Shown here one piece after another: positions 1-64,000 of a stretch of DNA of 64,000 bases. Numbering within the stretch: the first letter of the stretch is position 1; each line of letters begins with the position of its first letter. Below the pieces are notes generated by a model. The model saw only the letters and a list, made by a program, of their open reading frames with translations. It was not told the DNA's origin and did no database searches. Location of the stretch: positions 1 through 64,000 of the forward strand of contig JAFLCP010000020.1 in assembly GCA_017303505.1 (NCBI GenBank). Direction: 5' to 3'. This DNA is from Planctomycetota bacterium (lineage in GTDB: Bacteria; Planctomycetota; Planctomycetia; Pirellulales; Pirellulaceae). The translations under genes were made by a program, and so were the position numbers.

Positions 1-573
1 CTAACTCTATAATCAAATGCACGTCGATCTTGCTTGTCTCATGAAGTAAATTTGGCCAGCACTTCTGTTTGTCTGAGCATTGTGCAGCATCGCACGCGGA
101 CCAAAAACTGTAGCCAGCGATTCATCGAGTGCTATAGTGAAAAGCTTCTGTAGGGCGGGAGTGCATCGCCTTCGATCGATTAGCTAGTAAACCTCATTAC
201 GTCCAGTAATGCACCAAAACCTGTGCGCGTTACCAGGTACCCTTCAACTTGTTTCATCGGAATGTAGCTTTGTTTCATCATGTCCTTCTTGATGGAATTG
301 TTCGTATCAGACAAGCAGTAAATCGGCTAAGCGATCCCACATTTGCACCAAACCGCCGGCAGTCACCTGCATTCACGAGTGAATTTTGAATGTTTCAAAG
401 ATCTGTAGAACGGGTAAGCCTTGAAGGAAATGCGTAAGGGTCGAGAAAATTAGACTGCGATTACCGAGGGTGCAAGTGGGAAGAAGGTCAGGAACACATG
501 GCTCAAACCGCTTTTGGCATCGCGTGCAATAGTCGCCATGAATGATATCTTCCGTTATGACTGGCTTTAGGTC
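1..573 (-). pseudogene. Decayed IS66-like transposase, truncated by window edge
   Basis: Reading the minus strand gives successive pieces of one IS66-type transposase, in order but broken by stops and frame changes. From 573 to 373 a frame reads GDYCTRCQKRFEPCVPD (zinc-finger CxxC region) and then GNRSLIFSTLTHFL. From 362 the frame shifts and reads LTAGGLVQMWDRLADLL, a stop, LHSDETS (the DDE-domain ADET(S/G)WRV motif) followed by a stop, and FWCITGRNEVY, a stop and a degenerate LIDR..SPALQKFF block. Near position 110 it shifts again to a frame resembling the FWxAYDAxxCxxxQxCxxHLL block. At least three in-frame stops and two frameshifts make it non-functional. Assignment rests on remembered family motifs, not a search. 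The 5' end of the gene (zinc-finger N-terminus) is unclear above 573. Confidence 0.75.
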
Positions 574-741
574 CTATGGTGTACCTGTCTGCATTGGCTT
601 CGGGTCTCATCCATGACGACACCGACAGAACCGATTCGCCCGTTTAAGCCAAGATCAATTTCAACAAGCTAAATAGTTACAAAGCTGGAAAGCTATCAGA
701 TACTTTTGCCGCTGTTTTAAGCGAACTTCGCCTCGGATTAA

Positions 742-843
742 AGTGAAAGCTTTCTCATGTGGTTGCTTGCACGTGAAATGGCATTTTCCATGTCGTATAA
801 AAGGGACGTATTGGAACCCAGGAAGAGTTTGGCAGCGCGATGA
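742..843 (+). pseudogene. Possible 3' remnant of an unidentified gene
   Basis: An open frame runs from 742 to a TGA at 841-843 that overlaps the next gene's ATG (ATGA, 840-843). Read from the ATG at 757 it gives MWLLAREMAFSMSYKRD and then a basic tail, 28 residues in all. The overlap is typical of co-translated genes, so this may be the tail of a polysaccharide gene lost when the IS66-like element inserted or decayed. No SD or homologous domain is evident, and it could equally be chance. Confidence 0.2.
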
Positions 844-1763
844 TAAGAGTATTCGTTTCTTGTTTCAATTACGGTAGGTTTCTCGAGGATTGTCTGCGTT
901 CCGTAGCAAGACAAACACAAAGTGACTTTCATTGTACGGTCGTAGACGATGGTTCCAGCGATCATTCGTTAGCGATTGCTAGCGTGTTCTGCGATGAGGA
1001 TAAGCGTTTTGAGGCGATAACACAAAAAAATGCTGGGCAACTTTCGGTTTTTAATCGAGCGTGTACGAGCGTTTCCGCCGACGACTTGGTGTTCTTCCTT
1101 GACGCAGATGACCTTTGGGCAGATGATCATTTGAGCTCTGTGCTTGAGGCCGCCAATGATAGCTTCGTGAATAGCGATTTTGTATTTACAAATCATTTGA
1201 ATTTCTCGTCGGGAATTGACTCTTTGGACTTGAGTCAACATCCGAGATTGCCGGTTCGGGTGCTGGGGATAACATCCGGAGTTACGCGAGCCTTTCAATG
1301 TTGGATTGGAAATGTAACATCGTCATTGTGCTTGCGTGGAAGATTATTGCACCGCATACTCCCCTACCCTTTTGAAAACGAGTGGAGGGTGCGGGCTGAT
1401 GACGTATTGGTTCTGGGGGCATCTATTTGCGGCGCCAGGAAATGCTATCTTCAATCGAATTCTGTTTATTATCGCGTACACGAAAATAACAGTCACTATG
1501 GTAAAAAGGCGACTAATCCTAGTGGTACTGCCTCACATGTTATCGCACGTGAACGGTATTTGAACTGGTTGTGTTCACGGGAGCACCTAGACCGTGTTCC
1601 ATCTCCATTTTTGGTTTCTTGCGAAATGGAGGCAATGTCGGAATGGGACAAGTGTAATTATTCACGTATCAGGCTAAAGTCGATCATGTGCCAACCTTGG
1701 CCTCTCGTTCATCGGATGAAGTTAGCAATAAGGTTGTTGAAGAACAATCTGCGGGGTGATTAA
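840..1763 (+). CDS. Glycosyltransferase family 2
   Basis: A 307-residue GT-A transferase, predicted cytoplasmic or membrane-associated, adding a sugar from a nucleotide-sugar donor to a surface polysaccharide repeat unit. It opens with the GT2 signature VFVSCFNYGRFLEDCL (residues 4-19), then VVDDGSSD near 34-41, which binds nucleotide, and FFLDADDLW near 84-93, which carries the metal-binding DxD. The C-terminal third is less conserved. It starts at an ATG overlapping the TGA of the short open frame upstream. First intact gene of a unidirectional polysaccharide cluster. Donor and acceptor cannot be told from sequence. Confidence 0.9.
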   Translation: MIRVFVSCFNYGRFLEDCLRSVARQTQSDFHCTVVDDGSSDHSLAIASVFCDEDKRFEAITQKNAGQLSVFNRACTSVSADDLVFFLDADDLWADDHLSSVLEAANDSFVNSDFVFTNHLNFSSGIDSLDLSQHPRLPVRVLGITSGVTRAFQCWIGNVTSSLCLRGRLLHRILPYPFENEWRVRADDVLVLGASICGARKCYLQSNSVYYRVHENNSHYGKKATNPSGTASHVIARERYLNWLCSREHLDRVPSPFLVSCEMEAMSEWDKCNYSRIRLKSIMCQPWPLVHRMKLAIRLLKNNLRGD

Positions 1764-1831
1764 ACGAGATCAGATAATTCGAGTTATCCTTTTTATTTGG
1801 AATTTACCAGCGCTTAGGGTGATTAGCGATT

Positions 1832-2998
1832 TTGGCTGCCGATTTTATAGAATCCGTTACTAAGAGTAAAAGTGTTGGGGTGTATATTCATCCGTGCCGA
1901 GTCATTCCACCTGTATCTGGCGTCGGGCGGCATATTATTGGGATGCTCAATGAACTAAAGAGATCGGATCAATTCTCCACAGAGCTTTTGTTCGCAAGGG
2001 ATCAGGCGTCGGAAGTGGAGTCTGATCGATTTCCGGATGCACTGCGATCGCTCAAAAGAAATGCGTTGGCGGCACCTGAGCGATGGATGGAGTGGGGCTG
2101 GAAATCCATTGGCTTGCCGCGATTTGAGAACGTTTTTGGGAAGTTTGATATTGTATATTCGCCAGCGGAAACCTGTTTCCCTAGAGGCAAAACGCCTCGT
2201 CTTATTACACTGCATGATATCTATCCTCTGGACCCAATTTATCCTTATTATAGGAGTAGCGTATCAGCTAAGAAACAATTTGCCAGCTGGAGTTATTGGG
2301 TACCACGCGCGTTCGCAACGGCGACTGCTATTTTGACGGTTTCTGAATTCTCGAAGAAGCGAATGTGTGAATTGCTAGGAGTGGATCCATGTAGTGTTCA
2401 TGTGGTAGGCAATGGAATCGATACCATCTTTTTTGAAGCGGCAGGCAAGAATTTGGAGCATTGCGTCAGGCCCATTCCGAATCCCTACGCGATCGTGATT
2501 GGTGGGTTGTGTGACAGGAAAGGTGCGAAAGATATCCTTGCCGTTGCCGCTTATCTTCGCACTAAGGCACCCGACTTGCGAATCGTAGTTGTCGGGAAAT
2601 GTGAGGATCATTGGAGCCGGCGGGCGATGGAGCATCCGAACGTCGTTTTGGTAGGACCGCAAACGGATGAGGCAATGGTGGGGTTTATTCGCGCTGCTGA
2701 ATGCACTTTGTTCTTATCGTATTATGAAGGATTCGGGATTCCCATTGTCGAGTCGATGGCCATCGGAACGCCAGTGGTCGCCTCGAATGGTACTTCTTTG
2801 CCGGAAGTACAAGGAGGCGTTGGGGGATCTTTTTCGGTGGAAGATTCAGGTGCAATAGGTGATTGGATCAAGTGGATTGCTAGTTCACCATCGGATAGGC
2901 AGGCGATCATTGAGAAGGGTAAGTTGCGAGCTCAAGCGTTCACGTGGCGAGCGTGTGTGCAGAGGTTGCGGTCTGTGTTCGAGACCGTTTCACGTTAG
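1832..2998 (+). CDS. Glycosyltransferase family 4 (GT-B)
   Basis: A 388-residue retaining GT-B glycosyltransferase. The N-terminal acceptor domain starts VGVYIHPCRVIPPVSGVGRH (about residues 15-34). The C-terminal domain holds VIGGLCDRKGAKDIL and the donor-binding EGFGIPIVESMAIGTPVVAS block with its ExxxxxxxE glutamates, followed by LPEV. The longest reading uses a TTG start at 1832; no ATG precedes the conserved N-terminus, so a TTG or other non-ATG start is needed. Lies 68 bp after the preceding GT2 and 33 bp before a methyltransferase, consistent with one operon. Specificity unknown. Confidence 0.9.
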   Translation: MAADFIESVTKSKSVGVYIHPCRVIPPVSGVGRHIIGMLNELKRSDQFSTELLFARDQASEVESDRFPDALRSLKRNALAAPERWMEWGWKSIGLPRFENVFGKFDIVYSPAETCFPRGKTPRLITLHDIYPLDPIYPYYRSSVSAKKQFASWSYWVPRAFATATAILTVSEFSKKRMCELLGVDPCSVHVVGNGIDTIFFEAAGKNLEHCVRPIPNPYAIVIGGLCDRKGAKDILAVAAYLRTKAPDLRIVVVGKCEDHWSRRAMEHPNVVLVGPQTDEAMVGFIRAAECTLFLSYYEGFGIPIVESMAIGTPVVASNGTSLPEVQGGVGGSFSVEDSGAIGDWIKWIASSPSDRQAIIEKGKLRAQAFTWRACVQRLRSVFETVSR

Positions 2999-3031
2999 GT
3001 TGAAATTCTGAAGATGGTGCTGGGGGCTGAA

Positions 3032-3655
3032 ATGACCAACAATGCGGTTCAATTTGGATGTGGGCTTTGCGCGCCTGAGAATTGGCGGAATTTTGACTGT
3101 AGTCCCGCGCTTAGGCTTCAACGTCTTCCATTACTCGGTGGCTTTTTCGTTGGCCAATATGGTAGGTTTCCAGCGAACGTTCGGTATGGCGATATTGTGC
3201 GAGGTCTTCCACTCCAGGAGGGTTCCTGTCAGTACGTCTATAGCTCGCATGTGTTGGAGCACCTTTCATTGAAGGACTTTCGGTTGGCGTTAAAGGAAGT
3301 TCACCGTTTGCTCGCACCAAGCGGAGTCTTTCGCTTTGTTATGCCAGATTTGGAGTTTTTGGCACAACAATATTTACAAGATTCCTCGCCCGAAGCATCT
3401 GTTACCTTTATGCAAGAAAGTTATTTGGGGGTTGCTGATCGCCCCAGGGGAATGCGAGGGTTTCTAAAGTCTTGGCTGGGCAACTCGCACCACTTATGGA
3501 TGTGGGATGAAAAAAGTATGCGTCAAGAACTGGAACGCGTTGGATTTCAGGATGCTCGAAGGGCCAGTTACCACGATTCAACCCACGCGATATTTTTAGA
3601 TGTTGAATCTGAAGAGCGATGGAAGAATGCTCTTGCCATGGAATGCATAAAGTAG
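3032..3655 (+). CDS. SAM-dependent class I methyltransferase
   Basis: A protein of about 207 residues resembling small methyltransferases of polysaccharide loci (Methyltransf_11-like). VQFGCGLCAPENWRNFD near the start is the glycine-rich SAM motif I region, YVYSSHVLEHLSLKD matches the S-x-VLEHL motif, and LKEVHRLLAPSGVFRFVMPD is the motif III region. I prefer the ATG at 3032 to the one at 3014, because GGGGGCTGAA precedes it at normal SD spacing and the family core starts immediately. Likely methylates a sugar or an intermediate of the polymer. The target is inferred from context only. Confidence 0.8.
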   Translation: MTNNAVQFGCGLCAPENWRNFDCSPALRLQRLPLLGGFFVGQYGRFPANVRYGDIVRGLPLQEGSCQYVYSSHVLEHLSLKDFRLALKEVHRLLAPSGVFRFVMPDLEFLAQQYLQDSSPEASVTFMQESYLGVADRPRGMRGFLKSWLGNSHHLWMWDEKSMRQELERVGFQDARRASYHDSTHAIFLDVESEERWKNALAMECIK

Positions 3656-3789
3656 AGTGGTCCGTCGAACTGTTAGCAGCTTTGGTGACGAACAGATCGG
3701 AGCCGTTGTGAGGCCGACGCAGAGAGTTATGAATTCCTTTTCTGCAAATGTAACTTCAACGCACTGAAAAGTCGCTTCCAAGAGTCTTA

Positions 3790-4701
3790 ATGTACAACAA
3801 GCAAGAGTCAGGTGTTTTACTGATTGCCCATGGACGGCCAGCGTATTTGAAGGAAGCTGCAGCGCTGGCGATTTCTATAAAAATGTTTTCTCCGCATACG
3901 CCCGTTGCGTTGGCGAGTGGATTTGATTCTTTATCCCCCTTCGAGGGTGTCTTTGATCATGTGATACCCGTCGAGAAAGAGTTGAGGAAAGGGGTTACTA
4001 CGAAGCTATGGTTGGACAAACTTACGCCGTATCGAGGTACGACTCTTTTCCTGGACACTGATACAATTGTATTTGGAGAGCTGGATTCCTACGTCTCACG
4101 AGATGATTGGGGTTTCACTGCATTCGGGCGGATGTACCCGACTGTGCATCATTGGTTTTCGTCTCCTGAGGTTCACGCCAGGAAGTTCGGCGATCAGCTT
4201 GTTCCTTGTTTTGTAGGAGGTTGCTACCTCTTTACCAGTGGAACCGAATCCGCACGCGTCTTTAGTACTGCTCGTTCTTTGCTTCCCAAGTATCGGGAAC
4301 TAGGAATAGAGCCTCTGGATAATCGAACGGGGAGTTGTAACGAGGAACCGCTATTGGCGCTATCGATGATGGAGCATGGAATCGTCTGCCGCGATGAAGT
4401 CGACGGACCGACTTTCAATATGACGAGAGCGGTGTATCGGGATCTTTCGTCGCATGCATTGGTAAATTCGCAGAGATATACAATCGGAGATATACCCAGG
4501 CCTGCGCTACATTTTCAAGCCTACCGACGACAGTGGCGCTATCGGTGCTTGCAGTTTCAATTATTGAATTGGTTTACTTCAGGAAACAAAGAAGTTTATC
4601 CAATGAATCTGAAAGCAACCGATATTTTCAGTTTGGGGGTGCAGATGTATGTTGAAAAAATGTCTCGATTCTTTGTTAATCTCACGGGGCTGAATCGCTA
4701 A
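3790..4701 (+). CDS. GT-A-fold glycosyltransferase-like protein
   Basis: A 303-residue protein with the layout of nucleotide-diphospho-sugar transferases of the GT8-like group. Its N-terminus carries GVLLIAHGRPAYLKEAAALA, and GTTLFLDTDTIVFGELD near residues 78-94 supplies a DxD metal site. Later conserved-looking stretches are FVGGCYLF and CNEEPLLALSMMEHG. No signal peptide. Separated from the upstream methyltransferase by 134 bp with no evident terminator and from the next gene by 123 bp. Role in polysaccharide assembly is inferred from neighbours. Confidence 0.7.
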   Translation: MYNKQESGVLLIAHGRPAYLKEAAALAISIKMFSPHTPVALASGFDSLSPFEGVFDHVIPVEKELRKGVTTKLWLDKLTPYRGTTLFLDTDTIVFGELDSYVSRDDWGFTAFGRMYPTVHHWFSSPEVHARKFGDQLVPCFVGGCYLFTSGTESARVFSTARSLLPKYRELGIEPLDNRTGSCNEEPLLALSMMEHGIVCRDEVDGPTFNMTRAVYRDLSSHALVNSQRYTIGDIPRPALHFQAYRRQWRYRCLQFQLLNWFTSGNKEVYPMNLKATDIFSLGVQMYVEKMSRFFVNLTGLNR

Positions 4702-4824
4702 GCGACAACGCAAAATTTCATTTCGAGTTTCACGATCGTCTTTCTGTGACGTTCTCCGGTTGTTCCAGGAAGAAGTTGGGAATTCCGAAAATTCGCCGCA
4801 TACCATTTTGTAAATTAATCGAAT

Positions 4825-5619
4825 ATGGCACTATCCAAACTGTATAGAAAGCTGACCAACGTACAAACGAGTATTTTGCACGCAATGCTCATCCTGAACC
4901 GCTACGGGGTTAGTTCCTTTTGGAATATGTACAACCCGTTTTCTAGCCAGAAGCTAGTCAAGGTAGTATTGGAGGATGGACGGCCTTGCTGGATTCGGCG
5001 TGGAACGTCCGATTTTCATGCGTTCGTGCAGATTGCGATTTATAACGAAATGAACTTGCCGATTAAGCTAGCCAAGCCTCGTGTCATCGATGCTGGGGCG
5101 AATATTGGTTTAGCGACCCGGTTTCTTAAGATGAAGTATCCTGATGCAGAGATTTTGGCCATTGAGCCGGATTCGGATAATTTTGAACTATTGCAACGGA
5201 ATACCGAAGGACTTACGGGCGTATCGTGTGTAAGGGCCGGATTGTGGTGGCGGGCGCAAAAGCTCTGTATTGCAAATGCAAGCGATGAGGCTTGGGCTTA
5301 CCGTACCGAGGAAGCTCAGGCGGAGGCTTCCATCACAATCGACGCATTCACGTTGGATCAGTTGATGGAAAAGAATGGCTGGTCTTTTGTGGAGTTAGTA
5401 AAGCTTGATATTGAAAGTGCAGAATTGCAGGTTCTAAAGAATAGTGCAGATTGGATTAGCAAAGTTGGGGCTATCCTGATAGAAACGCATGATAACTTGA
5501 AGCCAGGTTGTCGGCTGGCCGCTTATATGGCAACTCGTGATTTTCCCTATGAGATGCAATTGGGAGAAAAGATTCTCTTTTCACAATGGGAATGGGAAGG
5601 GGCGTCGGCGAGGGCGTAG
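4825..5619 (+). CDS. FkbM family methyltransferase
   Basis: A 264-residue SAM-dependent methyltransferase of the FkbM type, which O-methylates sugars and polyketides. Motif I is VIDAGANIGLATRFLKMKYP (about residues 87-106), followed by EILAIEPDSDNFELLQRN (the acidic residue that binds the ribose of SAM), and VKLDIESAEL with ETHD downstream, typical of FkbM. Length matches the family. Second methyltransferase of the cluster, which suggests a methylated polysaccharide. The substrate is not identifiable. Confidence 0.88.
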   Translation: MALSKLYRKLTNVQTSILHAMLILNRYGVSSFWNMYNPFSSQKLVKVVLEDGRPCWIRRGTSDFHAFVQIAIYNEMNLPIKLAKPRVIDAGANIGLATRFLKMKYPDAEILAIEPDSDNFELLQRNTEGLTGVSCVRAGLWWRAQKLCIANASDEAWAYRTEEAQAEASITIDAFTLDQLMEKNGWSFVELVKLDIESAELQVLKNSADWISKVGAILIETHDNLKPGCRLAAYMATRDFPYEMQLGEKILFSQWEWEGASARA

Positions 5620-5654
5620 TTTTGCTCTGTTTTGTGAAGATTATTAGGTAGACG

Positions 5655-6557
5655 ATGGTGCAGATATCTCTAGTTTGTTGCAGTTTTAACCCTAACCGCG
5701 ATTATCTGCTACGTACCATCCGTTCGATGTTTGCGCAGAAAGCGGATTCATCGATATGTGAGATAATCATAGTTGACAATCGATCCGAACCCCCTATCGC
5801 ATCCTGGTTGCCCGAAGATGTCTTATGCAAAGTGCGCATTGTTGTCGAGCCGGAAGCGGGGCTGACCCCTGCGCGGGCTGCAGGAGTACGTGAAAGTCGT
5901 GGGGAATGGGTTCTTTTTGTCGATGATGACAACGTACTAGATGAGAACTATGTCGGTGAATGTGAAAAAATAATCGTGGCTTTTCCGCAACTGGGGGCTT
6001 TCGGCAGTTCAAAGATTCTTCCGGAATTTGCAGTGCAGCCGTCGGGAGACTTGTCGCCATTTTTGCCGTTGCTCGCCATCCGCGATCAGGAGAAGTCCAT
6101 GTGGTCGAACGTGGGAGATCACCGCACTTTTCCTTGTGGTGCGGGGATGTGTGCGCGGCGAGATCTGATGTTGGAGCACTTCAAATGTGTGCTGCAAAAT
6201 AATCGCCGCAAATCACTGGATCGAAGCGGCAAGTCGCTTGCATCGGCGGGAGATACGGACATGTTGTATTCGGTTATTGACAGTGGTCTGGGAACCGGTG
6301 TGTTTCCATCGCTGCAATTGTTGCACTTGATACCCGAAGGTCGCATTCAAATTTCTTACCTTTGCCGCCTCACATATTCGATTAGTCGTTCATTGACCAT
6401 TCTCGAACAGGAGCGAAGTGGGATTAGGTATTCTTTGGCAGGAAAATTAAAAGAGACTGTCGTTGGGCTCTTGCGTGTGTTGGCAGCCGGGACGAACAAA
6501 CGAATGGCATGGTATAGTCAGAAGGGGCGTTTGTCGGCCCTTTGGGAATTCAAGTAG
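5655..6557 (+). CDS. Glycosyltransferase family 2
   Basis: A 300-residue GT2 protein. VQISLVCCSFNPNRDYLLRTI opens the Rossmann-like fold, EIIIVDNRSEPP is the nucleotide-binding strand (VDNxS), ARAAGVRESRGEWVLFVDDDN carries the DDD metal site near residues 93-95, and GAGMCARRDLM is the usual glycine-rich acceptor loop. The C-terminal region (YLCRLTYSISRSL) resembles GT2 members with amphipathic membrane-associated tails. Its start lies 35 bp after the FkbM stop, so probably co-transcribed. Confidence 0.88.
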   Translation: MVQISLVCCSFNPNRDYLLRTIRSMFAQKADSSICEIIIVDNRSEPPIASWLPEDVLCKVRIVVEPEAGLTPARAAGVRESRGEWVLFVDDDNVLDENYVGECEKIIVAFPQLGAFGSSKILPEFAVQPSGDLSPFLPLLAIRDQEKSMWSNVGDHRTFPCGAGMCARRDLMLEHFKCVLQNNRRKSLDRSGKSLASAGDTDMLYSVIDSGLGTGVFPSLQLLHLIPEGRIQISYLCRLTYSISRSLTILEQERSGIRYSLAGKLKETVVGLLRVLAAGTNKRMAWYSQKGRLSALWEFK

Positions 6558-6648
6558 CGATACCGTCGAAAAAAGAGTGAAGAGTCAGTGGATGCTTCAC
6601 GCTATTGCGGCATACGTAAGCGTTAACATAAGTGACTAGTAGCGTTTC

Positions 6649-7458
6649 ATGAAATTACCCTCCATTGCTGTGGTTACCGTCGTTCGGAATTCACCGGATG
6701 CATTACGAGTGACGGCCAAGAATGTTCTTGAGCAGACCTATCCCAATTTGCGCTACTATGTCGTGGATGGTGCCTCGACGGACGGCACGGTGGAGGTTTT
6801 GTCTGACATTTCTCCACTATTGGCTGGTTGGAAAAGTGAGCCCGATAAGGGGATCTATGATGCGATGAATAAAGCGGCCGATATGGTGAGCGAAGATTGG
6901 ATTGTATTCATGAACGCGGGCGATTCGTTTGCTGATCGCAATGCTTTGTTGAAAATTGCGGAGTGTCTCACCAGCGACGCAGCAGTAATTTTGGGGGCAA
7001 GTCACAAAGTATGGAAAGATGAATATGGGGAGCGAGTATTTCTTGAGCGGCCAACCGATGTGAAGGATCTTTGGTGGCGAATGCCGACTCCTCACCAGTC
7101 AGTATTAGTGCGGTCTGAGTTACAACGAAAGTATCGATTTGATACAACATATAGATGGTGTGCCGATCAGGATTTGCTTGTACGTCTGATGAGAGATGAT
7201 TATCAATTTTGTTTCTCAAAAGAGGTAATAAGCATTTTCGATTGTGCGGGCGGGCAGTCGAGGAAGTTGAGTCTCTACATTACCGAGCGATGGCGCATCA
7301 GTGGCAAGGTGGCGCCGTGGTACAAGCGGTATCCCGCTTTTGCGATGGAATGGTCTTCTTATTTGATTTGGGGGCCGATCGTTGTCTTCATCAAATCGCT
7401 GTTGCCAAAGTCGGCTATCAGGGCAATGCGAGTGATACGAGGAACCACAGGCAAATAG
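6649..7458 (+). CDS. Glycosyltransferase family 2, WcaE-like
   Basis: A 269-residue GT2 protein that resembles colanic-acid-type WcaE transferases. Motifs: SIAVVTVVRNSPDALRVTAKN, YYVVDGASTDGTVEVL (nucleotide binding), EPDKGIYDAMNKA, and WIVFMNAGDSF in place of a strict DxD, as usual in this subgroup. HQSVLVRSELQRKYRFD and YRWCADQDLLVRLM are also typical. It starts at ATG 6649. The 112 bp between its stop and the next start show no terminator. Confidence 0.87.
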   Translation: MKLPSIAVVTVVRNSPDALRVTAKNVLEQTYPNLRYYVVDGASTDGTVEVLSDISPLLAGWKSEPDKGIYDAMNKAADMVSEDWIVFMNAGDSFADRNALLKIAECLTSDAAVILGASHKVWKDEYGERVFLERPTDVKDLWWRMPTPHQSVLVRSELQRKYRFDTTYRWCADQDLLVRLMRDDYQFCFSKEVISIFDCAGGQSRKLSLYITERWRISGKVAPWYKRYPAFAMEWSSYLIWGPIVVFIKSLLPKSAIRAMRVIRGTTGK

Positions 7459-7570
7459 AAAGCGTTGACTGCGATTTGACGCGGCGAAGGTTTGACGAGC
7501 TTTTTGGGATGGACCCTATATTAAGGCATAAGGAATTTTTTCTGCGATGCAGGGTACAGGACATAAGTAA

Positions 7571-8521
7571 ATGAAGGGCGTGTACTTTTCCGCCAATGAC
7601 AAAGTATATGATTGGGCAGTAGCGTTTTTGGAGAGCTTTAGGGCCTTCAATCCGACTTTGCCGCTTTTTCTTATTCCATTCGATAATCAGTGCAACCGTG
7701 TGTTTGCTCTGGCGAATGAGTACCGGTTTCAAATTTTTACGGATTCTGCATTTACACAACTTGAGGAAGTCGGGAGGAAGTTGGAGTTAGGGCTCACGGC
7801 TACCGGCCCCAATTGGTTTCGAAGGTTTGCAGCGTATTGGGGTCCATTGGAGACGTTCTTCTACCTTGATTGTCGCACTTTGGTTTTGTGTGACCTAGAA
7901 CCCATACTGGATGAGATGTTAGTTTCAGGCTTCGATTTACTTCATTACGATTGCACAATCGATCAGGTGTATCAGCCTGGGCGATTTCGGGTGGGTTTAT
8001 TGAGAAGTAGTCGCGGCAGGGGATTCAATTCTGGACGATGGGCTTCGAAGAGGGGGATATTGAGCCTATCTGAATTTGAGGTAGCTGCGGACGAATGCAC
8101 GCAGATCCGAGAACAGTTAAATCCAAGAAATACCGATCAATTCCTTTTGAATTATTGTTGTGACATGAAAGGACTGCGTACTACGAGTATCAGTGACTTA
8201 TTGGGTGATATGTGCTGTGCTGGGTGGGCTCGGCAGCCCGGAATGGTTTACTGGGACGGGGGGGGGTATCGTCGATGGGATCACGGTGGAATCGATCATC
8301 GAAAAAGGGTCCCGTTATTGCACTGGGCTGGCATACCACTTTCACCGAATATGCCTGAGGCGGAGTTGTTTTTTAGCTTTCGTGATAAGCGGCTGGGGAG
8401 TTCTGCGCAGGCAATTCGGCGAATGCAACGGCAGTTTATTCGTCCTCTGCTTCGCATCAAGCAGGCATTTAGGGGGAATCGGAAAATAAATATGCTGTGG
8501 CACAATTGGAAACGCCAATGA
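7571..8521 (+). CDS. GT-A-like protein with altered DxD motif
   Basis: A 316-residue protein with the outline of GT-A transferases: GVYFSANDKVYDWAVAFLES at the start, then GPLETFFYLDCRTLVLCDLEPI near residues 97-118, where a DxD motif is expected. The middle part reads LDCRT rather than LDADT, so the second aspartate is replaced by arginine. A later DQFLLNYCCD resembles the DQDxLN block of GT8-like enzymes. It is last in its run before a 314-bp gap. I cannot name the family with certainty. It may be a metal-independent transferase or a non-catalytic relative. Confidence 0.6.
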   Translation: MKGVYFSANDKVYDWAVAFLESFRAFNPTLPLFLIPFDNQCNRVFALANEYRFQIFTDSAFTQLEEVGRKLELGLTATGPNWFRRFAAYWGPLETFFYLDCRTLVLCDLEPILDEMLVSGFDLLHYDCTIDQVYQPGRFRVGLLRSSRGRGFNSGRWASKRGILSLSEFEVAADECTQIREQLNPRNTDQFLLNYCCDMKGLRTTSISDLLGDMCCAGWARQPGMVYWDGGGYRRWDHGGIDHRKRVPLLHWAGIPLSPNMPEAELFFSFRDKRLGSSAQAIRRMQRQFIRPLLRIKQAFRGNRKINMLWHNWKRQ

Positions 8522-8835
8522 TTCCATTGGGGCCTCCAATCCTTGGCCCTTGTTCAGCGAAGCCGCGACTCGTCACTTGGTGTTTTTCGCTGGGGTGAGC
8601 TGTTTGAGGTGGGTTTCCAAGAGCGTTTTCTGGCGGCAACCACTTCACGAAGGGCGATTTGTGACATTGCTTGAGCTTCGGAAACTGGTAGACTTTTGAG
8701 CCTTGTGGGGAATGTACTAATCAATAGAGTGCCAGGCTGGGACGAGGGGCATGGTGGGCCTAAGTCTTGTTTTCATGTCGCAATCAAGTGAATTGATGAT
8801 TCAATATTGTTTAAGGATAGTAGTGCAAAGGTTCA
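8522..8835. other. Intergenic gap, no gene recognised
   Basis: A 314-bp gap between two plus-strand polysaccharide genes. Only short frames occur. No convincing hairpin with a T-run and no clear SD before the next ATG were seen. It may contain a promoter for the polymerase gene, but nothing decisive is visible. Confidence 0.4.
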
Positions 8836-10161
8836 ATGGAATACTTTAGTCGATTAATTAATTTGCTTCTGAGCCCGCTAGGGATTTTTGCGGCAGTCGC
8901 ATGCTTGGCTTGGCTGGTATTGGCACTTCGCTCTCCGACCCTACGATGGATGGGGTTCGGGGGGACAATGTATGCTGCTTCTCTTTATAAGTACTTTGAT
9001 CCTTTTCGGGAAGAGGAATGGTACCAGTTTTGGGGGCCAATTGAAGTTATGGTCGACAATGGTCGCCCATTGGCAATTGTGTGCCTAGCGGGCCTAATTA
9101 TACTATCCTTCTCTTTAAACAGTACGATCAGCGGGCTAAAAGTGTCGCCCCTGATGATGCCGATACATGCGATTCAAGTGCTTATATTTGTCAAGTTGCT
9201 GGTCTGGGGTAACGACACGGTTTACACTGTCCAAGCTGGGATCATATATGTGCTTATATACCTTATTACAGCGACTGGTTTACGGACATGGACTTTTGAG
9301 GAGCGGACGCTTCGCGGTCCGGCAATCGCACTTGCTACTGCGGCGACACTCTTTTGTTTAGTTGTGACCTGGCAGTCTCGGTTGGATACTATGCCGGTGT
9401 TTATCAGTGGCCGGTTGATGGGGACTACTGCTAATCCACAGCATGCCGCCGTGTTCTTGGCCCTATCGCTGTTAGGGGTTTGCTATTTGCTTGTTGATTC
9501 ACGTTCCAGTGCTATGTTGCGGTTCGTTCTCGTTATTGAGAGTCTTATGCACCTAAACTTGTTGTTGCAGACAGGCTCTCGGACTGGCTTAGTGATGTCC
9601 GCGATTGTATTGTTCTTGTTCTTTAGGCGGCGAGTGTCTGGACTGTATGCAATTGGCTTAATTATGGTAGGTGGAGTTGGTTTCGGATTGAAGCAACTCG
9701 GCGAACGAGTATCTGATTTTACAGAGCGTGGAGATACTCGAACGGAGGTTTGGGTAAATCAACTGCAGCAATTTTACCAAAACCCGATTTTCGGCAGGAA
9801 TTATATAGGATCTCGCTTTACAATTGGAGAGAATTCTTGGTTGGGGTTGATGGAGGCGACCGGATTTATGGGACTACTGGTGCTTATTTGGTTGACGAGC
9901 GTAGTCCTTAAATCATTATCTAATTTGACCGTCGCGTCGAGAATGCGAAATGCTAGTTTAGTGGATATTGATTTCTGTATTGCCGGTTTGGTAGGGGTTA
10001 TCGCAGGCTCGTTCCTAGAGGCTTATTTGGCGGGAATTATCACGATGCCGGTATTGTTCCTGGCCATGTTGTCCGTTTGTTGCGAGAAGGTTACAACACA
10101 GGCCCAGCCTACTCATCCAAGCTCTAACAGCTACGTAAGTCCACGGATGGTCAAGTTGTGA
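8836..10161 (+). CDS. O-antigen ligase / Wzy-type polymerase, membrane protein
   Basis: A 441-residue polytopic membrane protein, about ten to twelve hydrophobic segments, of the O-antigen ligase/polymerase superfamily. Supporting features are GRLMGTTANPQHAAVFLALS (the GTxxNPN-like motif), a QTGSRTGLVMSAIVLFLFF segment (the SRxG motif), and a large external loop with FGRNYIGSRFTIGENSWLGL containing the conserved ENSxLxxLxExG pattern. Such enzymes join polysaccharide repeat units at the outer face of the inner membrane. Its stop overlaps the next gene's GTG by four bases (GTGA), which implies translational coupling. Polymerase rather than ligase is inferred from locus context. Confidence 0.82.
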   Translation: MEYFSRLINLLLSPLGIFAAVACLAWLVLALRSPTLRWMGFGGTMYAASLYKYFDPFREEEWYQFWGPIEVMVDNGRPLAIVCLAGLIILSFSLNSTISGLKVSPLMMPIHAIQVLIFVKLLVWGNDTVYTVQAGIIYVLIYLITATGLRTWTFEERTLRGPAIALATAATLFCLVVTWQSRLDTMPVFISGRLMGTTANPQHAAVFLALSLLGVCYLLVDSRSSAMLRFVLVIESLMHLNLLLQTGSRTGLVMSAIVLFLFFRRRVSGLYAIGLIMVGGVGFGLKQLGERVSDFTERGDTRTEVWVNQLQQFYQNPIFGRNYIGSRFTIGENSWLGLMEATGFMGLLVLIWLTSVVLKSLSNLTVASRMRNASLVDIDFCIAGLVGVIAGSFLEAYLAGIITMPVLFLAMLSVCCEKVTTQAQPTHPSSNSYVSPRMVKL

Positions 10162-11282
10162 GGGTATTGCACGTTATTTCGAGTCTAGATGGCCGCGATG
10201 GCGGAACAAGCTGGGCATGTGCTGGTATGGCATCAGCGCAGCGAGAGTACGCCGGGCTAAAAGCGGAAATCTTGACAACCTATCGAGAAGGTGAGTCGGG
10301 TGATGTCAGGGATTATTTGCAGCAGAAGCGTGAGCCTGTTCCTGTGTCAGCGATCGGTCCAGCAAACTATCCACTACGTTGGCATCCGCAATTGTCAAGG
10401 TCTGTTGAGGCGGCGATTAATAGATGCGATGTAGTGCATGTGCATGGATTGTGGGAAGATATTCAGTATCAGGCTGCCCGTAGGGCTGTTAACGCGGGCA
10501 AGATTGTTGTTCTGACGCCGCATGGTATGCTCGATCCTTGGTCATTGGAGCAAAGTAAGTGGAAAAAGAAGCTTTATTGGATGGCACGCTGGCAAGGTTT
10601 ATTTCATAGTTTGACGGCGTGTCACTATATTACGAGCTCCGAAAAGGAGCTTGCGAATATTGCTATCCCCAATCGACTATCGGCTATTGTTGAACCACTA
10701 GGTATTCCAACTCCACTCTGCATTTCCACTGGGAAGGGCTGCGCCGATGGGGTCGTGAGGCTTTTATTTTTGTCGAGAATTCACCCGAAGAAAAACTTGG
10801 AGTTTATCTTTCGATGTCTACAGAAGGTGAACGTGAGATGGGAATTGACGATTGCAGGGAGTGGTAGCGCGGACTACGAAAAGCAGTTGGTGCAGCTTGC
10901 AAAGCAGCTCGAAATTGATGATCGAGTTAGGTTTATAGGATCGGTACAAGGGCGACAGAAATGGGATGTTTTTGGTGAAGCGGACGTGTTTGTGCTGCCA
11001 AGCCTGCAGGAGAATTTTGGGATTGTCGTGATTGAAGCCCTAAGCGTTGAAATTCCAGTTATTATTTCCACAAACGTTGGTTTGGCGCAAGATTTGATGG
11101 GACAGCGCGGTGTAAGTGTCTTACCTCTCGTAGAGACTGAATGGGTGCATTGTATTGAGAATCTACGGAATCTGAAGGCGACACGTCCTGACAAATTCAC
11201 GATCCAATCCAAGTACTCGTGGGAGGCAATCGCGAGTGCATGGAAAGTTCATTACGAACGCCTAGCAAATGATCGGTCCTGA
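10158..11282 (+). CDS. Glycosyltransferase family 4 (GT-B)
   Basis: A 374-residue GT-B transferase starting with GTG at 10158 inside the stop of the polymerase gene. VLHVISSLDGRDGGTSWACAGMA is the N-terminal glycine-rich motif, CDVVHVHGLWEDIQYQAAR is typical of GT4, RLLFLSRIHPKKNLEFI begins the donor domain, and VFVLPSLQENFGIVVIEALS carries the ExxGIxxxEA-like donor site (ENFGIVVIE). Probably extends the repeat unit together with the adjacent GT4. Sugar specificity unknown. Confidence 0.9.
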   Translation: MRVLHVISSLDGRDGGTSWACAGMASAQREYAGLKAEILTTYREGESGDVRDYLQQKREPVPVSAIGPANYPLRWHPQLSRSVEAAINRCDVVHVHGLWEDIQYQAARRAVNAGKIVVLTPHGMLDPWSLEQSKWKKKLYWMARWQGLFHSLTACHYITSSEKELANIAIPNRLSAIVEPLGIPTPLCISTGKGCADGVVRLLFLSRIHPKKNLEFIFRCLQKVNVRWELTIAGSGSADYEKQLVQLAKQLEIDDRVRFIGSVQGRQKWDVFGEADVFVLPSLQENFGIVVIEALSVEIPVIISTNVGLAQDLMGQRGVSVLPLVETEWVHCIENLRNLKATRPDKFTIQSKYSWEAIASAWKVHYERLANDRS

Positions 11283-11333
11283 TGCTGAATGAACATACGA
11301 AATTATCGCATGATTTAGATGCGGCGGGGTGCA

Positions 11334-12374
11334 ATGAAAATCGTTTTTTGTTGGAGTAATATTTCTGGATATATGGCCGCATGTTGGCGAGAACTCTCTG
11401 AGCGAGGGGTCGGTGTACATGTTTTGGCTTACGGAAATAGTTCGGAAACATCGTTCAATACATCGTTGATGCAAGGGGTTTCCTGGTCGTCTTTGGGAGA
11501 TGATCAAAAGGCAGACTGTCGGTATGTTGAACAAGTCGTTGCAGCGCAGGAACCTACGACAGTCGTGATTGCTGGATGGTTGAATCCTGCCTATCAAAAA
11601 TTGGTGCATAGCAGAGCCTTGCAAGCGTGTCATTTTGTTATGGGAATGGATACGCCTTGGAAGGGAGGGATACGACAGAGACTGGCACCATTCGTGCTGC
11701 GATCTTACTTACAGAAAATCTCCACCGTATGGGTGCCCGGCGAGCGGGCTTGGGGTTATGCGAGGAAATTGGGGTTTCCTGCGAATAGGATTGAAAAGGG
11801 GCTATACGGAATTGACCATAAAAGGTTGCGTTCTATTTATAACGCGCGAACTTTGGCAAGCTGGCCTAAGCGTTTTTTGTTTTTGGGAAGATTGCACGCA
11901 GAGAAAGGGATTGACCTTTTACTGAGGGCTTATGAGAAATACGCGACATCGCAAAAGGATCCTTGGCCACTGACTGTTGCGGGAATTGGCCCGTTGGAAA
12001 AGGATGTTTCAAATGTTGCGGGGGTCGAATATGCGGGATTTGTTCAGCCGGACGATTGCGCCGAATTAATGAAGAAAGCGGGAGTCTTGGTATTGCCGAG
12101 CCGTTACGATCCGTGGCCGCTAGCATTGGTGGAGGGGGCTGCGGCTGGGCTACCGGTTTTGGCGAGCAACCGATGTGGTTCTGCCGTTGAGGTGCTTCGG
12201 CAGTTGCACAATGGCCTGCATTGTGATCCGACCATAGATGGAATTGCTGAAGGTTTAAGTTTTTTTCATGGTCAATGGGGGGGGCTTCCGCAGATGGGAA
12301 GTCATGGGGTCGAATTGAGTGCTTGTTATTCAGCCCAGAAGTGGTGTGACATACTGCTCAGAATCGCCAAGTAG
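11334..12374 (+). CDS. Glycosyltransferase family 4 (GT-B)
   Basis: About 346 residues. I choose the ATG at 11334 (MKIVFCWSNISGYMAACW) over an in-frame ATG five codons upstream, because the GT-B fold begins there. The donor domain begins RFLFLGRLHAEKGIDLLLRA and contains TVAGIGPLEKDV, GFVQPDDCAELMKKAGVLVLPSRYDPWPLALVEGAAAGLPVLAS (the E-x7-E equivalent) and a following CGSAVEVL. The middle of the N-domain reads HFVMGMDTPWKGGIRQRL. It is the last gene of the dense polysaccharide run and is followed by a candidate promoter for a PEP-CTERM gene. Confidence 0.88.
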   Translation: MKIVFCWSNISGYMAACWRELSERGVGVHVLAYGNSSETSFNTSLMQGVSWSSLGDDQKADCRYVEQVVAAQEPTTVVIAGWLNPAYQKLVHSRALQACHFVMGMDTPWKGGIRQRLAPFVLRSYLQKISTVWVPGERAWGYARKLGFPANRIEKGLYGIDHKRLRSIYNARTLASWPKRFLFLGRLHAEKGIDLLLRAYEKYATSQKDPWPLTVAGIGPLEKDVSNVAGVEYAGFVQPDDCAELMKKAGVLVLPSRYDPWPLALVEGAAAGLPVLASNRCGSAVEVLRQLHNGLHCDPTIDGIAEGLSFFHGQWGGLPQMGSHGVELSACYSAQKWCDILLRIAK

Positions 12375-12448
12375 TTGTCTTTTTGTGCACTTTCCGACGC
12401 TTTTCGGTATGGAATTCGCGAAAAAGTCGTTAGATGCCTACCAAAAGC

Positions 12449-12476
12449 TTGTGATTTGGTAGTGGATAGGTAAACT
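12449..12476 (+). promoter_or_regulatory. Candidate sigma70-type promoter
   Basis: TTGTGA (12449-12454), a 16-bp spacer and TAAACT (12471-12476), each a partial match to consensus, lie 75 bp upstream of the PEP-CTERM gene at 12551. The arrangement fits, but AT-rich sequence gives such matches by chance. Confidence 0.3.
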
Positions 12477-12550
12477 AAGTGGGTTAGTGGGGGTAATCCC
12501 CTGGTTTTAACAGCTGTTAGGGTCAGGTCGTTTTTTTCGAGAGGTGTTTC

Positions 12551-13147
12551 ATGATGCGAAGTATGTTGCTAGGGCTTGCCTTAGCAGTCGTTGGCCTATC
12601 GGCCACGGCAAACGCAGCTGCGATGAGTTTTCGCGGTGCGGTAAACGGTGGTGCGTACAATGGTTTGACGTACAGTTTGAACTTCAACGTTGCGGATGCT
12701 CCATCCACTGGTGCTGGCAACGTCACAACAAGTTCAATCTCCGGTGGTTCGTTGGTGTTTAGCAATGCGACAACGCTGACAGTTAGCGGTGGTTCGGTTA
12801 ATTTTGGTGACAACATCAACTTTAACTTCAATCCAAACCGCGATGTTTTGGGTTTCATTGTGAACTTTTCCAACGCACAAACGTTGCGATTCACCTACGA
12901 TGCAGCCAATAGTGCTGTATCGAACGGTGTGAACCTCAACAACATGTATGAGTTCATGTACTCATTCGGTCCAGGTTCGCCATTCCCAGGCAATGGTTAT
13001 GCAAACTTGGTTGACGTAAGTTCTTTCGGTGGCGGTACTGGTTCTGTTCAGGCAGTTCCAGAGCCAGCTTCGATGGGCCTTTTGGCACTCGTAACTCTGG
13101 GTGCTGGTGGGGTTGCCTATCGTCGTCGCAAGATTGCAAAGAAGTAA
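12551..13147 (+). CDS. PEP-CTERM sorting-domain secreted protein
   Basis: A 198-residue exported protein. The signal peptide MMRSMLLGLALAVVGLSATANA is followed by a Gly/Ser/Thr/Asn-rich beta-type body with repeated short SGGS-like turns and no cysteine. The C-terminus has AVPEPASMGLLALVTLGAGG, a hydrophobic helix and RRRK: the tripartite PEP-CTERM signal read by exosortase. GAGAGGTG (about 12539) is the SD. A strong intrinsic terminator follows at 13181, so it is probably monocistronic. Likely a surface or matrix protein attached or released through the nearby exosortase. Its biochemical role is unknown. Confidence 0.93.
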   Translation: MMRSMLLGLALAVVGLSATANAAAMSFRGAVNGGAYNGLTYSLNFNVADAPSTGAGNVTTSSISGGSLVFSNATTLTVSGGSVNFGDNINFNFNPNRDVLGFIVNFSNAQTLRFTYDAANSAVSNGVNLNNMYEFMYSFGPGSPFPGNGYANLVDVSSFGGGTGSVQAVPEPASMGLLALVTLGAGGVAYRRRKIAKK

Positions 13148-13180
13148 CAAGTCTTTGGATCTAATAGTTTTCGCACTAAG

Positions 13181-13216
13181 AAAGCTGATCGCCTTCCGGT
13201 GGTCAGCTTTTTTTAT
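13181..13216 (+). terminator. Rho-independent terminator
   Basis: AAGCTGATCGCC pairs with GGTGGTCAGCTT around a short loop and is followed by a run of seven T. It lies 33 bp after the PEP-CTERM gene. Confidence 0.9.
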
Positions 13217-13657
13217 TGATTTTTACCAGGTCTGCCTGCTTCTAGCTATTTTGGGGCGAAGCCACAAAACGGGCTGAGTCACCCTCAAGTGTGGCTTGTT
13301 GTCACTTTTTCGCGGTAGATTTCGGGCTGGCCGTTTTATGGGAGATTTAGCGGCAACGAGCTAATTGCGAAAAGTTCAAGTGACGATTCGACTTGACAGG
13401 TGTAGTCACTCTTAGACTTGCGAGATACCTGTATGTCGTTGGATTTCGCTTTGTAGAGCCGTAACAAAACTTGTGATTAACAAGAAGTGATTCGACATTG
13501 GATTGGGTGCGTGGTGACGATTTTACGGTAGGTTGTTACCTGCAAGGCATCGGAATGTTGAATTCTGCTACTAAATTTCTCATTCTCGGACTACACTGAA
13601 CAAGCAGAGAGATTGTCTTGGCGATACAGACCAAGATTCCACGATAGCGAAGCAGAT
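13217..13657. other. Leader region upstream of exosortase
   Basis: About 440 bp without a convincing gene. A TTGACA occurs at about 13393, but no good -10 lies at 16-18 bp. An in-frame TTG at 13613 could extend the exosortase by 15 residues. The length suggests an independent promoter, or a regulated leader, for the exosortase operon. Nothing more specific can be supported. Confidence 0.35.
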
Positions 13658-15292
13658 ATGAACAAATTAGCGGTTGCTTGGACGATGTTGTTGCTTGGTA
13701 ACATTGTATTGTTGCTTGCCAGCATTCGCAGCATGATGGCTTTGGAATATTATCAGTTCTTGCCAGTCATATTTATTGCAGAATCGCTTTTGATCTATTT
13801 CCGTTGGGATCGGAAATGGCGAGCACCAACAAGTAGGCTGGCGATTACTCTTTTGGCTGCCGGGCTCATAGCTGCTTGTGCAGCCATTTTCTTTTTTTCT
13901 CCCCGCTGGGCCACTTTGTCTTTTATCCTGATCTCGGGAAGTTGGTTCTTGTCGCATTATGAGGCAGAGGGAAGAGCAACTCTTATTGCTCTTTGGCCTC
14001 CGCTTTGGTTGTTTTTTCGGATACCTTCGGAGGCGGAATCGGGGCTTGTATTTGGATTGCAACAGGCGAGTTCATTTTTGGCCAGTAGTTCACTTGACCT
14101 TTTAGGTGTTATTCACCACCGTCAGGGGAACATTATTGATTTGCCTGCTGGGACTTTGTTTGTGGAAGAAGCATGTAGCGGAGTTCAGTCCGTTTTTACT
14201 CTTCTCTTTTGTGCATTGTTTTTGATACCGCTGTATCATCGTTCTGTATGGTTGGTACCTTTCTATGTAATTGCTGGTGCCATTTGGGCAATGGTTCTGA
14301 ATCTATTTCGGATTGTGGCAATCGCTGTTGCACTGGATTGGTACGGAATGGACCTGTCTAAGGGATGGCAACATGAGGTTTTGGGCTATTTTTGTCTTAC
14401 TCTCGCGATTGGAATGTTGTTGACTACAGATCGCCTGCTGGCTGTTTTGTTCTTTCCTACTCCGGCAACAAATATACCGTTTGGTGGGGTGAATCCGCTC
14501 AACACCGTTTGGAATAAACTATTTGCGGTTAATCTCGGCCAACTGCCGGAAGTAGATCAAGGGGCTTCAAATCATAAGGCAGCTATGCGGAGCAACAAAA
14601 GTGAATCCATTTCACCAGTGCTCAGCAGTACCGCAATCGTCTTCTCTTTAGTCGTTATCAGCTTACAGAGTTGGATTCTTGCACGGGAAGGGGCGATTCA
14701 AAGCCAAGCATCGCTTACAGCGACATGGCGACCTTCCAGTAATCCATTTAAGAGTATTAATGGATTGGAAGTGATTTCCCATAAACAAGTGGAAGGCTCG
14801 ATCGACATGCCATTCGGACAGTTGTCCGATGTTTGGGAGTGTCGATTTAATCAGATTCCGATTCAAATCGCATTTAGCCAACCGTACCCAGAGTGGCATG
14901 ATTTGCGGGTCTGTTACCGGGCAAGCGCTTGGCGATTGATGGACAGTGAGGAGTTTTTGTCGGCTGGAGGAAATGAAGAGTGGTCTGCAGTTCAGGGTGA
15001 GTTGATGGACTCCAAAAATCGTTTTGGGTATGTTTTCTTTAGTGGACTCGCTCTGGGCTCAGGGGAACCATTAAGCGTACCTCCAACTGGAGTATTGCCA
15101 GCACTTGGAAGAATGATTGATAAGAACATCTCGAAACGATTTGGGTTGCATACCGAGCGGGCTGCAATGGTGCAATTGTTCATAACAGCGGATGGAAAAA
15201 TGTCCAGAACGTTGCAGGAAGGCTTGCAGAAGTTGCACTTTGAAACGCGGAGTGTCTTGCAAGCGGAACTCAAATCCGCCTTAGGCAATTAG
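13658..15292 (+). CDS. Exosortase (XrtU-like) with C-terminal extension
   Basis: A 544-residue inner-membrane cysteine transpeptidase-like enzyme that recognises PEP-CTERM tails. From the ATG at 13658 there are about eight or nine hydrophobic segments. The catalytic triad candidates are Cys173 in EEACSGVQS, Arg218 in NLFRIVAIA and His239 in GWQHEVLGY, matching the exosortase family. After the membrane domain a soluble tail of about 270 residues follows, with one further hydrophobic anchor; it resembles the EpsI/DUF3485-type partner that is separate or fused in other species. Naming it XrtU is from memory of planctomycete exosortases. It starts 58 bp before the TPR gene, suggesting a two-gene unit. 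A TTG start at 13613 is the alternative. Confidence 0.9.
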   Translation: MNKLAVAWTMLLLGNIVLLLASIRSMMALEYYQFLPVIFIAESLLIYFRWDRKWRAPTSRLAITLLAAGLIAACAAIFFFSPRWATLSFILISGSWFLSHYEAEGRATLIALWPPLWLFFRIPSEAESGLVFGLQQASSFLASSSLDLLGVIHHRQGNIIDLPAGTLFVEEACSGVQSVFTLLFCALFLIPLYHRSVWLVPFYVIAGAIWAMVLNLFRIVAIAVALDWYGMDLSKGWQHEVLGYFCLTLAIGMLLTTDRLLAVLFFPTPATNIPFGGVNPLNTVWNKLFAVNLGQLPEVDQGASNHKAAMRSNKSESISPVLSSTAIVFSLVVISLQSWILAREGAIQSQASLTATWRPSSNPFKSINGLEVISHKQVEGSIDMPFGQLSDVWECRFNQIPIQIAFSQPYPEWHDLRVCYRASAWRLMDSEEFLSAGGNEEWSAVQGELMDSKNRFGYVFFSGLALGSGEPLSVPPTGVLPALGRMIDKNISKRFGLHTERAAMVQLFITADGKMSRTLQEGLQKLHFETRSVLQAELKSALGN

Positions 15293-15349
15293 GGATTGCG
15301 AGAAGCGATGGTTTGCTTTGTTTCCAAGTTATGGGTGTGAGTTGTTAAA

Positions 15350-17179
15350 ATGATTCGATTATGGCATGCTGTACGACGCTGGTTCCGTTATTCGGTCGTG
15401 CGCCCATTCTTCAACTTCATCTATTCATTTTCCACCCGACGTGGAATTCTGTATTGGCTGAGTTTGTCATGGTTGTTTCCCCCACTTCGCCGTTTTTTCC
15501 GGCGTTTCTTTCGCTTTGAACCACCTCATTGGCTAAAGTCGGTTGCAACCGTTGCTGCGCCACCGAAGTATGTCAGAAGTACCTCTCAATACTTCAATCC
15601 ATTTTTTTGGCTTGTATGGGGAGTTCAGTTTCCCATTACATGGGTATTGAGCCGACCTTATTTAAATCTTGGGCCAGCCCTCCCAACGATATTAGTAGCT
15701 GTTTTTCTTGTCGTGGGGTGGTTTAACGGTTTGGGCGGGGCAACGCCTGGCAAAATTGAACAATATCGATTGAAGCTTAATTTAGCACTTTCAACCGAGA
15801 GCTACGAGGAGGCGCGAGTTGCAGCGCGGACGTTGTCAGATATTTTTCCTGACAATCAAGAATATCAGCGACAGCTAGCGACGATTGAAACAAAGTGTGG
15901 AAATCAATCTGCCGCTGCTGAGATGATGAATTTCTTGGTTCGGACGAAGAATGATGGAACAGCTGCGTTATGGTTAGTCAATAACATCTTGAAGCTTCAG
16001 GATGTGAAGAAGTGGACAGCCGAGCAACATCAATATTTCCTGAAGTTGATCGATATCGCATTGCAAGACTTGAAGGGAAAGAACCTAGATGTTGCTAAAG
16101 GAATGATGGCGTTTTATCTGGCAGAAACAGGTAATTCAAGAGATGCACTTCGCTTTTTTGCCGACATAGCCCCGAGGGATGAGAAGCTCTATCTGTTGGC
16201 GGCCGTCATGGCAAAACGGTCAGGGGATGATCGCACAGCAGCTGACTTAGCTAGAGAAGGTTACCGTTATTTTAGGGCAGCGGTGAGTACTCAACCGAAC
16301 AACGTTGAATTGCGCATCTCTGAAGCACAATGTTTGGGTTTGATGGGCAATTACGAAGATGCGGTCAAATTACTTGGCGATGCTTACTCGGCGATGCGAG
16401 ATGAGCGCCTTAAAAATGAGATTTCAACCATTTATGTGGAATGGGCAAATGACCTCGGGAAATCTGGAAATGTTTCTCGTGTCTTGGTTCAGCGACTAGA
16501 TTTGTTGCGCAGGGCTCTTGCGCTGACGCCGGAAAGCAATTTAGTTTCTGAAGCTGTAGCCGATTTGATCATCGATTGCGCCCAGAATAAGGATAGGGAA
16601 GTTGAAGTTCTGAGAGCGGCGTTAGCACAAGGTATTTCGCCAGGGATGATGCATTTTGTGGAGGGAACGGCAGCATTGATTAACGGCGACAGTGAGACTG
16701 CGCGATCTCGGCTCGAGCTAGCTTCGCAGACAATGAATGATGTTCCGGCTCTTTTGAATAATCTTGCCGTAGCACTATCCGAGGGTGAAAATGAGAATTT
16801 GTCTCGTGCGTTGGAACTGGTGAACATGGCTGATACGCAATTGCCCAATCATCCGTACATTCATGAGACGCGAGGTCAGATTTACTTCAAGCAAAAAGAG
16901 TATTCAAAAAGCATTCCCGATTTGGAGTTTGCGCTCTCTGCTGCCCAGCTCCGATTAGGAGCTTATGATTCACTGCGAAAAGCATACCGTGAAATTGGGC
17001 AAGTGGAATTGGCAAACAATTATGAAAAACTGTATGACGACTTAAAGGTTCTGACCGATGCTGCGAAAGACGCAAATTTGAAGTCAGATGAATTAGTAGT
17101 GCCTGAGTTGACGCCATCGCCTTCTACGGACAAAGCTAAGCCTCCGTCTGCAGCAAACAATGACGATGGGAAGTCGTAA
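15350..17179 (+). CDS. Membrane-anchored TPR protein beside exosortase
   Basis: A 609-residue protein. The first 100 residues are basic and aromatic, then two hydrophobic segments follow (FFWLVWGVQFPITWVLS and LPTILVAVFLVVGWF), which anchor it in the membrane. From about residue 140 it is a chain of degenerate TPR-like helices (YEEARVAARTLSDIFPDNQEYQRQ; NYEDAVKLLGDAY; YSKSIPDLEFAL), ending in a Pro/Ser/Lys-rich tail. TPR proteins commonly accompany exosortase loci and are thought to scaffold export or polymer secretion. It lies 57 bp after the exosortase. Function beyond scaffolding is not shown. Confidence 0.82.
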   Translation: MIRLWHAVRRWFRYSVVRPFFNFIYSFSTRRGILYWLSLSWLFPPLRRFFRRFFRFEPPHWLKSVATVAAPPKYVRSTSQYFNPFFWLVWGVQFPITWVLSRPYLNLGPALPTILVAVFLVVGWFNGLGGATPGKIEQYRLKLNLALSTESYEEARVAARTLSDIFPDNQEYQRQLATIETKCGNQSAAAEMMNFLVRTKNDGTAALWLVNNILKLQDVKKWTAEQHQYFLKLIDIALQDLKGKNLDVAKGMMAFYLAETGNSRDALRFFADIAPRDEKLYLLAAVMAKRSGDDRTAADLAREGYRYFRAAVSTQPNNVELRISEAQCLGLMGNYEDAVKLLGDAYSAMRDERLKNEISTIYVEWANDLGKSGNVSRVLVQRLDLLRRALALTPESNLVSEAVADLIIDCAQNKDREVEVLRAALAQGISPGMMHFVEGTAALINGDSETARSRLELASQTMNDVPALLNNLAVALSEGENENLSRALELVNMADTQLPNHPYIHETRGQIYFKQKEYSKSIPDLEFALSAAQLRLGAYDSLRKAYREIGQVELANNYEKLYDDLKVLTDAAKDANLKSDELVVPELTPSPSTDKAKPPSAANNDDGKS

Positions 17180-17268
17180 AGACAACGGTAAATTGATGAA
17201 AATATGGTTCTGGGGGGAGTGAGTACGATAAACATGACAACCTTGAATCGTCTTTTTGATTTGCCAAT

Positions 17269-17817
17269 ATGTTAAACATTTCAGAAAATCGCCGTGCGCG
17301 CAAGTGGTCGCGAAAAGAGTTGGTAGGGCGCTTATTATGGCAGGCTGTCGCATTTCTGTTTAGGTACAGCCCGCGACTATGCTGGGGCTGGCGAGTGTTG
17401 TTGCTTCGATTATTTGGGGCTACTATCGGTAAAAATGTGCGCATTGACCCTACGGCCAGGATCTTCATTCCTTGGAATCTTGTAATTGACGACTGGACAT
17501 CCATCGGCTTCGATGTGCTTGTGTACAACCTAGGAAAAGTGACCCTCGGTAAGCAGGTTACTATTTCGCAGCGATCTCATCTTTGTGCCGGAACCCATGA
17601 TCATCGAGATCCAGCGATGCCGCTTTTGAAATGCACGATCGAAATTCAGGACGGTTGTTGGGTTTGCGCGGATGCCTTTATTGGGCCCAACGTGGTTGTT
17701 GGCGAGAAGTCCGTGGTTGGGGCTCGAGCAGTTGTTACAAAGAGTTTTGGTCCAAGCTTGATTGTCGTGGGGAACCCATGTCGAGTGATTGGACCTCGCG
17801 AGTTTCATGCAGGATAG
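17269..17817 (+). CDS. WcaF-like hexapeptide acetyltransferase
   Basis: A 182-residue left-handed beta-helix acyltransferase resembling colanic-acid WcaF/NodL-type O-acetyltransferases. The hexapeptide repeat region runs from about residue 50 (IGKNVRIDPTARIFIPWNL) to 170 (VVGEKSVVGARAVVTKS), with the catalytic-type histidine in CAGTHDHRDPAMPLL. It presumably acetylates a sugar of the polymer with acetyl-CoA in the cytoplasm. Close spacing to the following glycosyltransferase indicates an operon. Confidence 0.9.
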   Translation: MLNISENRRARKWSRKELVGRLLWQAVAFLFRYSPRLCWGWRVLLLRLFGATIGKNVRIDPTARIFIPWNLVIDDWTSIGFDVLVYNLGKVTLGKQVTISQRSHLCAGTHDHRDPAMPLLKCTIEIQDGCWVCADAFIGPNVVVGEKSVVGARAVVTKSFGPSLIVVGNPCRVIGPREFHAG

Positions 17818-17830
17818 AGGCAACATCAGT

Positions 17831-18670
17831 ATGCAACTCCAAATTTCCGTTTGTATCCCAACCAAGAATGAAGAGAAGAATTTAGGAAGCTGTCTTTCGT
17901 CTCTTCGTAATGAGTTTGACGATGTGTGGGTTGTGGATTCGGGGAGTACGGATGGGACGATCAAGATCGCCAAGGAGTTTGGGGCCAAAACAGCGAATTT
18001 TCAGTGGAATGGGGAATTTCCTAAAAAAAGAAACTGGGCTTTACGCAATCTGAATTTTGTTCATCCCTGGGTTCTTTTTTTGGATGCTGATGAAAGCGTC
18101 ACACCTCTCTTTATTCAAGAGTTGCACCAAATTATTCCGCACACCCAAAACGTCGGATTTTGGCTGTCATACACCAACTACTTTATGAATCGAGAGTTGT
18201 TGCATGGTGATCCAATGCGTAAGCTCGCATTGTTTCGCCGTGATGCCGGCGAGTACGAACAGATACCTGAATTTGGGTGGTCGAGTCTTGATATGGAGAT
18301 TCACGAACATCCCGTTCTTCAGGGAATGGTTGGAGTCCTGAAATCCAAGATCGAGCATCGAGATTACCGAGGCTTGCAGCATTACATAGCCAAGCACAAC
18401 GAGTACTCTTTGTGGGAGGCTAAGCGATTCCTTTGGCTGAAAAGTGCTGAGGCTTCGAAATGGTCCGAACTCACGCCAAGACAGCGATTCAAGTACAGAA
18501 ATTTGGACAAATGGTGGCTATCCCATCTTTACTTTTGGGGGGCCGTTTTGATAAAACGCGGGTTCTTGGATGGACGATACGGATGGAATTTTGCTTGCCT
18601 CAAGAGACGGTATTTTCAGGAAATTCGACTGAAAATAATTGAACTGCGCGACCCTAAGGCGGTGGGCTAA
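17831..18670 (+). CDS. Glycosyltransferase family 2, WaaE/KdtX-like
   Basis: About 279 residues. I choose ATG 17831 because AGAGG (17816-17820) sits ten bases upstream and it begins just after the acetyltransferase stop; TTG 17789 and ATG 17807 are in frame upstream. ISVCIPTKNEEKNLGSCLSS, WVVDSGSTDGTIKIAKEFGA, the substrate-binding PKKRNWAL and VLFLDADESV (DxD) place it with WaaE-type glucosyltransferases. The C-terminus has basic/aromatic segments that suggest membrane association. Context implies decoration of the same polysaccharide. Confidence 0.88.
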   Translation: MQLQISVCIPTKNEEKNLGSCLSSLRNEFDDVWVVDSGSTDGTIKIAKEFGAKTANFQWNGEFPKKRNWALRNLNFVHPWVLFLDADESVTPLFIQELHQIIPHTQNVGFWLSYTNYFMNRELLHGDPMRKLALFRRDAGEYEQIPEFGWSSLDMEIHEHPVLQGMVGVLKSKIEHRDYRGLQHYIAKHNEYSLWEAKRFLWLKSAEASKWSELTPRQRFKYRNLDKWWLSHLYFWGAVLIKRGFLDGRYGWNFACLKRRYFQEIRLKIIELRDPKAVG

Positions 18671-18730
18671 GCAAAACAGATGTGTTCTGGAATTGACTGA
18701 CGATCAAGAAATACTGAAAGAAGTCTTGTA

Positions 18731-19744
18731 ATGACGAAGTCCGCATTGATAACCGGTATTACTGGCCAAGATGGCAGTTTTTTAGCTGAGCTACTTCTGG
18801 AAAAAGGGTACAAAGTACATGGTTTAGTTCGCCGCGCAAGTACCTTTACCACAGGAAGAATCAATCATATCTATCAGGATCCGCATACCAATCCGCGGCT
18901 GACTTTACATTACGGTGATTTGACGGATGGGCAATCATTATCGAACTTAGTTTTGGAAATCGAGCCCGACGAAATTTACAACTTAGGCGCTCAAAGCCAT
19001 GTTCGAGTATCATTCGATCAGCCTGTTTACACGATGGATGCTACGGGGCGCGGAGCGTTGAATGTGCTGGAAGCCGCTCGCCTGCTGAAACGAAAGAAAG
19101 ACGTCAGGGTTTATCAAGCGTCGAGCAGTGAGATGTACGGGGACGTATACGAGGTTCCCCAAAAGGAAACAACACCCTTTAATCCCCAATCGCCCTATGC
19201 TTGTGCCAAAGTCTATGCGTTCCACCAAACGGTGAATTATCGCAGGTCTTACGGGCTTTTCGCGAGTAATGGGATTCTATTCAATCATGAGTCGGAGCGT
19301 CGCGGAGAAACGTTTGTGACTCGCAAAATTACTCGCGCCGCGACACGAATCAAGATGGGGCTCCAAGACAAGCTCTATCTAGGCAACATCGATGCCAAAC
19401 GAGACTGGGGGTATGCTAAGGACTACGTCGAAGCGATGTGGCTGATTCTACAGCATCATGAGGCAGATGATTTCGTAATTGCGACCGGTGAAACGCGTAC
19501 TGTTCGCGAGTTTTTGGGTTACGTTTTTAGTCATTTGGACCTTGATTGGGAAAAGTACGTCGAAATCGATCCTCGGTACTTCCGACCTGCGGAAGTCGAT
19601 CTGTTGTTAGGCGATGCTTCAAAATCTGAACGACTCTTAGGTTGGAAACCGAAAACCGATGTTCGCGAATTGGCTCGAATCATGGTAGAACATGACCTGG
19701 AATTAGCGGAACGCGAACTTCATGCAGGGAATTTTCAGCGTTAA
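18731..19744 (+). CDS. gmd: GDP-mannose 4,6-dehydratase
   Basis: A 337-residue SDR enzyme converting GDP-D-mannose to GDP-4-keto-6-deoxy-D-mannose, the precursor of GDP-fucose, GDP-rhamnose or GDP-perosamine. The NAD(P) site is [16 protein letters not shown], and [11 protein letters not shown] and [12 protein letters not shown] are diagnostic of Gmd. The catalytic residues are in SSSEMYG and [12 protein letters not shown] (YxxxK), and [19 protein letters not shown] binds the GDP part. No reductase or epimerase follows here, so the second step must be encoded elsewhere. A hairpin at 19794 follows. Confidence 0.96.
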
Positions 19745-19793
19745 ATTATGGCCTCGGTATAGGCAAGCGTTTTACCCATTCATAAATGATTTC

Positions 19794-19830
19794 AAGGGCC
19801 ATTCACATCAAAGTGCAATGGCCCTTTGTT
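19794..19830 (+). terminator. Probable intrinsic terminator after gmd
   Basis: A perfect 10-bp inverted repeat AAGGGCCATT / AATGGCCCTT with a 13-nt loop, followed by a modest T-rich stretch (TGTTCGTTT). It lies 50 bp after the gmd stop and before the UDP-sugar dehydrogenase gene. Confidence 0.65.
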
Positions 19831-19914
19831 CGTTTGCGCTCATTCTTATACGCTTAGAACCCAGAGAGTGGGATTGGAAAACGTGAGTACGATCAAAATG
19901 GAAAACATTCACCC

Positions 19915-21192
19915 ATGAAAACCGTTGGCATCATCGGGCTAGGATACGTGGGCTTACCGCTGATCGATACTTTTCAGCGAGCGGGATATCGTACTTTAGG
20001 GTTTGATACCGATCAAACAAAGATCGACAAACTGCTTCGTGGTAAGTCTTACATTGCTCATATCCCGGAGACGCTAATCCGGTCCTGGCTGACAGAAAAT
20101 CGCTTCGATGCCACCAACGACATGAGTCGAATGGCGGAGGCAGATGCACTGCTTATCTGCGTGCCCACACCTCTCACTGCTAGCCGCGATCCCGATTTGC
20201 AGTACGTCATCAATACGACCGAAGACATCGCAAGGTCGCTAAGGCCCGGTCAATTGATTGTACTGGAGAGTACGACGTATCCTGGAACGACACGTGAAGT
20301 CATGTTACCGATTTTGGAACGGACTGGGCTCAAAGTGGGAGTCGACTTTTTCTTGGCTTACTCTCCTGAACGCGAGGATCCAGGAAACAAGCAATTTACA
20401 GCGCATTGTATTCCCAAGGTTGTGGGTGGGTACGATGAGCAATCGCTTAGTCTTGCAAACGAGCTTTATGGGGCAGCTTTCACCAAAACAGTTCCCGTTT
20501 CGTCACTGGAAGTAGCAGAGGCCTGTAAGATTTTAGAGAATACCTATCGTGGCGTAAACATTGCCATGGTTAACGAATTAAAAGTGCTGTTCCAAGCGAT
20601 GGGGATCGATATCTGGGAAGTTATTGACGCTGCGAAAACGAAGCCCTTTGGGTTTCAGGCTTTCTATCCTGGACCAGGTCTAGGTGGCCATTGTATCCCG
20701 ATTGATCCATTCTACTTATCGTGGCTTGCACGCCGATTCGAGTTACCAACAAAGTTCATTGAACTGTCTGGTGAAATCAACCATTCGATGCCGTTATATG
20801 TAGTTCATCGCGTGGCTGAAGCCCTAAATGATCTTGGTAAACCGATTCGTGGTAGTCGAATAGGAATACTCGGTGTCGCCTACAAAAAAGATGTTGACGA
20901 CCCGCGCGAAAGTCCTGCCTTCAAGCTCATGGAACTGCTAGAAGCGCGCGGTGCGATTTTGAGCTATAGCGATCCTCATATTCCAGCTCTGCCATTCATG
21001 CGGAATTACAAAGTCCCACAACTCGTAAGTTGTGAATTGACAGCCTCCTATCTTCAGGGACTGGATTGTGCACTGATCGCTGCGGATCATTCTGCCTTCG
21101 ACTATCCATTGATCGTATCGAACGCTCCTTTGGTTGTTGACACTCGTAACGCAACCCGAGGCCTGACCGGTGGGAAAGTTGTCAAGGCTTAG
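19915..21192 (+). CDS. UDP-N-acetylglucosamine 6-dehydrogenase-type nucleotide-sugar dehydrogenase
   Basis: A 425-residue UDP-sugar dehydrogenase, NAD-dependent, oxidising C6 of a UDP-hexose(NAc) to a uronate. Rossmann motif VGIIGLGYVGLPL at the N-terminus; CVPTPL and ESTTYPGTT are typical of the WbpA/VipA (UDP-GlcNAc) branch; the central dimer helix is EVAEACKILENTYRGVNIAMVNEL; the catalytic cysteine is in GPGLGGHCIPIDPFYL; the C-terminal domain has GVAYKKDVDDPRESP. UDP-GlcNAc versus UDP-ManNAc or UDP-Glc cannot be settled from sequence alone. Supplies an acidic sugar donor to the locus. Confidence 0.93.
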   Translation: MKTVGIIGLGYVGLPLIDTFQRAGYRTLGFDTDQTKIDKLLRGKSYIAHIPETLIRSWLTENRFDATNDMSRMAEADALLICVPTPLTASRDPDLQYVINTTEDIARSLRPGQLIVLESTTYPGTTREVMLPILERTGLKVGVDFFLAYSPEREDPGNKQFTAHCIPKVVGGYDEQSLSLANELYGAAFTKTVPVSSLEVAEACKILENTYRGVNIAMVNELKVLFQAMGIDIWEVIDAAKTKPFGFQAFYPGPGLGGHCIPIDPFYLSWLARRFELPTKFIELSGEINHSMPLYVVHRVAEALNDLGKPIRGSRIGILGVAYKKDVDDPRESPAFKLMELLEARGAILSYSDPHIPALPFMRNYKVPQLVSCELTASYLQGLDCALIAADHSAFDYPLIVSNAPLVVDTRNATRGLTGGKVVKA

Positions 21193-21433
21193 CTGGTTTT
21201 CCAATAAGAAGCCACTTCTACGCGACATCAGTCCTATACTTCAAATAATGGTTTCTGAAGCCTTTTTTAGGCCACCGTTTTACGCGAATGGTGGAGCGTG
21301 GATCCCTGCTCGCTTTCTAAGGCATTGGAGATTGGCAGGCGCCGAATGGCTCCCAGAAAATGGACGAGGTAGCCCTTTCGGGGTGGTTCTGTCGTTATTA
21401 CCCAAATTTCTCAATTTGAAATAAGCGCAATAA

Positions 21434-21461
21434 TTGACACATCTTGTGCGATGACTACACT
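21434..21461 (+). promoter_or_regulatory. Sigma70-type promoter candidate
   Basis: A perfect TTGACA (21434-21439), 16-bp spacer and TACACT (21456-21461) lie 58 bp upstream of the PEP-CTERM gene at 21520. This is the best promoter match I found in the window. The rest of the gap 21193-21519 shows no gene. Confidence 0.55.
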
Positions 21462-21519
21462 TTGATGATTGGAAGTGTAATTTTCCTCTCTATCTTGATC
21501 CCGTTGGGGAGACTAGCCA

Positions 21520-22245
21520 ATGCGATTGCCCGTCTGGGGACTTCTGATAACGGTGCTGAGTTCTTTCGTTCCAATGCAAAAAGCAAATGCCGACTGGGAT
21601 TTGAGAATTCAATTTCCTAATGATGGTTGGGGAAGGGTTACAACCAGTCTTTCTGGGAATTATGTGTCAAACACGGCTGGCACCTTTTATGATGTGACAG
21701 TTCCACAACCCCCTAATTCTTCTTTGGTGTTGACCGCTCACGAAAGGAATTTGCAAATACTAAGCGGGGTAAACGATAGTGCTTTGCAATTCGGAAACGA
21801 TTTTTCGTACAACCTATCATTACAGCTGGGAAGTAAGTTTGATCAGTGGAGTGGAGAGGCGGTGAATACCTTCCCCATTCTTGATTTGCAACAGAAAACG
21901 ATCGCAATCAATCAGCCCTTGTTTACTCCGATTGACGGTATCTATGAAGTGAACGCAAATTACACGTCGGGTTTTCAAAATGTTAAGTTCACATTTAACG
22001 GCAACCCGTTGAATTCTATCACCAAGAATACTACTTCTGGAACTTTGTCATGGAGCGAAATCTCCAGCTTTGTGACTTTGGGGAATAACACCGTTTCGGT
22101 TTTGGTAACGGACGAAACAGGTTCTGTAAATGATTCCTTTGATTTGGACGTATTCTCACCGTCTGGCGTTCCCGAGCCATCGAGCCTGCTGTTGGTCGGA
22201 GCATTTGGGGCTGGTTATATTGGATGGCGTCGTCGTCGTCGCTAG
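21520..22245 (+). CDS. PEP-CTERM protein, paralogue of the 23652 protein
   Basis: A 241-residue secreted protein with signal peptide MRLPVWGLLITVLSSFVPMQKANA, a beta-rich body and the C-terminal signal SGVPEPSSLLLVGAFGAGY followed by WRRRRR. GGGGAGA before ATG 21520 is the SD. Its middle holds LGSKFDQWSG and its end FDLDVFSPSG, both mirrored in the protein at 23652 (LGSKFIEWTG, FDLDVFTPSS), so the two are divergent paralogues. A strong terminator follows at 22285. Expected to be processed by the exosortase at 13658. No enzymatic motif seen. Confidence 0.92.
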   Translation: MRLPVWGLLITVLSSFVPMQKANADWDLRIQFPNDGWGRVTTSLSGNYVSNTAGTFYDVTVPQPPNSSLVLTAHERNLQILSGVNDSALQFGNDFSYNLSLQLGSKFDQWSGEAVNTFPILDLQQKTIAINQPLFTPIDGIYEVNANYTSGFQNVKFTFNGNPLNSITKNTTSGTLSWSEISSFVTLGNNTVSVLVTDETGSVNDSFDLDVFSPSGVPEPSSLLLVGAFGAGYIGWRRRRR

Positions 22246-22284
22246 TAGTCGGTAGAATCTACAAACCACAGATTGATGAAATGA

Positions 22285-22320
22285 AAGTCTGGGCAGAAAA
22301 TGCCCGGACTTTTTTGTTTT
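22285..22320 (+). terminator. Rho-independent terminator
   Basis: AAGTCTGGGCA and TGCCCGGACTT pair around a GAAAA loop and are followed by TTTTTGTTTT. It ends the PEP-CTERM transcript 40 bp after its stop. Confidence 0.93.
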
Positions 22321-22405
22321 TGCAATGAGCATATAGTGTCGCTTGCATTCGATTTGGAGTTTTCTGACACACTCTCTGCACTTGTGCTTTGCCGGTAGGG
22401 CGAAA

Positions 22406-23311
22406 ATGGATAGCAATAACTCAGTTCTGCATATGCCTGTTCTGATGGAAGAGGTCACGCAGTTCGCTCAACCACAGTCCGGTGAAATATGGGTGGATGG
22501 AACGGCGGGTGGTGGAGGACATACCGCAGATATCTTGCAAGTGGTCCAGCCACACGGGCATGTAATTGCGATTGATAGAGATCCTGCCGCCTGCCTCAAA
22601 CTGCAAAAACGATTTGATCAACAAGCCGTTATCGTCGTTAACGACAGTTACCATCATCTACCTTTACATCTCGATCGCATAGCTGAATCGATCGGAGTGG
22701 CAAAGCCCCTTCTGGTAGATGGTATTCTGTTAGATCTCGGTCTGTCATCCGATCAGTTAGCGGATCGCGAACGCGGCTTCAGTTTTCAAAGCGATGGTCC
22801 TTTGGACTTGCGATACAATCCCAACGAAGGGGAATCGGCTGCTGAATTATTGCGTTATATACGCGAAGAAGACTTGGCCAATATCATCTATCAATTTGGG
22901 GAAGAGCGATTTTCGAGACGCATCGCTCGGCGTATTGTCGAACAACGCAAAATAGAACCGATTGAAACCGCCAAACAACTCGCCGATCTGATTCATCGCT
23001 CTGTTCCAGGGCGCATCCACGGCCGAGTCGATTCAGCCACTCGCACGTTTCAGGCCTTGCGAATTGCCGTGAATCGCGAGCTAGAAATCGTCGAAAAAGC
23101 GTTACGCGAATTGCCTGCCTGTTTGAAACCGGGGGGGCGATTTTTGGTCATCAGTTTTCATTCGCTCGAAGACCGCTTGGTAAAACACATCTTTCGGGAG
23201 CATGAAGCTCTCGAAGTCCTGACGAAAAAGCCTATTGAGGCCAGTGATGATGAAGAGCGTCGCAATCCGCGAAGTCGTAGTGCAAAGCTAAGAGTTAGCA
23301 AGCGGAAGTAA
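22406..23311 (+). CDS. rsmH: 16S rRNA (cytosine1402-N4)-methyltransferase RsmH
   Basis: About 301 residues from ATG 22406; an in-frame TTG at 22343 would add 21 unlikely residues. RsmH (MraW) N4-methylates C1402 of 16S rRNA with SAM. HMPVLMEEV is the family N-terminus, then WVDGTAGGGGHTADIL (SAM motif I), VIAIDRDPAACL, DGILLDLGLSSDQL, RGFSF..DGPLDLRYN and FLVISFHSLEDRLVK near the end. In most bacteria it heads the dcw cluster; here it stands alone between two PEP-CTERM genes, in line with the loss of the FtsZ-based cluster in planctomycetes. Confidence 0.96.
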   Translation: MDSNNSVLHMPVLMEEVTQFAQPQSGEIWVDGTAGGGGHTADILQVVQPHGHVIAIDRDPAACLKLQKRFDQQAVIVVNDSYHHLPLHLDRIAESIGVAKPLLVDGILLDLGLSSDQLADRERGFSFQSDGPLDLRYNPNEGESAAELLRYIREEDLANIIYQFGEERFSRRIARRIVEQRKIEPIETAKQLADLIHRSVPGRIHGRVDSATRTFQALRIAVNRELEIVEKALRELPACLKPGGRFLVISFHSLEDRLVKHIFREHEALEVLTKKPIEASDDEERRNPRSRSAKLRVSKRK

Positions 23312-23651
23312 CGCGGCTGTCGCATTGACCAAAGAAGGTTACGTCGCAGGTGACTGCGAGGCTAGCGATTTAATGAATGTTCGACTGCTCCAAATGGCGG
23401 TTCTATTGCTCCTACACGCTTGCCTCTCATGCGAACGCTAAAAACGGTCCATGGATTGGAATGGGGGGCTGAGTGTAGTGGGCCAACGAGTTGGTCCACA
23501 GCTTAGCGACTCAAGACAAGTTTCAATCGACATGTTAACTTTTGAAGCTTCACAGGAACAATGTCTCTAGTTTGGGAACATGTTTCACGTCTTGAAGACC
23601 GTAGCCGTACGAACGCTGGATTCGTAACCGAATTGCCTGAATGGTGTGCCA
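23312..23651. other. Intergenic gap with a REP-like palindrome
   Basis: A 340-bp gap after rsmH. No gene was recognised. It contains the GTAG-headed hairpin at 23475-23499 and otherwise ordinary sequence leading to the next PEP-CTERM gene. Confidence 0.4.
23475..23499 (+). repeat. GTAG-headed REP-like hairpin
   Basis: GTAG followed by TGGGCCAAC, GA, GTTGGTCCA: a 9-bp stem with one G-T wobble. Same layout (GTAG plus short palindrome) as the elements around 26-45 kb, but with a different stem sequence. Confidence 0.65.
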
Positions 23652-24455
23652 ATGATAAAGCATGGAAGTCTGGGGGCGCTTGTTGCAACTATTGTTTTTT
23701 GGGGCTCTTCATTTTCCCTCGCTGATTTTACGTTTAACTTGACGATCAGCGGACGCGGGGCTGTTTTGGTTTCCGCAGGCGGGCCAACGACCACCTACGA
23801 GACAACGCCCAGCCAGCCGATAGACGTCGCCAACGATTTCGCAAAACTCGTTGCAATTCCGACTTCCATCGATATCACTGGGGTTTCATCGCCCGTTGTT
23901 GCGTTGCAGCAAGGCGATAATCTCAAGCTTGATCTCCCAACCATTTTAGGAAGTAAATTCATCGAATGGACTGGTTCGTTTGTGCCATCCATTGATCCGA
24001 ATGACCCGAATCCAGAACCACAGGATCCCACTGACAACACCTATTTTGTTTATCAACCTGTGCCTTCCGAAGTGAAGTCAATACAGGCAAATTTTTCGTC
24101 CGATATTGCAAGTGTCGGAATCGATGAAGTGGCATTTAGCTTCGATGGCCAAAACACCTGGGTAATGGCTAGCGAATGGAACTTTACAGGGGACGATGAC
24201 CTTAATCTTCCACCAAGCTTTAGTGGCAATACGACTATCGTCATGAATTGGGATGACCTAATGTCTCAGGTAATCGTCGGGCAACTGAATCCAGTTAACC
24301 TTCGCATTACGGATAAGACCGGCTCGCAGTTTTTCGATGGTTTTGATCTAGATGTCTTTACTCCCAGCTCTGTACCTGAGCCATCCAGCATTGTCCTTCT
24401 TTCGCTCTCCGCAGCAGTCTTTTTGGGGGTTCGCTCGAGACGCCGGGTTCGATGA
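23652..24455 (+). CDS. PEP-CTERM protein, paralogue of the 21520 protein
   Basis: About 267 residues starting at ATG 23652 (GTG 23646 is also possible). The signal peptide (GALVATIVFWGSSFSLA) precedes a beta-rich, Asp/Pro-rich body, with DPNDPNPEPQDPTDN as a flexible acidic linker. The C-terminus is SSVPEPSSIVLLSLSAAVFLG then RSRRRVR. Compared with the 21520 protein it shares LGSKF..W.G, a late LRITDKTG/VLVTDETG strand and FDLDVF before the sorting signal. Exosortase substrate by inference. Function unknown. Confidence 0.9.
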   Translation: MIKHGSLGALVATIVFWGSSFSLADFTFNLTISGRGAVLVSAGGPTTTYETTPSQPIDVANDFAKLVAIPTSIDITGVSSPVVALQQGDNLKLDLPTILGSKFIEWTGSFVPSIDPNDPNPEPQDPTDNTYFVYQPVPSEVKSIQANFSSDIASVGIDEVAFSFDGQNTWVMASEWNFTGDDDLNLPPSFSGNTTIVMNWDDLMSQVIVGQLNPVNLRITDKTGSQFFDGFDLDVFTPSSVPEPSSIVLLSLSAAVFLGVRSRRRVR

Positions 24456-24668
24456 GTACCGGGCTAAGGGGCTCGCGACAGACGGTGATGTATAGTTGAG
24501 CAGGGGTTACCCAACTTTTCTCAGTATCGTTGGGGCATCGCGATCGCAATATCTGTTGGCGCCATTGTGGATGGCGACGTGGCGGTACTTGCAACAAATG
24601 CGGAAATCCATTAACAATGCTCGATAGTTGCGAAATTTACACTATCCCCACTCCCTGCGGATTAACTC

Positions 24669-25100
24669 ATGGACGACACCGTCATCGATACCCTGCTCAG
24701 TCTCAATCAACGCTTACTCGATGCCATTATGGAAGGTGATTGGGGCACCTACGCTGAGTTGTGCGACGAAACACTCACCTGCTTCGAACCTGAGTCCAAA
24801 GGTCATTTGGTCGAAGGACTTCCGTTCCATCATTTCTACTTTGCACTCAATGAAAATGGCGATGGTGACGAATCCAACGAGTTGCTCCGCGGCCCAGATG
24901 TCGAACCGCCAATGATCCAAGTCACCATGGCTTCGCCCCATGTGCGACTCATGAACGATGCAGCCGTTTTGAGCTACGTCCGATTGGTACAAATGCTCGA
25001 TGAAACCGGTTCGCCGATCACCAAGTCGTGCCAAGAAACTCGCGTGTGGCAATTGATCGATGATCAATGGAAACATGTCCATTTCCATCGGAGTTTGTAG
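24669..25100 (+). CDS. CaMKII association-domain / SnoaL-like protein
   Basis: A 143-residue single-domain protein of the NTF2-like superfamily, closest by eye to the bacterial CaMKII-association-domain family (PF08332-like): LLSLNQRLLDAIMEGDWGTYAELCDETLTCFEPES at the start, HHFYF and a final VWQLIDDQWKHVHFHRS strand. The cone-shaped fold forms dimers or larger rings and binds small ligands; the ligand is unknown. Its stop codon TAG is the TAG of a GTAG-headed hairpin that begins at 25097. Confidence 0.85.
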   Translation: MDDTVIDTLLSLNQRLLDAIMEGDWGTYAELCDETLTCFEPESKGHLVEGLPFHHFYFALNENGDGDESNELLRGPDVEPPMIQVTMASPHVRLMNDAAVLSYVRLVQMLDETGSPITKSCQETRVWQLIDDQWKHVHFHRSL

Positions 25101-25120
25101 TGGGGCCTGCGACGGTGTCG
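25097..25120 (+). repeat. GTAG-headed hairpin overlapping a stop codon
   Basis: GTAG at 25097-25100 includes the stop of the preceding gene. It is followed by a palindrome CCtGCGAC, GGT, GTCGCgGG. Stem shorter and less regular than the 26-kb elements. Confidence 0.5.
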
Positions 25121-25164
25121 CGGGACTGAGGTCGAGAGGAAGTTGAGCGACGAGATGTGCAAGA

Positions 25165-25240
25165 AGACGCCTAGCCTCCGCTAGCGCTGCGGCTACGGCC
25201 TAAACGAAGAGACGGCGGCTACGGGCTAAACGAAGGGAAT
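25165..25240. repeat. Dispersed CTACGG-TAAACGA repeat
   Basis: Two short copies of a motif ending GGCTACGG(G/C)CTAAACGAAG, related to the repeats at 35055-35198 and 41629-42345 (CTAGCC..GGCTACGGGTTAAACGA). Lies just upstream of the acyltransferase SD. Confidence 0.55.
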
Positions 25241-25245
25241 GATTG

Positions 25246-26160
25246 ATGGCTACCAAGGTGGGTAACTATGCGGTGTATCTGTTAGTGCGGTGGGTCTTTG
25301 CCGCCGTACAGATACTCCCATTAGAACGTTGCGATCGCTATTGCCATCTCCTCGCTAAACTATTGGCCCATGTCATCCCCGTTCGCCGCAGACTCATCGA
25401 TGAAAACTTGCGGTTGGTCTTTCCCACTTGGACCCAATCTCAAATCGATCAAACACGCGAAGCGACATGGCACCATTTGCTGCTCATGGCCTGCGAAATC
25501 GCACATGCCCCGCGCAAAATTCATCGCACCAATTGGCGCGAGCACTTTCGAGTCCTCAACGCCCGCGAAATGGTCTCGCATATGTTGGATGAACGGCCAA
25601 CCATTTTGGTGACTGGCCACTATGGCAATTTTGAACTCACTGGCTTTATCACAGGCGTCTTTGGACTCCCCACCTCGACCATCGTTCGCCCGCTCGATAA
25701 TCCCTATCTGCATCAATATTTCGAGGATTTTCGCAGCCTCAATGGCCAATACATGATCGATAAACAAGGCTCCTCCAACGAGATCCAAGAGCTCTTGGAT
25801 CGCGGTGGTATTTTGACGTTGCTCGCCGATCAATATGGTGGCCCGAAAGGCTGTTGGGCAAAGTTCTTAGGCCATCCTGCTTCGTGCCATAAAGCTCTGG
25901 CGCTGTTTACGTTGACTTCGAAAGCCCCGATGTTGGTGGTTTATAACCGACGTCTATCGAAACCGCTTACATTTGAAATGGGGCATATCGCAACGGCGGA
26001 TCCAGAGGTACCAGGCGATCATCTTTCAGGCGTGCAAGCGTTGACTCAGTGGTACAACGACAATCTGGCGATTCCCATTTTGAAATGGCCCGATCAATAT
26101 TGGTGGGTCCACCGCCGGTGGCGCGGCGAACCACCAGCTCGGAGAAGGAAGGAAGCGTAG
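25246..26160 (+). CDS. LpxL/HtrB-like lipid A acyltransferase
   Basis: About 304 residues of the lysophospholipid acyltransferase (LABLAT) family, which adds a secondary acyl chain to a Kdo-lipid A-type acceptor at the inner membrane. The N-terminal hydrophobic segment (YAVYLLVRWVFAAVQIL) precedes the HX4E catalytic motif in VTGHYGNFELTG; GGILTLLADQYGGPKG and WPDQYWWVHRRWRG are also diagnostic. ATG 25246 is preferred (AAGGGA eight bases upstream) over TTG 25243. The TAG stop is part of a GTAG-headed REP. Confidence 0.93.
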   Translation: MATKVGNYAVYLLVRWVFAAVQILPLERCDRYCHLLAKLLAHVIPVRRRLIDENLRLVFPTWTQSQIDQTREATWHHLLLMACEIAHAPRKIHRTNWREHFRVLNAREMVSHMLDERPTILVTGHYGNFELTGFITGVFGLPTSTIVRPLDNPYLHQYFEDFRSLNGQYMIDKQGSSNEIQELLDRGGILTLLADQYGGPKGCWAKFLGHPASCHKALALFTLTSKAPMLVVYNRRLSKPLTFEMGHIATADPEVPGDHLSGVQALTQWYNDNLAIPILKWPDQYWWVHRRWRGEPPARRRKEA

Positions 26161-26221
26161 CACGGCAGTCCCTGCCGTATCTTAACGCGGTCGCGTGACG
26201 TAGCACGGCAGTCCCTGCCGT
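26157..26221 (+). repeat. Pair of GTAG-headed REP elements
   Basis: Two copies (26157-26178 and 26200-26221) of GTAG followed by the palindrome CACGGCAG, TC, CCTGCCGT. The first GTAG supplies the stop codon of the acyltransferase gene. Confidence 0.85.
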
Positions 26222-26310
26222 TTTCGTCTAACGACAGTTTTTGTCGTGTGAGATAAATGATAAGTCGATTAGAAAATGTTGAAGCGGCCGAGGACGGCGG
26301 TTTGACGCTT

Positions 26311-26385
26311 ACGGCTGAGGACAGCCGTGCTACGTGACGGCTGAGGACAGCCGTGCTACGTGACGGCAGAGGACTGCCGTGCTAC
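26311..26385 (-). repeat. Three REP elements at the RAYT 3' end
   Basis: Copies at 26311-26333, 26337-26359 and 26363-26385. On the minus strand each reads GTAGCACGGC followed by the second arm of an 8-9 bp stem (ACGGCTG..CAGCCGT or ACGGCAG..CTGCCGT). The TAG of the last copy is the stop codon of the RAYT gene. Confidence 0.85.
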
Positions 26386-27077
26386 GTGCGATGCCAATAC
26401 AAATACTGATCGGAAGATAGATTCGCGCGGATGGGATTTTCTGCGATGTAACGTTGGTACGATTCGAATTCCTCGGCGTTACGAACCAGTCGATCAAATG
26501 GCTCCGGTTGCCATAAGTCCCCCTTACGCCCCAAGTGCTTATTGATCAGGCGAGCCGAATACCTTAACCAACTTGGTCGAATCGTTTCAAAACAGTTTTC
26601 ATCCCGAAACTGAAATAAGATATGAATATGATTCGGCATGATCACAAAACTGTCCAGATCGTATCGGTCTGCGTCGAAATAATGCAAAACACCTGCCATG
26701 ATTTGGGCTACCTCTGGCTGTCGAAACCAGCATTCACCATGACACTTGTCGAGCTCAATGTTGACTTGCTGCGATACCTTCTCTCGAACTCCATTTCGAA
26801 TTTCGGGCTGCATGCTTTGCGCAAAGAACCGATAGTCCTGCCAACGAAACGGAATAGCATTCGTAGCTTTTCGTCGAGCTGGATCGTTTTGCCAAAGCCA
26901 TTCCGTCACTTCAGCTTCAATGCGTTCGATCGCCGACTTGGGTAACGAATCCATAAACCTCATCGTCCAGAAAACGGTCACGCCCGGCTGAAACCAATGA
27001 GGCAAGAATCGCTTCGTGATCTGATAGTCGTTGGCTGGTTCGAAAAGGTGGAACTGCTCTGTTTCGTGTTGGTCCAT
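26382..27077 (-). CDS. REP-associated tyrosine transposase (RAYT, Y1/HUH)
   Basis: A 231-residue Y1-family (IS200-like) single-strand DNA transposase. The HUH motif is HIH in FVIMPNHIHILFQF (about residues 149-151), and the catalytic tyrosine is in FESYQRYIAENPIRANL near the C-terminus, the YI..NP pattern typical of RAYTs. The N-terminal 60 residues (GVTVFWTMRFMDSLP) include the first beta strand. AAGGAG precedes the ATG by about seven bases. Flanked on both sides by REPs, its expected substrates. Appears intact. HxH and Tyr are both present in one chain, in contrast with the protein at 29382. Confidence 0.92.
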   Translation of the reverse strand: MDQHETEQFHLFEPANDYQITKRFLPHWFQPGVTVFWTMRFMDSLPKSAIERIEAEVTEWLWQNDPARRKATNAIPFRWQDYRFFAQSMQPEIRNGVREKVSQQVNIELDKCHGECWFRQPEVAQIMAGVLHYFDADRYDLDSFVIMPNHIHILFQFRDENCFETIRPSWLRYSARLINKHLGRKGDLWQPEPFDRLVRNAEEFESYQRYIAENPIRANLSSDQYLYWHRT

Positions 27078-27415
27078 AAAAAATCTCCTTGTGATATAAA
27101 TGTCTATGTGTAGTGTATGGGTGTGATGTGTTGTGTGGCAATTAGAGGTAGGTGTTTTTTTGTAATACGTGTTTTTTTGTGTAGGTTATGAATGTGGGAT
27201 ATCGCTGGGGACGGGAAGAGAAGTAGAAATAGAGAGGTGGAAGAGAGAGGAAACGGCAGGGGACTGCCGTTTGACGCTTACGGCTGAGGACAGCCGTGCT
27301 ACGTGACGGCAGAGGACTGCCGTGCTACTATTGGTTTGAACAGCCTAAGCCGGTAAACTGTGGGGGTATTGGCCAAATCGCCATTTTTCATTATTCACTT
27401 TTAGCGAGATTCCAC
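27078..27415. other. RAYT upstream region, T-rich then purine-rich
   Basis: Between the RAYT start and the TlpA gene. 27095-27190 is TG-rich with two GTGTTTTTTTGT-like tracts; 27210-27252 is a purine run on the plus strand (GAAGAGAAGTAGAAATAGAG and on). REPs follow at 27253-27328. No gene recognised; the RAYT promoter should lie here. Confidence 0.5.
27253..27328 (-). repeat. REP elements on the RAYT 5' side
   Basis: Palindromes at 27253-27270 (no GTAG head), 27280-27302 and 27306-27328; the last two carry a minus-strand GTAG head. Same stem families and order as the cluster at 26311-26385, with one internal copy fewer. Confidence 0.85.
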
Positions 27416-29212
27416 GTGGCTAACGCCCCCTACCCTACCCCGCCAGAAACGTTCAGCTCGAAGGGACTGTCGAAACAACTCTTTCGCATCGCCCTTCTCT
27501 CCCTTGTCGGAATCTCGTTCGTTGGTTGCGATAGCGGCAAAAAAGATGAAGAAATCAAAGCGGGCAATAGCGGCTATGCGGTAGCCGATGATAAAGGAAC
27601 CACTCCGGCCGCTGACAAAAATGAAACCAGCCCACCGGCAACAGAAAACATACCAGCCGCTGCTCAAGATTTAGCCAATAAAGCCGCTCAACAGCCAACC
27701 ACCAGCGGCGGAACACCGGCCGCTGCCCCAACCCCTAATACACCAGCGACCTCAACACCCGCTGGCTCAACACCCGCTGGCTCAACACCGGCAGCTTCAA
27801 CCACTGCAGGCTCGACACCAGCTGGAGCCACCCCTGGCAAAACGGGCGGTGTGGTCAATGAAGCTCCGTCCTTTGCAACCCTAACGTATCCCACCTCCGA
27901 AGAAAGCACCGACCTTATCGCCTTCTTGATCAAGGCCGATACTGCTGTACGTGATCTGGCGGTGTGGGGAAGCCAAGGCATGGTGCCAGAAGCTCAGTTC
28001 CGCGCTCAAGGAGCGCGAATCTTGGAATTGAAATTAACGGCTGCCACCAAGTTGTTAGAGAAAAAAGATCTCAATGAAAACGACTTGCGACTCGCACGCA
28101 AAGCCAAGTTACAAGCTCTCTCGCAACTCAGCGGCCTAGGTGATGTCAAAGCGAACGACGCACTCCGAGCCTATGTCGATGAAGTGATCACCAGCGGTGA
28201 CCCTGAACTCGTTCACAACGCTCGCTTGATGCAATTGGGCTACGCTGCCGAAGCGCTCATGGGTGGTAAGTCCAAAGATCCCAATGAACTGCTGTCGCGC
28301 ATCGACGAAGTTTTGTCCGATGAAAACTATCGTGGTGCAGTCGAATTGATGCAGGTCCGACAAGCCACCGGTTTGCTCGAACAAATGGGCTACAAAGAAC
28401 AAGCCACGGCCGTCCGACAAAAAGTCGGCAAGCTGTTCGAAAATAGCAAAGACCCCAACCTCGCCAACGCCGCTTGGCAGATCTTGGCCGAACAACATCC
28501 AGCTACCAATGCAATGCGGGATGCGATGCAAGCTGTCATGAAAGGTGAAGCGAGCGCCAAAGAACAATTGAAGGCAGCTGCCGAACGCATGATCGCAGAA
28601 CTGCCACCGGAACGCACTGTGATGTTTTTGGTAAGCCAAATAGTCAATGTGGAATTTAGTGGTCAACCAGAAGCAGCGTCGATTATGGTCGACGTGGCTA
28701 CAGCCAATCTGGATAAAATCCAAGATGAAGCCGCCAAAGCCGAAGTGGCCAAACTTTTCGAAGGCTTTAAGTTGCGACAAGGTATTGTCGGTAAAGAAGT
28801 TTCCTTTGCAGGTTTAGTCGACACTGCCGGCAAGCCACTCGATTGGAACGCTTATGCGGGCAAGGTGGTCTTAGTCGATTTTTGGGCTACTTGGTGCCAA
28901 CCTTGTTTAATCGAATTGCCCAACGTTGAAAAGGCATATGCATCGCTCAAAGATAAAGGCTTTGAAGTGATCGGCGTAAACCTCGACGACGATGTGGCGG
29001 ATTTGCAAGCTTTCTTTAAGCAAAAAACATTGCCATGGATAACCTATCGCAGCTCGGACACTACCAAAATCGGTTTTGAAATGCCGCTCGCCAAAGAGCT
29101 CGGTGTGCAAGCGATTCCGTTTGTGTTGCTCATCGGCAAAGATGGCAAGGTAGCCAAATTGCATGTTCGCGGTGAAGGACTCATTCCAGCAATCGAAGAG
29201 TTGCTGAAGTAG
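27416..29212 (+). CDS. TlpA-type thioredoxin lipoprotein
   Basis: About 598 residues from GTG 27416; the frame is open further upstream, but only because it reads through REP sequence. The signal peptide has lipobox LLSLVGISFVGC. A low-complexity Ala/Pro/Thr/Ser linker (TPAGSTPAGSTPAAST-like repeats) leads to a helical middle domain (about residues 150-450) of unknown role. The C-terminal 140 residues are a TlpA/ResA thioredoxin domain with GKVVLVDFWATWCQPC, the CxxC at residues 494-497. Expected to be a periplasmic thiol-disulfide reductase. The stop TAG is part of a GTAG head at 29209. Confidence 0.9.
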   Translation: MANAPYPTPPETFSSKGLSKQLFRIALLSLVGISFVGCDSGKKDEEIKAGNSGYAVADDKGTTPAADKNETSPPATENIPAAAQDLANKAAQQPTTSGGTPAAAPTPNTPATSTPAGSTPAGSTPAASTTAGSTPAGATPGKTGGVVNEAPSFATLTYPTSEESTDLIAFLIKADTAVRDLAVWGSQGMVPEAQFRAQGARILELKLTAATKLLEKKDLNENDLRLARKAKLQALSQLSGLGDVKANDALRAYVDEVITSGDPELVHNARLMQLGYAAEALMGGKSKDPNELLSRIDEVLSDENYRGAVELMQVRQATGLLEQMGYKEQATAVRQKVGKLFENSKDPNLANAAWQILAEQHPATNAMRDAMQAVMKGEASAKEQLKAAAERMIAELPPERTVMFLVSQIVNVEFSGQPEAASIMVDVATANLDKIQDEAAKAEVAKLFEGFKLRQGIVGKEVSFAGLVDTAGKPLDWNAYAGKVVLVDFWATWCQPCLIELPNVEKAYASLKDKGFEVIGVNLDDDVADLQAFFKQKTLPWITYRSSDTTKIGFEMPLAKELGVQAIPFVLLIGKDGKVAKLHVRGEGLIPAIEELLK

Positions 29213-29260
29213 CTCGGCTCAGGATCGCTCCCGCAACAATGGCTTCAGCCGTTGTTGCGG
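29209..29260 (+). repeat. Left end: GTAG head plus 14-bp hairpin
   Basis: GTAGCTCGGCTCAGGA followed by CCGCAACAATGGCT, TC, AGCCGTTGTTGCGG. The GTAG supplies the stop codon of the TlpA lipoprotein gene. Confidence 0.75.
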
Positions 29261-29381
29261 AGGTTATGGTGAGGCTACAAAAGTATGCCCCCCTCTCTTT
29301 TCCTGGCTTCCCTTTACTGTTTGCGTAGGTTAACATATGTGAACTATTTGCCTTATTCTGCTGCACGGACGCGGGAACTTA

Positions 29382-30200
29382 TTGACGGAGTATCTTGCCG
29401 TGTTATTTACGCAGAAATTAAACGAATCGCCTTATTGCCTTCGCTTCGCTTACACAACTTGGCTTACTCATGAAGTGCCAAAGACATCCATACAACTTGC
29501 GGTTCAACGGGCGCAAGTTGAACTGCAGGCGAGTGAAATAAATCTGCTGGAACATCGAATCGCCGACAATCAAATTCAGTTGTTGCTTAGCACTAAGCCG
29601 ACACACTCGCCCACTTTCATCGCGCGAGTCACCAAAGTAAAAATGTCGGCCGCTCTTTCAGCGCAAAATCACAATCAAGTACTGAAACGCGAATTTTCTC
29701 TTCGGTCGGTTGGGGAGAACACAACAAAGGATCTTTTGAGCTATCTCCAAAAGCAGGTTTTGCGACGGAAGTTTGTCGATGATAGGTTTTCTGATTCACT
29801 AACGCCTTTTTCGAGGGCGTACAAGCTAACGCCAGGTGAATGCCAGAAAACCTCTTACGGCTACTATTGGTACGATCTACATTTGGTACTTGGCACCACG
29901 GACCGTTACTGCGTCGCTGAGGAGAGGGTCTGGAAGGCAATTGTCGAGGCAACAGAGAATTGGCATCAAGAGCTTGGTTATCAAATAAACTCTATCTCGC
30001 TTTTGCCTGATCACGTTCATTTATTGAATCGCCCCTGTATCAATACATCACCTCAACAGGTTGGCGAAGGCCTTGTTGAGCGACTCAATCGCATTCCGAT
30101 AATGCAGAACATTTACCGCCCCACATTTTATGTGGCAACGCATGGTGTTTATGCGATGAACGCGGTACGCAATTTGCTGCGTGCGAAGAGTGAAGGCTGA
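29382..30200 (+). CDS. Tandem two-domain Y1 (IS200-like) transposase, split active site
   Basis: A 272-residue protein from a TTG start; no ATG or GTG precedes it in frame. It contains two Y1-transposase-like domains in series. Domain 1 (about 1-126) has QIQ at 64-66 where HUH is expected (DNQIQLLLSTKPTHSPT), but keeps a tyrosine in LLSYLQKQ (Y121). Domain 2 (about 155-272) has HVH at 211-213 (LLPDHVHLL), but at the position matching Y121 has L265 (AVRNLLRAK). Y1 enzymes work as dimers, often pairing the HUH of one subunit with the tyrosine of the other, so this chain could form one composite site. Function is inferred. An inactive degenerate relic is the alternative. Confidence 0.72.
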   Translation: MTEYLAVLFTQKLNESPYCLRFAYTTWLTHEVPKTSIQLAVQRAQVELQASEINLLEHRIADNQIQLLLSTKPTHSPTFIARVTKVKMSAALSAQNHNQVLKREFSLRSVGENTTKDLLSYLQKQVLRRKFVDDRFSDSLTPFSRAYKLTPGECQKTSYGYYWYDLHLVLGTTDRYCVAEERVWKAIVEATENWHQELGYQINSISLLPDHVHLLNRPCINTSPQQVGEGLVERLNRIPIMQNIYRPTFYVATHGVYAMNAVRNLLRAKSEG

Positions 30201-30255
30201 AAGAGTAAGGGATGTTTGTGGGGGGAACTTCGGTGAGCTAGCCACGCCATAACTT

Positions 30256-30312
30256 CCGCAGCAACGGCTAAAGCCATTGCTGCGGTGATTCGGCTCAGGA
30301 GAGCCGAGCTAC
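30256..30312 (-). repeat. Right end: inverted copy of the left composite repeat
   Basis: CCGCAGCAACGGCT, AA, AGCCATTGCTGCGG followed by TCGGCTC, AGGA, GAGCCGAGCTAC. On the minus strand it reads GTAGCTCGGCTC and on, like the left end. Its TAG is the stop of the 2-hydroxyacid dehydrogenase gene. Confidence 0.8.
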
Positions 30313-31307
30313 GCGCGCCATAGCTTGCTGGGGTGAGGGAAGCCGAGGCGTTTGTCGACTAAGTTAAAGAGTGGCTCGTTGGCTAAGTAACGTTTTAAGT
30401 TTGCACATATCATGCGCGTTGTATCATCGACACGACAAGCAGCTTGCGCACCCACATGCGGAGTGATTAAGACGTTGGGCAAGTTCCATAATGGACTGCA
30501 CTGTGGCAATGGTTCCACTTCCGTTACATCGACCCCCGCAGCTGTAATATGGCCGGATTGCAAACGCTCAATTAACGCTTGTTCATCCACCACTTGGCCG
30601 CGTGCGACATTGATCAAGAAACTTCCACGTTTCATTGCATCTAGCACTGAACCATCGATGCAATGATGTGTCGATTCATTGAGCGGCAAAGTTAGAATCA
30701 AAACGTCCGATCGAGCCGCTACCTCATGCAGCTTGGTGTGCGGCAGTAGTTCGTCGACTTCTGGCGGAGCATTCTCGGGATAATAGTCCGTCGCCAAAAT
30801 CTTCACTCGAAAAGGTGCTAGAACTTGAGCTAAGCGACGACCATTGCCACCCAAGCCGATAATGCCCACCGTTTTGCCATGCAAGTCAAATGTAGGACGA
30901 CGAGTGAAATCTTTGGACTGCATCTGTCGGAAGAAAGTCGGTATGCTCCGCAAAACTCCAAACAACAAGGCAAACGTTTGTTCGGCAACTTGATTCGCAA
31001 ACAACCCCGATGCACTGCTGACAGGAATGCTCGATTCAATCACTGAAGGTACCAAACAATGGTCTAAACCCGCTGCCGAAGATTGGATCCACTGCAAGCG
31101 ACCTTGCTTGACGACCGAGTCCCAATCGACCGGGACTTTGGCGTGTCCCAAGAAGATATCGGCATTCATGATCTCCTTTGCGATGCCTTCTTGCCCCGCA
31201 TTGATGATGTGCGCATCGGGAGCCGTTTGTTGAAGCCATTCCAAATGATGTGGCTCAACAGGATAACAAAGAACAATGTTTAGCGGTGTTTTTTTGTGAT
31301 TTGTCAT
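30309..31307 (-). CDS. D-isomer-specific 2-hydroxyacid dehydrogenase
   Basis: A 332-residue NAD(P)-dependent oxidoreductase of the D-2-hydroxyacid family. TVGIIGLGGNGRRLAQVL is the cofactor-binding GxGxxG. The catalytic Arg, Glu and His are expected in NVARGQVVDEQAL, VTEVEPLPQCSPLW and ITPHVGAQ. The substrate (2-keto/2-hydroxy acid such as glyoxylate or phosphoglycerate) cannot be assigned; lack of an ACT domain argues against SerA. The gene ends inside a REP-type repeat that provides its TAG stop. Confidence 0.9.
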   Translation of the reverse strand: MTNHKKTPLNIVLCYPVEPHHLEWLQQTAPDAHIINAGQEGIAKEIMNADIFLGHAKVPVDWDSVVKQGRLQWIQSSAAGLDHCLVPSVIESSIPVSSASGLFANQVAEQTFALLFGVLRSIPTFFRQMQSKDFTRRPTFDLHGKTVGIIGLGGNGRRLAQVLAPFRVKILATDYYPENAPPEVDELLPHTKLHEVAARSDVLILTLPLNESTHHCIDGSVLDAMKRGSFLINVARGQVVDEQALIERLQSGHITAAGVDVTEVEPLPQCSPLWNLPNVLITPHVGAQAACRVDDTTRMICANLKRYLANEPLFNLVDKRLGFPHPSKLWRA

Positions 31308-31495
31308 CGGTCTTGAATTGGGTCAGGAACGCCATCTGCCTGGAATCAACAATAGAAACTAGAATTGAAATCGCTACGGGTGGCAAGGTGGGTAGTTAGG
31401 AACTCGATTATTACGAACATAGGATTGTTACGAACACGCGGTTATTACAGAGACTGCAGGGCTATGTTCCACCCAAGTTTAGAAAGTTGGACTGT

Positions 31496-32884
31496 ATGCA
31501 GAATGAAAGTCAAAATTTGGCCCCAGGTTACTTCCTGGATGGAAAGCAACTGGGGCTGTTGCTGCAGATTGCGCTGCCGTTGATTATCTCAACGGGCTTT
31601 TTCTCCTTGCAACTGTTCATCGATCGCACACTCCTTTTCGCTTACTCCAGCGATTCCGCAGCGGCAGCTATGTCGGCAGGCACAGCCTTTTGGACGATGA
31701 TTTGTTTTCCAACGGGTTTGATCGGTTACGTGTATGTTTTCGTTGCCCAATACTATGGAGCGAAACGAGAAGAACGGATCGGTGTGGCGGTATGGCAAGC
31801 CTTTTGGCTGACGTTGTGCATCACCCCGTTCTTCGTGATCGGTTGGTGGTTGATGCCCAAACTGTTTATCTTTTCAGAGCACCCCGAGAATATCATCGGT
31901 TTAGAAACGTCCTATTTTCGGTGGATGATTTGGGCAGCTCCCAGTACAGTGCTCACCGCCGCGATGGCCGGCTTTTTCTCTGGCTTAGGTAAAACGACCG
32001 TAGTGATGGCCACCGATATCTTGTGCACCTTGATCAACGTGGTCTTGAGCATCGTACTGGTCTTTGGCATTGGACCATTTCCCGAAATGGGAATCGACGG
32101 TGCTGCCTTGGCGACAGTGATCTCCTCTTGGGTGCATATTCCCATCTTGGGGATCGCGATGTTTCGTCCTAAGAACCTTTCCCAATATGGCCTCTTGTCT
32201 TGGGGCTGGGATCACGAATTGATCTGGCGAATGATTCGTTATGGTTGGCCCGCAGGTGTGCAGATGCTGAGCGAAGCGGGAGCATTTTTTATCATCATGC
32301 TTAAGGTCGGTAAGCTGGGTGAATTACCAGCTGCCGCAACTACCCTGGCATTGGGCGTCAATATCTTGGCGTTTGTGCCGATGATGGGACTGAGCCAAGC
32401 ACTTGGGGTATTGGTTGGCCAACATCTCACCGAAGGCAAAGTGGAACTGGCAGTTCGAACCGTACGAACCTGCTTGTTGATTTCGGCGATTTATACAACA
32501 GGCTTTGCTTTGGTTTATTGGTTTTTCCCTGATCAAGTTTTGGCGATCTATTCGATGACCGCCAAAGTAGAACAGTTCTCTATGATTGAACCGTTGGTAA
32601 AACCGCTATTGGTTTTCATAGCCATCTATTGCATTTTGGATGGATTCCAAATTGTGTTCGTCGGCGCGATCAAAGGTGCGGGCGATACGTTTTATGTATT
32701 GATGGGAACAATGTTGACGTCCGCTGCTGCGATCGCCTTCGGCATCATAGGGGGCCAAATTTGGGGCGAGAGTTTGAATTGGTGGTGGATCGTGATCACG
32801 TTATGGGTGATTGCGATGATGATCGCCTTCGGCATTCGATATTGGCTGGGCTATTGGAAGAAGATGCGCGTGATCGAGGGGTAA
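31496..32884 (+). CDS. MATE family efflux transporter
   Basis: About 462 residues with twelve hydrophobic segments in two related halves, typical of MATE (NorM-like) Na+- or H+-coupled exporters. IALPLIISTGFFSLQLFIDR is TM1, YVYVFVAQYYGAKREERIG matches the conserved QxxGA motif of half 1, and ALGVLVGQHLTEGKVELA is its equivalent in half 2. ATG 31496 is preferred over TTG 31487. Substrate unknown; drugs or lipid-linked sugars are possible. Its TAA lies one base before a symmetric REP shared with the convergent gene. Confidence 0.92.
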   Translation: MQNESQNLAPGYFLDGKQLGLLLQIALPLIISTGFFSLQLFIDRTLLFAYSSDSAAAAMSAGTAFWTMICFPTGLIGYVYVFVAQYYGAKREERIGVAVWQAFWLTLCITPFFVIGWWLMPKLFIFSEHPENIIGLETSYFRWMIWAAPSTVLTAAMAGFFSGLGKTTVVMATDILCTLINVVLSIVLVFGIGPFPEMGIDGAALATVISSWVHIPILGIAMFRPKNLSQYGLLSWGWDHELIWRMIRYGWPAGVQMLSEAGAFFIIMLKVGKLGELPAAATTLALGVNILAFVPMMGLSQALGVLVGQHLTEGKVELAVRTVRTCLLISAIYTTGFALVYWFFPDQVLAIYSMTAKVEQFSMIEPLVKPLLVFIAIYCILDGFQIVFVGAIKGAGDTFYVLMGTMLTSAAAIAFGIIGGQIWGESLNWWWIVITLWVIAMMIAFGIRYWLGYWKKMRVIEG

Positions 32885-32885
32885 C

Positions 32886-32912
32886 GTAGCATGGGTCTCC
32901 GACCCGTGCTAC
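32886..32912. repeat. Symmetric GTAG..CTAC palindrome between convergent genes
   Basis: A 27-bp element: GTAGCATGGGTC, TCC, GACCCGTGCTAC. It carries GTAG at both 5' ends. It fills the entire gap between the MATE gene and the WecA-like gene, and its minus-strand GTAG contains the latter's stop codon. It could also act as a bidirectional terminator, although no T-run is present. Confidence 0.85.
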
Positions 32913-34459
32913 TTGCGAATGACAGCTGGAATGAGATCGTAGCTGCTGTCCGATAACGGGATCTGAGTATCTGTTGCATCCGAAGCTGGAGGAACCGGTG
33001 TGCTGCTGTCGTCAATCACGCGCTGAATGTGATTCTCAAGCGACTCCATCATCTCAGCAGCCAAGCTCATCAATCGATAAGCAGGTTCGCCACCCAGTGG
33101 AGCAGCAATCTCAAGACGTCCCACCACTTTCGTTGATGAGACGATTGGAATCTTTGTCTGCCAACGTTCGCTGGCGTCTGGCATCTTCGCTCGGTACCAA
33201 CTTGCATGAAAACCTTCTTGCATCCATGGAACGTTTAAGTCCAAACAAACTTTGCATAAACCATGCTTCTCTGCAAATTCGGTCAACGTTTGCCAAATGA
33301 TGTCCCAACTGCGCGAACCTTGCAATTGCATGGAATGTTCATGAACCTGATTATCCCCCTTGGGACCACGCCTCACCAAAAGCGAGCGACCGAAGTTCAC
33401 GGTTCGTTTGCCCAACAAAATTAGTTCGACATATCCAAAGACCTTGCTGGCCACCAAAATTCCGATCACGATCAATGCCGATGCGATGGCCAAGCCCTCT
33501 TGATTCATCGCCACACTAAAGAAGGCTCCTAAGGCTGTTAAACCAGAAAGCAAACTGACAACCATCAATAAGCCCTTGGTGCTTAAGCCCGACTTCAGCA
33601 AGTTGTGATGCAAGTGAGCCCGATCCACCGCGTATATACTGCGACCGGTTAACTTGCGACGCAAAATAGCCATGCTCGAATCAAAAAGTGGTATGGCCAA
33701 GAGTGCCAAAGGGGCAAACATCGCGACAGTGGTTGGGCCTTTGAGACTCGCCCGAATCGAAAGCACACCAACTGCCAATCCTATCAATAAGCTGCCAGAG
33801 TCGCCCAAATAAATCGAGGCAGGTGGAAAATTGAAAATCAAAAAGCCGAGCAAGGCTCCAGCTAATGCCGCCGCCATCAGTGCTTCGGCCTGATGTCCAC
33901 CATAAAAAGCCATTGCCGAAATCGCGGCGCAAACAATGATGCCAATCGTTGAGCAAAGGCCATCCGAACCGTCGATCAAATTTAACGCATTCGACGTACC
34001 TGCTAACCAAATCAATGTTACTGGGATAGCCATCCAGCCGAGTTGTACCTTGAAGGAAAACAAAGTCACTTCATGAATCTGCAATCCGCTGAAGCACAAA
34101 AAAAGACCGATCAATACTTGGGCTGCAAGTTTTTGTCGGCCGCGAATGGTCCAAGTGTCATCGGCGAATCCCACCAACGATATTGCGATCAATGAAAATG
34201 GGATCGCGAGAATAAGCTGCCAATTATTGCGAACATAAAACATCGCTTCCGGCGCTGTTACCAGGGCAATGCCGCAGGTGATCACAAATGCCGATAAAAC
34301 GGCGAGACCACCCCCAAGGGCTATGGCATTACTTTGCAGCTTTCGCAATTGATCGGGTTTGTCGACGATGCCATAACGGCGAGCAGCCCCACGCACCATC
34401 GGCGTGAGGAGCGTAGCCAATAAAAAGGCGATCGTTCCAACTAACAGTAACAAACCCAT
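32909..34459 (-). CDS. WecA/TagO-like undecaprenyl-phosphate sugar-1-phosphate transferase
   Basis: About 516 residues from ATG 34459; an in-frame TTG at 34489 would add ten. Polytopic membrane enzyme of the MraY/WecA family that starts lipid-linked glycan synthesis by transferring a HexNAc-1-phosphate to undecaprenyl phosphate. Motifs: VGFADDTW (catalytic DDxxD-like), NALNLIDGSDGL, YLGDSGSLLIG and RAHLHHNLL (HxHH). About eleven membrane segments fill the first 350 residues. The final 165 residues are soluble and not part of typical WecA. May prime the polysaccharide made by the genes at 840-21192. Confidence 0.92.
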   Translation of the reverse strand: MGLLLLVGTIAFLLATLLTPMVRGAARRYGIVDKPDQLRKLQSNAIALGGGLAVLSAFVITCGIALVTAPEAMFYVRNNWQLILAIPFSLIAISLVGFADDTWTIRGRQKLAAQVLIGLFLCFSGLQIHEVTLFSFKVQLGWMAIPVTLIWLAGTSNALNLIDGSDGLCSTIGIIVCAAISAMAFYGGHQAEALMAAALAGALLGFLIFNFPPASIYLGDSGSLLIGLAVGVLSIRASLKGPTTVAMFAPLALLAIPLFDSSMAILRRKLTGRSIYAVDRAHLHHNLLKSGLSTKGLLMVVSLLSGLTALGAFFSVAMNQEGLAIASALIVIGILVASKVFGYVELILLGKRTVNFGRSLLVRRGPKGDNQVHEHSMQLQGSRSWDIIWQTLTEFAEKHGLCKVCLDLNVPWMQEGFHASWYRAKMPDASERWQTKIPIVSSTKVVGRLEIAAPLGGEPAYRLMSLAAEMMESLENHIQRVIDDSSTPVPPASDATDTQIPLSDSSYDLIPAVIRK

Positions 34460-35264
34460 GTGGGGTAACCTGGTCTCGACGAGTATCAATGCTGCGAATC
34501 TGGCCCTGGACGCCCTGTCGGTATTAACCGATCTAGACTACCAAGGAATCAACCAACTAAGCAAAAAATTGCCTAACTGCAGTATCTTTCCCGCTTAGTT
34601 GAATTATTTCAACTCTTCGCGGTGGTCAATTTCTGTTGACCCAATCTACAAAACTCTCAAAGACGACAATTGAAAAGGGGCGAGATCGGCTGAATAGTGC
34701 GTTTGCGTTAACATTTCTAGTTTAGCTCAAGATCGAACAGGAAATGAAGCTATTGGTAATGTGATTTCCGTTCGCAGCTGTGTCAACAGATTGGGTCAGT
34801 GCGATTTCCCTGAGAATAACGATTGAAACGGTCATTACCTTGAAAAAGATTCGGATTGGGGTTCGTGCTGCACGCTAGGGGGCAATAAGGGGGCTTAGAT
34901 GCCCATTGTGCATTTTCGGCTGACTTCCAAAATAAGTGAATTTCGTTAGAAACTTGGTTTCAGCGGGCTTACCGGTAATTTCGACGGCATTGGACCAATC
35001 GGTTGCGCCCGATTAGGATGGGTACGGTTATGTTTGTCGTACACATTGTTTGAAAACGAATTCGGGGAATTGGATCGGCTTCCGACAACCTAGCCTTCGC
35101 TGCGCTCCGGCTACGGGTTAAACGAGTTCGGGGAGTAGAGTCGGTCTCTGAGGCCCTGGCCGGCGCTGCGCTCTGGCCACGGGTTAAACGAGTTCGGAAG
35201 ATGGTGTACTAACTAAGCTAAACTGGTTGTTGTTCGTTTTTGCTATCGATGGGCGTTCCTCAAA
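34460..35264. other. 805-bp divergent intergenic region
   Basis: Lies between the minus-strand WecA-like gene and the plus-strand RluA gene, so it should hold both promoters. No gene was recognised. The right end carries a tandem repeat (35055-35198). Confidence 0.5.
35055..35198. repeat. Two-copy tandem repeat, period about 66 bp
   Basis: Units 35055-35120 and 35121-35187, with the start of a third. Each begins AACGA(A/G)TTCGGGGA and ends with GGCTACGGGTT or GGCCACGGGTT, which precedes the AAACGAG of the next. Related to repeats at 25165 and 41629. Confidence 0.75.
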
Positions 35265-36293
35265 ATGGTGGAAAATAAGGTCTTTCACGTTACCGATCGC
35301 GAATCGGGATCCACGATTGTTGGGGCGCTCAAACAGTGGTTGCCAGGCGTCTCGTGGAACGAAGCGAAGAAGCTCGTGAGCTCTAGGCGTATTGGGGTCA
35401 ATGGAGCCACCTGCCTCGACGAAGCACGACGGCTCAAGGTTGGTGAAGTGGTCCATTGTTACGCTCATGCGCGAACTCCTCCCCCCCAAGCTGAAGATAT
35501 CAAGATTCTCTATCTCGATAATTACATCGCTGTGGTCGTAAAGCCCGCACTGATGACGACGCTGCGTCATGCGGAAGAAAAGAAATGGAACGACAAGCGA
35601 AAGAATCTGCAACCAACACTCGACGAACTATTGCCTAAGGTGATTCTCTGGGCCAAACGACCCGATGCCAGAAAGCTCGGTCTGAAAGGTCGCGATGCTC
35701 GAACCGCCAACAAAGCGTTTCGTATACCGATGCCCAAAGTTCGAGCCGTGCATCGACTCGATCGTGATACCAGTGGCGTGATGGTTTTCGCGTTGCATCC
35801 GAATGCTGAAACCCATTTGATTCGTCAATTCAAAAAACACACGATCGAACGACTCTATCATGCTGTAGTGCATGGAACTCCGGAAGCTCAGACGATCGAA
35901 AACTATTTGGTCCGTGATCGCGGTGATGGACTGCGCGGCTCGGGAGAGAAAAGTGATGAAGCTGAACGCGCTGTAACGCACATCCGCCCCCTCGAAAAAT
36001 TCACCATGAACGATGGTCGAGTATTTAGCTTGATTGAATGCCGCTTGGAAACTGGGCGAACCCATCAGATCCGGATTCATCTTTCCGAAATGGGCTGCAT
36101 GTTGTGTGGCGATCCTACGTACCACAAAAAACGTGATGGTTCTTCGATTCAGGATCATTCTGGCGCGCCGCGATTAGCCTTACATGCTTGCTCTTTAGAG
36201 TTGGAGCATCCGATCACGGGTAAGCGAATGCAATTCGAAAGCGAACTGCCACCCGATTTGGCCAAGTTTGTGGGGCGATTGCGCAAAGGCTAA
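35265..36293 (+). CDS. RluA family RNA pseudouridine synthase
   Basis: A 342-residue enzyme with an N-terminal S4-type RNA-binding region (SWNEAKKLVSSRRIGVNG, about 30-47) and the RluA catalytic domain. The active-site aspartate is in AVHRLDRDTSGVMVFA. RLETGRTHQIRIHLSEMG and GDPTYHKK are the other family motifs. It isomerises uridine to pseudouridine in rRNA or tRNA. Which site (RluC, RluD or other) is not clear. The domain has an insertion (EEKKWNDKRKNLQPTLDE and on) before the catalytic motif. Convergent with the next gene, 13 bp apart. Confidence 0.92.
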   Translation: MVENKVFHVTDRESGSTIVGALKQWLPGVSWNEAKKLVSSRRIGVNGATCLDEARRLKVGEVVHCYAHARTPPPQAEDIKILYLDNYIAVVVKPALMTTLRHAEEKKWNDKRKNLQPTLDELLPKVILWAKRPDARKLGLKGRDARTANKAFRIPMPKVRAVHRLDRDTSGVMVFALHPNAETHLIRQFKKHTIERLYHAVVHGTPEAQTIENYLVRDRGDGLRGSGEKSDEAERAVTHIRPLEKFTMNDGRVFSLIECRLETGRTHQIRIHLSEMGCMLCGDPTYHKKRDGSSIQDHSGAPRLALHACSLELEHPITGKRMQFESELPPDLAKFVGRLRKG

Positions 36294-36306
36294 CGAAAGG
36301 GAATAG

Positions 36307-37467
36307 CTACTGCTTCGAAAGCGCTTCACGCAATAACGCTTCCAGTTTTGAGACTTCAACCTTGGTCGTTATAACGTTCCCATCGCGGCCGATAAGGAAC
36401 ATGGCTGGTACGGTTTGGATATTGTAGTACTCGGTCGATGGATGCTTGCCCCCTTGTTCTTCATCGTTGAGGATAACCCAAGGGACCGATTTTTCTTTGA
36501 TATATTTGGCCAAGCTACTCCGATCGTCGTCCATGCTCACGCCGACGACTTCGAATCCTGCAGCGTTATATTTTTCCCAAAGCTCACGAATTTGCGGATA
36601 TTCGGCAACACACGGACCGCACCAAGTGGCCCAATAGTCGACCAAAACCACTTTCCCTCGATACGATTCGATTTGGAAGTCCTGGCCATCAAAAGTACGA
36701 CCACTTAATTTCAGCGGCGCTCCTATAAGTTGGAGTCGTCGAACTGCTCCGGCAAAGATGATTTCTAGTTGCTTATAACTCCCCTCTAGGTCACCCTTAA
36801 TTCGAACCCCTACGTCAGCGTTGTTGGTGGCTCCAGTGATCTTATTTAGTAAGTACTCATAACAATGAATCGATTCGCTTGCGTTGCAGGTTGCTTCGAT
36901 ATGTTTGGCCATTTGGCTAATCAACCGTAGATCAGCCAAGTCCAATGTTCTTCTCCGTTCGACATACTTCCGCCAGCTTTCCAAGACTGCTTCAACAGAA
37001 ATAGCATCTTCACTGCTCTTGATTTGGGACGAGTCGCTAACCGGAGTTACCAGCAAAGTAGAACTCAAAATCCAGTCGCGTTCGATTTCCAAGTAATTAT
37101 CGCTAGAGGAGTCAACGATTTTATGGAGAGCTGCCGCAGCGATTGAGCGAATTGCAACATGTTGAGCCCGAAATTCGCTAACCGTCTTCGGGCGCTGTTT
37201 TTTGAGCTGTCGCAACTCTTCCATGAGCTGCTCCAATTCATCTGCCGCTTGAAACGCAACCGTTTTCAAAACCGTGATGTCGCAAGTTGCATTGGGGAGT
37301 AGATTAGGTTCCGAAACAATGGAGGTTTGACCCATTGACGGGGTGATACCATAAAAAGGGTGGTTCCTTTGGGGGTTCGCGAAGATGGATGAAGCCCAGT
37401 GGGTATCGTTGAACGTAACGACAAGCGAGAGAGCTAGAACCGACACTAATAGATGAAGATACCGCAT
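36307..37467 (-). CDS. TlpA-type secreted thioredoxin protein
   Basis: A 386-residue exported protein. The signal peptide is MRYLHLLVSVLALSLVVTFN-like with no lipobox cysteine. A helical middle region (about residues 65-235) precedes a ResA/TlpA domain: GKVVLVDYWATWCGPC with the CxxC, FEVVGVSMDDD, then VPAMFLIGRDG holding the cis-proline. Architecture parallels the lipoprotein at 27416, so the two are distant relatives with the same layout. Likely periplasmic disulfide reduction or cytochrome-maturation-type activity; the partner is unknown. Confidence 0.9.
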   Translation of the reverse strand: MRYLHLLVSVLALSLVVTFNDTHWASSIFANPQRNHPFYGITPSMGQTSIVSEPNLLPNATCDITVLKTVAFQAADELEQLMEELRQLKKQRPKTVSEFRAQHVAIRSIAAAALHKIVDSSSDNYLEIERDWILSSTLLVTPVSDSSQIKSSEDAISVEAVLESWRKYVERRRTLDLADLRLISQMAKHIEATCNASESIHCYEYLLNKITGATNNADVGVRIKGDLEGSYKQLEIIFAGAVRRLQLIGAPLKLSGRTFDGQDFQIESYRGKVVLVDYWATWCGPCVAEYPQIRELWEKYNAAGFEVVGVSMDDDRSSLAKYIKEKSVPWVILNDEEQGGKHPSTEYYNIQTVPAMFLIGRDGNVITTKVEVSKLEALLREALSKQ

Positions 37468-37778
37468 AAAGTGCTAGTGTTGTTTGGTGAGAAATACGCC
37501 AAACGGCCACCCCACCAATTGAGATATTAAAAAAAGGAAACCGTTTTAGCGACTTAGCGCCGATAATGAACTAACCTGATAGCGAAGTATCTGTAGGATA
37601 GCAAAGAAGTTAAAGCCCCAAGAACCCACCGGTGACAGTTCAACCTTCGTAAGCGGCCCTACACTCTTGCGTTGGTCGCGGCCACCGGTGGGTTCCTGGG
37701 GCTTTTGATTTTGTGTGTCCAATACTTCCTAGCTATGCGATCTTGCTTGCCGGTTGTATTGAACGAAGTTGAAGCCAA
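37468..37778. other. 311-bp gap with a long hairpin
   Basis: Lies between two minus-strand genes. Its main content is the 23-bp inverted repeat at 37612-37705. No gene recognised. Confidence 0.5.
37612..37705. repeat. Long inverted repeat (23-bp arms, 48-nt loop)
   Basis: Arms 37612-37634 and 37683-37705 match except at one position. They contain AAAGCCCC, GAACCCACCGGTG and the reverse. It may be a MITE-like element or a terminator for the minus-strand propeller gene that ends at 37779; T-rich sequence lies outside both arms. Confidence 0.85.
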
Positions 37779-38888
37779 TCACACCTTCTCAAGCTTGGTG
37801 ATACGGCCGGAGTGAACCCATTCGGCGACATAAATATCGCCGTTAGAATCAAAGCATGCGTCGTGGGGATGGACGAACTTTCCATTGTTCCATTTCGATT
37901 CATCGCCACGAATTGAAAAGCCTTTGTCATCAACGATGCGTTGCTTATCATCGCCCAAGCGAACGAGCGTTTCGTTCTTTGGGCCGAGAAGAGTGACACT
38001 CCCCAAGAGTTCGGGAACCAGAAGCAGGTCACCTTGGCAATCGACATTCGCTGGGAGGCCGAAACCTTCTAGTGTTTCGACATAGTTCCCATCGAGGTCA
38101 AAGAACTGAAGTGTGTTGTGAGCGCGATCGGTGACCACAATACGTGGTTCCCGGCCCGTTCGACGATCGATCCAGATTCCATGTGGAGTATCAAAGGTGC
38201 CTTGGCCGGCCCCTGCTCCGCCGAAGCACTTTAGCCATTTTCCATCTTTGTCATAGCGGTGGATTTGGAACGCGCCGTAACCATCGGCTAATAAAAATCC
38301 GCCATCGTCGAGGAATGCAAAGTTCGTGGGCATGAAGCGATCACGGCCCCAAACCTTTTGAGGGTTCGTATCTTCTTCTTTGGCATATTTGCCGCTTGCC
38401 ATCGGGGCTCTCTGTTCCCAAACCGTTTCACCCTTGAGAGTCATTTTCGCAAAGCTCTTCACTTGTTGGTAGGCGGTGACGTACAGGAACTCTTCGTTCC
38501 CTTCTTTACGAACTTCGAGGCCGTGGCCTCCACCTTGGAATTGGGCACCGAAGGAGCGGATGTATTTGCCTGTTGGATCGAATACAAAAATGGAGGGGTG
38601 ATCCTTGAGGTTCTCGCGACCTTCGTGGATGACATAAAGGTTATGGGCAGCGTCCACAGCGACGTTATGAGTCGTTTGCCATGAATAAGGTTCAGGTAGC
38701 TTTGCCCATTGATGGTGAACTCGATATTGATGTGGGCCAGTGCCGATGACCAACTGGTCTTCTGCCCCGCGAGTTTTGCTGGTCCAGATCATCGGGGCCG
38801 CAAGAACGGCAGCTGCTGCGATGGTCGATTGCTTGAGAAAGGTACGGCGTTGGAGATTGCTATTCGGGGATGAGTTCACAGTGCGCAT
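37779..38888 (-). CDS. NHL-repeat beta-propeller protein with Tat signal
   Basis: A 369-residue exported protein. The twin-arginine signal peptide contains RRTFLKQS (residues 14-21) followed by a hydrophobic segment and an Ala-rich cleavage region, so it is probably folded before export by Tat. The mature part is a six-bladed NHL-type propeller; blades are visible as HNVAVDAAHNLYVIHEGREN, IFVFDPTGKYIRSFG, GTFDTPHGIWIDRRTG and HPHDACFDSNGDIYVAEW. Such proteins in planctomycetes may be peptidylglycine-lyase-like or simple binding scaffolds; no catalytic residues are assigned. Confidence 0.88.
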   Translation of the reverse strand: MRTVNSSPNSNLQRRTFLKQSTIAAAAVLAAPMIWTSKTRGAEDQLVIGTGPHQYRVHHQWAKLPEPYSWQTTHNVAVDAAHNLYVIHEGRENLKDHPSIFVFDPTGKYIRSFGAQFQGGGHGLEVRKEGNEEFLYVTAYQQVKSFAKMTLKGETVWEQRAPMASGKYAKEEDTNPQKVWGRDRFMPTNFAFLDDGGFLLADGYGAFQIHRYDKDGKWLKCFGGAGAGQGTFDTPHGIWIDRRTGREPRIVVTDRAHNTLQFFDLDGNYVETLEGFGLPANVDCQGDLLLVPELLGSVTLLGPKNETLVRLGDDKQRIVDDKGFSIRGDESKWNNGKFVHPHDACFDSNGDIYVAEWVHSGRITKLEKV

Positions 38889-38981
38889 CCTTATGGGAGA
38901 GGAGGTGAAACGTCATTGACTAGATATGCTGTCGGAATGTACTAGTAAGATAGCACAGTTACGCGAAAAGAAATACGGGTA

Positions 38982-39346
38982 GTAGGACGACAGTCCCCTG
39001 TCGTCATTACGTGCGTTTAGCGTGCGGACTCGGCAGCGTAGGACGACAGTCCCCTGGCGTCACTGGGCGTGATTAGCGCGCGGATTCGGCAGCGAGTTGT
39101 ACCAGCCGAGACATTGGTACCTGTCGTGGACTGCCGTGCTACGACCGACAGTCCCCTGTCGTCACTGCGTGCGTTTAGCGAGCGGACTCGGCAGTGAGTT
39201 ATAACAGCCGAGCTATTGGTACCAGACGCGGACTGCCGAGCTACAACCGACAGTCCCCTGTCGTCATTGGGCGTGTTTAGCGAGCGGACTCGGCAGTGAG
39301 TTATAACAGCCGAGCTATTGGTACCAGACGCGGACTGCCGAGCTAC
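38982..39346. repeat. Tandem REP array, unit about 102 bp
   Basis: Begins GTAG (38982) and ends CTAC (39346). It contains four copies of GACAGTCCCC(T)(G)TCGTCA at about 38989, 39044, 39147 and 39248; the last two full units (39147-39247 and 39248-39349) are nearly identical. Each also holds GGACTCGGCAG and GGACTGCC(G)(A/T)G-CTAC. The last CTAC is the reverse of the kinase gene's stop codon. The gap 38889-39342 has no other content. Confidence 0.85.
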
Positions 39347-40461
39347 GAGGCATCCATTTGTTTTAGTTCTTCTAGCAGGACGCGAATCTCGTTGTCGTAT
39401 TCGCTGGCGAGATCGCTCAATACCAGTTGGCGATGGAATGACGCCGCCCCATCTTCCAAAAGTTCAGCGGCTTCGGCACTCGGAAATCGCTTAGTGGGAT
39501 CTGGGGCAATGAGTCCGCGGCAGAAATTCATCAACAGATTGTTGCAAGCTACTTCAGCTGGAAGGAGTTCCTGCAGTTGTGAAGGCAAGCGGCGTTTGGC
39601 TTCCAGTAAATCACGCAATGAATGCATGTCCGCAAAAATCGGCCGGCCCGATAACATCTCGATCAATACATAACCCAGTGAAGCTAAGTCGCTGCGAGGT
39701 GTCGCGGCGTTACCTTCGAGAACTTCAGGCGCTGCATAAGCGGGAGTGCATGTGCGAGCTTGTGGTGGATCATCCATCTCAAACGCCGAGCCGATATCGA
39801 TAACCTTGGCATGCCCCGTTCGCTTGAGCATGATATTCGAGGGCTTAATGTCGCCATGGATGATTCGTTCGCGATGAAGTGCGGCCAGGGCAGCTAAACA
39901 ATCGCGGGCGATGGCAACTGCTACGCCCGCCTTGAAACGAGATTGTACAGGCCCATCGGTGACAATAACTGAGTTAATGTATTCCCAACGACGATGTGGC
40001 ACTCGCTGACGAATCGATGTCAAGCGTATGGGTAACAAGAGATCGCGCAAGTCATAACCATCGATCCATTCCATCATCATAATGCGAATGCGATTGCGTT
40101 CTACAAAATCTTGAACAGCCAACACGTTGTCATGTTGGATCTGGGCTACTTTCGATGCGACGCGGGCAATCCGCGCCATCATCTGCTCATAATGTCCGGG
40201 TACCGCAAATCGCTCCGGCGAAAAAATCTTCATCGCCAATGGAACTGTAAAGCCATCGGTCCCGCGGCGATAACTCAAATAGACCTTCCCTTGTCCACCA
40301 CTCCCCAAAAGCTTGTGCAAGCGATGATAACTGGTCCAGTGCAAACGCTTGTGATCAAGAATCGATTGATAGCGGCTCATCAACTCTTGATTGTCGTGCT
40401 GGGCAGGTGATCCACCAAATGTCTGGGTCAACTGCGGATTATTTAGAGTTGTGCTCGACAT
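39343..40461 (-). CDS. Eukaryotic-like Ser/Thr protein kinase
   Basis: About 372 residues from ATG 40461. Single soluble kinase domain with no transmembrane segment or sensor domain. Visible motifs: LLGSGGQGKVYLSY (glycine loop), LAMKIF (ATP lysine), HGDIKPSNIML (catalytic loop, HGD in place of HRD), KVIDIGSAFE (DIG in place of DFG), TPAYAAPEVLEG (activation segment) and RSDLASLGYVLIEML. Residues needed for catalysis are present, so it is probably active on Ser/Thr. The stop codon lies inside the neighbouring tandem repeat. Divergent from the SprT gene, with 284 bp between starts. Confidence 0.92.
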   Translation of the reverse strand: MSSTTLNNPQLTQTFGGSPAQHDNQELMSRYQSILDHKRLHWTSYHRLHKLLGSGGQGKVYLSYRRGTDGFTVPLAMKIFSPERFAVPGHYEQMMARIARVASKVAQIQHDNVLAVQDFVERNRIRIMMMEWIDGYDLRDLLLPIRLTSIRQRVPHRRWEYINSVIVTDGPVQSRFKAGVAVAIARDCLAALAALHRERIIHGDIKPSNIMLKRTGHAKVIDIGSAFEMDDPPQARTCTPAYAAPEVLEGNAATPRSDLASLGYVLIEMLSGRPIFADMHSLRDLLEAKRRLPSQLQELLPAEVACNNLLMNFCRGLIAPDPTKRFPSAEAAELLEDGAASFHRQLVLSDLASEYDNEIRVLLEELKQMDAS

Positions 40462-40726
40462 CGTTTTATGGCATCCCTTCACTTCACGATTCGCGGTGCT
40501 AGGCTGGGGCAGCAATTATCGCCGGTATTCTTTGATATCCGCTAAAAATCACCGCTCGAATATGAAATGCTAGCAAAGTTTGGTGAGAAAAGTCGCAATG
40601 AATGGCTTGATCCAACGACATTGCGGGGGCGTTATGATAACCAATAGAAGTAGTGGATCGCAATTGTTCGCCACGATTCCTCTTGAAATCGAGACGAATC
40701 CTCCCAAATAATATAGGCCGACTAGC

Positions 40727-40733
40727 AAGGAGG
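40727..40733 (+). promoter_or_regulatory. Strong Shine-Dalgarno AAGGAGG deciding the SprT start
   Basis: A consensus SD. It touches the in-frame ATG 40734 (spacing zero), but lies 12 bases from ATG 40746, which favours the latter. Confidence 0.6.
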
Positions 40734-40745
40734 ATGAAATATCCG

Positions 40746-41603
40746 ATGGGAACACCGTTCGCTTGGCGCAAACCGACTGTGGTAGCGTCTTCTCAAACTT
40801 CGATCATTGAATCACGCGAGGCACAAAAAACGTTTCGCGAACGGGTGAGTCGTTTTGTGACACAAAGTTCGTTTGAGTCGACCGATACATTGGAGTTGCA
40901 ACGAAACATTGGGCAGCGGCTGATGCGTGAGTCGCGATTCTTGAAGGACCCCAATTTCCAAAAGGCATCGAACGCCGATTTACAATTGTTGGCAGAGATG
41001 TACGACCAATACTATTTTGGTGGCTCCTTGCTCCCCTGGGCCAGGTCGTATGGTTTGGATTTTCGGTGGTCGAGTCGTATGACGCGGGCGGGTGGTAAAA
41101 CGACGCGAACGGTAACCGTCAATCGACACACGGGGGCGCGCGAAACGCATTATGAAATCGCTCTCTCGTCAACGTTGCTCTTTCAAACGTTCCGCGATAT
41201 GAGTCGCCCGATCAAGGTGACAGGTATTGAGTGCGGCAATCGATTGGAAGCGATGCAACGAGTGATGGAACATGAAATGATCCATTTAACTGAGATGTTG
41301 GTGTGGGAAGATAGTTGTTGTGCGGCGAATCGATTCCAGGGGATTGCCTATCGACTGTTTCGGCACACGGAGCATCGGCATGAGTTGATTACCCCGCGCG
41401 AACGAGCTGCGGCGGAGTTCAATGTTCGGGTCGGTTCGCGCGTGTGTTTTCAGTTGGAAGGCAAACAGTTTCAAGGAATCGTGAATCGGATCACGCGTCG
41501 AGCGACGGTGCTGGTGAAAGATCCTACCGGCGAACGTTACTCGGATGGACAACATTATCGCAAGTATTATGTGCCCATCACACTCTTGCGATTAGCTAAC
41601 TAG
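40746..41603 (+). CDS. SprT-like zinc metalloprotease-fold protein
   Basis: About 285 residues. The SprT-like core spans about 75-215: LQLLAEMYDQYYFGGSLLPW is the typical start, and VMEHEMIHLTEMLVW contains the HExxH zinc site (HEMIH). No obvious zinc-ribbon cysteines follow; the C-terminal 60 residues (VGSRVCFQLEGKQFQGIVNR) resemble a small beta-barrel. SprT/Spartan relatives process DNA-protein crosslinks or act as stress proteases; the role here is not known. Followed by a large repeat block. Confidence 0.85.
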   Translation: MGTPFAWRKPTVVASSQTSIIESREAQKTFRERVSRFVTQSSFESTDTLELQRNIGQRLMRESRFLKDPNFQKASNADLQLLAEMYDQYYFGGSLLPWARSYGLDFRWSSRMTRAGGKTTRTVTVNRHTGARETHYEIALSSTLLFQTFRDMSRPIKVTGIECGNRLEAMQRVMEHEMIHLTEMLVWEDSCCAANRFQGIAYRLFRHTEHRHELITPRERAAAEFNVRVGSRVCFQLEGKQFQGIVNRITRRATVLVKDPTGERYSDGQHYRKYYVPITLLRLAN

Positions 41604-42336
41604 TTGCTCTATCGTGTAGCGGTCTTGTGTTGCTCGTATGCCGAAAGTTTACGCGGTGGAGTTCGTAGCTCCTACTTCGTACTTCGTAACTCGTCGTCGT
41701 AACTCGTCGTCGACCATGAGCTATCTCGTCTATTCGCGGCGAAACATCGCGCGGTGTTTGCGAGTCCAACGCGCCTAGCCTACGGCGCATCGTTTAACCC
41801 GTATGCCGAAGGCTAGGCCGTGCAGGACGTGCAAACAGCGTTTGGTTGCACGCTGTCGCTGACTCGTGCAGCGACGTTGATCACCCATAGCCGAAAGTTT
41901 ACGCGGTGGAGTTCGTAGCTCCTACTTCGTACTTCGTAACTCGTCGTCGACCATGAGCTATCTCGTCTATTCGCGGCGAAACATCGCGCGGTGTTTGCGA
42001 GTCCAACGCACCTAGCCTACGGCATATCGTTTAACCCGTATGCCGAAGGCTAGGCCGTGCAGGACGTGCAAAAAGAGTTTGGTAGTACGCTGTCGCTGAC
42101 TCGCCATCCAATGCCCGTTGGGTTGTCTATTCGCGGCGAAACATCGCGTGGTGTTTGCGAGTCCAACGCGCCTAGCCTACGGCGTACGGGTTAAACGATA
42201 CGCCGAAGGCTAGGCCGCACAGGACGTGCAAACAGCGTTTGGTTGCACGCTGTCGCGGACTCGCCATTCAATGCCCGTTGGGTTGTCTATGCGCCGCAAA
42301 ACATCGCGCGTTGTTTGCGAGTCCAACGCGCCTAGC
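41604..42336. other. 733-bp gene-free repeat block
   Basis: The whole gap between the SprT and HDAC genes is made of the repeated units described at 41629-42345. No gene or RNA was recognised. Confidence 0.7.
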
Positions 42337-42345
42337 CTACGGCGC
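41629..42345. repeat. Complex direct repeats with internal palindrome
   Basis: Three full and one partial copy of a unit beginning TCTATTCGCGGCGAAACATC, at about 41729, 41966, 42126 and 42286 (spacing 237, 160, 160). Each contains the palindromic pair GCCTAGCCTACGGC..GCCGAAGGCTAGGC and a Cys/His-like GTTTGGTTGCACGCTGTCGC block. The first two are preceded by a second repeat (GAAAGTTTACGCGGTGGAGT). The last copy ends within the HDAC gene and provides its stop codon. Confidence 0.9.
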
Positions 42346-43242
42346 ATCGAATAGCATTTTGGCGGTACCAATCGTTTGAGCGTGAATATCTACAATGTCG
42401 CTTACGTTCGGCGCGTATCCTCCGGCCATCGCGATGGCCACTGGTATACGATGATCTCGACAACGCATCAGGACCATTTCATCACGCTGGCGTAGCCCGC
42501 TTTTGCTCAAATTTAATCGCCCCAGTCGGTCGCCTTCAAATGGATCAGCCCCTGCAAGATAGATCACCAAGTCATATGTCGGCTGCTGAAACACTTGATC
42601 CAAACCTTGCGATAATGCCGCGAGATAAAACTCATCCGTTGTCCCATCCGGTAGATCAATATCTAAATGGCTCGGCGTTTTGCGTAACGGAAAGTTCTTC
42701 TCACCATGAATGGAAAACGTAAATACGTTCGAGTCTCGACCCAGAATCTCGGCTGTACCATTTCCTTGATGCACATCGCAATCAATCACCGCAGCTCGCT
42801 GGATGCTGTTGTCGTTGAGCAACGTGCGAATCGTCACAGCCGCATCGTTGAAGACACAATAGCCTTCACCTGCATTCGACATGGCGTGGTGTGTGCCACC
42901 AGCCATGTTCACTGCGACACGATGCTTCAAAGCCATTCGAGCAGCGGCCAGTGTGGCCCCCGAGCTTCTGCGCGAGCGTTCGACCATCGCAGGTGACCAT
43001 GGGAAACCAATGCGTCGAATCTCGGCCTCTGTCAATAATCCATCCCGCACTCTCTCGACATAAGTTCGCTCATGCGCCAAACAAAGCTGAGCGTCTGTTG
43101 CGGCAGGAGGGACCAGCAACAGATCGGTTTGGTGCAAGTCAGACTCGACAATTCGTTGCCGCAACAATCGGTACTTGGACATCGGAAAACGATGTCCATC
43201 TGGCAAGGGCAATTCGAAGTGATCGGTGTAAAAAAGATGCAC
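42337..43242 (-). CDS. Histone deacetylase family (AcuC/HDAC-like) protein
   Basis: A 301-residue zinc-dependent deacetylase-fold protein, GTG start. Motifs: NMAGGTHHAM (tandem active-site histidines), AVIDCDVHQGNGTAEI (zinc-binding Asp/His), FTFSIHGEKNFPLRK and YLAGADPFEGDRLG (second zinc Asp), and AMAGGYAP. Bacterial members act on acetylated lysines, acetylpolyamines or other acyl-amides; the target is not known. Starts 36 bp after the WD40 gene ends, so they are probably co-transcribed. Its last three residues and stop lie in repeat sequence. Confidence 0.92.
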   Translation of the reverse strand: MHLFYTDHFELPLPDGHRFPMSKYRLLRQRIVESDLHQTDLLLVPPAATDAQLCLAHERTYVERVRDGLLTEAEIRRIGFPWSPAMVERSRRSSGATLAAARMALKHRVAVNMAGGTHHAMSNAGEGYCVFNDAAVTIRTLLNDNSIQRAAVIDCDVHQGNGTAEILGRDSNVFTFSIHGEKNFPLRKTPSHLDIDLPDGTTDEFYLAALSQGLDQVFQQPTYDLVIYLAGADPFEGDRLGRLNLSKSGLRQRDEMVLMRCRDHRIPVAIAMAGGYAPNVSDIVDIHAQTIGTAKMLFDAP

Positions 43243-43278
43243 GCACCACTCCGAGAGTTGTAGACAACAAGAATCGAA

Positions 43279-44322
43279 TTAAGGGGCAGGCGGCACTTCG
43301 GAAGGAGCTTCTGCACGAGCTGTTGTCAAAGGACCTGACCACACGTCTGCAGGAATTGTAACGATGCCGTGCTTGCGTGTCGCTACGAACGCTTTGCTTC
43401 CATCTGGAGCAAAGATCAAATCCCATACGCCGCTGCCGGCGCCATCCCATGAGCCAACGCGACGGAAGGTGTTCAGGTCATAAAACTGTGCCGAGCCATT
43501 CATACAACCTACAGCGACCACATTCTCGGTCGGATGAATGCTCAAGGCTGTGCCCCAATCGGGCAGCATTTGCAGTGTCATTTGCAAGTTACCGGAGGCG
43601 ATGTCAAACAAGTTGAGTCGTCGATCGGCATCGGCAGTGACAAGTTTGGCGTTGTCGCGAGTGAAAGCTAATTCCCACACTGCCGCCTTACCATATGAAA
43701 GCGACTTGGCTTCGGTGTTGTTCGATCGATTCCAAATTTTGATGGTTCCATCGCCCGCGCAACTGGCGAGCAGCGTTTTGTCCGGTGACAATGCGATATT
43801 GTGAATGGCAGCCGTATGCGCATCCCATTGAGCGACGACGGCTCCGTCGGGAAGGTGGATTTCGATGAGCTTTCCGTCTTCTGTGCCGGCGATCACTTTA
43901 CCATCACCGACTGGCAGTAAAACTCGCGACCAACGCATAGGCACTTCGATGGCTTGGGTCGTGTTAGGTGTAGCGATGTCCGAGCGGAGAAGTTTGCCTT
44001 TGTAATCGACGCTCAGCAGCGAGTTCGCTTCGGGAATCAGTGCAACTGCCCAAGCCGACGCACCTGTTTCGTAGACGTTTGTAACGGCTGAAGGATTGTC
44101 AAGTGTTGTGCGGATCACTTGTCCCGGGCGAAGGAGTAGGCCCTGCGCCTGTGTGCCCCAAATTTGATTGTTGGCTGAATCCCAGGTGAGCGATGTGATC
44201 CAAACATTGGGTGCCGTGTCGCTTTTTGGGGTTTCACCTTCGGTCGCGAATGCTGGTGAAGCAACAGCAAACAGAGCGAGTGCAAGGAAACGACGGGTAG
44301 TGCGGAAGAGGCAGGATCGCAT
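43279..44322 (-). CDS. Secreted WD40-repeat protein
   Basis: About 347 residues from ATG 44322, with GGAGA at good spacing upstream. The signal peptide reads RFLALALFAVASPAFA. About seven WD40-type blades are visible, best in IHNIALSPDKTLLASCAGDGTIKIW and VWELAFTRDNAKLVTADADRRLNLFD. The C-terminus is Ala/Pro-rich. A periplasmic beta-propeller scaffold is the likely role. First gene of a probable operon with the HDAC-like gene. Confidence 0.9.
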   Translation of the reverse strand: MRSCLFRTTRRFLALALFAVASPAFATEGETPKSDTAPNVWITSLTWDSANNQIWGTQAQGLLLRPGQVIRTTLDNPSAVTNVYETGASAWAVALIPEANSLLSVDYKGKLLRSDIATPNTTQAIEVPMRWSRVLLPVGDGKVIAGTEDGKLIEIHLPDGAVVAQWDAHTAAIHNIALSPDKTLLASCAGDGTIKIWNRSNNTEAKSLSYGKAAVWELAFTRDNAKLVTADADRRLNLFDIASGNLQMTLQMLPDWGTALSIHPTENVVAVGCMNGSAQFYDLNTFRRVGSWDGAGSGVWDLIFAPDGSKAFVATRKHGIVTIPADVWSGPLTTARAEAPSEVPPAP

Positions 44323-44425
44323 CGGAAAGGTCTCCAAGAAGCGGAAATCATAGGCGGGAAGTACCTTACAGGATGGTATAAACCGCCAGCACGATCAAGT
44401 AGTCGCCAGAAAAAAGGGGGCTGTC

Positions 44426-44581
44426 GTAGCGCGAGTCTCCGACTCGTGCCGTAGTGTGGGTCTCCGACCCGCACTGCTGATGAGTCAGCTTTGTTGTAGG
44501 TCTAAGACCCACACTACAAAAATCTCTAGTGCGGGTCGGAGACCCATACTACGACGGCACCGGCCGGGAGGCCCGTGCTAC
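44426..44581. repeat. Cluster of GTAG-headed REP elements
   Basis: Begins GTAG (44426), ends CTAC (44581). Elements: 44426-44449 (stem CGAGTC..GACTCG), 44451-44474 (GTGGGTC..GACCCGCAC), 44496-44517 (GTAGGTCT..CTAC), 44528-44552 (minus) and 44556-44581 (minus, GGCCGGGAGGCC). The GGGTC-TCC-GACCC stem matches the element at 32886. Lies between the WD40 start and the GlmM-like stop. Confidence 0.85.
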
Positions 44582-44586
44582 ATGTG

Positions 44587-45930
44587 TTACATTTGCTTTA
44601 ATACTGCTTCGGCCTGTTGGCACAGGAGTGTAGCCGCTTCGGTCGTGGGGGCTTCGGCAATCAAACGCACAATGGGCTCAGTGTTGCTGCCACGCACCAA
44701 TAGCCACCGGTCGGTCCAATCCATTCGCATACCATCTTGCATACTTACTTCTAACGGCAGCATCGATTTCTGTAGGCGCTCATAAGCCGCTGGTAACTTC
44801 TCAACAGGGAAATTCACTTTGTGCTTGATCATCGCAAAGTAAGGGATGCGTTTCACCAATTGCGATACCTTCAATCCTGTTCGAGCCATCAAGCTGAGGA
44901 CTAAAGCCATCCCAACAAAACTATCGCGAACCCAACCGACGCGCGGGTCAATGGGACCACCGTTTCCTTCGCCACCAAACAACGCTTGGCTTTCCTTCAT
45001 CAGTTCGACAACATTTGCTTCGCCGACAGCAGACTTTAGATACGAGACACCATGATCGGCGGCGATAACTTTCGACATACTTGATGTCGCGCAATTGGTC
45101 ACGATAGGTCCTTTGGCTCGTGACAGAACTTCGAGCAAACACAAAGCGACCGTATATTCTTCACCGATGTAGTTTCCTTGTTCGTCGATGATCGCCAAAC
45201 GATCCGCATCAGGGTCTTGGCAAAAACCGATGTCAAAACCCGATTGTTTCACCGCTGCCGCAGTTGACTGCAAGTTCTCTGCTAACGGTTCAGGCGGATG
45301 CTCAAACTTTCCATCGGGTGTGTGCCCGAGAAATAACGCATGGACTCCGAGTGACTCCAATAGTCGACTTCCTAGCAAGCTACCTGCGCCGCGATTGCTG
45401 TCGAGCAACACACGAAAACGTCGTGCGGCGATAACGGCTGGATCGATCGTCTTCAACACCAGTTGTTCATGAGCTGCGTGCGGATCCGGATGTTTAAATG
45501 CCGAGCCGAGTTGCTGGACCCCTTTCCATGAACATGTTCCGGCGCGATAGGCGTCTCGAACTCGGACTCCTTCCGCCGCTGGAATCACTCTTCCTTCTCG
45601 GTTGAACAATTTGATGCCGTTGTATTCAGGCGGATTGTGGCTCGCCGAAATTTGAATTCCGCCGACAGCATTTTCAGTTCGTACCAAGACGCCTACAGTC
45701 GGCGTCGAGCAGACACCTGCGTCGAGCACATCGAACCCGTGGGCTTGCAAGGTGGCACTGACAGCGGCAGCGAACATAGCGCCACTTCCTCGGCCGTCCC
45801 GCGACAAGATGATTGTTCCCTGCGGCAATTGGCTGCAGAAGGCCGCAACATATTTTACGGCTACAAGCGGGGTGAGTTCGGTTCCCACGATCCCTCGCAG
45901 GCCACTGACACTGATAATCGGTTCGCTCAT
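44587..45930 (-). CDS. Phosphohexomutase, GlmM/phosphomannomutase-like
   Basis: About 447 residues from ATG 45930, with AGGAAGA upstream. Alpha-D-phosphohexomutase: the phosphoserine loop is in ISASHNPPEYNGIKLF, the metal loop is DPDADRLAIID (DxDxDR), the sugar-binding loop is FGGEGNGG, and the phosphate-binding loop is VRGSNTEPIVRL. Order and length fit GlmM (GlcN-6-P to GlcN-1-P) or a PMM/PGM. The SASHNPPEYNG form and EGNGG loop are seen in the GlmM/PMM group, so I leave the symbol blank. Would feed UDP-GlcNAc or GDP-mannose synthesis. Confidence 0.88.
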   Translation of the reverse strand: MSEPIISVSGLRGIVGTELTPLVAVKYVAAFCSQLPQGTIILSRDGRGSGAMFAAAVSATLQAHGFDVLDAGVCSTPTVGVLVRTENAVGGIQISASHNPPEYNGIKLFNREGRVIPAAEGVRVRDAYRAGTCSWKGVQQLGSAFKHPDPHAAHEQLVLKTIDPAVIAARRFRVLLDSNRGAGSLLGSRLLESLGVHALFLGHTPDGKFEHPPEPLAENLQSTAAAVKQSGFDIGFCQDPDADRLAIIDEQGNYIGEEYTVALCLLEVLSRAKGPIVTNCATSSMSKVIAADHGVSYLKSAVGEANVVELMKESQALFGGEGNGGPIDPRVGWVRDSFVGMALVLSLMARTGLKVSQLVKRIPYFAMIKHKVNFPVEKLPAAYERLQKSMLPLEVSMQDGMRMDWTDRWLLVRGSNTEPIVRLIAEAPTTEAATLLCQQAEAVLKQM

Positions 45931-46306
45931 TTTTCTTCCTAACATTGGGAACTCGTTGGCGGGCCTTCAATTCCCCATAGTTTAGTCGACACGGGGACTT
46001 CTGCCGACCCTAGTGGATGCGATTCATTTTAAAGATGGCGAGTCGTTCACTCTCGCTCTAAGAATTTGCGAGGTTCAACGCCAGTTAGTGCATTATTTTA
46101 TTGAGTTTTCCTGGCGATTTTGGCGAGGCTCAGGGGAGAACGTGCTTCCATTTGCCGAGCTTGTTGAGATGCGGTTTTAGAGGTTTGGTGGCAACGGAAA
46201 CCGACTCATTACGGGTTGCCGACACCTCACCGATTGGCGTATAACGACCGCTTAGAGATGCGATTGGTTTCTCTCCACTTTATCCGTATCAAGCATTGGA
46301 CCCACG
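45931..46306. other. Divergent promoter region between two mutases
   Basis: 376 bp between divergent genes for two phosphohexomutases. It must hold both promoters. No gene, strong hairpin or repeat was recognised. Confidence 0.45.
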
Positions 46307-48160
46307 ATGACCCTAGGTACTCTATCGGCTGAAGTCGAAGCAGCATTGGCAAGCGTTCAAAAAGCACAGTCGGAAGGGAAGATTACAGCCGGTGCGGTAG
46401 AGAATCTGAAATGTTGGTTGGTCGAGCCTCGTTATGCCGATTATCGGACTGCGATTATCGAGCATATCGATGCCGGTAAATGGCAAAAGTTGGATGACGT
46501 TTTTTGGACAGTCATTCCGTTTGGTACCGGTGGTCGTCGCGGTCGCATGTATGCGTTTGGATCCAACGCGATCAATGATCGAACGATTGGCGAGAGTGCT
46601 CAAGGCTTGGCGGATTATCTGCGAAGTACTGCACCTGCGGACAAAGAACTTCGCTGCGCAATCGCTTACGACACACGACATAACTCGCGTCACTTCGCTG
46701 AACTGTGCGCATCGATTATGGTGGCTAACGGCTTTCGCGTTTTCTTTCTCGATGACTATCGAGCAACACCGCAATTGAGCTATGCGGTGCGAGCCAAAAA
46801 TTGTGATTGTGGTATTATGGTCACCGCCAGTCACAACCCACCGAGCGATAATGCGGTGAAAGTTTATCAGTCCACTGGCGGGCAAGTGTTGCCGCCGCAT
46901 GACAAAGCAATCATCGACCGGGTGATGACGGTACAAGAAATCAAGAAAGTTCCATTCGCAGATGCCCTAAAAGCGGCCAAAGTTGAAATCTGTACGGCTG
47001 AAATCGATCGCGATTATTTGGCGGAAGCTGTCAAATACGCGTTTCCTGGTCCGCGCGAAGTCAACATTCTATATTCTCCATTGCACGGTGTTGGTGGATT
47101 TGCTGTGCCACCGCTATTGAAAGCAGCAGGCTTCAAGAGCCTCGAAGTTTTTGGTCCTCATTCGCAACCTAGTGGCGATTTTCCCAACGTTCCAGGAAAC
47201 GTGAGCAATCCCGAGAACGTGCCTGTTTTTGATTCGATGATCGCCTTGGCTAAAGAAAGTCAAACTAGCACATCGGCAACTTCGATTGGTGCGGTAGATC
47301 TTATTTTGGCGACGGATCCTGATTGCGATCGAATGGGGGCGGCTGCCAAACTTTTGCCAACCAGCGATTCCCCTTGGGCCACCATCAATGGCAATCAGTT
47401 GGGGGCGTTGTTGACCGATTATGTGCTCGGCGTTCGCAAGGCCAATGGACAATTGACTTCGAAGTCGTATGTCATCAAGACCTTGGTGACAACCGAATTG
47501 ATCCGCCGCATTTGCGAATCGTACGGCGTTCAATGTCAAGGCAATATTCACGTAGGCTTCAAATGGATTGGCGGCCTAATGGATGAACTTGGTCCAGAGT
47601 CGTTTGAATTTGGCACCGAGGAATCACATGGTTTTTTGATCGGCAGTTATGCACGTGACAAAGATGGTGCAGTTGCCTGTTTGTTGATGGCACTTTTGGC
47701 CGCACAACTGAAGTCACAAGGCAAGACGATTCACCAGCGGTTGAATGAATTGCTCGCGCAACATGGCTATCACGAAGAGTCGGTGTTGAATGTGCAAATG
47801 GAAGGTAGTGAAGGAATGGCTGCCATGAAAAAATTGATGAGCACTTTCCGAACGGCTCCACCCAAAACACTCGGTGGTTTAAATGTCACTGCGGTTCGCG
47901 ATTATGATTCGTTGACCACACGTTTAGCAGACGGTTCGATCGTAAAGCTTGATGCGCCTGCGGCCAACATGGTGATTTTGGACTTGGCTCAAACGGGCAA
48001 TTATGTCGCTGTCCGGCCGTCGGGAACGGAACCGAAAGTTAAGTTCTACATCTTCGCCAGTTTAGATCGCCAATCATCTCAGGATCTAGCGGCTGCGAAA
48101 ACCGCCATCGGCACCCGCATCAAACAGATCCAAGCCGAACTGAAAGATTTCTGTCGCTGA
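46307..48160 (+). CDS. Phosphoglucomutase/phosphomannomutase (long form)
   Basis: A 617-residue alpha-D-phosphohexomutase with an N-terminal extension of about 65 residues (helical) before FGTGGRRGRMY, as in long-type PGM/PMM. The catalytic serine is in GIMVTASHNPPSDNAVKVY, the metal loop is ATDPDCDRMGAAAK, the sugar loop is FGTEESHGFLIG and the phosphate loop is VRPSGTEPKVKFYI. Interconverts hexose 1- and 6-phosphates. GTEESHG is typical of glucose/mannose-specific enzymes. Its stop is part of an octamer repeat tract. Confidence 0.93.
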   Translation: MTLGTLSAEVEAALASVQKAQSEGKITAGAVENLKCWLVEPRYADYRTAIIEHIDAGKWQKLDDVFWTVIPFGTGGRRGRMYAFGSNAINDRTIGESAQGLADYLRSTAPADKELRCAIAYDTRHNSRHFAELCASIMVANGFRVFFLDDYRATPQLSYAVRAKNCDCGIMVTASHNPPSDNAVKVYQSTGGQVLPPHDKAIIDRVMTVQEIKKVPFADALKAAKVEICTAEIDRDYLAEAVKYAFPGPREVNILYSPLHGVGGFAVPPLLKAAGFKSLEVFGPHSQPSGDFPNVPGNVSNPENVPVFDSMIALAKESQTSTSATSIGAVDLILATDPDCDRMGAAAKLLPTSDSPWATINGNQLGALLTDYVLGVRKANGQLTSKSYVIKTLVTTELIRRICESYGVQCQGNIHVGFKWIGGLMDELGPESFEFGTEESHGFLIGSYARDKDGAVACLLMALLAAQLKSQGKTIHQRLNELLAQHGYHEESVLNVQMEGSEGMAAMKKLMSTFRTAPPKTLGGLNVTAVRDYDSLTTRLADGSIVKLDAPAANMVILDLAQTGNYVAVRPSGTEPKVKFYIFASLDRQSSQDLAAAKTAIGTRIKQIQAELKDFCR

Positions 48161-48214
48161 ATCACTGCCCCACTGAATCACTGAATCACTGAATCACTGA
48201 ACCACTGAACCACT
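48157..48214. repeat. Octamer microsatellite AATCACTG
   Basis: About seven copies of CTGAATCA/CTGAACCA in tandem, with one interruption. The first CTGA includes the TGA stop codon of the mutase gene. Confidence 0.9.
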
Positions 48215-48321
48215 CTCATATAACCTCTACAGTCGTTACAGACCTTCAGTTTTGGCCATTCCTGCCTCCTAGCTGGGAAAAAATGGCTGTTTTTTGACGG
48301 CGTGTGATTAGTCTAAAAGCT

Positions 48322-49047
48322 ATGAACACGCCACTCAAGATTCACTCGCTTCTGTTGTTTGTTTGCTTAGCGGCTCAGGTTGGAGCGGTTTCTGCTCAGA
48401 CCCCTCGATCATCGTGTGACAAAGTCGATTGGTCGACTCTTCCAAGCCGTTTTACCCACGACCCAACTGGGCAACGTGTCCCGCAATACGCAGCGAAAAT
48501 TGAACCGGTGGCTCAGGTTCGATCTGATTATCAACGCAGCGGCTTTCGTAATTTCCGAAGTTCGCTACAAGTGGGTTCGTCTGCTGACAACATGCACATC
48601 GTCGAGGAATGGGGAAACCCAGTTCAGCCGTATGAAGCTTGGCGATTCCCGTATCGCCCATACGGAGTGCCCTATCAACAATGGGGACCAAACACTCAGT
48701 TTTGGGGCGCGTCACCATTTTGGCCAGGTTATATTCCGCCGGGTGGGCCGGGCATGCACCAACCATGGGCAATGCCGGCGGTTGGCGCGAATGGCGGAGC
48801 GGGCGATGCGATGATCGATCAATTACCTCCCGGAAACGGGCCTGGAAATGGACCTGGCGGATTTCCTCCGGGCTACTACCCACCAGGCAACGGCCATTGG
48901 CAGAATCCATATGGACCAGGTAACTTTGGGCGTGGCACAGCACCATGGAATCCAGGTGTTGGGCCTTGGACAGATGGGTATTACCACGATGCTCCTCAGC
49001 AACCTCGAATGCCTGATCGGCAGTTCTTCTACACGCCGCGTATGTAG
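48322..49047 (+). CDS. Secreted Pro/Gly/Tyr/Trp-rich protein
   Basis: About 241 residues from ATG 48322. The signal peptide is MNTPLKIHSLLLFVCLAAQVGAVSA. The mature protein is low in charged residues after residue 100 and rich in P, G, Y, W and N, with repeats such as PPGNGPGNGPGGFPPGYYPPGNG. Two cysteines at most. No domain recognised. Composition resembles adhesive or structural surface proteins, but it carries no PEP-CTERM or cell-wall signal. Function unknown. Confidence 0.8.
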   Translation: MNTPLKIHSLLLFVCLAAQVGAVSAQTPRSSCDKVDWSTLPSRFTHDPTGQRVPQYAAKIEPVAQVRSDYQRSGFRNFRSSLQVGSSADNMHIVEEWGNPVQPYEAWRFPYRPYGVPYQQWGPNTQFWGASPFWPGYIPPGGPGMHQPWAMPAVGANGGAGDAMIDQLPPGNGPGNGPGGFPPGYYPPGNGHWQNPYGPGNFGRGTAPWNPGVGPWTDGYYHDAPQQPRMPDRQFFYTPRM

Positions 49048-49097
49048 TCAATATCGAGGCCGTTGCATTGCAAGAACGGAATCGATTTGGGTAGGGC

Positions 49098-49682
49098 TTA
49101 GCGGATAACGTGGAAGCAATGAGCCAATAGCAGTTGCCATTCGACCCAAGCTAACTCGCGAACATGGGTCACCAGTCGATCGGAGGCCTCAGTCGCCACA
49201 GCTTTCTGATTTACATCGACCCAAGCTTCGAGGAATTCGTTGACTTCCATTGGACGAACCAACTCTGGAAGTACGGCTCGATAGGCATGATGGGCCAGAA
49301 TGGTTTGCTTGAAGGAATTGATCACGGGGTTTTTGGACGAGCGGCGATACCAATACTTGGAATTAGACCAATCCCCTTCTCTGCGATGCATGATCGCGTG
49401 CCAATATGACCCGTTGAGAGTTTCCCAACGCTGCGAAAATCGATGAGATTGATCGAGATCACCTTCCAAGAGCCAGAGTGCCGCCAGGATCAGATCTTGC
49501 AATTCGGCGCTAAAGCGTGCTTTACTTGCACCATTGGAGTGGGTAAGTTCCCACTTTAGGATAACGTCTTTGAGTGATGGCTGTGCAAGTGTTCCCTGTA
49601 GCGACGGAAGTTGAGCTGCTTCCACAAGCGGTCGCAGGTCTTCAGGGAGCAATGACCCCAAAATTGACATGATTTCTGGCAT
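49098..49682 (-). CDS. Conserved hypothetical protein
   Basis: A 194-residue soluble protein, predicted mostly helical. The middle contains GSYWHAIMHRREGDWSNSKYWYRRSSKNPV-type sequence, Trp/Tyr/His-rich, which I recognise as a recurring planctomycete hypothetical family without known function. No signal peptide, membrane segment or catalytic motif assigned. Divergent from the S1-domain gene, 292 bp apart. Confidence 0.75.
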   Translation of the reverse strand: MPEIMSILGSLLPEDLRPLVEAAQLPSLQGTLAQPSLKDVILKWELTHSNGASKARFSAELQDLILAALWLLEGDLDQSHRFSQRWETLNGSYWHAIMHRREGDWSNSKYWYRRSSKNPVINSFKQTILAHHAYRAVLPELVRPMEVNEFLEAWVDVNQKAVATEASDRLVTHVRELAWVEWQLLLAHCFHVIR

Positions 49683-49974
49683 AATTCAACCGATGTTGGA
49701 ACGAACCGCCTAACAAAATGCTACTCAGTTCAGGAATGGTTCGTTCTGCCACCGGGAAGAATGGTTAGCAGAACTGAAGGTGACCGATTACTATCACTAC
49801 AAACAATTCGTGATAGCTGGTAGACTCTGTTGAGTTTTTCAGAGAAAAATCGCGCCACTTTTCTCGCCTGCGCTATGCTCGTGCGAGTTGTTGTTGGATG
49901 ACGATGCGGAATGTGTTAGAAGGCGTCGAATCGATCATACTTTCATATTAGTTGTTGTTGGTGGTTATTAGACA

Positions 49975-51579
49975 ATGTCGAGTACCGGCGAAGAAAACAA
50001 GATGGCAAACAGTGGTGACAACACAACGCAGCAGTCCCAAGTTGGTAATTCGCCAACGGAGGCGGGTACTGTTGCGGGGGGCGATTCGGGTGAGTCAAAA
50101 CAGGTACGTGGGCCTATCGATCTCGATGCTGTTCGAAAACTTCGCGAAAGCCAACAAAAGGCCAACACGGCACGCGCTGGTCAATCTGGGGGTGGAAACA
50201 AGGCTCGCCCTCAGAAAAACACGGGCGGTGTGAAGGGACCTCGAGCCGGTGGCGAAGGTGGAACGGATGAAGAAGGTGATAAGGCAGCCCGCGAAACTCG
50301 CAAACCTCGCGACGAACGCAAACCAGACTTTGCTCCGAAGGTTGCTGTGCCACTGAAGCGTGGGCCGACCGAAGATGATATCTCCGCATTCATGAGCGAT
50401 GCGTTGTTGGATGCTGACTTGGAAAAGATGTTGGTTGGCGATGCGTTATACACAGCGGGCCGTCGCTTAGAAGAAGGTCAACGCATGCTGGCGACCGTAT
50501 TGAAGGTCAGCAAAGAAAATGTCTTCTTTAGTTTGGGTGGACCTGATGAAGGCATCGTACCCATGCTGCAATTCGAAAAAGTACCTGACGTTGGAACTAC
50601 GATGGACGTTATGGTTCGCTCGTATTTGCAAGATGATGGTCTTTACGAATTGACCATTCCAGGTCAAGCCGTGAATGCGGCTGACTGGAGTGAACTGAAG
50701 GAAGGTGAAATTGTTGAGGCTCGATCAACGGGAGCCAACACGGGTGGATTAGAAGTTACCGTCGGCAATATTCGCGGTTTTATTCCTATCAGTCAAATCG
50801 CCGAATATCGAATTGAAAGTGCGGCAGATTTTGTAGGGCAAAAATTCCTGTGCGTGATCACGGAAGCCAATCCCCAACGCGGCAATTTAGTGCTGAGTCG
50901 CCGTGCTGTGTTGGAACGTGAAAAAGAACAGAAACGCAAGGAACGTTTGGAAAAATTGGAAATTGGTTCGATCGCTGAGGGGACCGTTCGCAGCATCAAG
51001 GATTTCGGAGCGTTCGTCGATTTGGGTGGCTTGGATGGTTTGATTCACATCAGCCAATTGAGCTGGGAAAAAGTGAAGCACCCCAGCGAAGTATTGCAAG
51101 AAGGTCAAAAGGTCCAGGTGCGGGTTGAGAAGATCGATCCAGCTTCTGGAAAGATTTCATTGTCGTATCGATCGTTGCAAGACCATCCTTGGGCAAAGCT
51201 AAGCGAACGTTTGCCGGTGGGCTCCAACGTTAAAGGAACTGTGACTCGTTTGGCCACGTTCGGCGCATTCGTACGAGTTGCGACGGGTGTTGAAGGCTTG
51301 ATCCATATCTCTGAGTTGGCTCACCATCGTGTTCAAGCGGTTGGCAATGTGGTTAAAGAAGGCGACTTGGTCGAGGTAAAGATTTTGAGTATCGATGAAG
51401 ATGCTCAAAAGATGTCCTTGTCGTTGAAGGGTGCTAAGCCGATGCCGGAATCTGAAAAACCCGCTGAAGCTGCGCCTGAGGTTGAAGAACCAGTTCGTGA
51501 GCCCGTATTGCCGAAACGAAGTGGCCCACTCAAGGGTGGTTTGGGTGGCGGTGGATTCGGCGATTTATTCAAGCTCTAA
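49975..51579 (+). CDS. S1 RNA-binding domain protein (ribosomal S1-like)
   Basis: A 534-residue protein. The first 130 residues are disordered, rich in Gly/Ala/Arg/Lys/Asp. About four OB-fold S1 domains follow from residue 160, the clearest at about 329-400 (GSIAEGTVRSIKDFGAFVDLGGLDGLIHISQLS) and about 416-490 (GSNVKGTVTRLATFGAFVRVATGVEGLIHISELA). Ribosomal protein S1 usually has four to six such domains and helps mRNA docking; this could be the S1 of the organism or a paralogue. ATG 49975 start. A hairpin terminator at 51659 follows. Confidence 0.88.
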   Translation: MSSTGEENKMANSGDNTTQQSQVGNSPTEAGTVAGGDSGESKQVRGPIDLDAVRKLRESQQKANTARAGQSGGGNKARPQKNTGGVKGPRAGGEGGTDEEGDKAARETRKPRDERKPDFAPKVAVPLKRGPTEDDISAFMSDALLDADLEKMLVGDALYTAGRRLEEGQRMLATVLKVSKENVFFSLGGPDEGIVPMLQFEKVPDVGTTMDVMVRSYLQDDGLYELTIPGQAVNAADWSELKEGEIVEARSTGANTGGLEVTVGNIRGFIPISQIAEYRIESAADFVGQKFLCVITEANPQRGNLVLSRRAVLEREKEQKRKERLEKLEIGSIAEGTVRSIKDFGAFVDLGGLDGLIHISQLSWEKVKHPSEVLQEGQKVQVRVEKIDPASGKISLSYRSLQDHPWAKLSERLPVGSNVKGTVTRLATFGAFVRVATGVEGLIHISELAHHRVQAVGNVVKEGDLVEVKILSIDEDAQKMSLSLKGAKPMPESEKPAEAAPEVEEPVREPVLPKRSGPLKGGLGGGGFGDLFKL

Positions 51580-51658
51580 GACTGGATTATTACCGAGTCC
51601 CTTTCCAGCACAGTTTCGGACTTGATGGCATATTTTCTCGCTTGCTAGCCAATTACAA

Positions 51659-51699
51659 CGCGAAGGAACGGCGTGTGTCGTTTCTTCGCGTGTTTCTTT
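51659..51699 (+). terminator. Terminator-like hairpin
   Basis: CGCGAAGGAACG and CGTTTCTTCGCG pair over 11-12 bases with one wobble; TGTTTCTTT follows. It lies 80 bp after the S1-domain gene. Confidence 0.7.
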
Positions 51700-51840
51700 A
51701 TGGCTGCTTCGTCTCGTTTTTGATGGGCGAAAGTTCTGATTCGTTGAGAGACCAGTGATATGCGCCTAACGGAATTCCTCTTGCGTTCTCCTTCTCGCTT
51801 TGATAACTAGCTGTATTGAGTCATTTTGCGCGGATGGAGA

Positions 51841-52320
51841 ATGGATGCTCCCATGACAACACTTACTCAACTTAGTCCCAGCGAGCGTATTGCTCGCTTG
51901 CAGGCATTAGCGAACGATTCAGAGGCTGCAGCCAAAATGGCTGTGGAACTGATCGATTGCGTTGTGGATGCGGATGAAGAGATTCGCAATTGGGCGAGTG
52001 AAGCGTTGGAAAATCTTGAAGCTCCACTCGCGAGCGACGCTGCCAAAATTGCGAAGCAGATATCGAATCCCGCCGATGATGCTGCCTATTGGGCCCTAAA
52101 GCTTCTTGGGCGATTGGGTGAAGAAGCGAAGTCACAAGAGGCTCAGATCGCGGCTGCTCTGAAACCTGAGCGGTCGTTAACGGTGCAACAAAATGCAGCT
52201 TGGGCTCTGGGAAAGATTGGCTTTGAATCGAGCACGACACGCGGGCTTTTGGAAAAAGCAGCAGGAAGTGCGGATGCCCGCTTAGCCCAATTGGCAAAAC
52301 AAGCATTGAGCGGCAATTGA
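51841..52320 (+). CDS. HEAT-repeat protein
   Basis: About 159 residues, starting at ATG 51841 or 51853. Helical repeats of the HEAT/PBS type: IRNWASEALENLEAPLASDA, AAYWALKLLGRLGEEAKSQE and VQQNAAWALGKIGFESSTT, about three repeats. No signal peptide. Such small HEAT proteins mediate protein contacts or act as lyase-like chaperones in other families; no partner is visible. 93 bp before the lipoprotein gene. Confidence 0.82.
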   Translation: MDAPMTTLTQLSPSERIARLQALANDSEAAAKMAVELIDCVVDADEEIRNWASEALENLEAPLASDAAKIAKQISNPADDAAYWALKLLGRLGEEAKSQEAQIAAALKPERSLTVQQNAAWALGKIGFESSTTRGLLEKAAGSADARLAQLAKQALSGN

Positions 52321-52412
52321 TGATTTGAAGATGAACGCGGTGATCATGAAGATCGCTGCGAAAAATTTTGACGATACGAACGAAAGAGTCGTAGCCAGGC
52401 AAGGAGGCTTGG

Positions 52413-53513
52413 ATGCGTAAGAGCAATAACTATCGGTATGGTTTGTGGCTGAGTTGCGTTCTGTGGGTCGCGCTGGTTGGTTGTGACGTTGCTGAAGATT
52501 TGAAGCAGGCAGCTAGCGATCAGTTGCACGGAGCAAACTCAGCGGAAAAAACAGCTAGCACCGCAGGGCAAGGTTCGGCAACACCGGGTGCACAATCGCC
52601 TGGTTCGCAAAATTCTGGAAACGCTGTTCCAGCTGGAACGACGATTGCGCACAACAATCAAACTGGGATGCAGGCCGGTGGTGTTGGGCAACAAATGCCT
52701 ACGATCACGATTGCAAGTTACAACATTCAGGTCTTTGGAACGACGAAGGTCAATAATGCTTGGGTCTTAGAACGCTTGGCGAAGGTGATTCGTCAATTTG
52801 ACGTGATCGCTATTCAAGAAGTGCGCGCGACAGATCAAACGGTGATGGATCGTTTTGTACAGGCGATTAACTCCGATGGTAGTCAATACAGCTACATTCT
52901 TGGACCACGTTTAGGACGCACGGATAGTAAAGAGCAATACGCTTTCGTTTACAACACACGCAAGATTATGTGCAAGAAGGAAACTGCCTATACCGTGGAT
53001 GACCCAAGCGGTTTATTGCACCGGCCACCATTGGTCGCGCATTTTCAAGTGTTGGCTCCCAACAATCTACCGCCATTTACCTTTACTTTGATCAACATTC
53101 ATACTGACCCAGATGAAATTAAGACGGAGTTAAATGTTCTCGGTGACGTTTATCGCAACGTTCGCCAATATGAGTTCCCAGAAGATGATGTGATTCTGTT
53201 GGGAGATCTCAACTGCGGACCGAAAGACTTCCGCGCTTTGGGACAGATTCCGGGAATATTCCCGTTGATTCAAAATGTGCCAACGAATACTCGGCAATCC
53301 AAGTTGTACGACAACATTGTGGTCGATCAATATTCGAGCCAAGAGTTCACGGGGCAATCGCGAGTTTGGGATTTGAAAGAGTATTTCCAATTGACCGTGG
53401 ATGATGCGTTGCGTCTTTCAGATCATTTTCCGATCTGGGCTGAGTTCTCAGCGTTCGAAGTAAATCCTCAAACGCCCGCTATGGCTACGAACCCGAACGG
53501 CGTCGCTCGGTAG
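52413..53513 (+). CDS. Lipoprotein with endonuclease/exonuclease/phosphatase (DNase I-like) domain
   Basis: A 366-residue lipoprotein (lipobox LWVALVGC) with AAGGAGG five bases before the ATG. A low-complexity Ser/Gly/Gln/Ala linker (about 30-90) leads to an EEP domain: ITIASYNIQVFG, FDVIAIQEVRA (Glu), LINIHTDPD, ILLGDLNCGP (Asp/Asn) and LSDHFPIWAEF (Asp-His). The conserved metal and catalytic residues are all present. Substrate may be DNA, RNA, inositol phosphates or phospholipids; as an exported protein it could act on external nucleic acid. Confidence 0.92.
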   Translation: MRKSNNYRYGLWLSCVLWVALVGCDVAEDLKQAASDQLHGANSAEKTASTAGQGSATPGAQSPGSQNSGNAVPAGTTIAHNNQTGMQAGGVGQQMPTITIASYNIQVFGTTKVNNAWVLERLAKVIRQFDVIAIQEVRATDQTVMDRFVQAINSDGSQYSYILGPRLGRTDSKEQYAFVYNTRKIMCKKETAYTVDDPSGLLHRPPLVAHFQVLAPNNLPPFTFTLINIHTDPDEIKTELNVLGDVYRNVRQYEFPEDDVILLGDLNCGPKDFRALGQIPGIFPLIQNVPTNTRQSKLYDNIVVDQYSSQEFTGQSRVWDLKEYFQLTVDDALRLSDHFPIWAEFSAFEVNPQTPAMATNPNGVAR

Positions 53514-53553
53514 TTTCAACTGCAGTGGTCATTTTGACGGCATCGCTGGATTC

Positions 53554-53608
53554 AACGCGTTAGGTTCACCGCAATTGGGGTTTGCCGTAACGCGTTATCT
53601 TTGTTTTT
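53554..53608 (+). terminator. Possible terminator
   Basis: AACGCGTTA and TAACGCGTT are a perfect 9-bp inverted repeat with a 25-nt loop, followed by ATCTTTGTTTTT. It lies 40 bp after the lipoprotein gene. The rest of the gap to 53809 shows nothing further. Confidence 0.6.
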
Positions 53609-53809
53609 CACCCGAACTGGCGATCCTGTACCCCAAGAGTTGAGTTTTTGGGGGCGATTTGGGGACGGATGTTTAGCGAAATTGATCGGAAATTTCGCAA
53701 TTTCTCAGCCGTTCGATTAGACTACTGGGGTTCAGTTGCGGACGATCTTATGTTGGTGGATCGTGCGTTCTCTCCTGTACTTTGCTCACCCAAAAGGCCT
53801 CGAAACGTT

Positions 53810-55285
53810 ATGAAACTGAGAAAGTTGTTTGTATTGGCTCTGTTAGCTCCGTTGGGATTTGGCATGCCTTTGGCTGCACAAGAGAGGCCGCAAGAAGGCC
53901 CGCAGCGTGGAATGCGAGAGCTGTTCGAGCGACAACCCTCCACGCCTGAAGAGACCAAGGCGACTATCGAGAAATTGTCACAGTTTCTCAAGCAGATGAA
54001 AGAACGCAACGCGCCAGAACCAGCCATCGCTCGAATTGAATCGAGAATCAAGTCCTTGAAGGAGTCTCTTGAGAAAGGTTCGGGCGAGCCAGAGGCAGCT
54101 AAAGAGAAAGGCGATCGGCCAGCGACTGCGGAAGCGAAGCCGCAAGAGAAACCAATGGCGGTTAAGCCAAGTTTGATTCGGCCTAACTTCCCAAGGCCGG
54201 GAGTCGGCAGGCCCCAGATCGCAAAGCCTGTTCCCGCGACGGTGGCCGAGCCCAGTAAGACGCCTGCCCTAAATGACGATGCACTGCCACCGGAGTTTGG
54301 TGTCAAAGTATTGAAGCTCGAATTTTTGCAAAAGCGAATTGGCCATTTGCGTTCTGCTGCTCAGGATCTGAAGGCTGCAGAAGCCCATGACATGGCTAAG
54401 GAATTAATGGCTAAAGCTGAAGCGATGGAGAGAGAGGCCATTGTTGCTAAAGAAGCGTTAGGCCAAGAATTGGACCGCTTCAAACGAGAACGAAGCGCTG
54501 AAATTGAAACGCGTCAGAAGATCGAGAAAGAAATCGAGACGCAAAATATGCGTTTGCGAGAGCGTGATGAACAATTGGCTCGTGAGCGCCAGAATATGGA
54601 ACGTGAAGCGGATGCCATGCGAAAACGAGAGCAAGAGATGGCTCGAGCGATGGAACGGCAACGAGAAGAAATGCAAGTCGCTTTGAAAGAGCTACGGGCT
54701 CGCGAAGAAGAGATGCGCAAGTCGATGGAGAGCGAACGGCAATCCCGCGAAAAGATCGAGAAGGAGTCGATGGAAGTCCATGAGCGTGCACAGCAAATGA
54801 TGCGCGAAGCGGAGGAACGCATGCGTGCGGCTCAAGAGCAAGTTTCCGATGCTCGGCGCGAAGCGGAAATGCAACGCGATCGCGCGGAAAAAATGCGACA
54901 AGAGGCAGAAAACCGACAGCGTGAGGTGATGCAAAAACTGAAAGCAGCCCAAGAGCAACGCGAGGCAAATCAACGCAAAGCTGAGGGGGATCGCCGACAA
55001 CAAAAAGAAGCAGCGGCTGGGCAACCCAAAAAGGAAGAAACAAAACGAGCTGGAGAAAAGAAGGCTCCTGCTAAGAAAGAGCCAGCGAAAAAGCCGGATG
55101 CTAAAGAACCAGAGGCCAAAGAGGTAAAGGGAAAGAAGGCTGAAGCTGAAGCTGAAGCCAAATCTAAGGTGGGCGTGGCCGAGCAAGAAAGGGGTAAAGT
55201 CCTTGAGGCAATGGAAAAAGAAGTGGTGATGATGCGGGAAGAAGTGAAGCGATTGCGGGATCAATTGCGCAAGGAAAAGGAATAA
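53810..55285 (+). CDS. Secreted coiled-coil protein with Lys/Ala-rich tail
   Basis: About 491 residues from ATG 53810; an open frame extends upstream but lacks a signal peptide. The signal peptide is MKLRKLFVLALLAPLGFGMPLAAQ. A Pro-rich segment (about 100-150) is followed by a coiled coil of about 230 residues rich in Glu, Arg, Met and Gln (MEREADAMRKREQEMARAME), then an EKKAPAKKEPAKKPDAKEPE-like low-complexity section and a short final coiled coil. Structural role in the periplasm or cell envelope is inferred. No enzyme motif. Long reverse-strand open frames here are composition artefacts. Confidence 0.85.
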   Translation: MKLRKLFVLALLAPLGFGMPLAAQERPQEGPQRGMRELFERQPSTPEETKATIEKLSQFLKQMKERNAPEPAIARIESRIKSLKESLEKGSGEPEAAKEKGDRPATAEAKPQEKPMAVKPSLIRPNFPRPGVGRPQIAKPVPATVAEPSKTPALNDDALPPEFGVKVLKLEFLQKRIGHLRSAAQDLKAAEAHDMAKELMAKAEAMEREAIVAKEALGQELDRFKRERSAEIETRQKIEKEIETQNMRLRERDEQLARERQNMEREADAMRKREQEMARAMERQREEMQVALKELRAREEEMRKSMESERQSREKIEKESMEVHERAQQMMREAEERMRAAQEQVSDARREAEMQRDRAEKMRQEAENRQREVMQKLKAAQEQREANQRKAEGDRRQQKEAAAGQPKKEETKRAGEKKAPAKKEPAKKPDAKEPEAKEVKGKKAEAEAEAKSKVGVAEQERGKVLEAMEKEVVMMREEVKRLRDQLRKEKE

Positions 55286-55531
55286 AGACTCAGTGGTTTC
55301 GATTGGTATGCGGCGTTCCGTAAGGGGTTGCTATTGTGGACTGTGCAAGTCTTGAAAGCCTCACTCCTTTATGGCGACTTGGCCTATCGGCGGCACGAGG
55401 CAAATTGCTAGCAGGACCGACTGGAAAAGACTCATGGCCCAAATGCAGATGCACGAGCCGGCGAGAGGGAAAAAGCTGGAGTAACGAGTGCGGGCCTTTG
55501 GCTCGTTGCGAAGGTGGACGAAATAGCAAGC

Positions 55532-55571
55532 AAAAGCGGCAGGGGATCTCGGATTCTCTGCCGCTTTTTTT
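55532..55571 (+). terminator. Strong intrinsic terminator, possibly bidirectional
   Basis: AAAAGCGGCAGGG and CTCTGCCGCTTTTTTT pair around a 14-nt loop. It lies 250 bp after the coiled-coil gene, so it ends that transcript or a short RNA starting in the gap; the reverse strand also has T after the stem. Confidence 0.85.
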
Positions 55572-55686
55572 CGTCCTGATCGCTAGCAAATCCGCTTCGA
55601 TTTCCGCCGAAACTCCGTTACGAACTATTAATACATCTGATGGTGTCGGTCGCATTCTTCGGCAACGCACGGTTTCTTGCACCCAA

Positions 55687-55960
55687 AAACAGGGTGCCTG
55701 GCACCCTGTTTCAGCCTCCAACAAGGTGCCAGGCACGCAAATTTAGGGCCGCACGCGTTTGTTGTTCGCTCTAAAGTGGGGTGTTGCGACGTCGAAGCAA
55801 AAGGAGAGAGTGCGTGGCACCTTGGGGAGGTTCGGAAAGGGCAAAGCTAGCATTTGTGGGGTTATAAGACAGGCTTATGTTGTGGCGTCTGTTTTGGGAT
55901 GTTGGGAGGAACGCTAGCATGCGAAATGGCCGAATTATAGGGTGCCTGGCACCTTGTTTG
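55687..55960. repeat. GGTGCCTGGCACC palindrome repeats
   Basis: A perfect 11-bp palindrome AAACAGGGTGC, CTG, GCACCCTGTTT at 55687-55711, a second partial copy at 55723-55736, and looser copies near 55811 and 55939-55958. The palindromic core GGTGCCnGGCACC is shared. Confidence 0.75.
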
Positions 55961-56341
55961 GGGCTGAGGATGGGGTTGCTAGCAATGCTGGGGGAGGATT
56001 GAGGAGCGATTTTTTGCGAGCATTTTTGTTGGTTGCAAGCTATGGCTGGGGTGTTAAGACGGCGGTAACCTGTCTATTTCCGCGCAATTGGCCCATTTTG
56101 CCCCTGCCTAAATCGGTGGATAAATATTAACCTAAAGACACTTCTAGAAATGCTGCCAAGTGTTGACGATGACCTCCTATTGGATTCTCCCCCTTCGGAA
56201 TGCTAACAAAAGCTCCGTGGGTGCTCGTTAAAAAACGAGTGTCGGTTCAGAGACCGTATCAATCTGCGATGGAGGCAGTTTCGAGTTTGCAGCGATTGAT
56301 TGGTATTGAATTCTTATGAGCGGGGTTAGCGCGTTTTTTTC

Positions 56342-58068
56342 ATGGCTTTGAGCAACGAATTGCAGGATCAAGTTTCGGATTTTTAAGTTTTGGCCTCGAC
56401 CCGCGGATTGTCGCCGCAGTAGTTGATTCAGGATACTCGACGGCGACTCCCATTCAACGAAAAACCATTCCTCCTATGATGGAAGGAAAGGACGTTCTGG
56501 GACAAGCACAAACCGGTACCGGTAAGACGGCCGCGTTCGCGCTGCCATTGTTGCATCGCATCGATGCATCCATTCGCGCACCACAAATCTTGGTATTAGC
56601 TCCCACCCGCGAATTGGCCATACAGGTTTCGGAAGCCTTCGAAAAATATGGCGCTGCCATCAAAGGCTTGCGTGTCATGGCTATCTGCGGTGGACAAAAC
56701 TACGAACAACAGTTTCGTCAGCTGAACCGTTTGCCCCAAGTCATCGTTGGGACACCTGGCCGCTTGATCGATTTAGTTCAACGTGGTTCTCTCGACCTAA
56801 CAAGCGTGCGCTGCGTCGTTCTCGATGAAGCCGACGAAATGCTAAAGATGGGTTTCGCCGAAGATGTCGATTGGATCTTGGGCCAAGCACCTAAGGAACG
56901 ACAAACGGCTCTCTTCTCAGCGACCATGCCTGATTCGATTTTAGAAATCGCTGAGCGTCATCTCAACCAGCCAGTCCGTATCGTCATTCCTCAAAAATCA
57001 GCGACCGCAGATACCGTTCGACAACGCTATGTGATCGCTCCAACCGGCAATAAAGAATCGACCTTGATTCGCATCGCTGAGACAGAAGAATTTGAAGCGA
57101 TGTTGGTTTTCGTGAAGCTTAAGAGCTCTTGCGAGCCCATTGCCGAAATGCTCATTCATCGAGGTTTTCGCGCAGCCGCCTTACACGGCGATATCGCTCA
57201 AGCCCAACGCGAACGCATCATCGATAAACTTAAAGCACGTCAAATTGAAATCCTCATCGCGACCGATGTGGCAGCTCGTGGACTCGACGTCCAACACATC
57301 AGCCATGTGGTCAACTTTGATCTTCCGATCAACCCAGAAGTTTATGTCCATCGAATTGGTCGAACCGGGCGAGCTGGACGTGAAGGGGAAGCAATTCTTT
57401 TTGTCGGTCCTTACGATCGACGAAAGCTAAAGCAGCTTGAGCACGCGACACGTAAACCGATGGAAGAAATGCCCATCCCTACATCGCGTGAATTGAATCT
57501 CAAACGTGTGTCTCGATTCCATCAGCGAATCACCACGGCACTGGAGAGCACCGAGCTCGAAAACTTCCAAAGCATTGTGGATCAATTTCGTCGTAACCAT
57601 CCTGAAATGGAAGTCGAAAAGATCGCGGCAGCCTTGGCATTAATGGCCAATGGTGGAAAACCACTGCTTGAGAAAACCAAGAATACGCAAAGCGAATTCG
57701 TGGCTGAAACGCCGCGCGGTGAACGTCGTGGACGAGGTCGTCGCGGATTTAGTGGCGATTCCAGAGGGCATCGGAATTCTGGCCCTCCAGGACGACGTCC
57801 ATTTTTCGGTGCTGGTAACGATCAAGATTTTCCCGACGCCGAAAACCGCGAAGGGCGCGATCGTCAAGGTGGCCGCGATGGCTATCGCGGTGGCCAAGAT
57901 GACCGCGGAGGGGACCGAAAGCGATCCGCTTGGAAACATCCAGCCCGTTTCGAAACGACCTTGGAAGGTCGTGGTGGACGACGAGGCCAACGCCGTGGTG
58001 AGTCCGCTGGGGGCGCGAAAGTTAAGAGCGGACCTGGTGGCAAAAAGGGAAAACGTAAACCGAATTGA
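56342..58068 (+). CDS. DEAD-box RNA helicase, N-terminus apparently frameshifted
   Basis: ATP-dependent RNA helicase, about 575 residues if continuous. The main frame, open from 56320, encodes FGLDPRIVAAVVDSGY and TPIQRKTIPP (Q motif), AQTGTGKT, APTRELA, GTPGRLID, LDEADEMLKMGF, SATMP, ATDVAARGLDV and HRIGRTGRAGR; the C-terminal 120 residues are a Gly/Arg-rich RNA-binding tail. No ATG, GTG or TTG occurs in this frame before the Q motif. An ATG at 56342 reads MALSNELQDQVSDF and stops at TAA (56384-56386). A -1 slip on the T5 run (56380-56384) joins the two. This could be a true frameshift, slippage, a non-standard start or an assembly error. Confidence 0.85.
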
Positions 58069-58089
58069 GCCTCGTAATGGTTAGCACCT

Positions 58090-60054
58090 TTACGACATGA
58101 ATTCCCACACGCTGCGATAGCTGGAGTGTTTCTCAAAATACTCCAGCATTCGCGCGAAAAAGGCATGATTTCCCAACGTCGTGCTATCGCCAATAACGAT
58201 GAGCTTTCTTTTAGCTCGAGTCATAGCTACATTCATTCGCCGTTGATCGCCCAAAAAACCAATCTCCCCTTCGGCATTGGATCTTACCAAAGAAATCAAT
58301 ACGGCCTCTTTTTCTCGGCCTTGGAATCCGTCCACGGTATCGATCTCGACTTTCGCTCCTCGATAATGATCGCGCAGCCAGCGGACTTGAGCAGCGTAGG
58401 GCGCGATCACCGCAATATCTCGCGGGTCGACGCCGTGCTCGATTAGTTCTTCCAACAGTTTGAGTAACAATCGTCCTTCATCGGGGTTGAATTTGCTTTC
58501 ACCATCCGGTTCAAGCTGTTCTTCCCAATTCGCACCGGCCGAATCAACGAATAACAATGGGGATTCCGTCAGCTCGGAGCTTACCATCCGTGGCAAATCG
58601 GACAGCAAATGAGTTTCAACGGCACGATCGGCCACCAATGTATTGTTGTAAAACTCGTTTGACGAAAAGCCCATGATGTTTTGGTGCATTCGGTATTGCA
58701 CGGTTAGTTGACGAGTTACCGAATGACCCAAGTCGCGAACTAAACGTTCCATCATGCTGATCGCATAGCCCTCTCGAGCGGCTTCTGTCGAAAGCACAGT
58801 AGGAGGAAGCTGGCAATGATCGCCCGCCAAAATAATTTTGTTGGCGCGTAGGACGACGGGCCAAATGCCAGGTTCTGTACTTTGGCAAGCTTCGTCGATG
58901 ACCGCCAAATCAAAAAGCCGATCACCTAGTACGGCTGGATCATAAGTCGTGGTGGCGCAAACAACTTCGGCCCCATCCAAGATGCCTTCCGATACTTGAC
59001 GTTCAAGTCGTTTGGCAGCCTCGCGCAAATCACGGATCTCTTCACGCAACTGTTGACGATAGCCGGGATGAGGTTTCGCCCGAGTGTATCGGTTCGATTG
59101 TTTCGTCAACCGTTCCGCTTCACGCATGTAGTCCTTGACCAAATCCATCATCTCATCGTTTTCGATCATGGCATCGAGCGTGTGAGATTGAAGGGTTTCA
59201 TGCACACGAGCGGGATGCCCCACTCGAACCACTGATATACCGAGTGGTACAAGTCTCTCAAGCAAATTGTCTACGCCCGCGTTGCTCGGAGCGCATGCCA
59301 AGACCTTCTCGCCGCGCATGACTGCTTGGCGGATGATCTCAACGACCGTGGTCGTCTTTCCGGTTCCAGGCGGCCCATGGATAATCGAAAGATCACGCGA
59401 AGAGAGTGCAAATTGTACTGCGTCACATTGAGATGGATTCAAGTGCGTCGCGAATTCAATCGGTTTTGGTTCTAAAAAGGTTGCTTCGCGATCGTAGAGC
59501 AGAATGTCGCGTAGGGCGGCGATGCGGCCTCGCGATTGTTCGACAACTCGCATAGCGGTCAATTGTCGTTGGCGAGTCACTTCATCGGATGACAAATCGA
59601 TACGAAAGTTCTCACCTTCGGGCCATTGATCAATGGAAACATCGATGGTCATTTGAGTTCGCGCACAAACGACGCCTGAAAGGTAGCCTCCTTCGCCTAA
59701 TTCGTCCGATACCATCACTGGCGAGCCGAGGCGTAAGCGATTCCAAGGTAAAGGTCGCCCAACGGATCGTTTGGCAAACCGAATGATGTACCTCCCCCCT
59801 ACCCCAACTTTGCGGTCCGCAATGACTAAGTCGATAAGTGTCTCACCACTCTTTTCGACGTCACCACTCCCCTGACGTCGCCGGCGTTCGGTCATACGCA
59901 AGCGTTCGGCCTCTGATTCCATGTTCAGCCATCGTCGCAATCGCTCAAAATGCTCAGCCTGATTGATAATCGTGCCATCTCCTCTGCAATTCGTATCTAT
60001 GAAGTGTGCAGGAATTAGACCATAATCGGTCCAAAGTGAAAGACGATTCAACAC
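58090..60054 (-). CDS. IGHMBP2-like SF1B helicase
   Basis: A 654-residue (GTG start at 60054) superfamily 1 helicase of the Upf1/IGHMBP2/Sen1 group. NPSQCDAVQFALSS (Q-like motif, about 206), GPPGTGKTTT (Walker A, 227-236), FDLAVIDEACQSTEP (DEAC), LAGDHCQLPPTV, LTVQYRMHQNIM, EIDTVDGFQGREKEAV and NVAMTRAKRKLIVIG are all present. Likely unwinds RNA or DNA in a nucleotide-dependent manner. The conserved N-terminus seems to begin at QAEHFERLRRWL; AGAGGAG at 59979-59985 lies eight bases before an in-frame ATT (59970), so the actual start may be that AUU. Convergent with the DEAD-box gene, 21 bp apart. Confidence 0.93.
   Translation of the reverse strand: MLNRLSLWTDYGLIPAHFIDTNCRGDGTIINQAEHFERLRRWLNMESEAERLRMTERRRRQGSGDVEKSGETLIDLVIADRKVGVGGRYIIRFAKRSVGRPLPWNRLRLGSPVMVSDELGEGGYLSGVVCARTQMTIDVSIDQWPEGENFRIDLSSDEVTRQRQLTAMRVVEQSRGRIAALRDILLYDREATFLEPKPIEFATHLNPSQCDAVQFALSSRDLSIIHGPPGTGKTTTVVEIIRQAVMRGEKVLACAPSNAGVDNLLERLVPLGISVVRVGHPARVHETLQSHTLDAMIENDEMMDLVKDYMREAERLTKQSNRYTRAKPHPGYRQQLREEIRDLREAAKRLERQVSEGILDGAEVVCATTTYDPAVLGDRLFDLAVIDEACQSTEPGIWPVVLRANKIILAGDHCQLPPTVLSTEAAREGYAISMMERLVRDLGHSVTRQLTVQYRMHQNIMGFSSNEFYNNTLVADRAVETHLLSDLPRMVSSELTESPLLFVDSAGANWEEQLEPDGESKFNPDEGRLLLKLLEELIEHGVDPRDIAVIAPYAAQVRWLRDHYRGAKVEIDTVDGFQGREKEAVLISLVRSNAEGEIGFLGDQRRMNVAMTRAKRKLIVIGDSTTLGNHAFFARMLEYFEKHSSYRSVWEFMS
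59979..59985 (-). promoter_or_regulatory. SD AGAGGAG pointing to an AUU start
   Basis: On the minus strand, AGAGGAG is followed by ATGGCACG and then ATT ATC AAT CAG in the helicase frame. The ATG between is out of frame. Confidence 0.45.
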
Positions 60055-60070
60055 CCGTTAGTACGAAATC

Positions 60071-61612
60071 ATGTGGCTCAAAGCACTGCTGAATTCGCTC
60101 TTGATTTACGGGATGGTCCTGGCCTTCGTTTTTCCCTGTGCGTGGCTCGTTTCCGTCATGCTGATGCGAACGTTTCTGCCTGGCCGCAGAGCGATGTTGG
60201 TAATGCTCGTCAGTGCCTTGGCAACTCCTGTATATGTTCAGGCTGGTGCCTGGAATTCCATGTTTGGCCAATTCGGTTGGTGGACATTGACGCAGGTTGG
60301 CGCCGTTCAAAATGGTTGGGGTGGACCACTGGCGGTGGGCTTTATTCAGGCGGCTTATGTGTTCCCTTGGGTGGTTCTCACTCTGTGCCATGGCTTGGCC
60401 TATATGGACCAACATGCGGAAGAAAATGCGTGGTTGGAAACAGGAGTTCTCTCGACGCTGGTTCGGGTGTCGCTACCTCTAATGATTCCGCATATAGCTT
60501 TGGCAACTGTCCTCGCCTTATGTCTGCTGAGTACCGACATGACAGTCACGAACCTGTACCGCGTCGACACAATCACGGAAAGGTTTTATCAGCAGGCCTC
60601 AGCAGGAGAATTGAATTGGACCGCCAGCGTGATGCCAGTGGTTCAGGGAATGGTGCTGATCACCTTGGTTTGGGGGCTGTATAGATTTCTGAGTCGTTAT
60701 TTGAAGTTGCCCACAAGAAGTTCGCGTGTAGATGAACGAAAGCGAAATCGTGAAATTCGATTCACGATTCGTCGATCACATATGGGGGTGTGGGGAACCC
60801 TCGCCTGGAGCGTAGTCGCATTTTGGATTGTTGTTCCCTTTCTGAATCTTCTCTGGAATGCGGGTTGGACAGCCCGAGTTATGCCAGAACAAAACCGGGT
60901 GATTGGTTCTTGGCAATGGACCACGTTTTTCAACACCTTGTGGCAAACACCTATCGAGTTTCAAGCGGAGTTTCTGTGGTCCATATATCTCGGAATATGT
61001 GCGGCGACATTTTGGTTACTATTCGCGTTAGTTCTTTCATTTGCTTGGCAAAGAAAAAACTCCATTGGTCGAATAGGTGCAGCCCTATTGTTTTTAATGG
61101 TGTTTATTCCTGGACCTATGTCGGGACTCGTTACCATCTACCTGTGGAATCGAAATTGGCCGGCAGCAATGGGGTGGTTATACGACCATACCTTGGTCGG
61201 ACCGATATTCGCACTCGGCGTTCGGATGTTACCCGTAGCAATATTGGGAGTGGTCCTGCTCCGTGCCCGACTCTCTCTGGCTGCTCAAGAAATCGCTCTG
61301 CTTGACGGAATTACTAATCGACGGTTATGGCTGAGTTGGTATGCCAGAAACTTTTCATCGTTACTGGGGGTCTGGTTTTTGTTGTTTTTACTGAGCGTAG
61401 CAGATTTATCGGCCATGCTTTTAGTGTTGCCGCCCGGTGTCACCCCTATTTCTGCTCGAGTCTTTGAATTGTTGCACTACGGAGTTAGGTATCAGGAATC
61501 GGGAGTTTGTTTGGTAATCTCTGCGTTTTCGGTAATCGGAGCAGGTGGTATATATTTCCTAAGTGTCCGACCGATGCTCCGTCAACAAATTATCGACAGA
61601 GATTTGCGTTAG
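60071..61612 (+). CDS. ABC transporter permease, fused two-domain (Fe3+-type)
   Basis: A 513-residue integral membrane protein with about twelve segments in two halves, each resembling a binding-protein-dependent permease domain, as in FbpB/SfuB iron permeases. EAA-type loops are visible as ENAWLETGVLSTLVRVSLPLMIPHI (half 1) and QEIALLDGITNRRLWLSWYARN (half 2). No ATPase or binding-protein gene is adjacent in the window. It starts 16 bp from the GTG of the divergent helicase, which also argues that the helicase starts further in. Confidence 0.83.
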   Translation: MWLKALLNSLLIYGMVLAFVFPCAWLVSVMLMRTFLPGRRAMLVMLVSALATPVYVQAGAWNSMFGQFGWWTLTQVGAVQNGWGGPLAVGFIQAAYVFPWVVLTLCHGLAYMDQHAEENAWLETGVLSTLVRVSLPLMIPHIALATVLALCLLSTDMTVTNLYRVDTITERFYQQASAGELNWTASVMPVVQGMVLITLVWGLYRFLSRYLKLPTRSSRVDERKRNREIRFTIRRSHMGVWGTLAWSVVAFWIVVPFLNLLWNAGWTARVMPEQNRVIGSWQWTTFFNTLWQTPIEFQAEFLWSIYLGICAATFWLLFALVLSFAWQRKNSIGRIGAALLFLMVFIPGPMSGLVTIYLWNRNWPAAMGWLYDHTLVGPIFALGVRMLPVAILGVVLLRARLSLAAQEIALLDGITNRRLWLSWYARNFSSLLGVWFLLFLLSVADLSAMLLVLPPGVTPISARVFELLHYGVRYQESGVCLVISAFSVIGAGGIYFLSVRPMLRQQIIDRDLR

Positions 61613-61775
61613 GCTATCGAATCAGTTCAGCAGTTTGGCAATAATACAGAAGCATGACGCCCAGCCCTTTTGCTCTTTTCACCGATTTGTCGGCAGCGTG
61701 CGGTTTTGTTTCGATTCTGGCATTCGCCATAATGGTCTGATTACCCTCGCCGATTCATGAAGGACAGCCAAGTCG

Positions 61776-63014
61776 ATGTTCTATCAACATCCTCAGAGAT
61801 TCGACTCGATCATCGGAAAGTTTTCGCGAGTATCACTATGGACACTTGTGTGGGTTATCTCATGTCTTCAAGTCCGGGCTACTGTTGCCGCTTGCCAGGA
61901 TGAGACAGCTTCAACGGACAAGAATGTCGTTGTACGCGAGGTCAAATTTCGCGATGGTGAGCAATTGCGACAAGTGCTCGGTGAAGTCTTGGTCGAAGCG
62001 GTAGATGGCGGCATTTTGTTGCAAGGTACCGATGGACGCCAATGGGCCATTCAACCGGAAGAAATCGAAAACTCGCGAGACGTTTCTGAACCATTGAAGC
62101 CGATGACCAACGATGAAATGGAAAAGGCGATGCTAGCCGAACTCCCCGGTGGTTTCAGCGCCCTTCGAACCGATCATTATTTGATCATGTACAACACGAC
62201 TAAGGCCTACAGTCAATGGACCGGAAATCTACTCGAACGTCTGTACAAAGCCCACTTCGCCTTTTGGAAGAAAAAGGGAGTTGAGTTAGTTGAGCCTCGC
62301 TTTCCGCTGGTTGCAATTATTTTTGACACTAAAGAGTCGTATCGCGAGTATGCATCGAAGGAACTTGGCGATTCCGTGGACGCCATCATCGGATACTACC
62401 ATTTGCAAAGCAATCGCATCACGATGTTCGATTTGACAGGAGTCGAAGGCCTGTTGCCCAACAATGCGAAAGTGTCGCGCAACGTGTTGCTCAACGAAGT
62501 GCTCCGCCAACCAGGTGCGGAACGAACCGTAGCGACGATTGTTCACGAAGCCTTCCATCAATTGGCGTACAACACGGGTTTGCAAGTGCGGCTAGCTGAC
62601 AATCCTTTTTGGGTGAGTGAAGGTATGGCCGTCTATTTCGAATCACCAGATTTTAGTTCTTCACAAGGGTGGAGCACTATCGGCAAAGTCAACCAATACA
62701 ATTTGCGTGAGTTCTCCAATTATTTGCGTCAGCGTCCTGCCGATTCATTGGTGACTTTGCTGAGTGATGATCAGCGTTTTAGAAATCCAGCTACATCAAC
62801 TGCAGCCTACGCTGAAGCTTGGGCATTGAACTATTATCTCCTCCGACGTCGTAGTAAAGAGTATGCGGAGTATTTGACCTTTCTAGCTGCGAAACCACCC
62901 CTTGGACAAAGCGATCCCAAAGTTCGTATCGAGGAATTCAAGAAGTACTTCGGGGCTGATCTACAAAAGTTCGATCAGCAATTCTTGAATTACATCACGA
63001 CCCAGGTTCGCTAA
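61776..63014 (+). CDS. DUF1570-type secreted HExxH metallopeptidase-like protein
   Basis: A 412-residue protein with a signal or anchor segment (SLWTLVWVISCLQVRATVAA, about 20-39). The N-terminal 100 residues include VREVKFRDGEQLRQVLGEVLVEA; the catalytic-type motif TIVHEAFHQLAYNTG (HEAFH, about residue 253) is zincin-like, and WVSEGMAVYFESP follows with the third-ligand-type Glu. DUF1570 proteins are common in planctomycetes and unstudied. Peptidase activity is inferred from the motif. SD AAGGACA upstream. Confidence 0.88.
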   Translation: MFYQHPQRFDSIIGKFSRVSLWTLVWVISCLQVRATVAACQDETASTDKNVVVREVKFRDGEQLRQVLGEVLVEAVDGGILLQGTDGRQWAIQPEEIENSRDVSEPLKPMTNDEMEKAMLAELPGGFSALRTDHYLIMYNTTKAYSQWTGNLLERLYKAHFAFWKKKGVELVEPRFPLVAIIFDTKESYREYASKELGDSVDAIIGYYHLQSNRITMFDLTGVEGLLPNNAKVSRNVLLNEVLRQPGAERTVATIVHEAFHQLAYNTGLQVRLADNPFWVSEGMAVYFESPDFSSSQGWSTIGKVNQYNLREFSNYLRQRPADSLVTLLSDDQRFRNPATSTAAYAEAWALNYYLLRRRSKEYAEYLTFLAAKPPLGQSDPKVRIEEFKKYFGADLQKFDQQFLNYITTQVR

Positions 63015-63050
63015 ATCAAGCGGCTTCGATAACTCTTTGGAACGACTGCC

Positions 63051-64000
63051 ATGATCGGCAATCGCCTCAATAATCTTCTCGTCCATCGCGTGCTGGGGGG
63101 TGCCGTAATTCTATCGGCGGTAATCGGGGTTGCGGTAGCACGAAATCAACTCACGACCGGAACGCATCGCAACTGGACGTGGAGCGGCTATCTCTTTTCT
63201 TCCCAATCCACTCAGAGTATTCGGCTTCCTTCGAGTAGTTCGATCATGGTGGGCGATCCGCTATTCTTGGAACTGGAGTCAGGGCAATTTGAGTTTGCAG
63301 GAGATGTCTTCCAAGTATCTGCCAATAGCACTGGGGAAAAGTTGGTGCAAGTTCGTTGGAGAAACGGAAACGTTTTGCCGCAACAGCCGCAGGTCGAATA
63401 TTACGAGACACCGCGGTCTTTGGTTTGGATTGCTCGAACCTTGTTGCCACCAGAAAAGAAGAAACGCGTTATCGACAAGATCATGCTGCACTATCAGCAG
63501 GAAGCTCCTAAGATCAACGCCAAGCTCATGCCCGTACTGCGTGAGGTCTTTGAACGTTCGATTCCTATTATCGAAGAAGCTGCTCTTGAGTATGTAAAAA
63601 AGGAACGGGCGCGTGTCCAAGGCTTGGGGCAAAAATACCAAGAGACATTGGTAAAACAAAAACTTGTTCCCTTACTTCGACGCGATGTGATGCCCATTGT
63701 CGAGAAACACTCGAAGCCCGTTGTCGAGGATATAGGGCTTGAGCTATGGGATCGCGCGTCGCTGTGGCGGTTTGGGTGGCGATATGCATACGATGTGTTA
63801 CCTCTTACCAATCGTAACCTTGTTCAAGCAGAATGGCGTCGATTCGTTGAAGAGGAAGCCATCCCCGTCATGGAGTCACACTTCGACGAATTTATCGAGG
63901 TGCAAAAACGCATCTTGGTCGAAACTTCGTCAAATCCTGCTGTGCGCAAAGCGATTCAAGAATCGATGGGAACTTTGATAGATGACCCTGAACTTCAAAA
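63051..64000 (+). CDS. Membrane-anchored protein, truncated by window end
   Basis: An open frame from ATG 63051 to the end of the window (316 codons, no stop). The N-terminus has one transmembrane segment (VLGGAVILSAVIGVAVA). The visible domain reads VGDPLFLELESGQFEFAGDVFQV, a beta-type region, then a long helical part rich in charged residues (KRVIDKIMLHYQQEAPKINA, RRFVEEEAIPVMESHF). I do not recognise the family; it may be a planctomycete envelope protein. Starts 36 bp after the DUF1570 gene, so probably in one operon. The 3' end lies outside. Confidence 0.82.
   Translation, partial: MIGNRLNNLLVHRVLGGAVILSAVIGVAVARNQLTTGTHRNWTWSGYLFSSQSTQSIRLPSSSSIMVGDPLFLELESGQFEFAGDVFQVSANSTGEKLVQVRWRNGNVLPQQPQVEYYETPRSLVWIARTLLPPEKKKRVIDKIMLHYQQEAPKINAKLMPVLREVFERSIPIIEEAALEYVKKERARVQGLGQKYQETLVKQKLVPLLRRDVMPIVEKHSKPVVEDIGLELWDRASLWRFGWRYAYDVLPLTNRNLVQAEWRRFVEEEAIPVMESHFDEFIEVQKRILVETSSNPAVRKAIQESMGTLIDDPELQ

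Follow-up and report, generated by a model that had tools for sequence, protein, structure and literature searches.

The tandem Y1 gene and its flanking hairpins

The window, as we call the whole 64,000-nucleotide stretch of planctomycete DNA analysed here, carries an open reading frame at 29382–30200 (+) that was confirmed to be open throughout and encodes a protein of 272 amino acids (Table 1). A GTG codon at 29400, with GGAG just upstream, is a likelier start than 29382. The Pfam model Y1_Tnp matches the protein in two stretches (44 bits, cut-off 23), whereas its score with the NCBIfam RAYT model NF047646 (19.1) is under the cut-off of 80. A tandem paralogue of 270 amino acids, about 25–30% identical, is encoded on contig C90 of the same genome. 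At about 31% from the nearest relative collected, the window copy is divergent.

Table 1. Features at and around the tandem Y1 gene (positions in the window).
Feature	Position	Strand	Remarks
Tandem Y1 transposase gene	29400..30200	+	Homologue alignment begins close to 29400
Domain 1, Y1 fold	29403..29774	+	Tyr121/Gln125 present, Q64-I-Q66 in place of HUH
Domain 2, Y1 fold	29844..30197	+	His211/His213 present, Leu265 in place of Tyr
Left REP-like unit	29231..29278	+	Hairpin 29231-29260 and 18-nt tail ending GGCTAC
Right REP-like unit, inverted	30238..30285	-	Hairpin 30256-30285 and tail ending GGCTAG (30238)
Outer 12-nt arm GTAGCTCGGCTC	29209..29220	+	Perfect inverted copy at 30301-30312
Right outer REP	30290..30312	-	Canonical form GTAGC-TCGGCTC-TCCT-GAGCCGA, read directly from the sequence

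Inverted around the gene are two REP-like units, each a hairpin with an 18-nt tail (left AGGTTATGGTGAGGCTAC, right AAGTTATGGCGTGGCTAG). Most tandem genes of the family likewise lie between inverted REP-like hairpins of the same anatomy, with one hairpin type present in inverted orientation on the two sides instead of a left end and a right end that differ. The hairpins are cognate to their loci: the median score of the left-right match is 29.5, against 10.5 for flanks taken from different loci, and 40 of 53 loci exceed the 95th percentile of that different-locus control. A CTA[CGA] or TTAG tag, a motif defined after inspecting the flanks, follows the hairpin in 47 of 81 arms (22.7 expected by shuffling), and 35 of the 47 tagged arms have it at 16–19 nt from the stem. 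In some subfamilies this tag is absent and the tails are different (CCAGA, GCGAGA).

The outer GTAG arms (29209 and 30312) were also considered as ends of an element and were dropped, the right arm being a complete REP of another type. The GTAG arm built into this right outer REP pairs with 29209–29220, and the REP resembles that of a neighbouring gene. This neighbour, a single-domain RAYT-like gene at 26406–27077 (−), lies 2.3 kb upstream of the tandem gene, scores 60 bits with NCBIfam REP_Tyr_transpos (cut-off 80) and has five canonical REPs of GTAGCACGGCAGTCCTCTGCCG type on its two sides, at 26312–26385 and 27281–27328.

Homology of the two halves to IS200/IS605 transposases

The initial annotation had recognised two Y1-like domains in the 272-residue chain by eye, with residues Q64-I-Q66 and Y121 in domain 1 set opposite H211-V-H213 and L265 in domain 2. 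This numbering is correct, and Gln125, the Q of the Y---Q motif, is now added as a further part of the split site. The by-eye alignment was replaced by separate profiles of 32 domain-1 and 32 domain-2 halves, and these profiles, the two Pfam stretches and the hhalign comparison all confirm it. By hhalign, the two domains are homologues of one another (probability 93.9, E = 1.6e-7), and both are homologous to solved IS200/IS605 transposases. The domain-1 profile matches 2F4F at 2.4e-12 and IS608 TnpA (2A6M) at 1e-11; its Y and Q align with the catalytic Y and Q of structures of this type, and it has Q, L, V or T opposite their DHIH or DHVH. For domain 2 the profile match is to 2F4F at 7.2e-20; HxH is aligned, and R, L or K stands opposite the Tyr.

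An AlphaFold2 model of the window protein, built from an input alignment of two sequences (the window protein and L055), is poor: its mean pLDDT is 50.6, and it is confident in part of domain 1 only. Foldseek searches with this model placed IS200-type transposases among the best matches, and we do not count them as evidence for the site because their E-values were weak and unrelated ferredoxin-like folds stood alongside.

Conservation of the divided site

Overlapping samples of planctomycete genomes were searched for tandem proteins, which were found in 4 of 392 genomes of the phylum (full length), 38 of 199 of the family and 34 of 397 of the class. A further search of genome contigs returned L055 as the single tandem locus. 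No tandem homologue was found in the viral contigs searched, and the plasmids and phages searched gave single-domain IS200 matches and no tandem protein. The proteins are about 266–272 amino acids long and have two domains with Y---Q.

All 56 aligned full-length planctomycete tandem proteins carry YxxxQ in domain 1 and HxH in domain 2, and an HUH in domain 1 is seen in none of them. Counted by alignment column, Y and Q are present in 55/55 domain-1 halves and HUH in 0/55, while both H are present in 55/55 domain-2 halves, Y with Q in 0/55 and Y alone in 8/55; HUH, Y and Q occur together on none of 55 single halves. Apart from the Y of those 8 domain-2 halves, each half thus lacks what the other keeps, as the initial annotation had claimed for the window copy. 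In 26 single-domain Y1 controls from the same phylum, HUH was found in 23 and Y with Q in 24. Across 32 diverse tandem sequences (~20–30% identity), the invariant residues are G, Y and Q in domain 1 and V, H and H in domain 2, and no others.

A hold-out set of 23 proteins from other families of the class, retrieved with a model built from the tandem family itself, has YxxxQ in domain 1 in 23/23 and HxH in domain 2 in 22/23, with HUH in domain 1 in 0/23 and Tyr in domain 2 in 0/23. The sole exception, L203, has HxP in place of HxH in domain 2. The fused pseudo-dimer with one composite HUH and Tyr site, proposed from the window copy, had predicted this split, which held in the 56 proteins and, L203 apart, in the hold-out set. 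The search of planctomycete genomes that the initial annotation had suggested therefore found HUH-only and Tyr-plus-Gln halves to be conserved, and no collected homologue had HUH plus Tyr in each half, the finding named beforehand as a refutation of the proposal. The tandem family is widespread in planctomycetes, and its split is not a sign of a decayed copy: conservation across homologues excludes chance and decay as the source of the pattern.

A sub-clade of seven loci (L009, L100, L103, L105, L107, L108, and L110) has a Tyr in domain 2 with the metal-ligand Gln replaced by Trp, and still lacks HUH in domain 1. This sub-clade may represent a stage on the way to losing the second site.

Origin, selection, and interrupted copies

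A tree was built from 55 halves of each domain together with 26 single domains. In it, all domain-1 halves fall in one clade (support 0.96) and all domain-2 halves in another (0.88), the latter with one single-domain sequence inside it. One clade per half is consistent with a single fusion event, though the deep branches are uncertain because the domains are short. The genes are under purifying selection (NG86 dN/dS 0.08–0.36 in ten close pairs).

Seven homologous genes are interrupted by stops or frameshifts (L059, L104, L106, L113, L114, L099, and L101). Five of the seven are broken between the halves, both catalytic halves being otherwise readable, which could mean that decay has begun or that a split into two chains is tolerated. 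At and around 2520–2594 of L104, the linker of the tandem gene contains additional hairpin-rich DNA, possibly a REP insertion.

Dispersal of hairpins and copying of gene units

The hairpins of tandem genes are dispersed in their genomes. The window-type tail has at least 29 matches in the source genome, compared with 6 for a reversed control, and about 25 of them carry the window-type hairpin. Twelve distinct genomic copies of this hairpin keep its stem by two-sided changes at four pairs, and these compensatory changes exceed all or nearly all shuffles. The hairpin unit of the C90 paralogue has at least 41 matches. A third hairpin type is present at least 58 times in genome G480 and at least 10 times in its congener G515, and it was not found in three genomes with other types. 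These copy numbers (from at least 25 to at least 58) are below those of many REP families.

Gene units have been copied as well. In G480, one tandem gene is present in two copies with 98.5% protein identity; their similarity stops among the hairpins, and the DNA beyond one copy is unique. L086 and L060 are colinear across 3.8 kb, and the two cases together indicate that both copying and vertical inheritance occur. A precise end of the homology between related copies at the hairpins was considered and dropped, since the homology fades inside the hairpin-rich flanks. The suggestion of a domestication-type activity, made in the initial annotation, is accordingly borne out in part: the gene is associated with REP-like hairpins that are dispersed, but near-identical copies show that units are still being copied.

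Noncoding tandem units of 578–584 nt, each with one window-type hairpin and one hairpin of the C90-paralogue type, are arrayed on several contigs of the source genome (L174, L175, and L176, on C263, C293, and C170 of G000).

Relation to known Y1 systems

In IS608 TnpA, the active site is assembled in trans (PMC5934647, PMC6006769): H64 and H66 (with D61) come from one chain, and Y127 and the metal ligand Q131 (helix alpha-D) from the other (PMC5934647). The tandem family resembles class 1 IS200/IS605 TnpA (IS608, ISDra2, Sso/Sto TnpA) in having a Y1 domain in each half and Y---Q, and the five catalytic residues kept in the tandem chain are the set of one trans active site. It differs in that IS200/IS605 TnpA carries HUH and Tyr together in one ~150-aa domain and has two sites per dimer, whereas the tandem chain would have one. 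IS200/IS605 elements, which transpose as a unit via a single-strand circle, also have a left and a right end that differ, their subterminal hairpins lying on one strand, where IS608 handles both ends; the hairpins around tandem genes are instead symmetric, inverted and of one type.

With class 2 enzymes (TnpAREP/RAYT; REP, REPIN, BIME), the family shares inverted flanking hairpins that are dispersed, a gene of its own for each hairpin type, GTAG/CTAC-type tags where recognisable and, presumably, a one-site enzyme. E. coli TnpAREP is a monomer whose only Y1 domain carries both HUH and Tyr, with an Asn (N119) at the position of the class 1 Gln (PMC6006769), and it needs GTAG (PMC8266576). RAYTs have a single domain, HUH and Tyr in cis and a Y-motif ending in NP, and their GTAG/GTGG tag adjoins the hairpin on its 5′ side, whereas the tandem proteins have two domains, a split site and YxxxQ, and the tag enriched in their flanks lies 16–19 nt from the stem and is absent in some subfamilies.

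Class 3 TnpA-Y1 proteins, which occur in planctomycetes, acidobacteria, and proteobacteria, were reported to “resemble both IS and REPtrons” (Quentin et al. 2018; PMC6006769). They share with the tandem family a planctomycete host, a class-1-like Y motif and atypical repeated hairpins, but are single domains of 178 residues with Y----Q and a CnGA foot, as opposed to two domains in ~266–272 residues with Y---Q. That superfamily survey set aside proteins longer than expected, taking them for fusions or misannotations (PMC6006769), so the tandem family may have been filtered out there. The tandem family is neither a standard IS200/IS605 TnpA nor a standard RAYT, and would act like a mixture of the two.

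A proposed fused dimer with one remaining site

A single account probably covers these observations jointly, namely the fusion of a TnpA dimer, the deletion of one of its trans sites and the use of the product as a one-site enzyme that processes REP hairpins. A class 1 (Y---Q) IS200/IS605-type TnpA gene would have been duplicated and fused, once, in planctomycetes. Each site of the ancestral dimer would have been built in trans, from the HUH of one subunit with the Tyr and Gln of the other, and one of the two would have been deleted as a unit (domain-1 HUH with domain-2 Tyr/Gln), leaving domain-2 HxH with domain-1 YxxxQ. The chain would then fold as a pseudo-dimer, bind its cognate REP-like hairpin as single-stranded DNA and cut one strand at or near the tag, which where it can be recognised reads CTA[CGA] or TTAG and lies about 16–19 nt from the hairpin. 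Cleavage would proceed via a 5′-phosphotyrosine and the ends would be rejoined one at a time, with the outcome that REP-like hairpins, and now and then the gene unit, spread.

Since the family lacks both parts of the site formed by HUH(1) and Tyr(2) and has both parts of that formed by HUH(2) and Tyr(1), one trans site appears to have been kept. Assembly in cis would leave both sites dead, and the complementary loss is therefore evolutionary evidence for the trans arrangement. Taken with the travelling hairpins, it suggests that a two-site enzyme evolved into a one-site enzyme. One site might suffice because inverted ends of one type offer one recognisable end per hairpin per strand.

The same residues could, in an arrangement we regard as unlikely, work only in a dimer of two fused chains (domain-swapped or as two pseudo-dimers), which would restore two sites, paired cleavage and IS608-like strand exchange. 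IS200/IS605 TnpA is after all a dimer with two sites (PMC6006769, PMC5934647), and breaks between the halves, as in five of the seven interrupted genes, would be tolerable if the halves meet as separate chains. Those broken copies may simply be in decay, however, and two sites are not obviously needed where one hairpin type, inverted, makes up both ends. Given that two chains could pair, the obligate character and the restriction to single cleavage events that the initial annotation suggested for the pseudo-dimer are best kept conditional.

It is far less probable that the protein has been domesticated to bind hairpins without cutting DNA, its conserved residues serving binding or folding. Such a role would fit the loss of one of two ancestral active sites, and domestication has been proposed for other Y1 families (TnpAREP; PMC8266576), but the invariant residues are the nucleophile and metal ligands with nothing else comparable, and both the hairpins and the gene units were copied. 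Least credible, and close to negligible, is a decayed tandem IS200 pseudogene in which complementary loss is a coincidence; the divergence of the window copy and the loss of two residues per half would agree with decay, yet the same split recurs in 56 homologues and 23 hold-out proteins, dN/dS is well under 1 and the window frame is open.

Within the favoured account of a fused dimer with one remaining site, it is conceivable, though we put this forward tentatively and at slightly less than even weight, that the fused TnpA dimer and TnpAREP both ended as monomers that process REPs with one site, the former by fusion and the latter through a cis site. The end state would be shared because symmetric hairpin ends give one cleavable end per strand. 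If true, the family would provide a naturally occurring Y1 enzyme with a single site that obligatorily assembles in trans.

Among the openly licensed papers searched, none was found to describe a tandem Y1 protein whose site is divided. What is known of trans assembly and of the use of two sites by IS200/IS605 transposases comes mainly from IS608 and ISDra2. With one site apparently removed and the subunits fused, the capacity of a lone trans site becomes testable in a single chain. The family also ties IS-type transposases to REP-processing enzymes, by what seems to be a second and independent route to REP association. Membrane adenylyl cyclases, which have one catalytic site and one lost site, offer an analogy only. 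They too consist of fused, diverged homologous domains that form a pseudo-heterodimer (PMC9552081), in a fold and with a chemistry that are unrelated to those of the Y1 tandem family.
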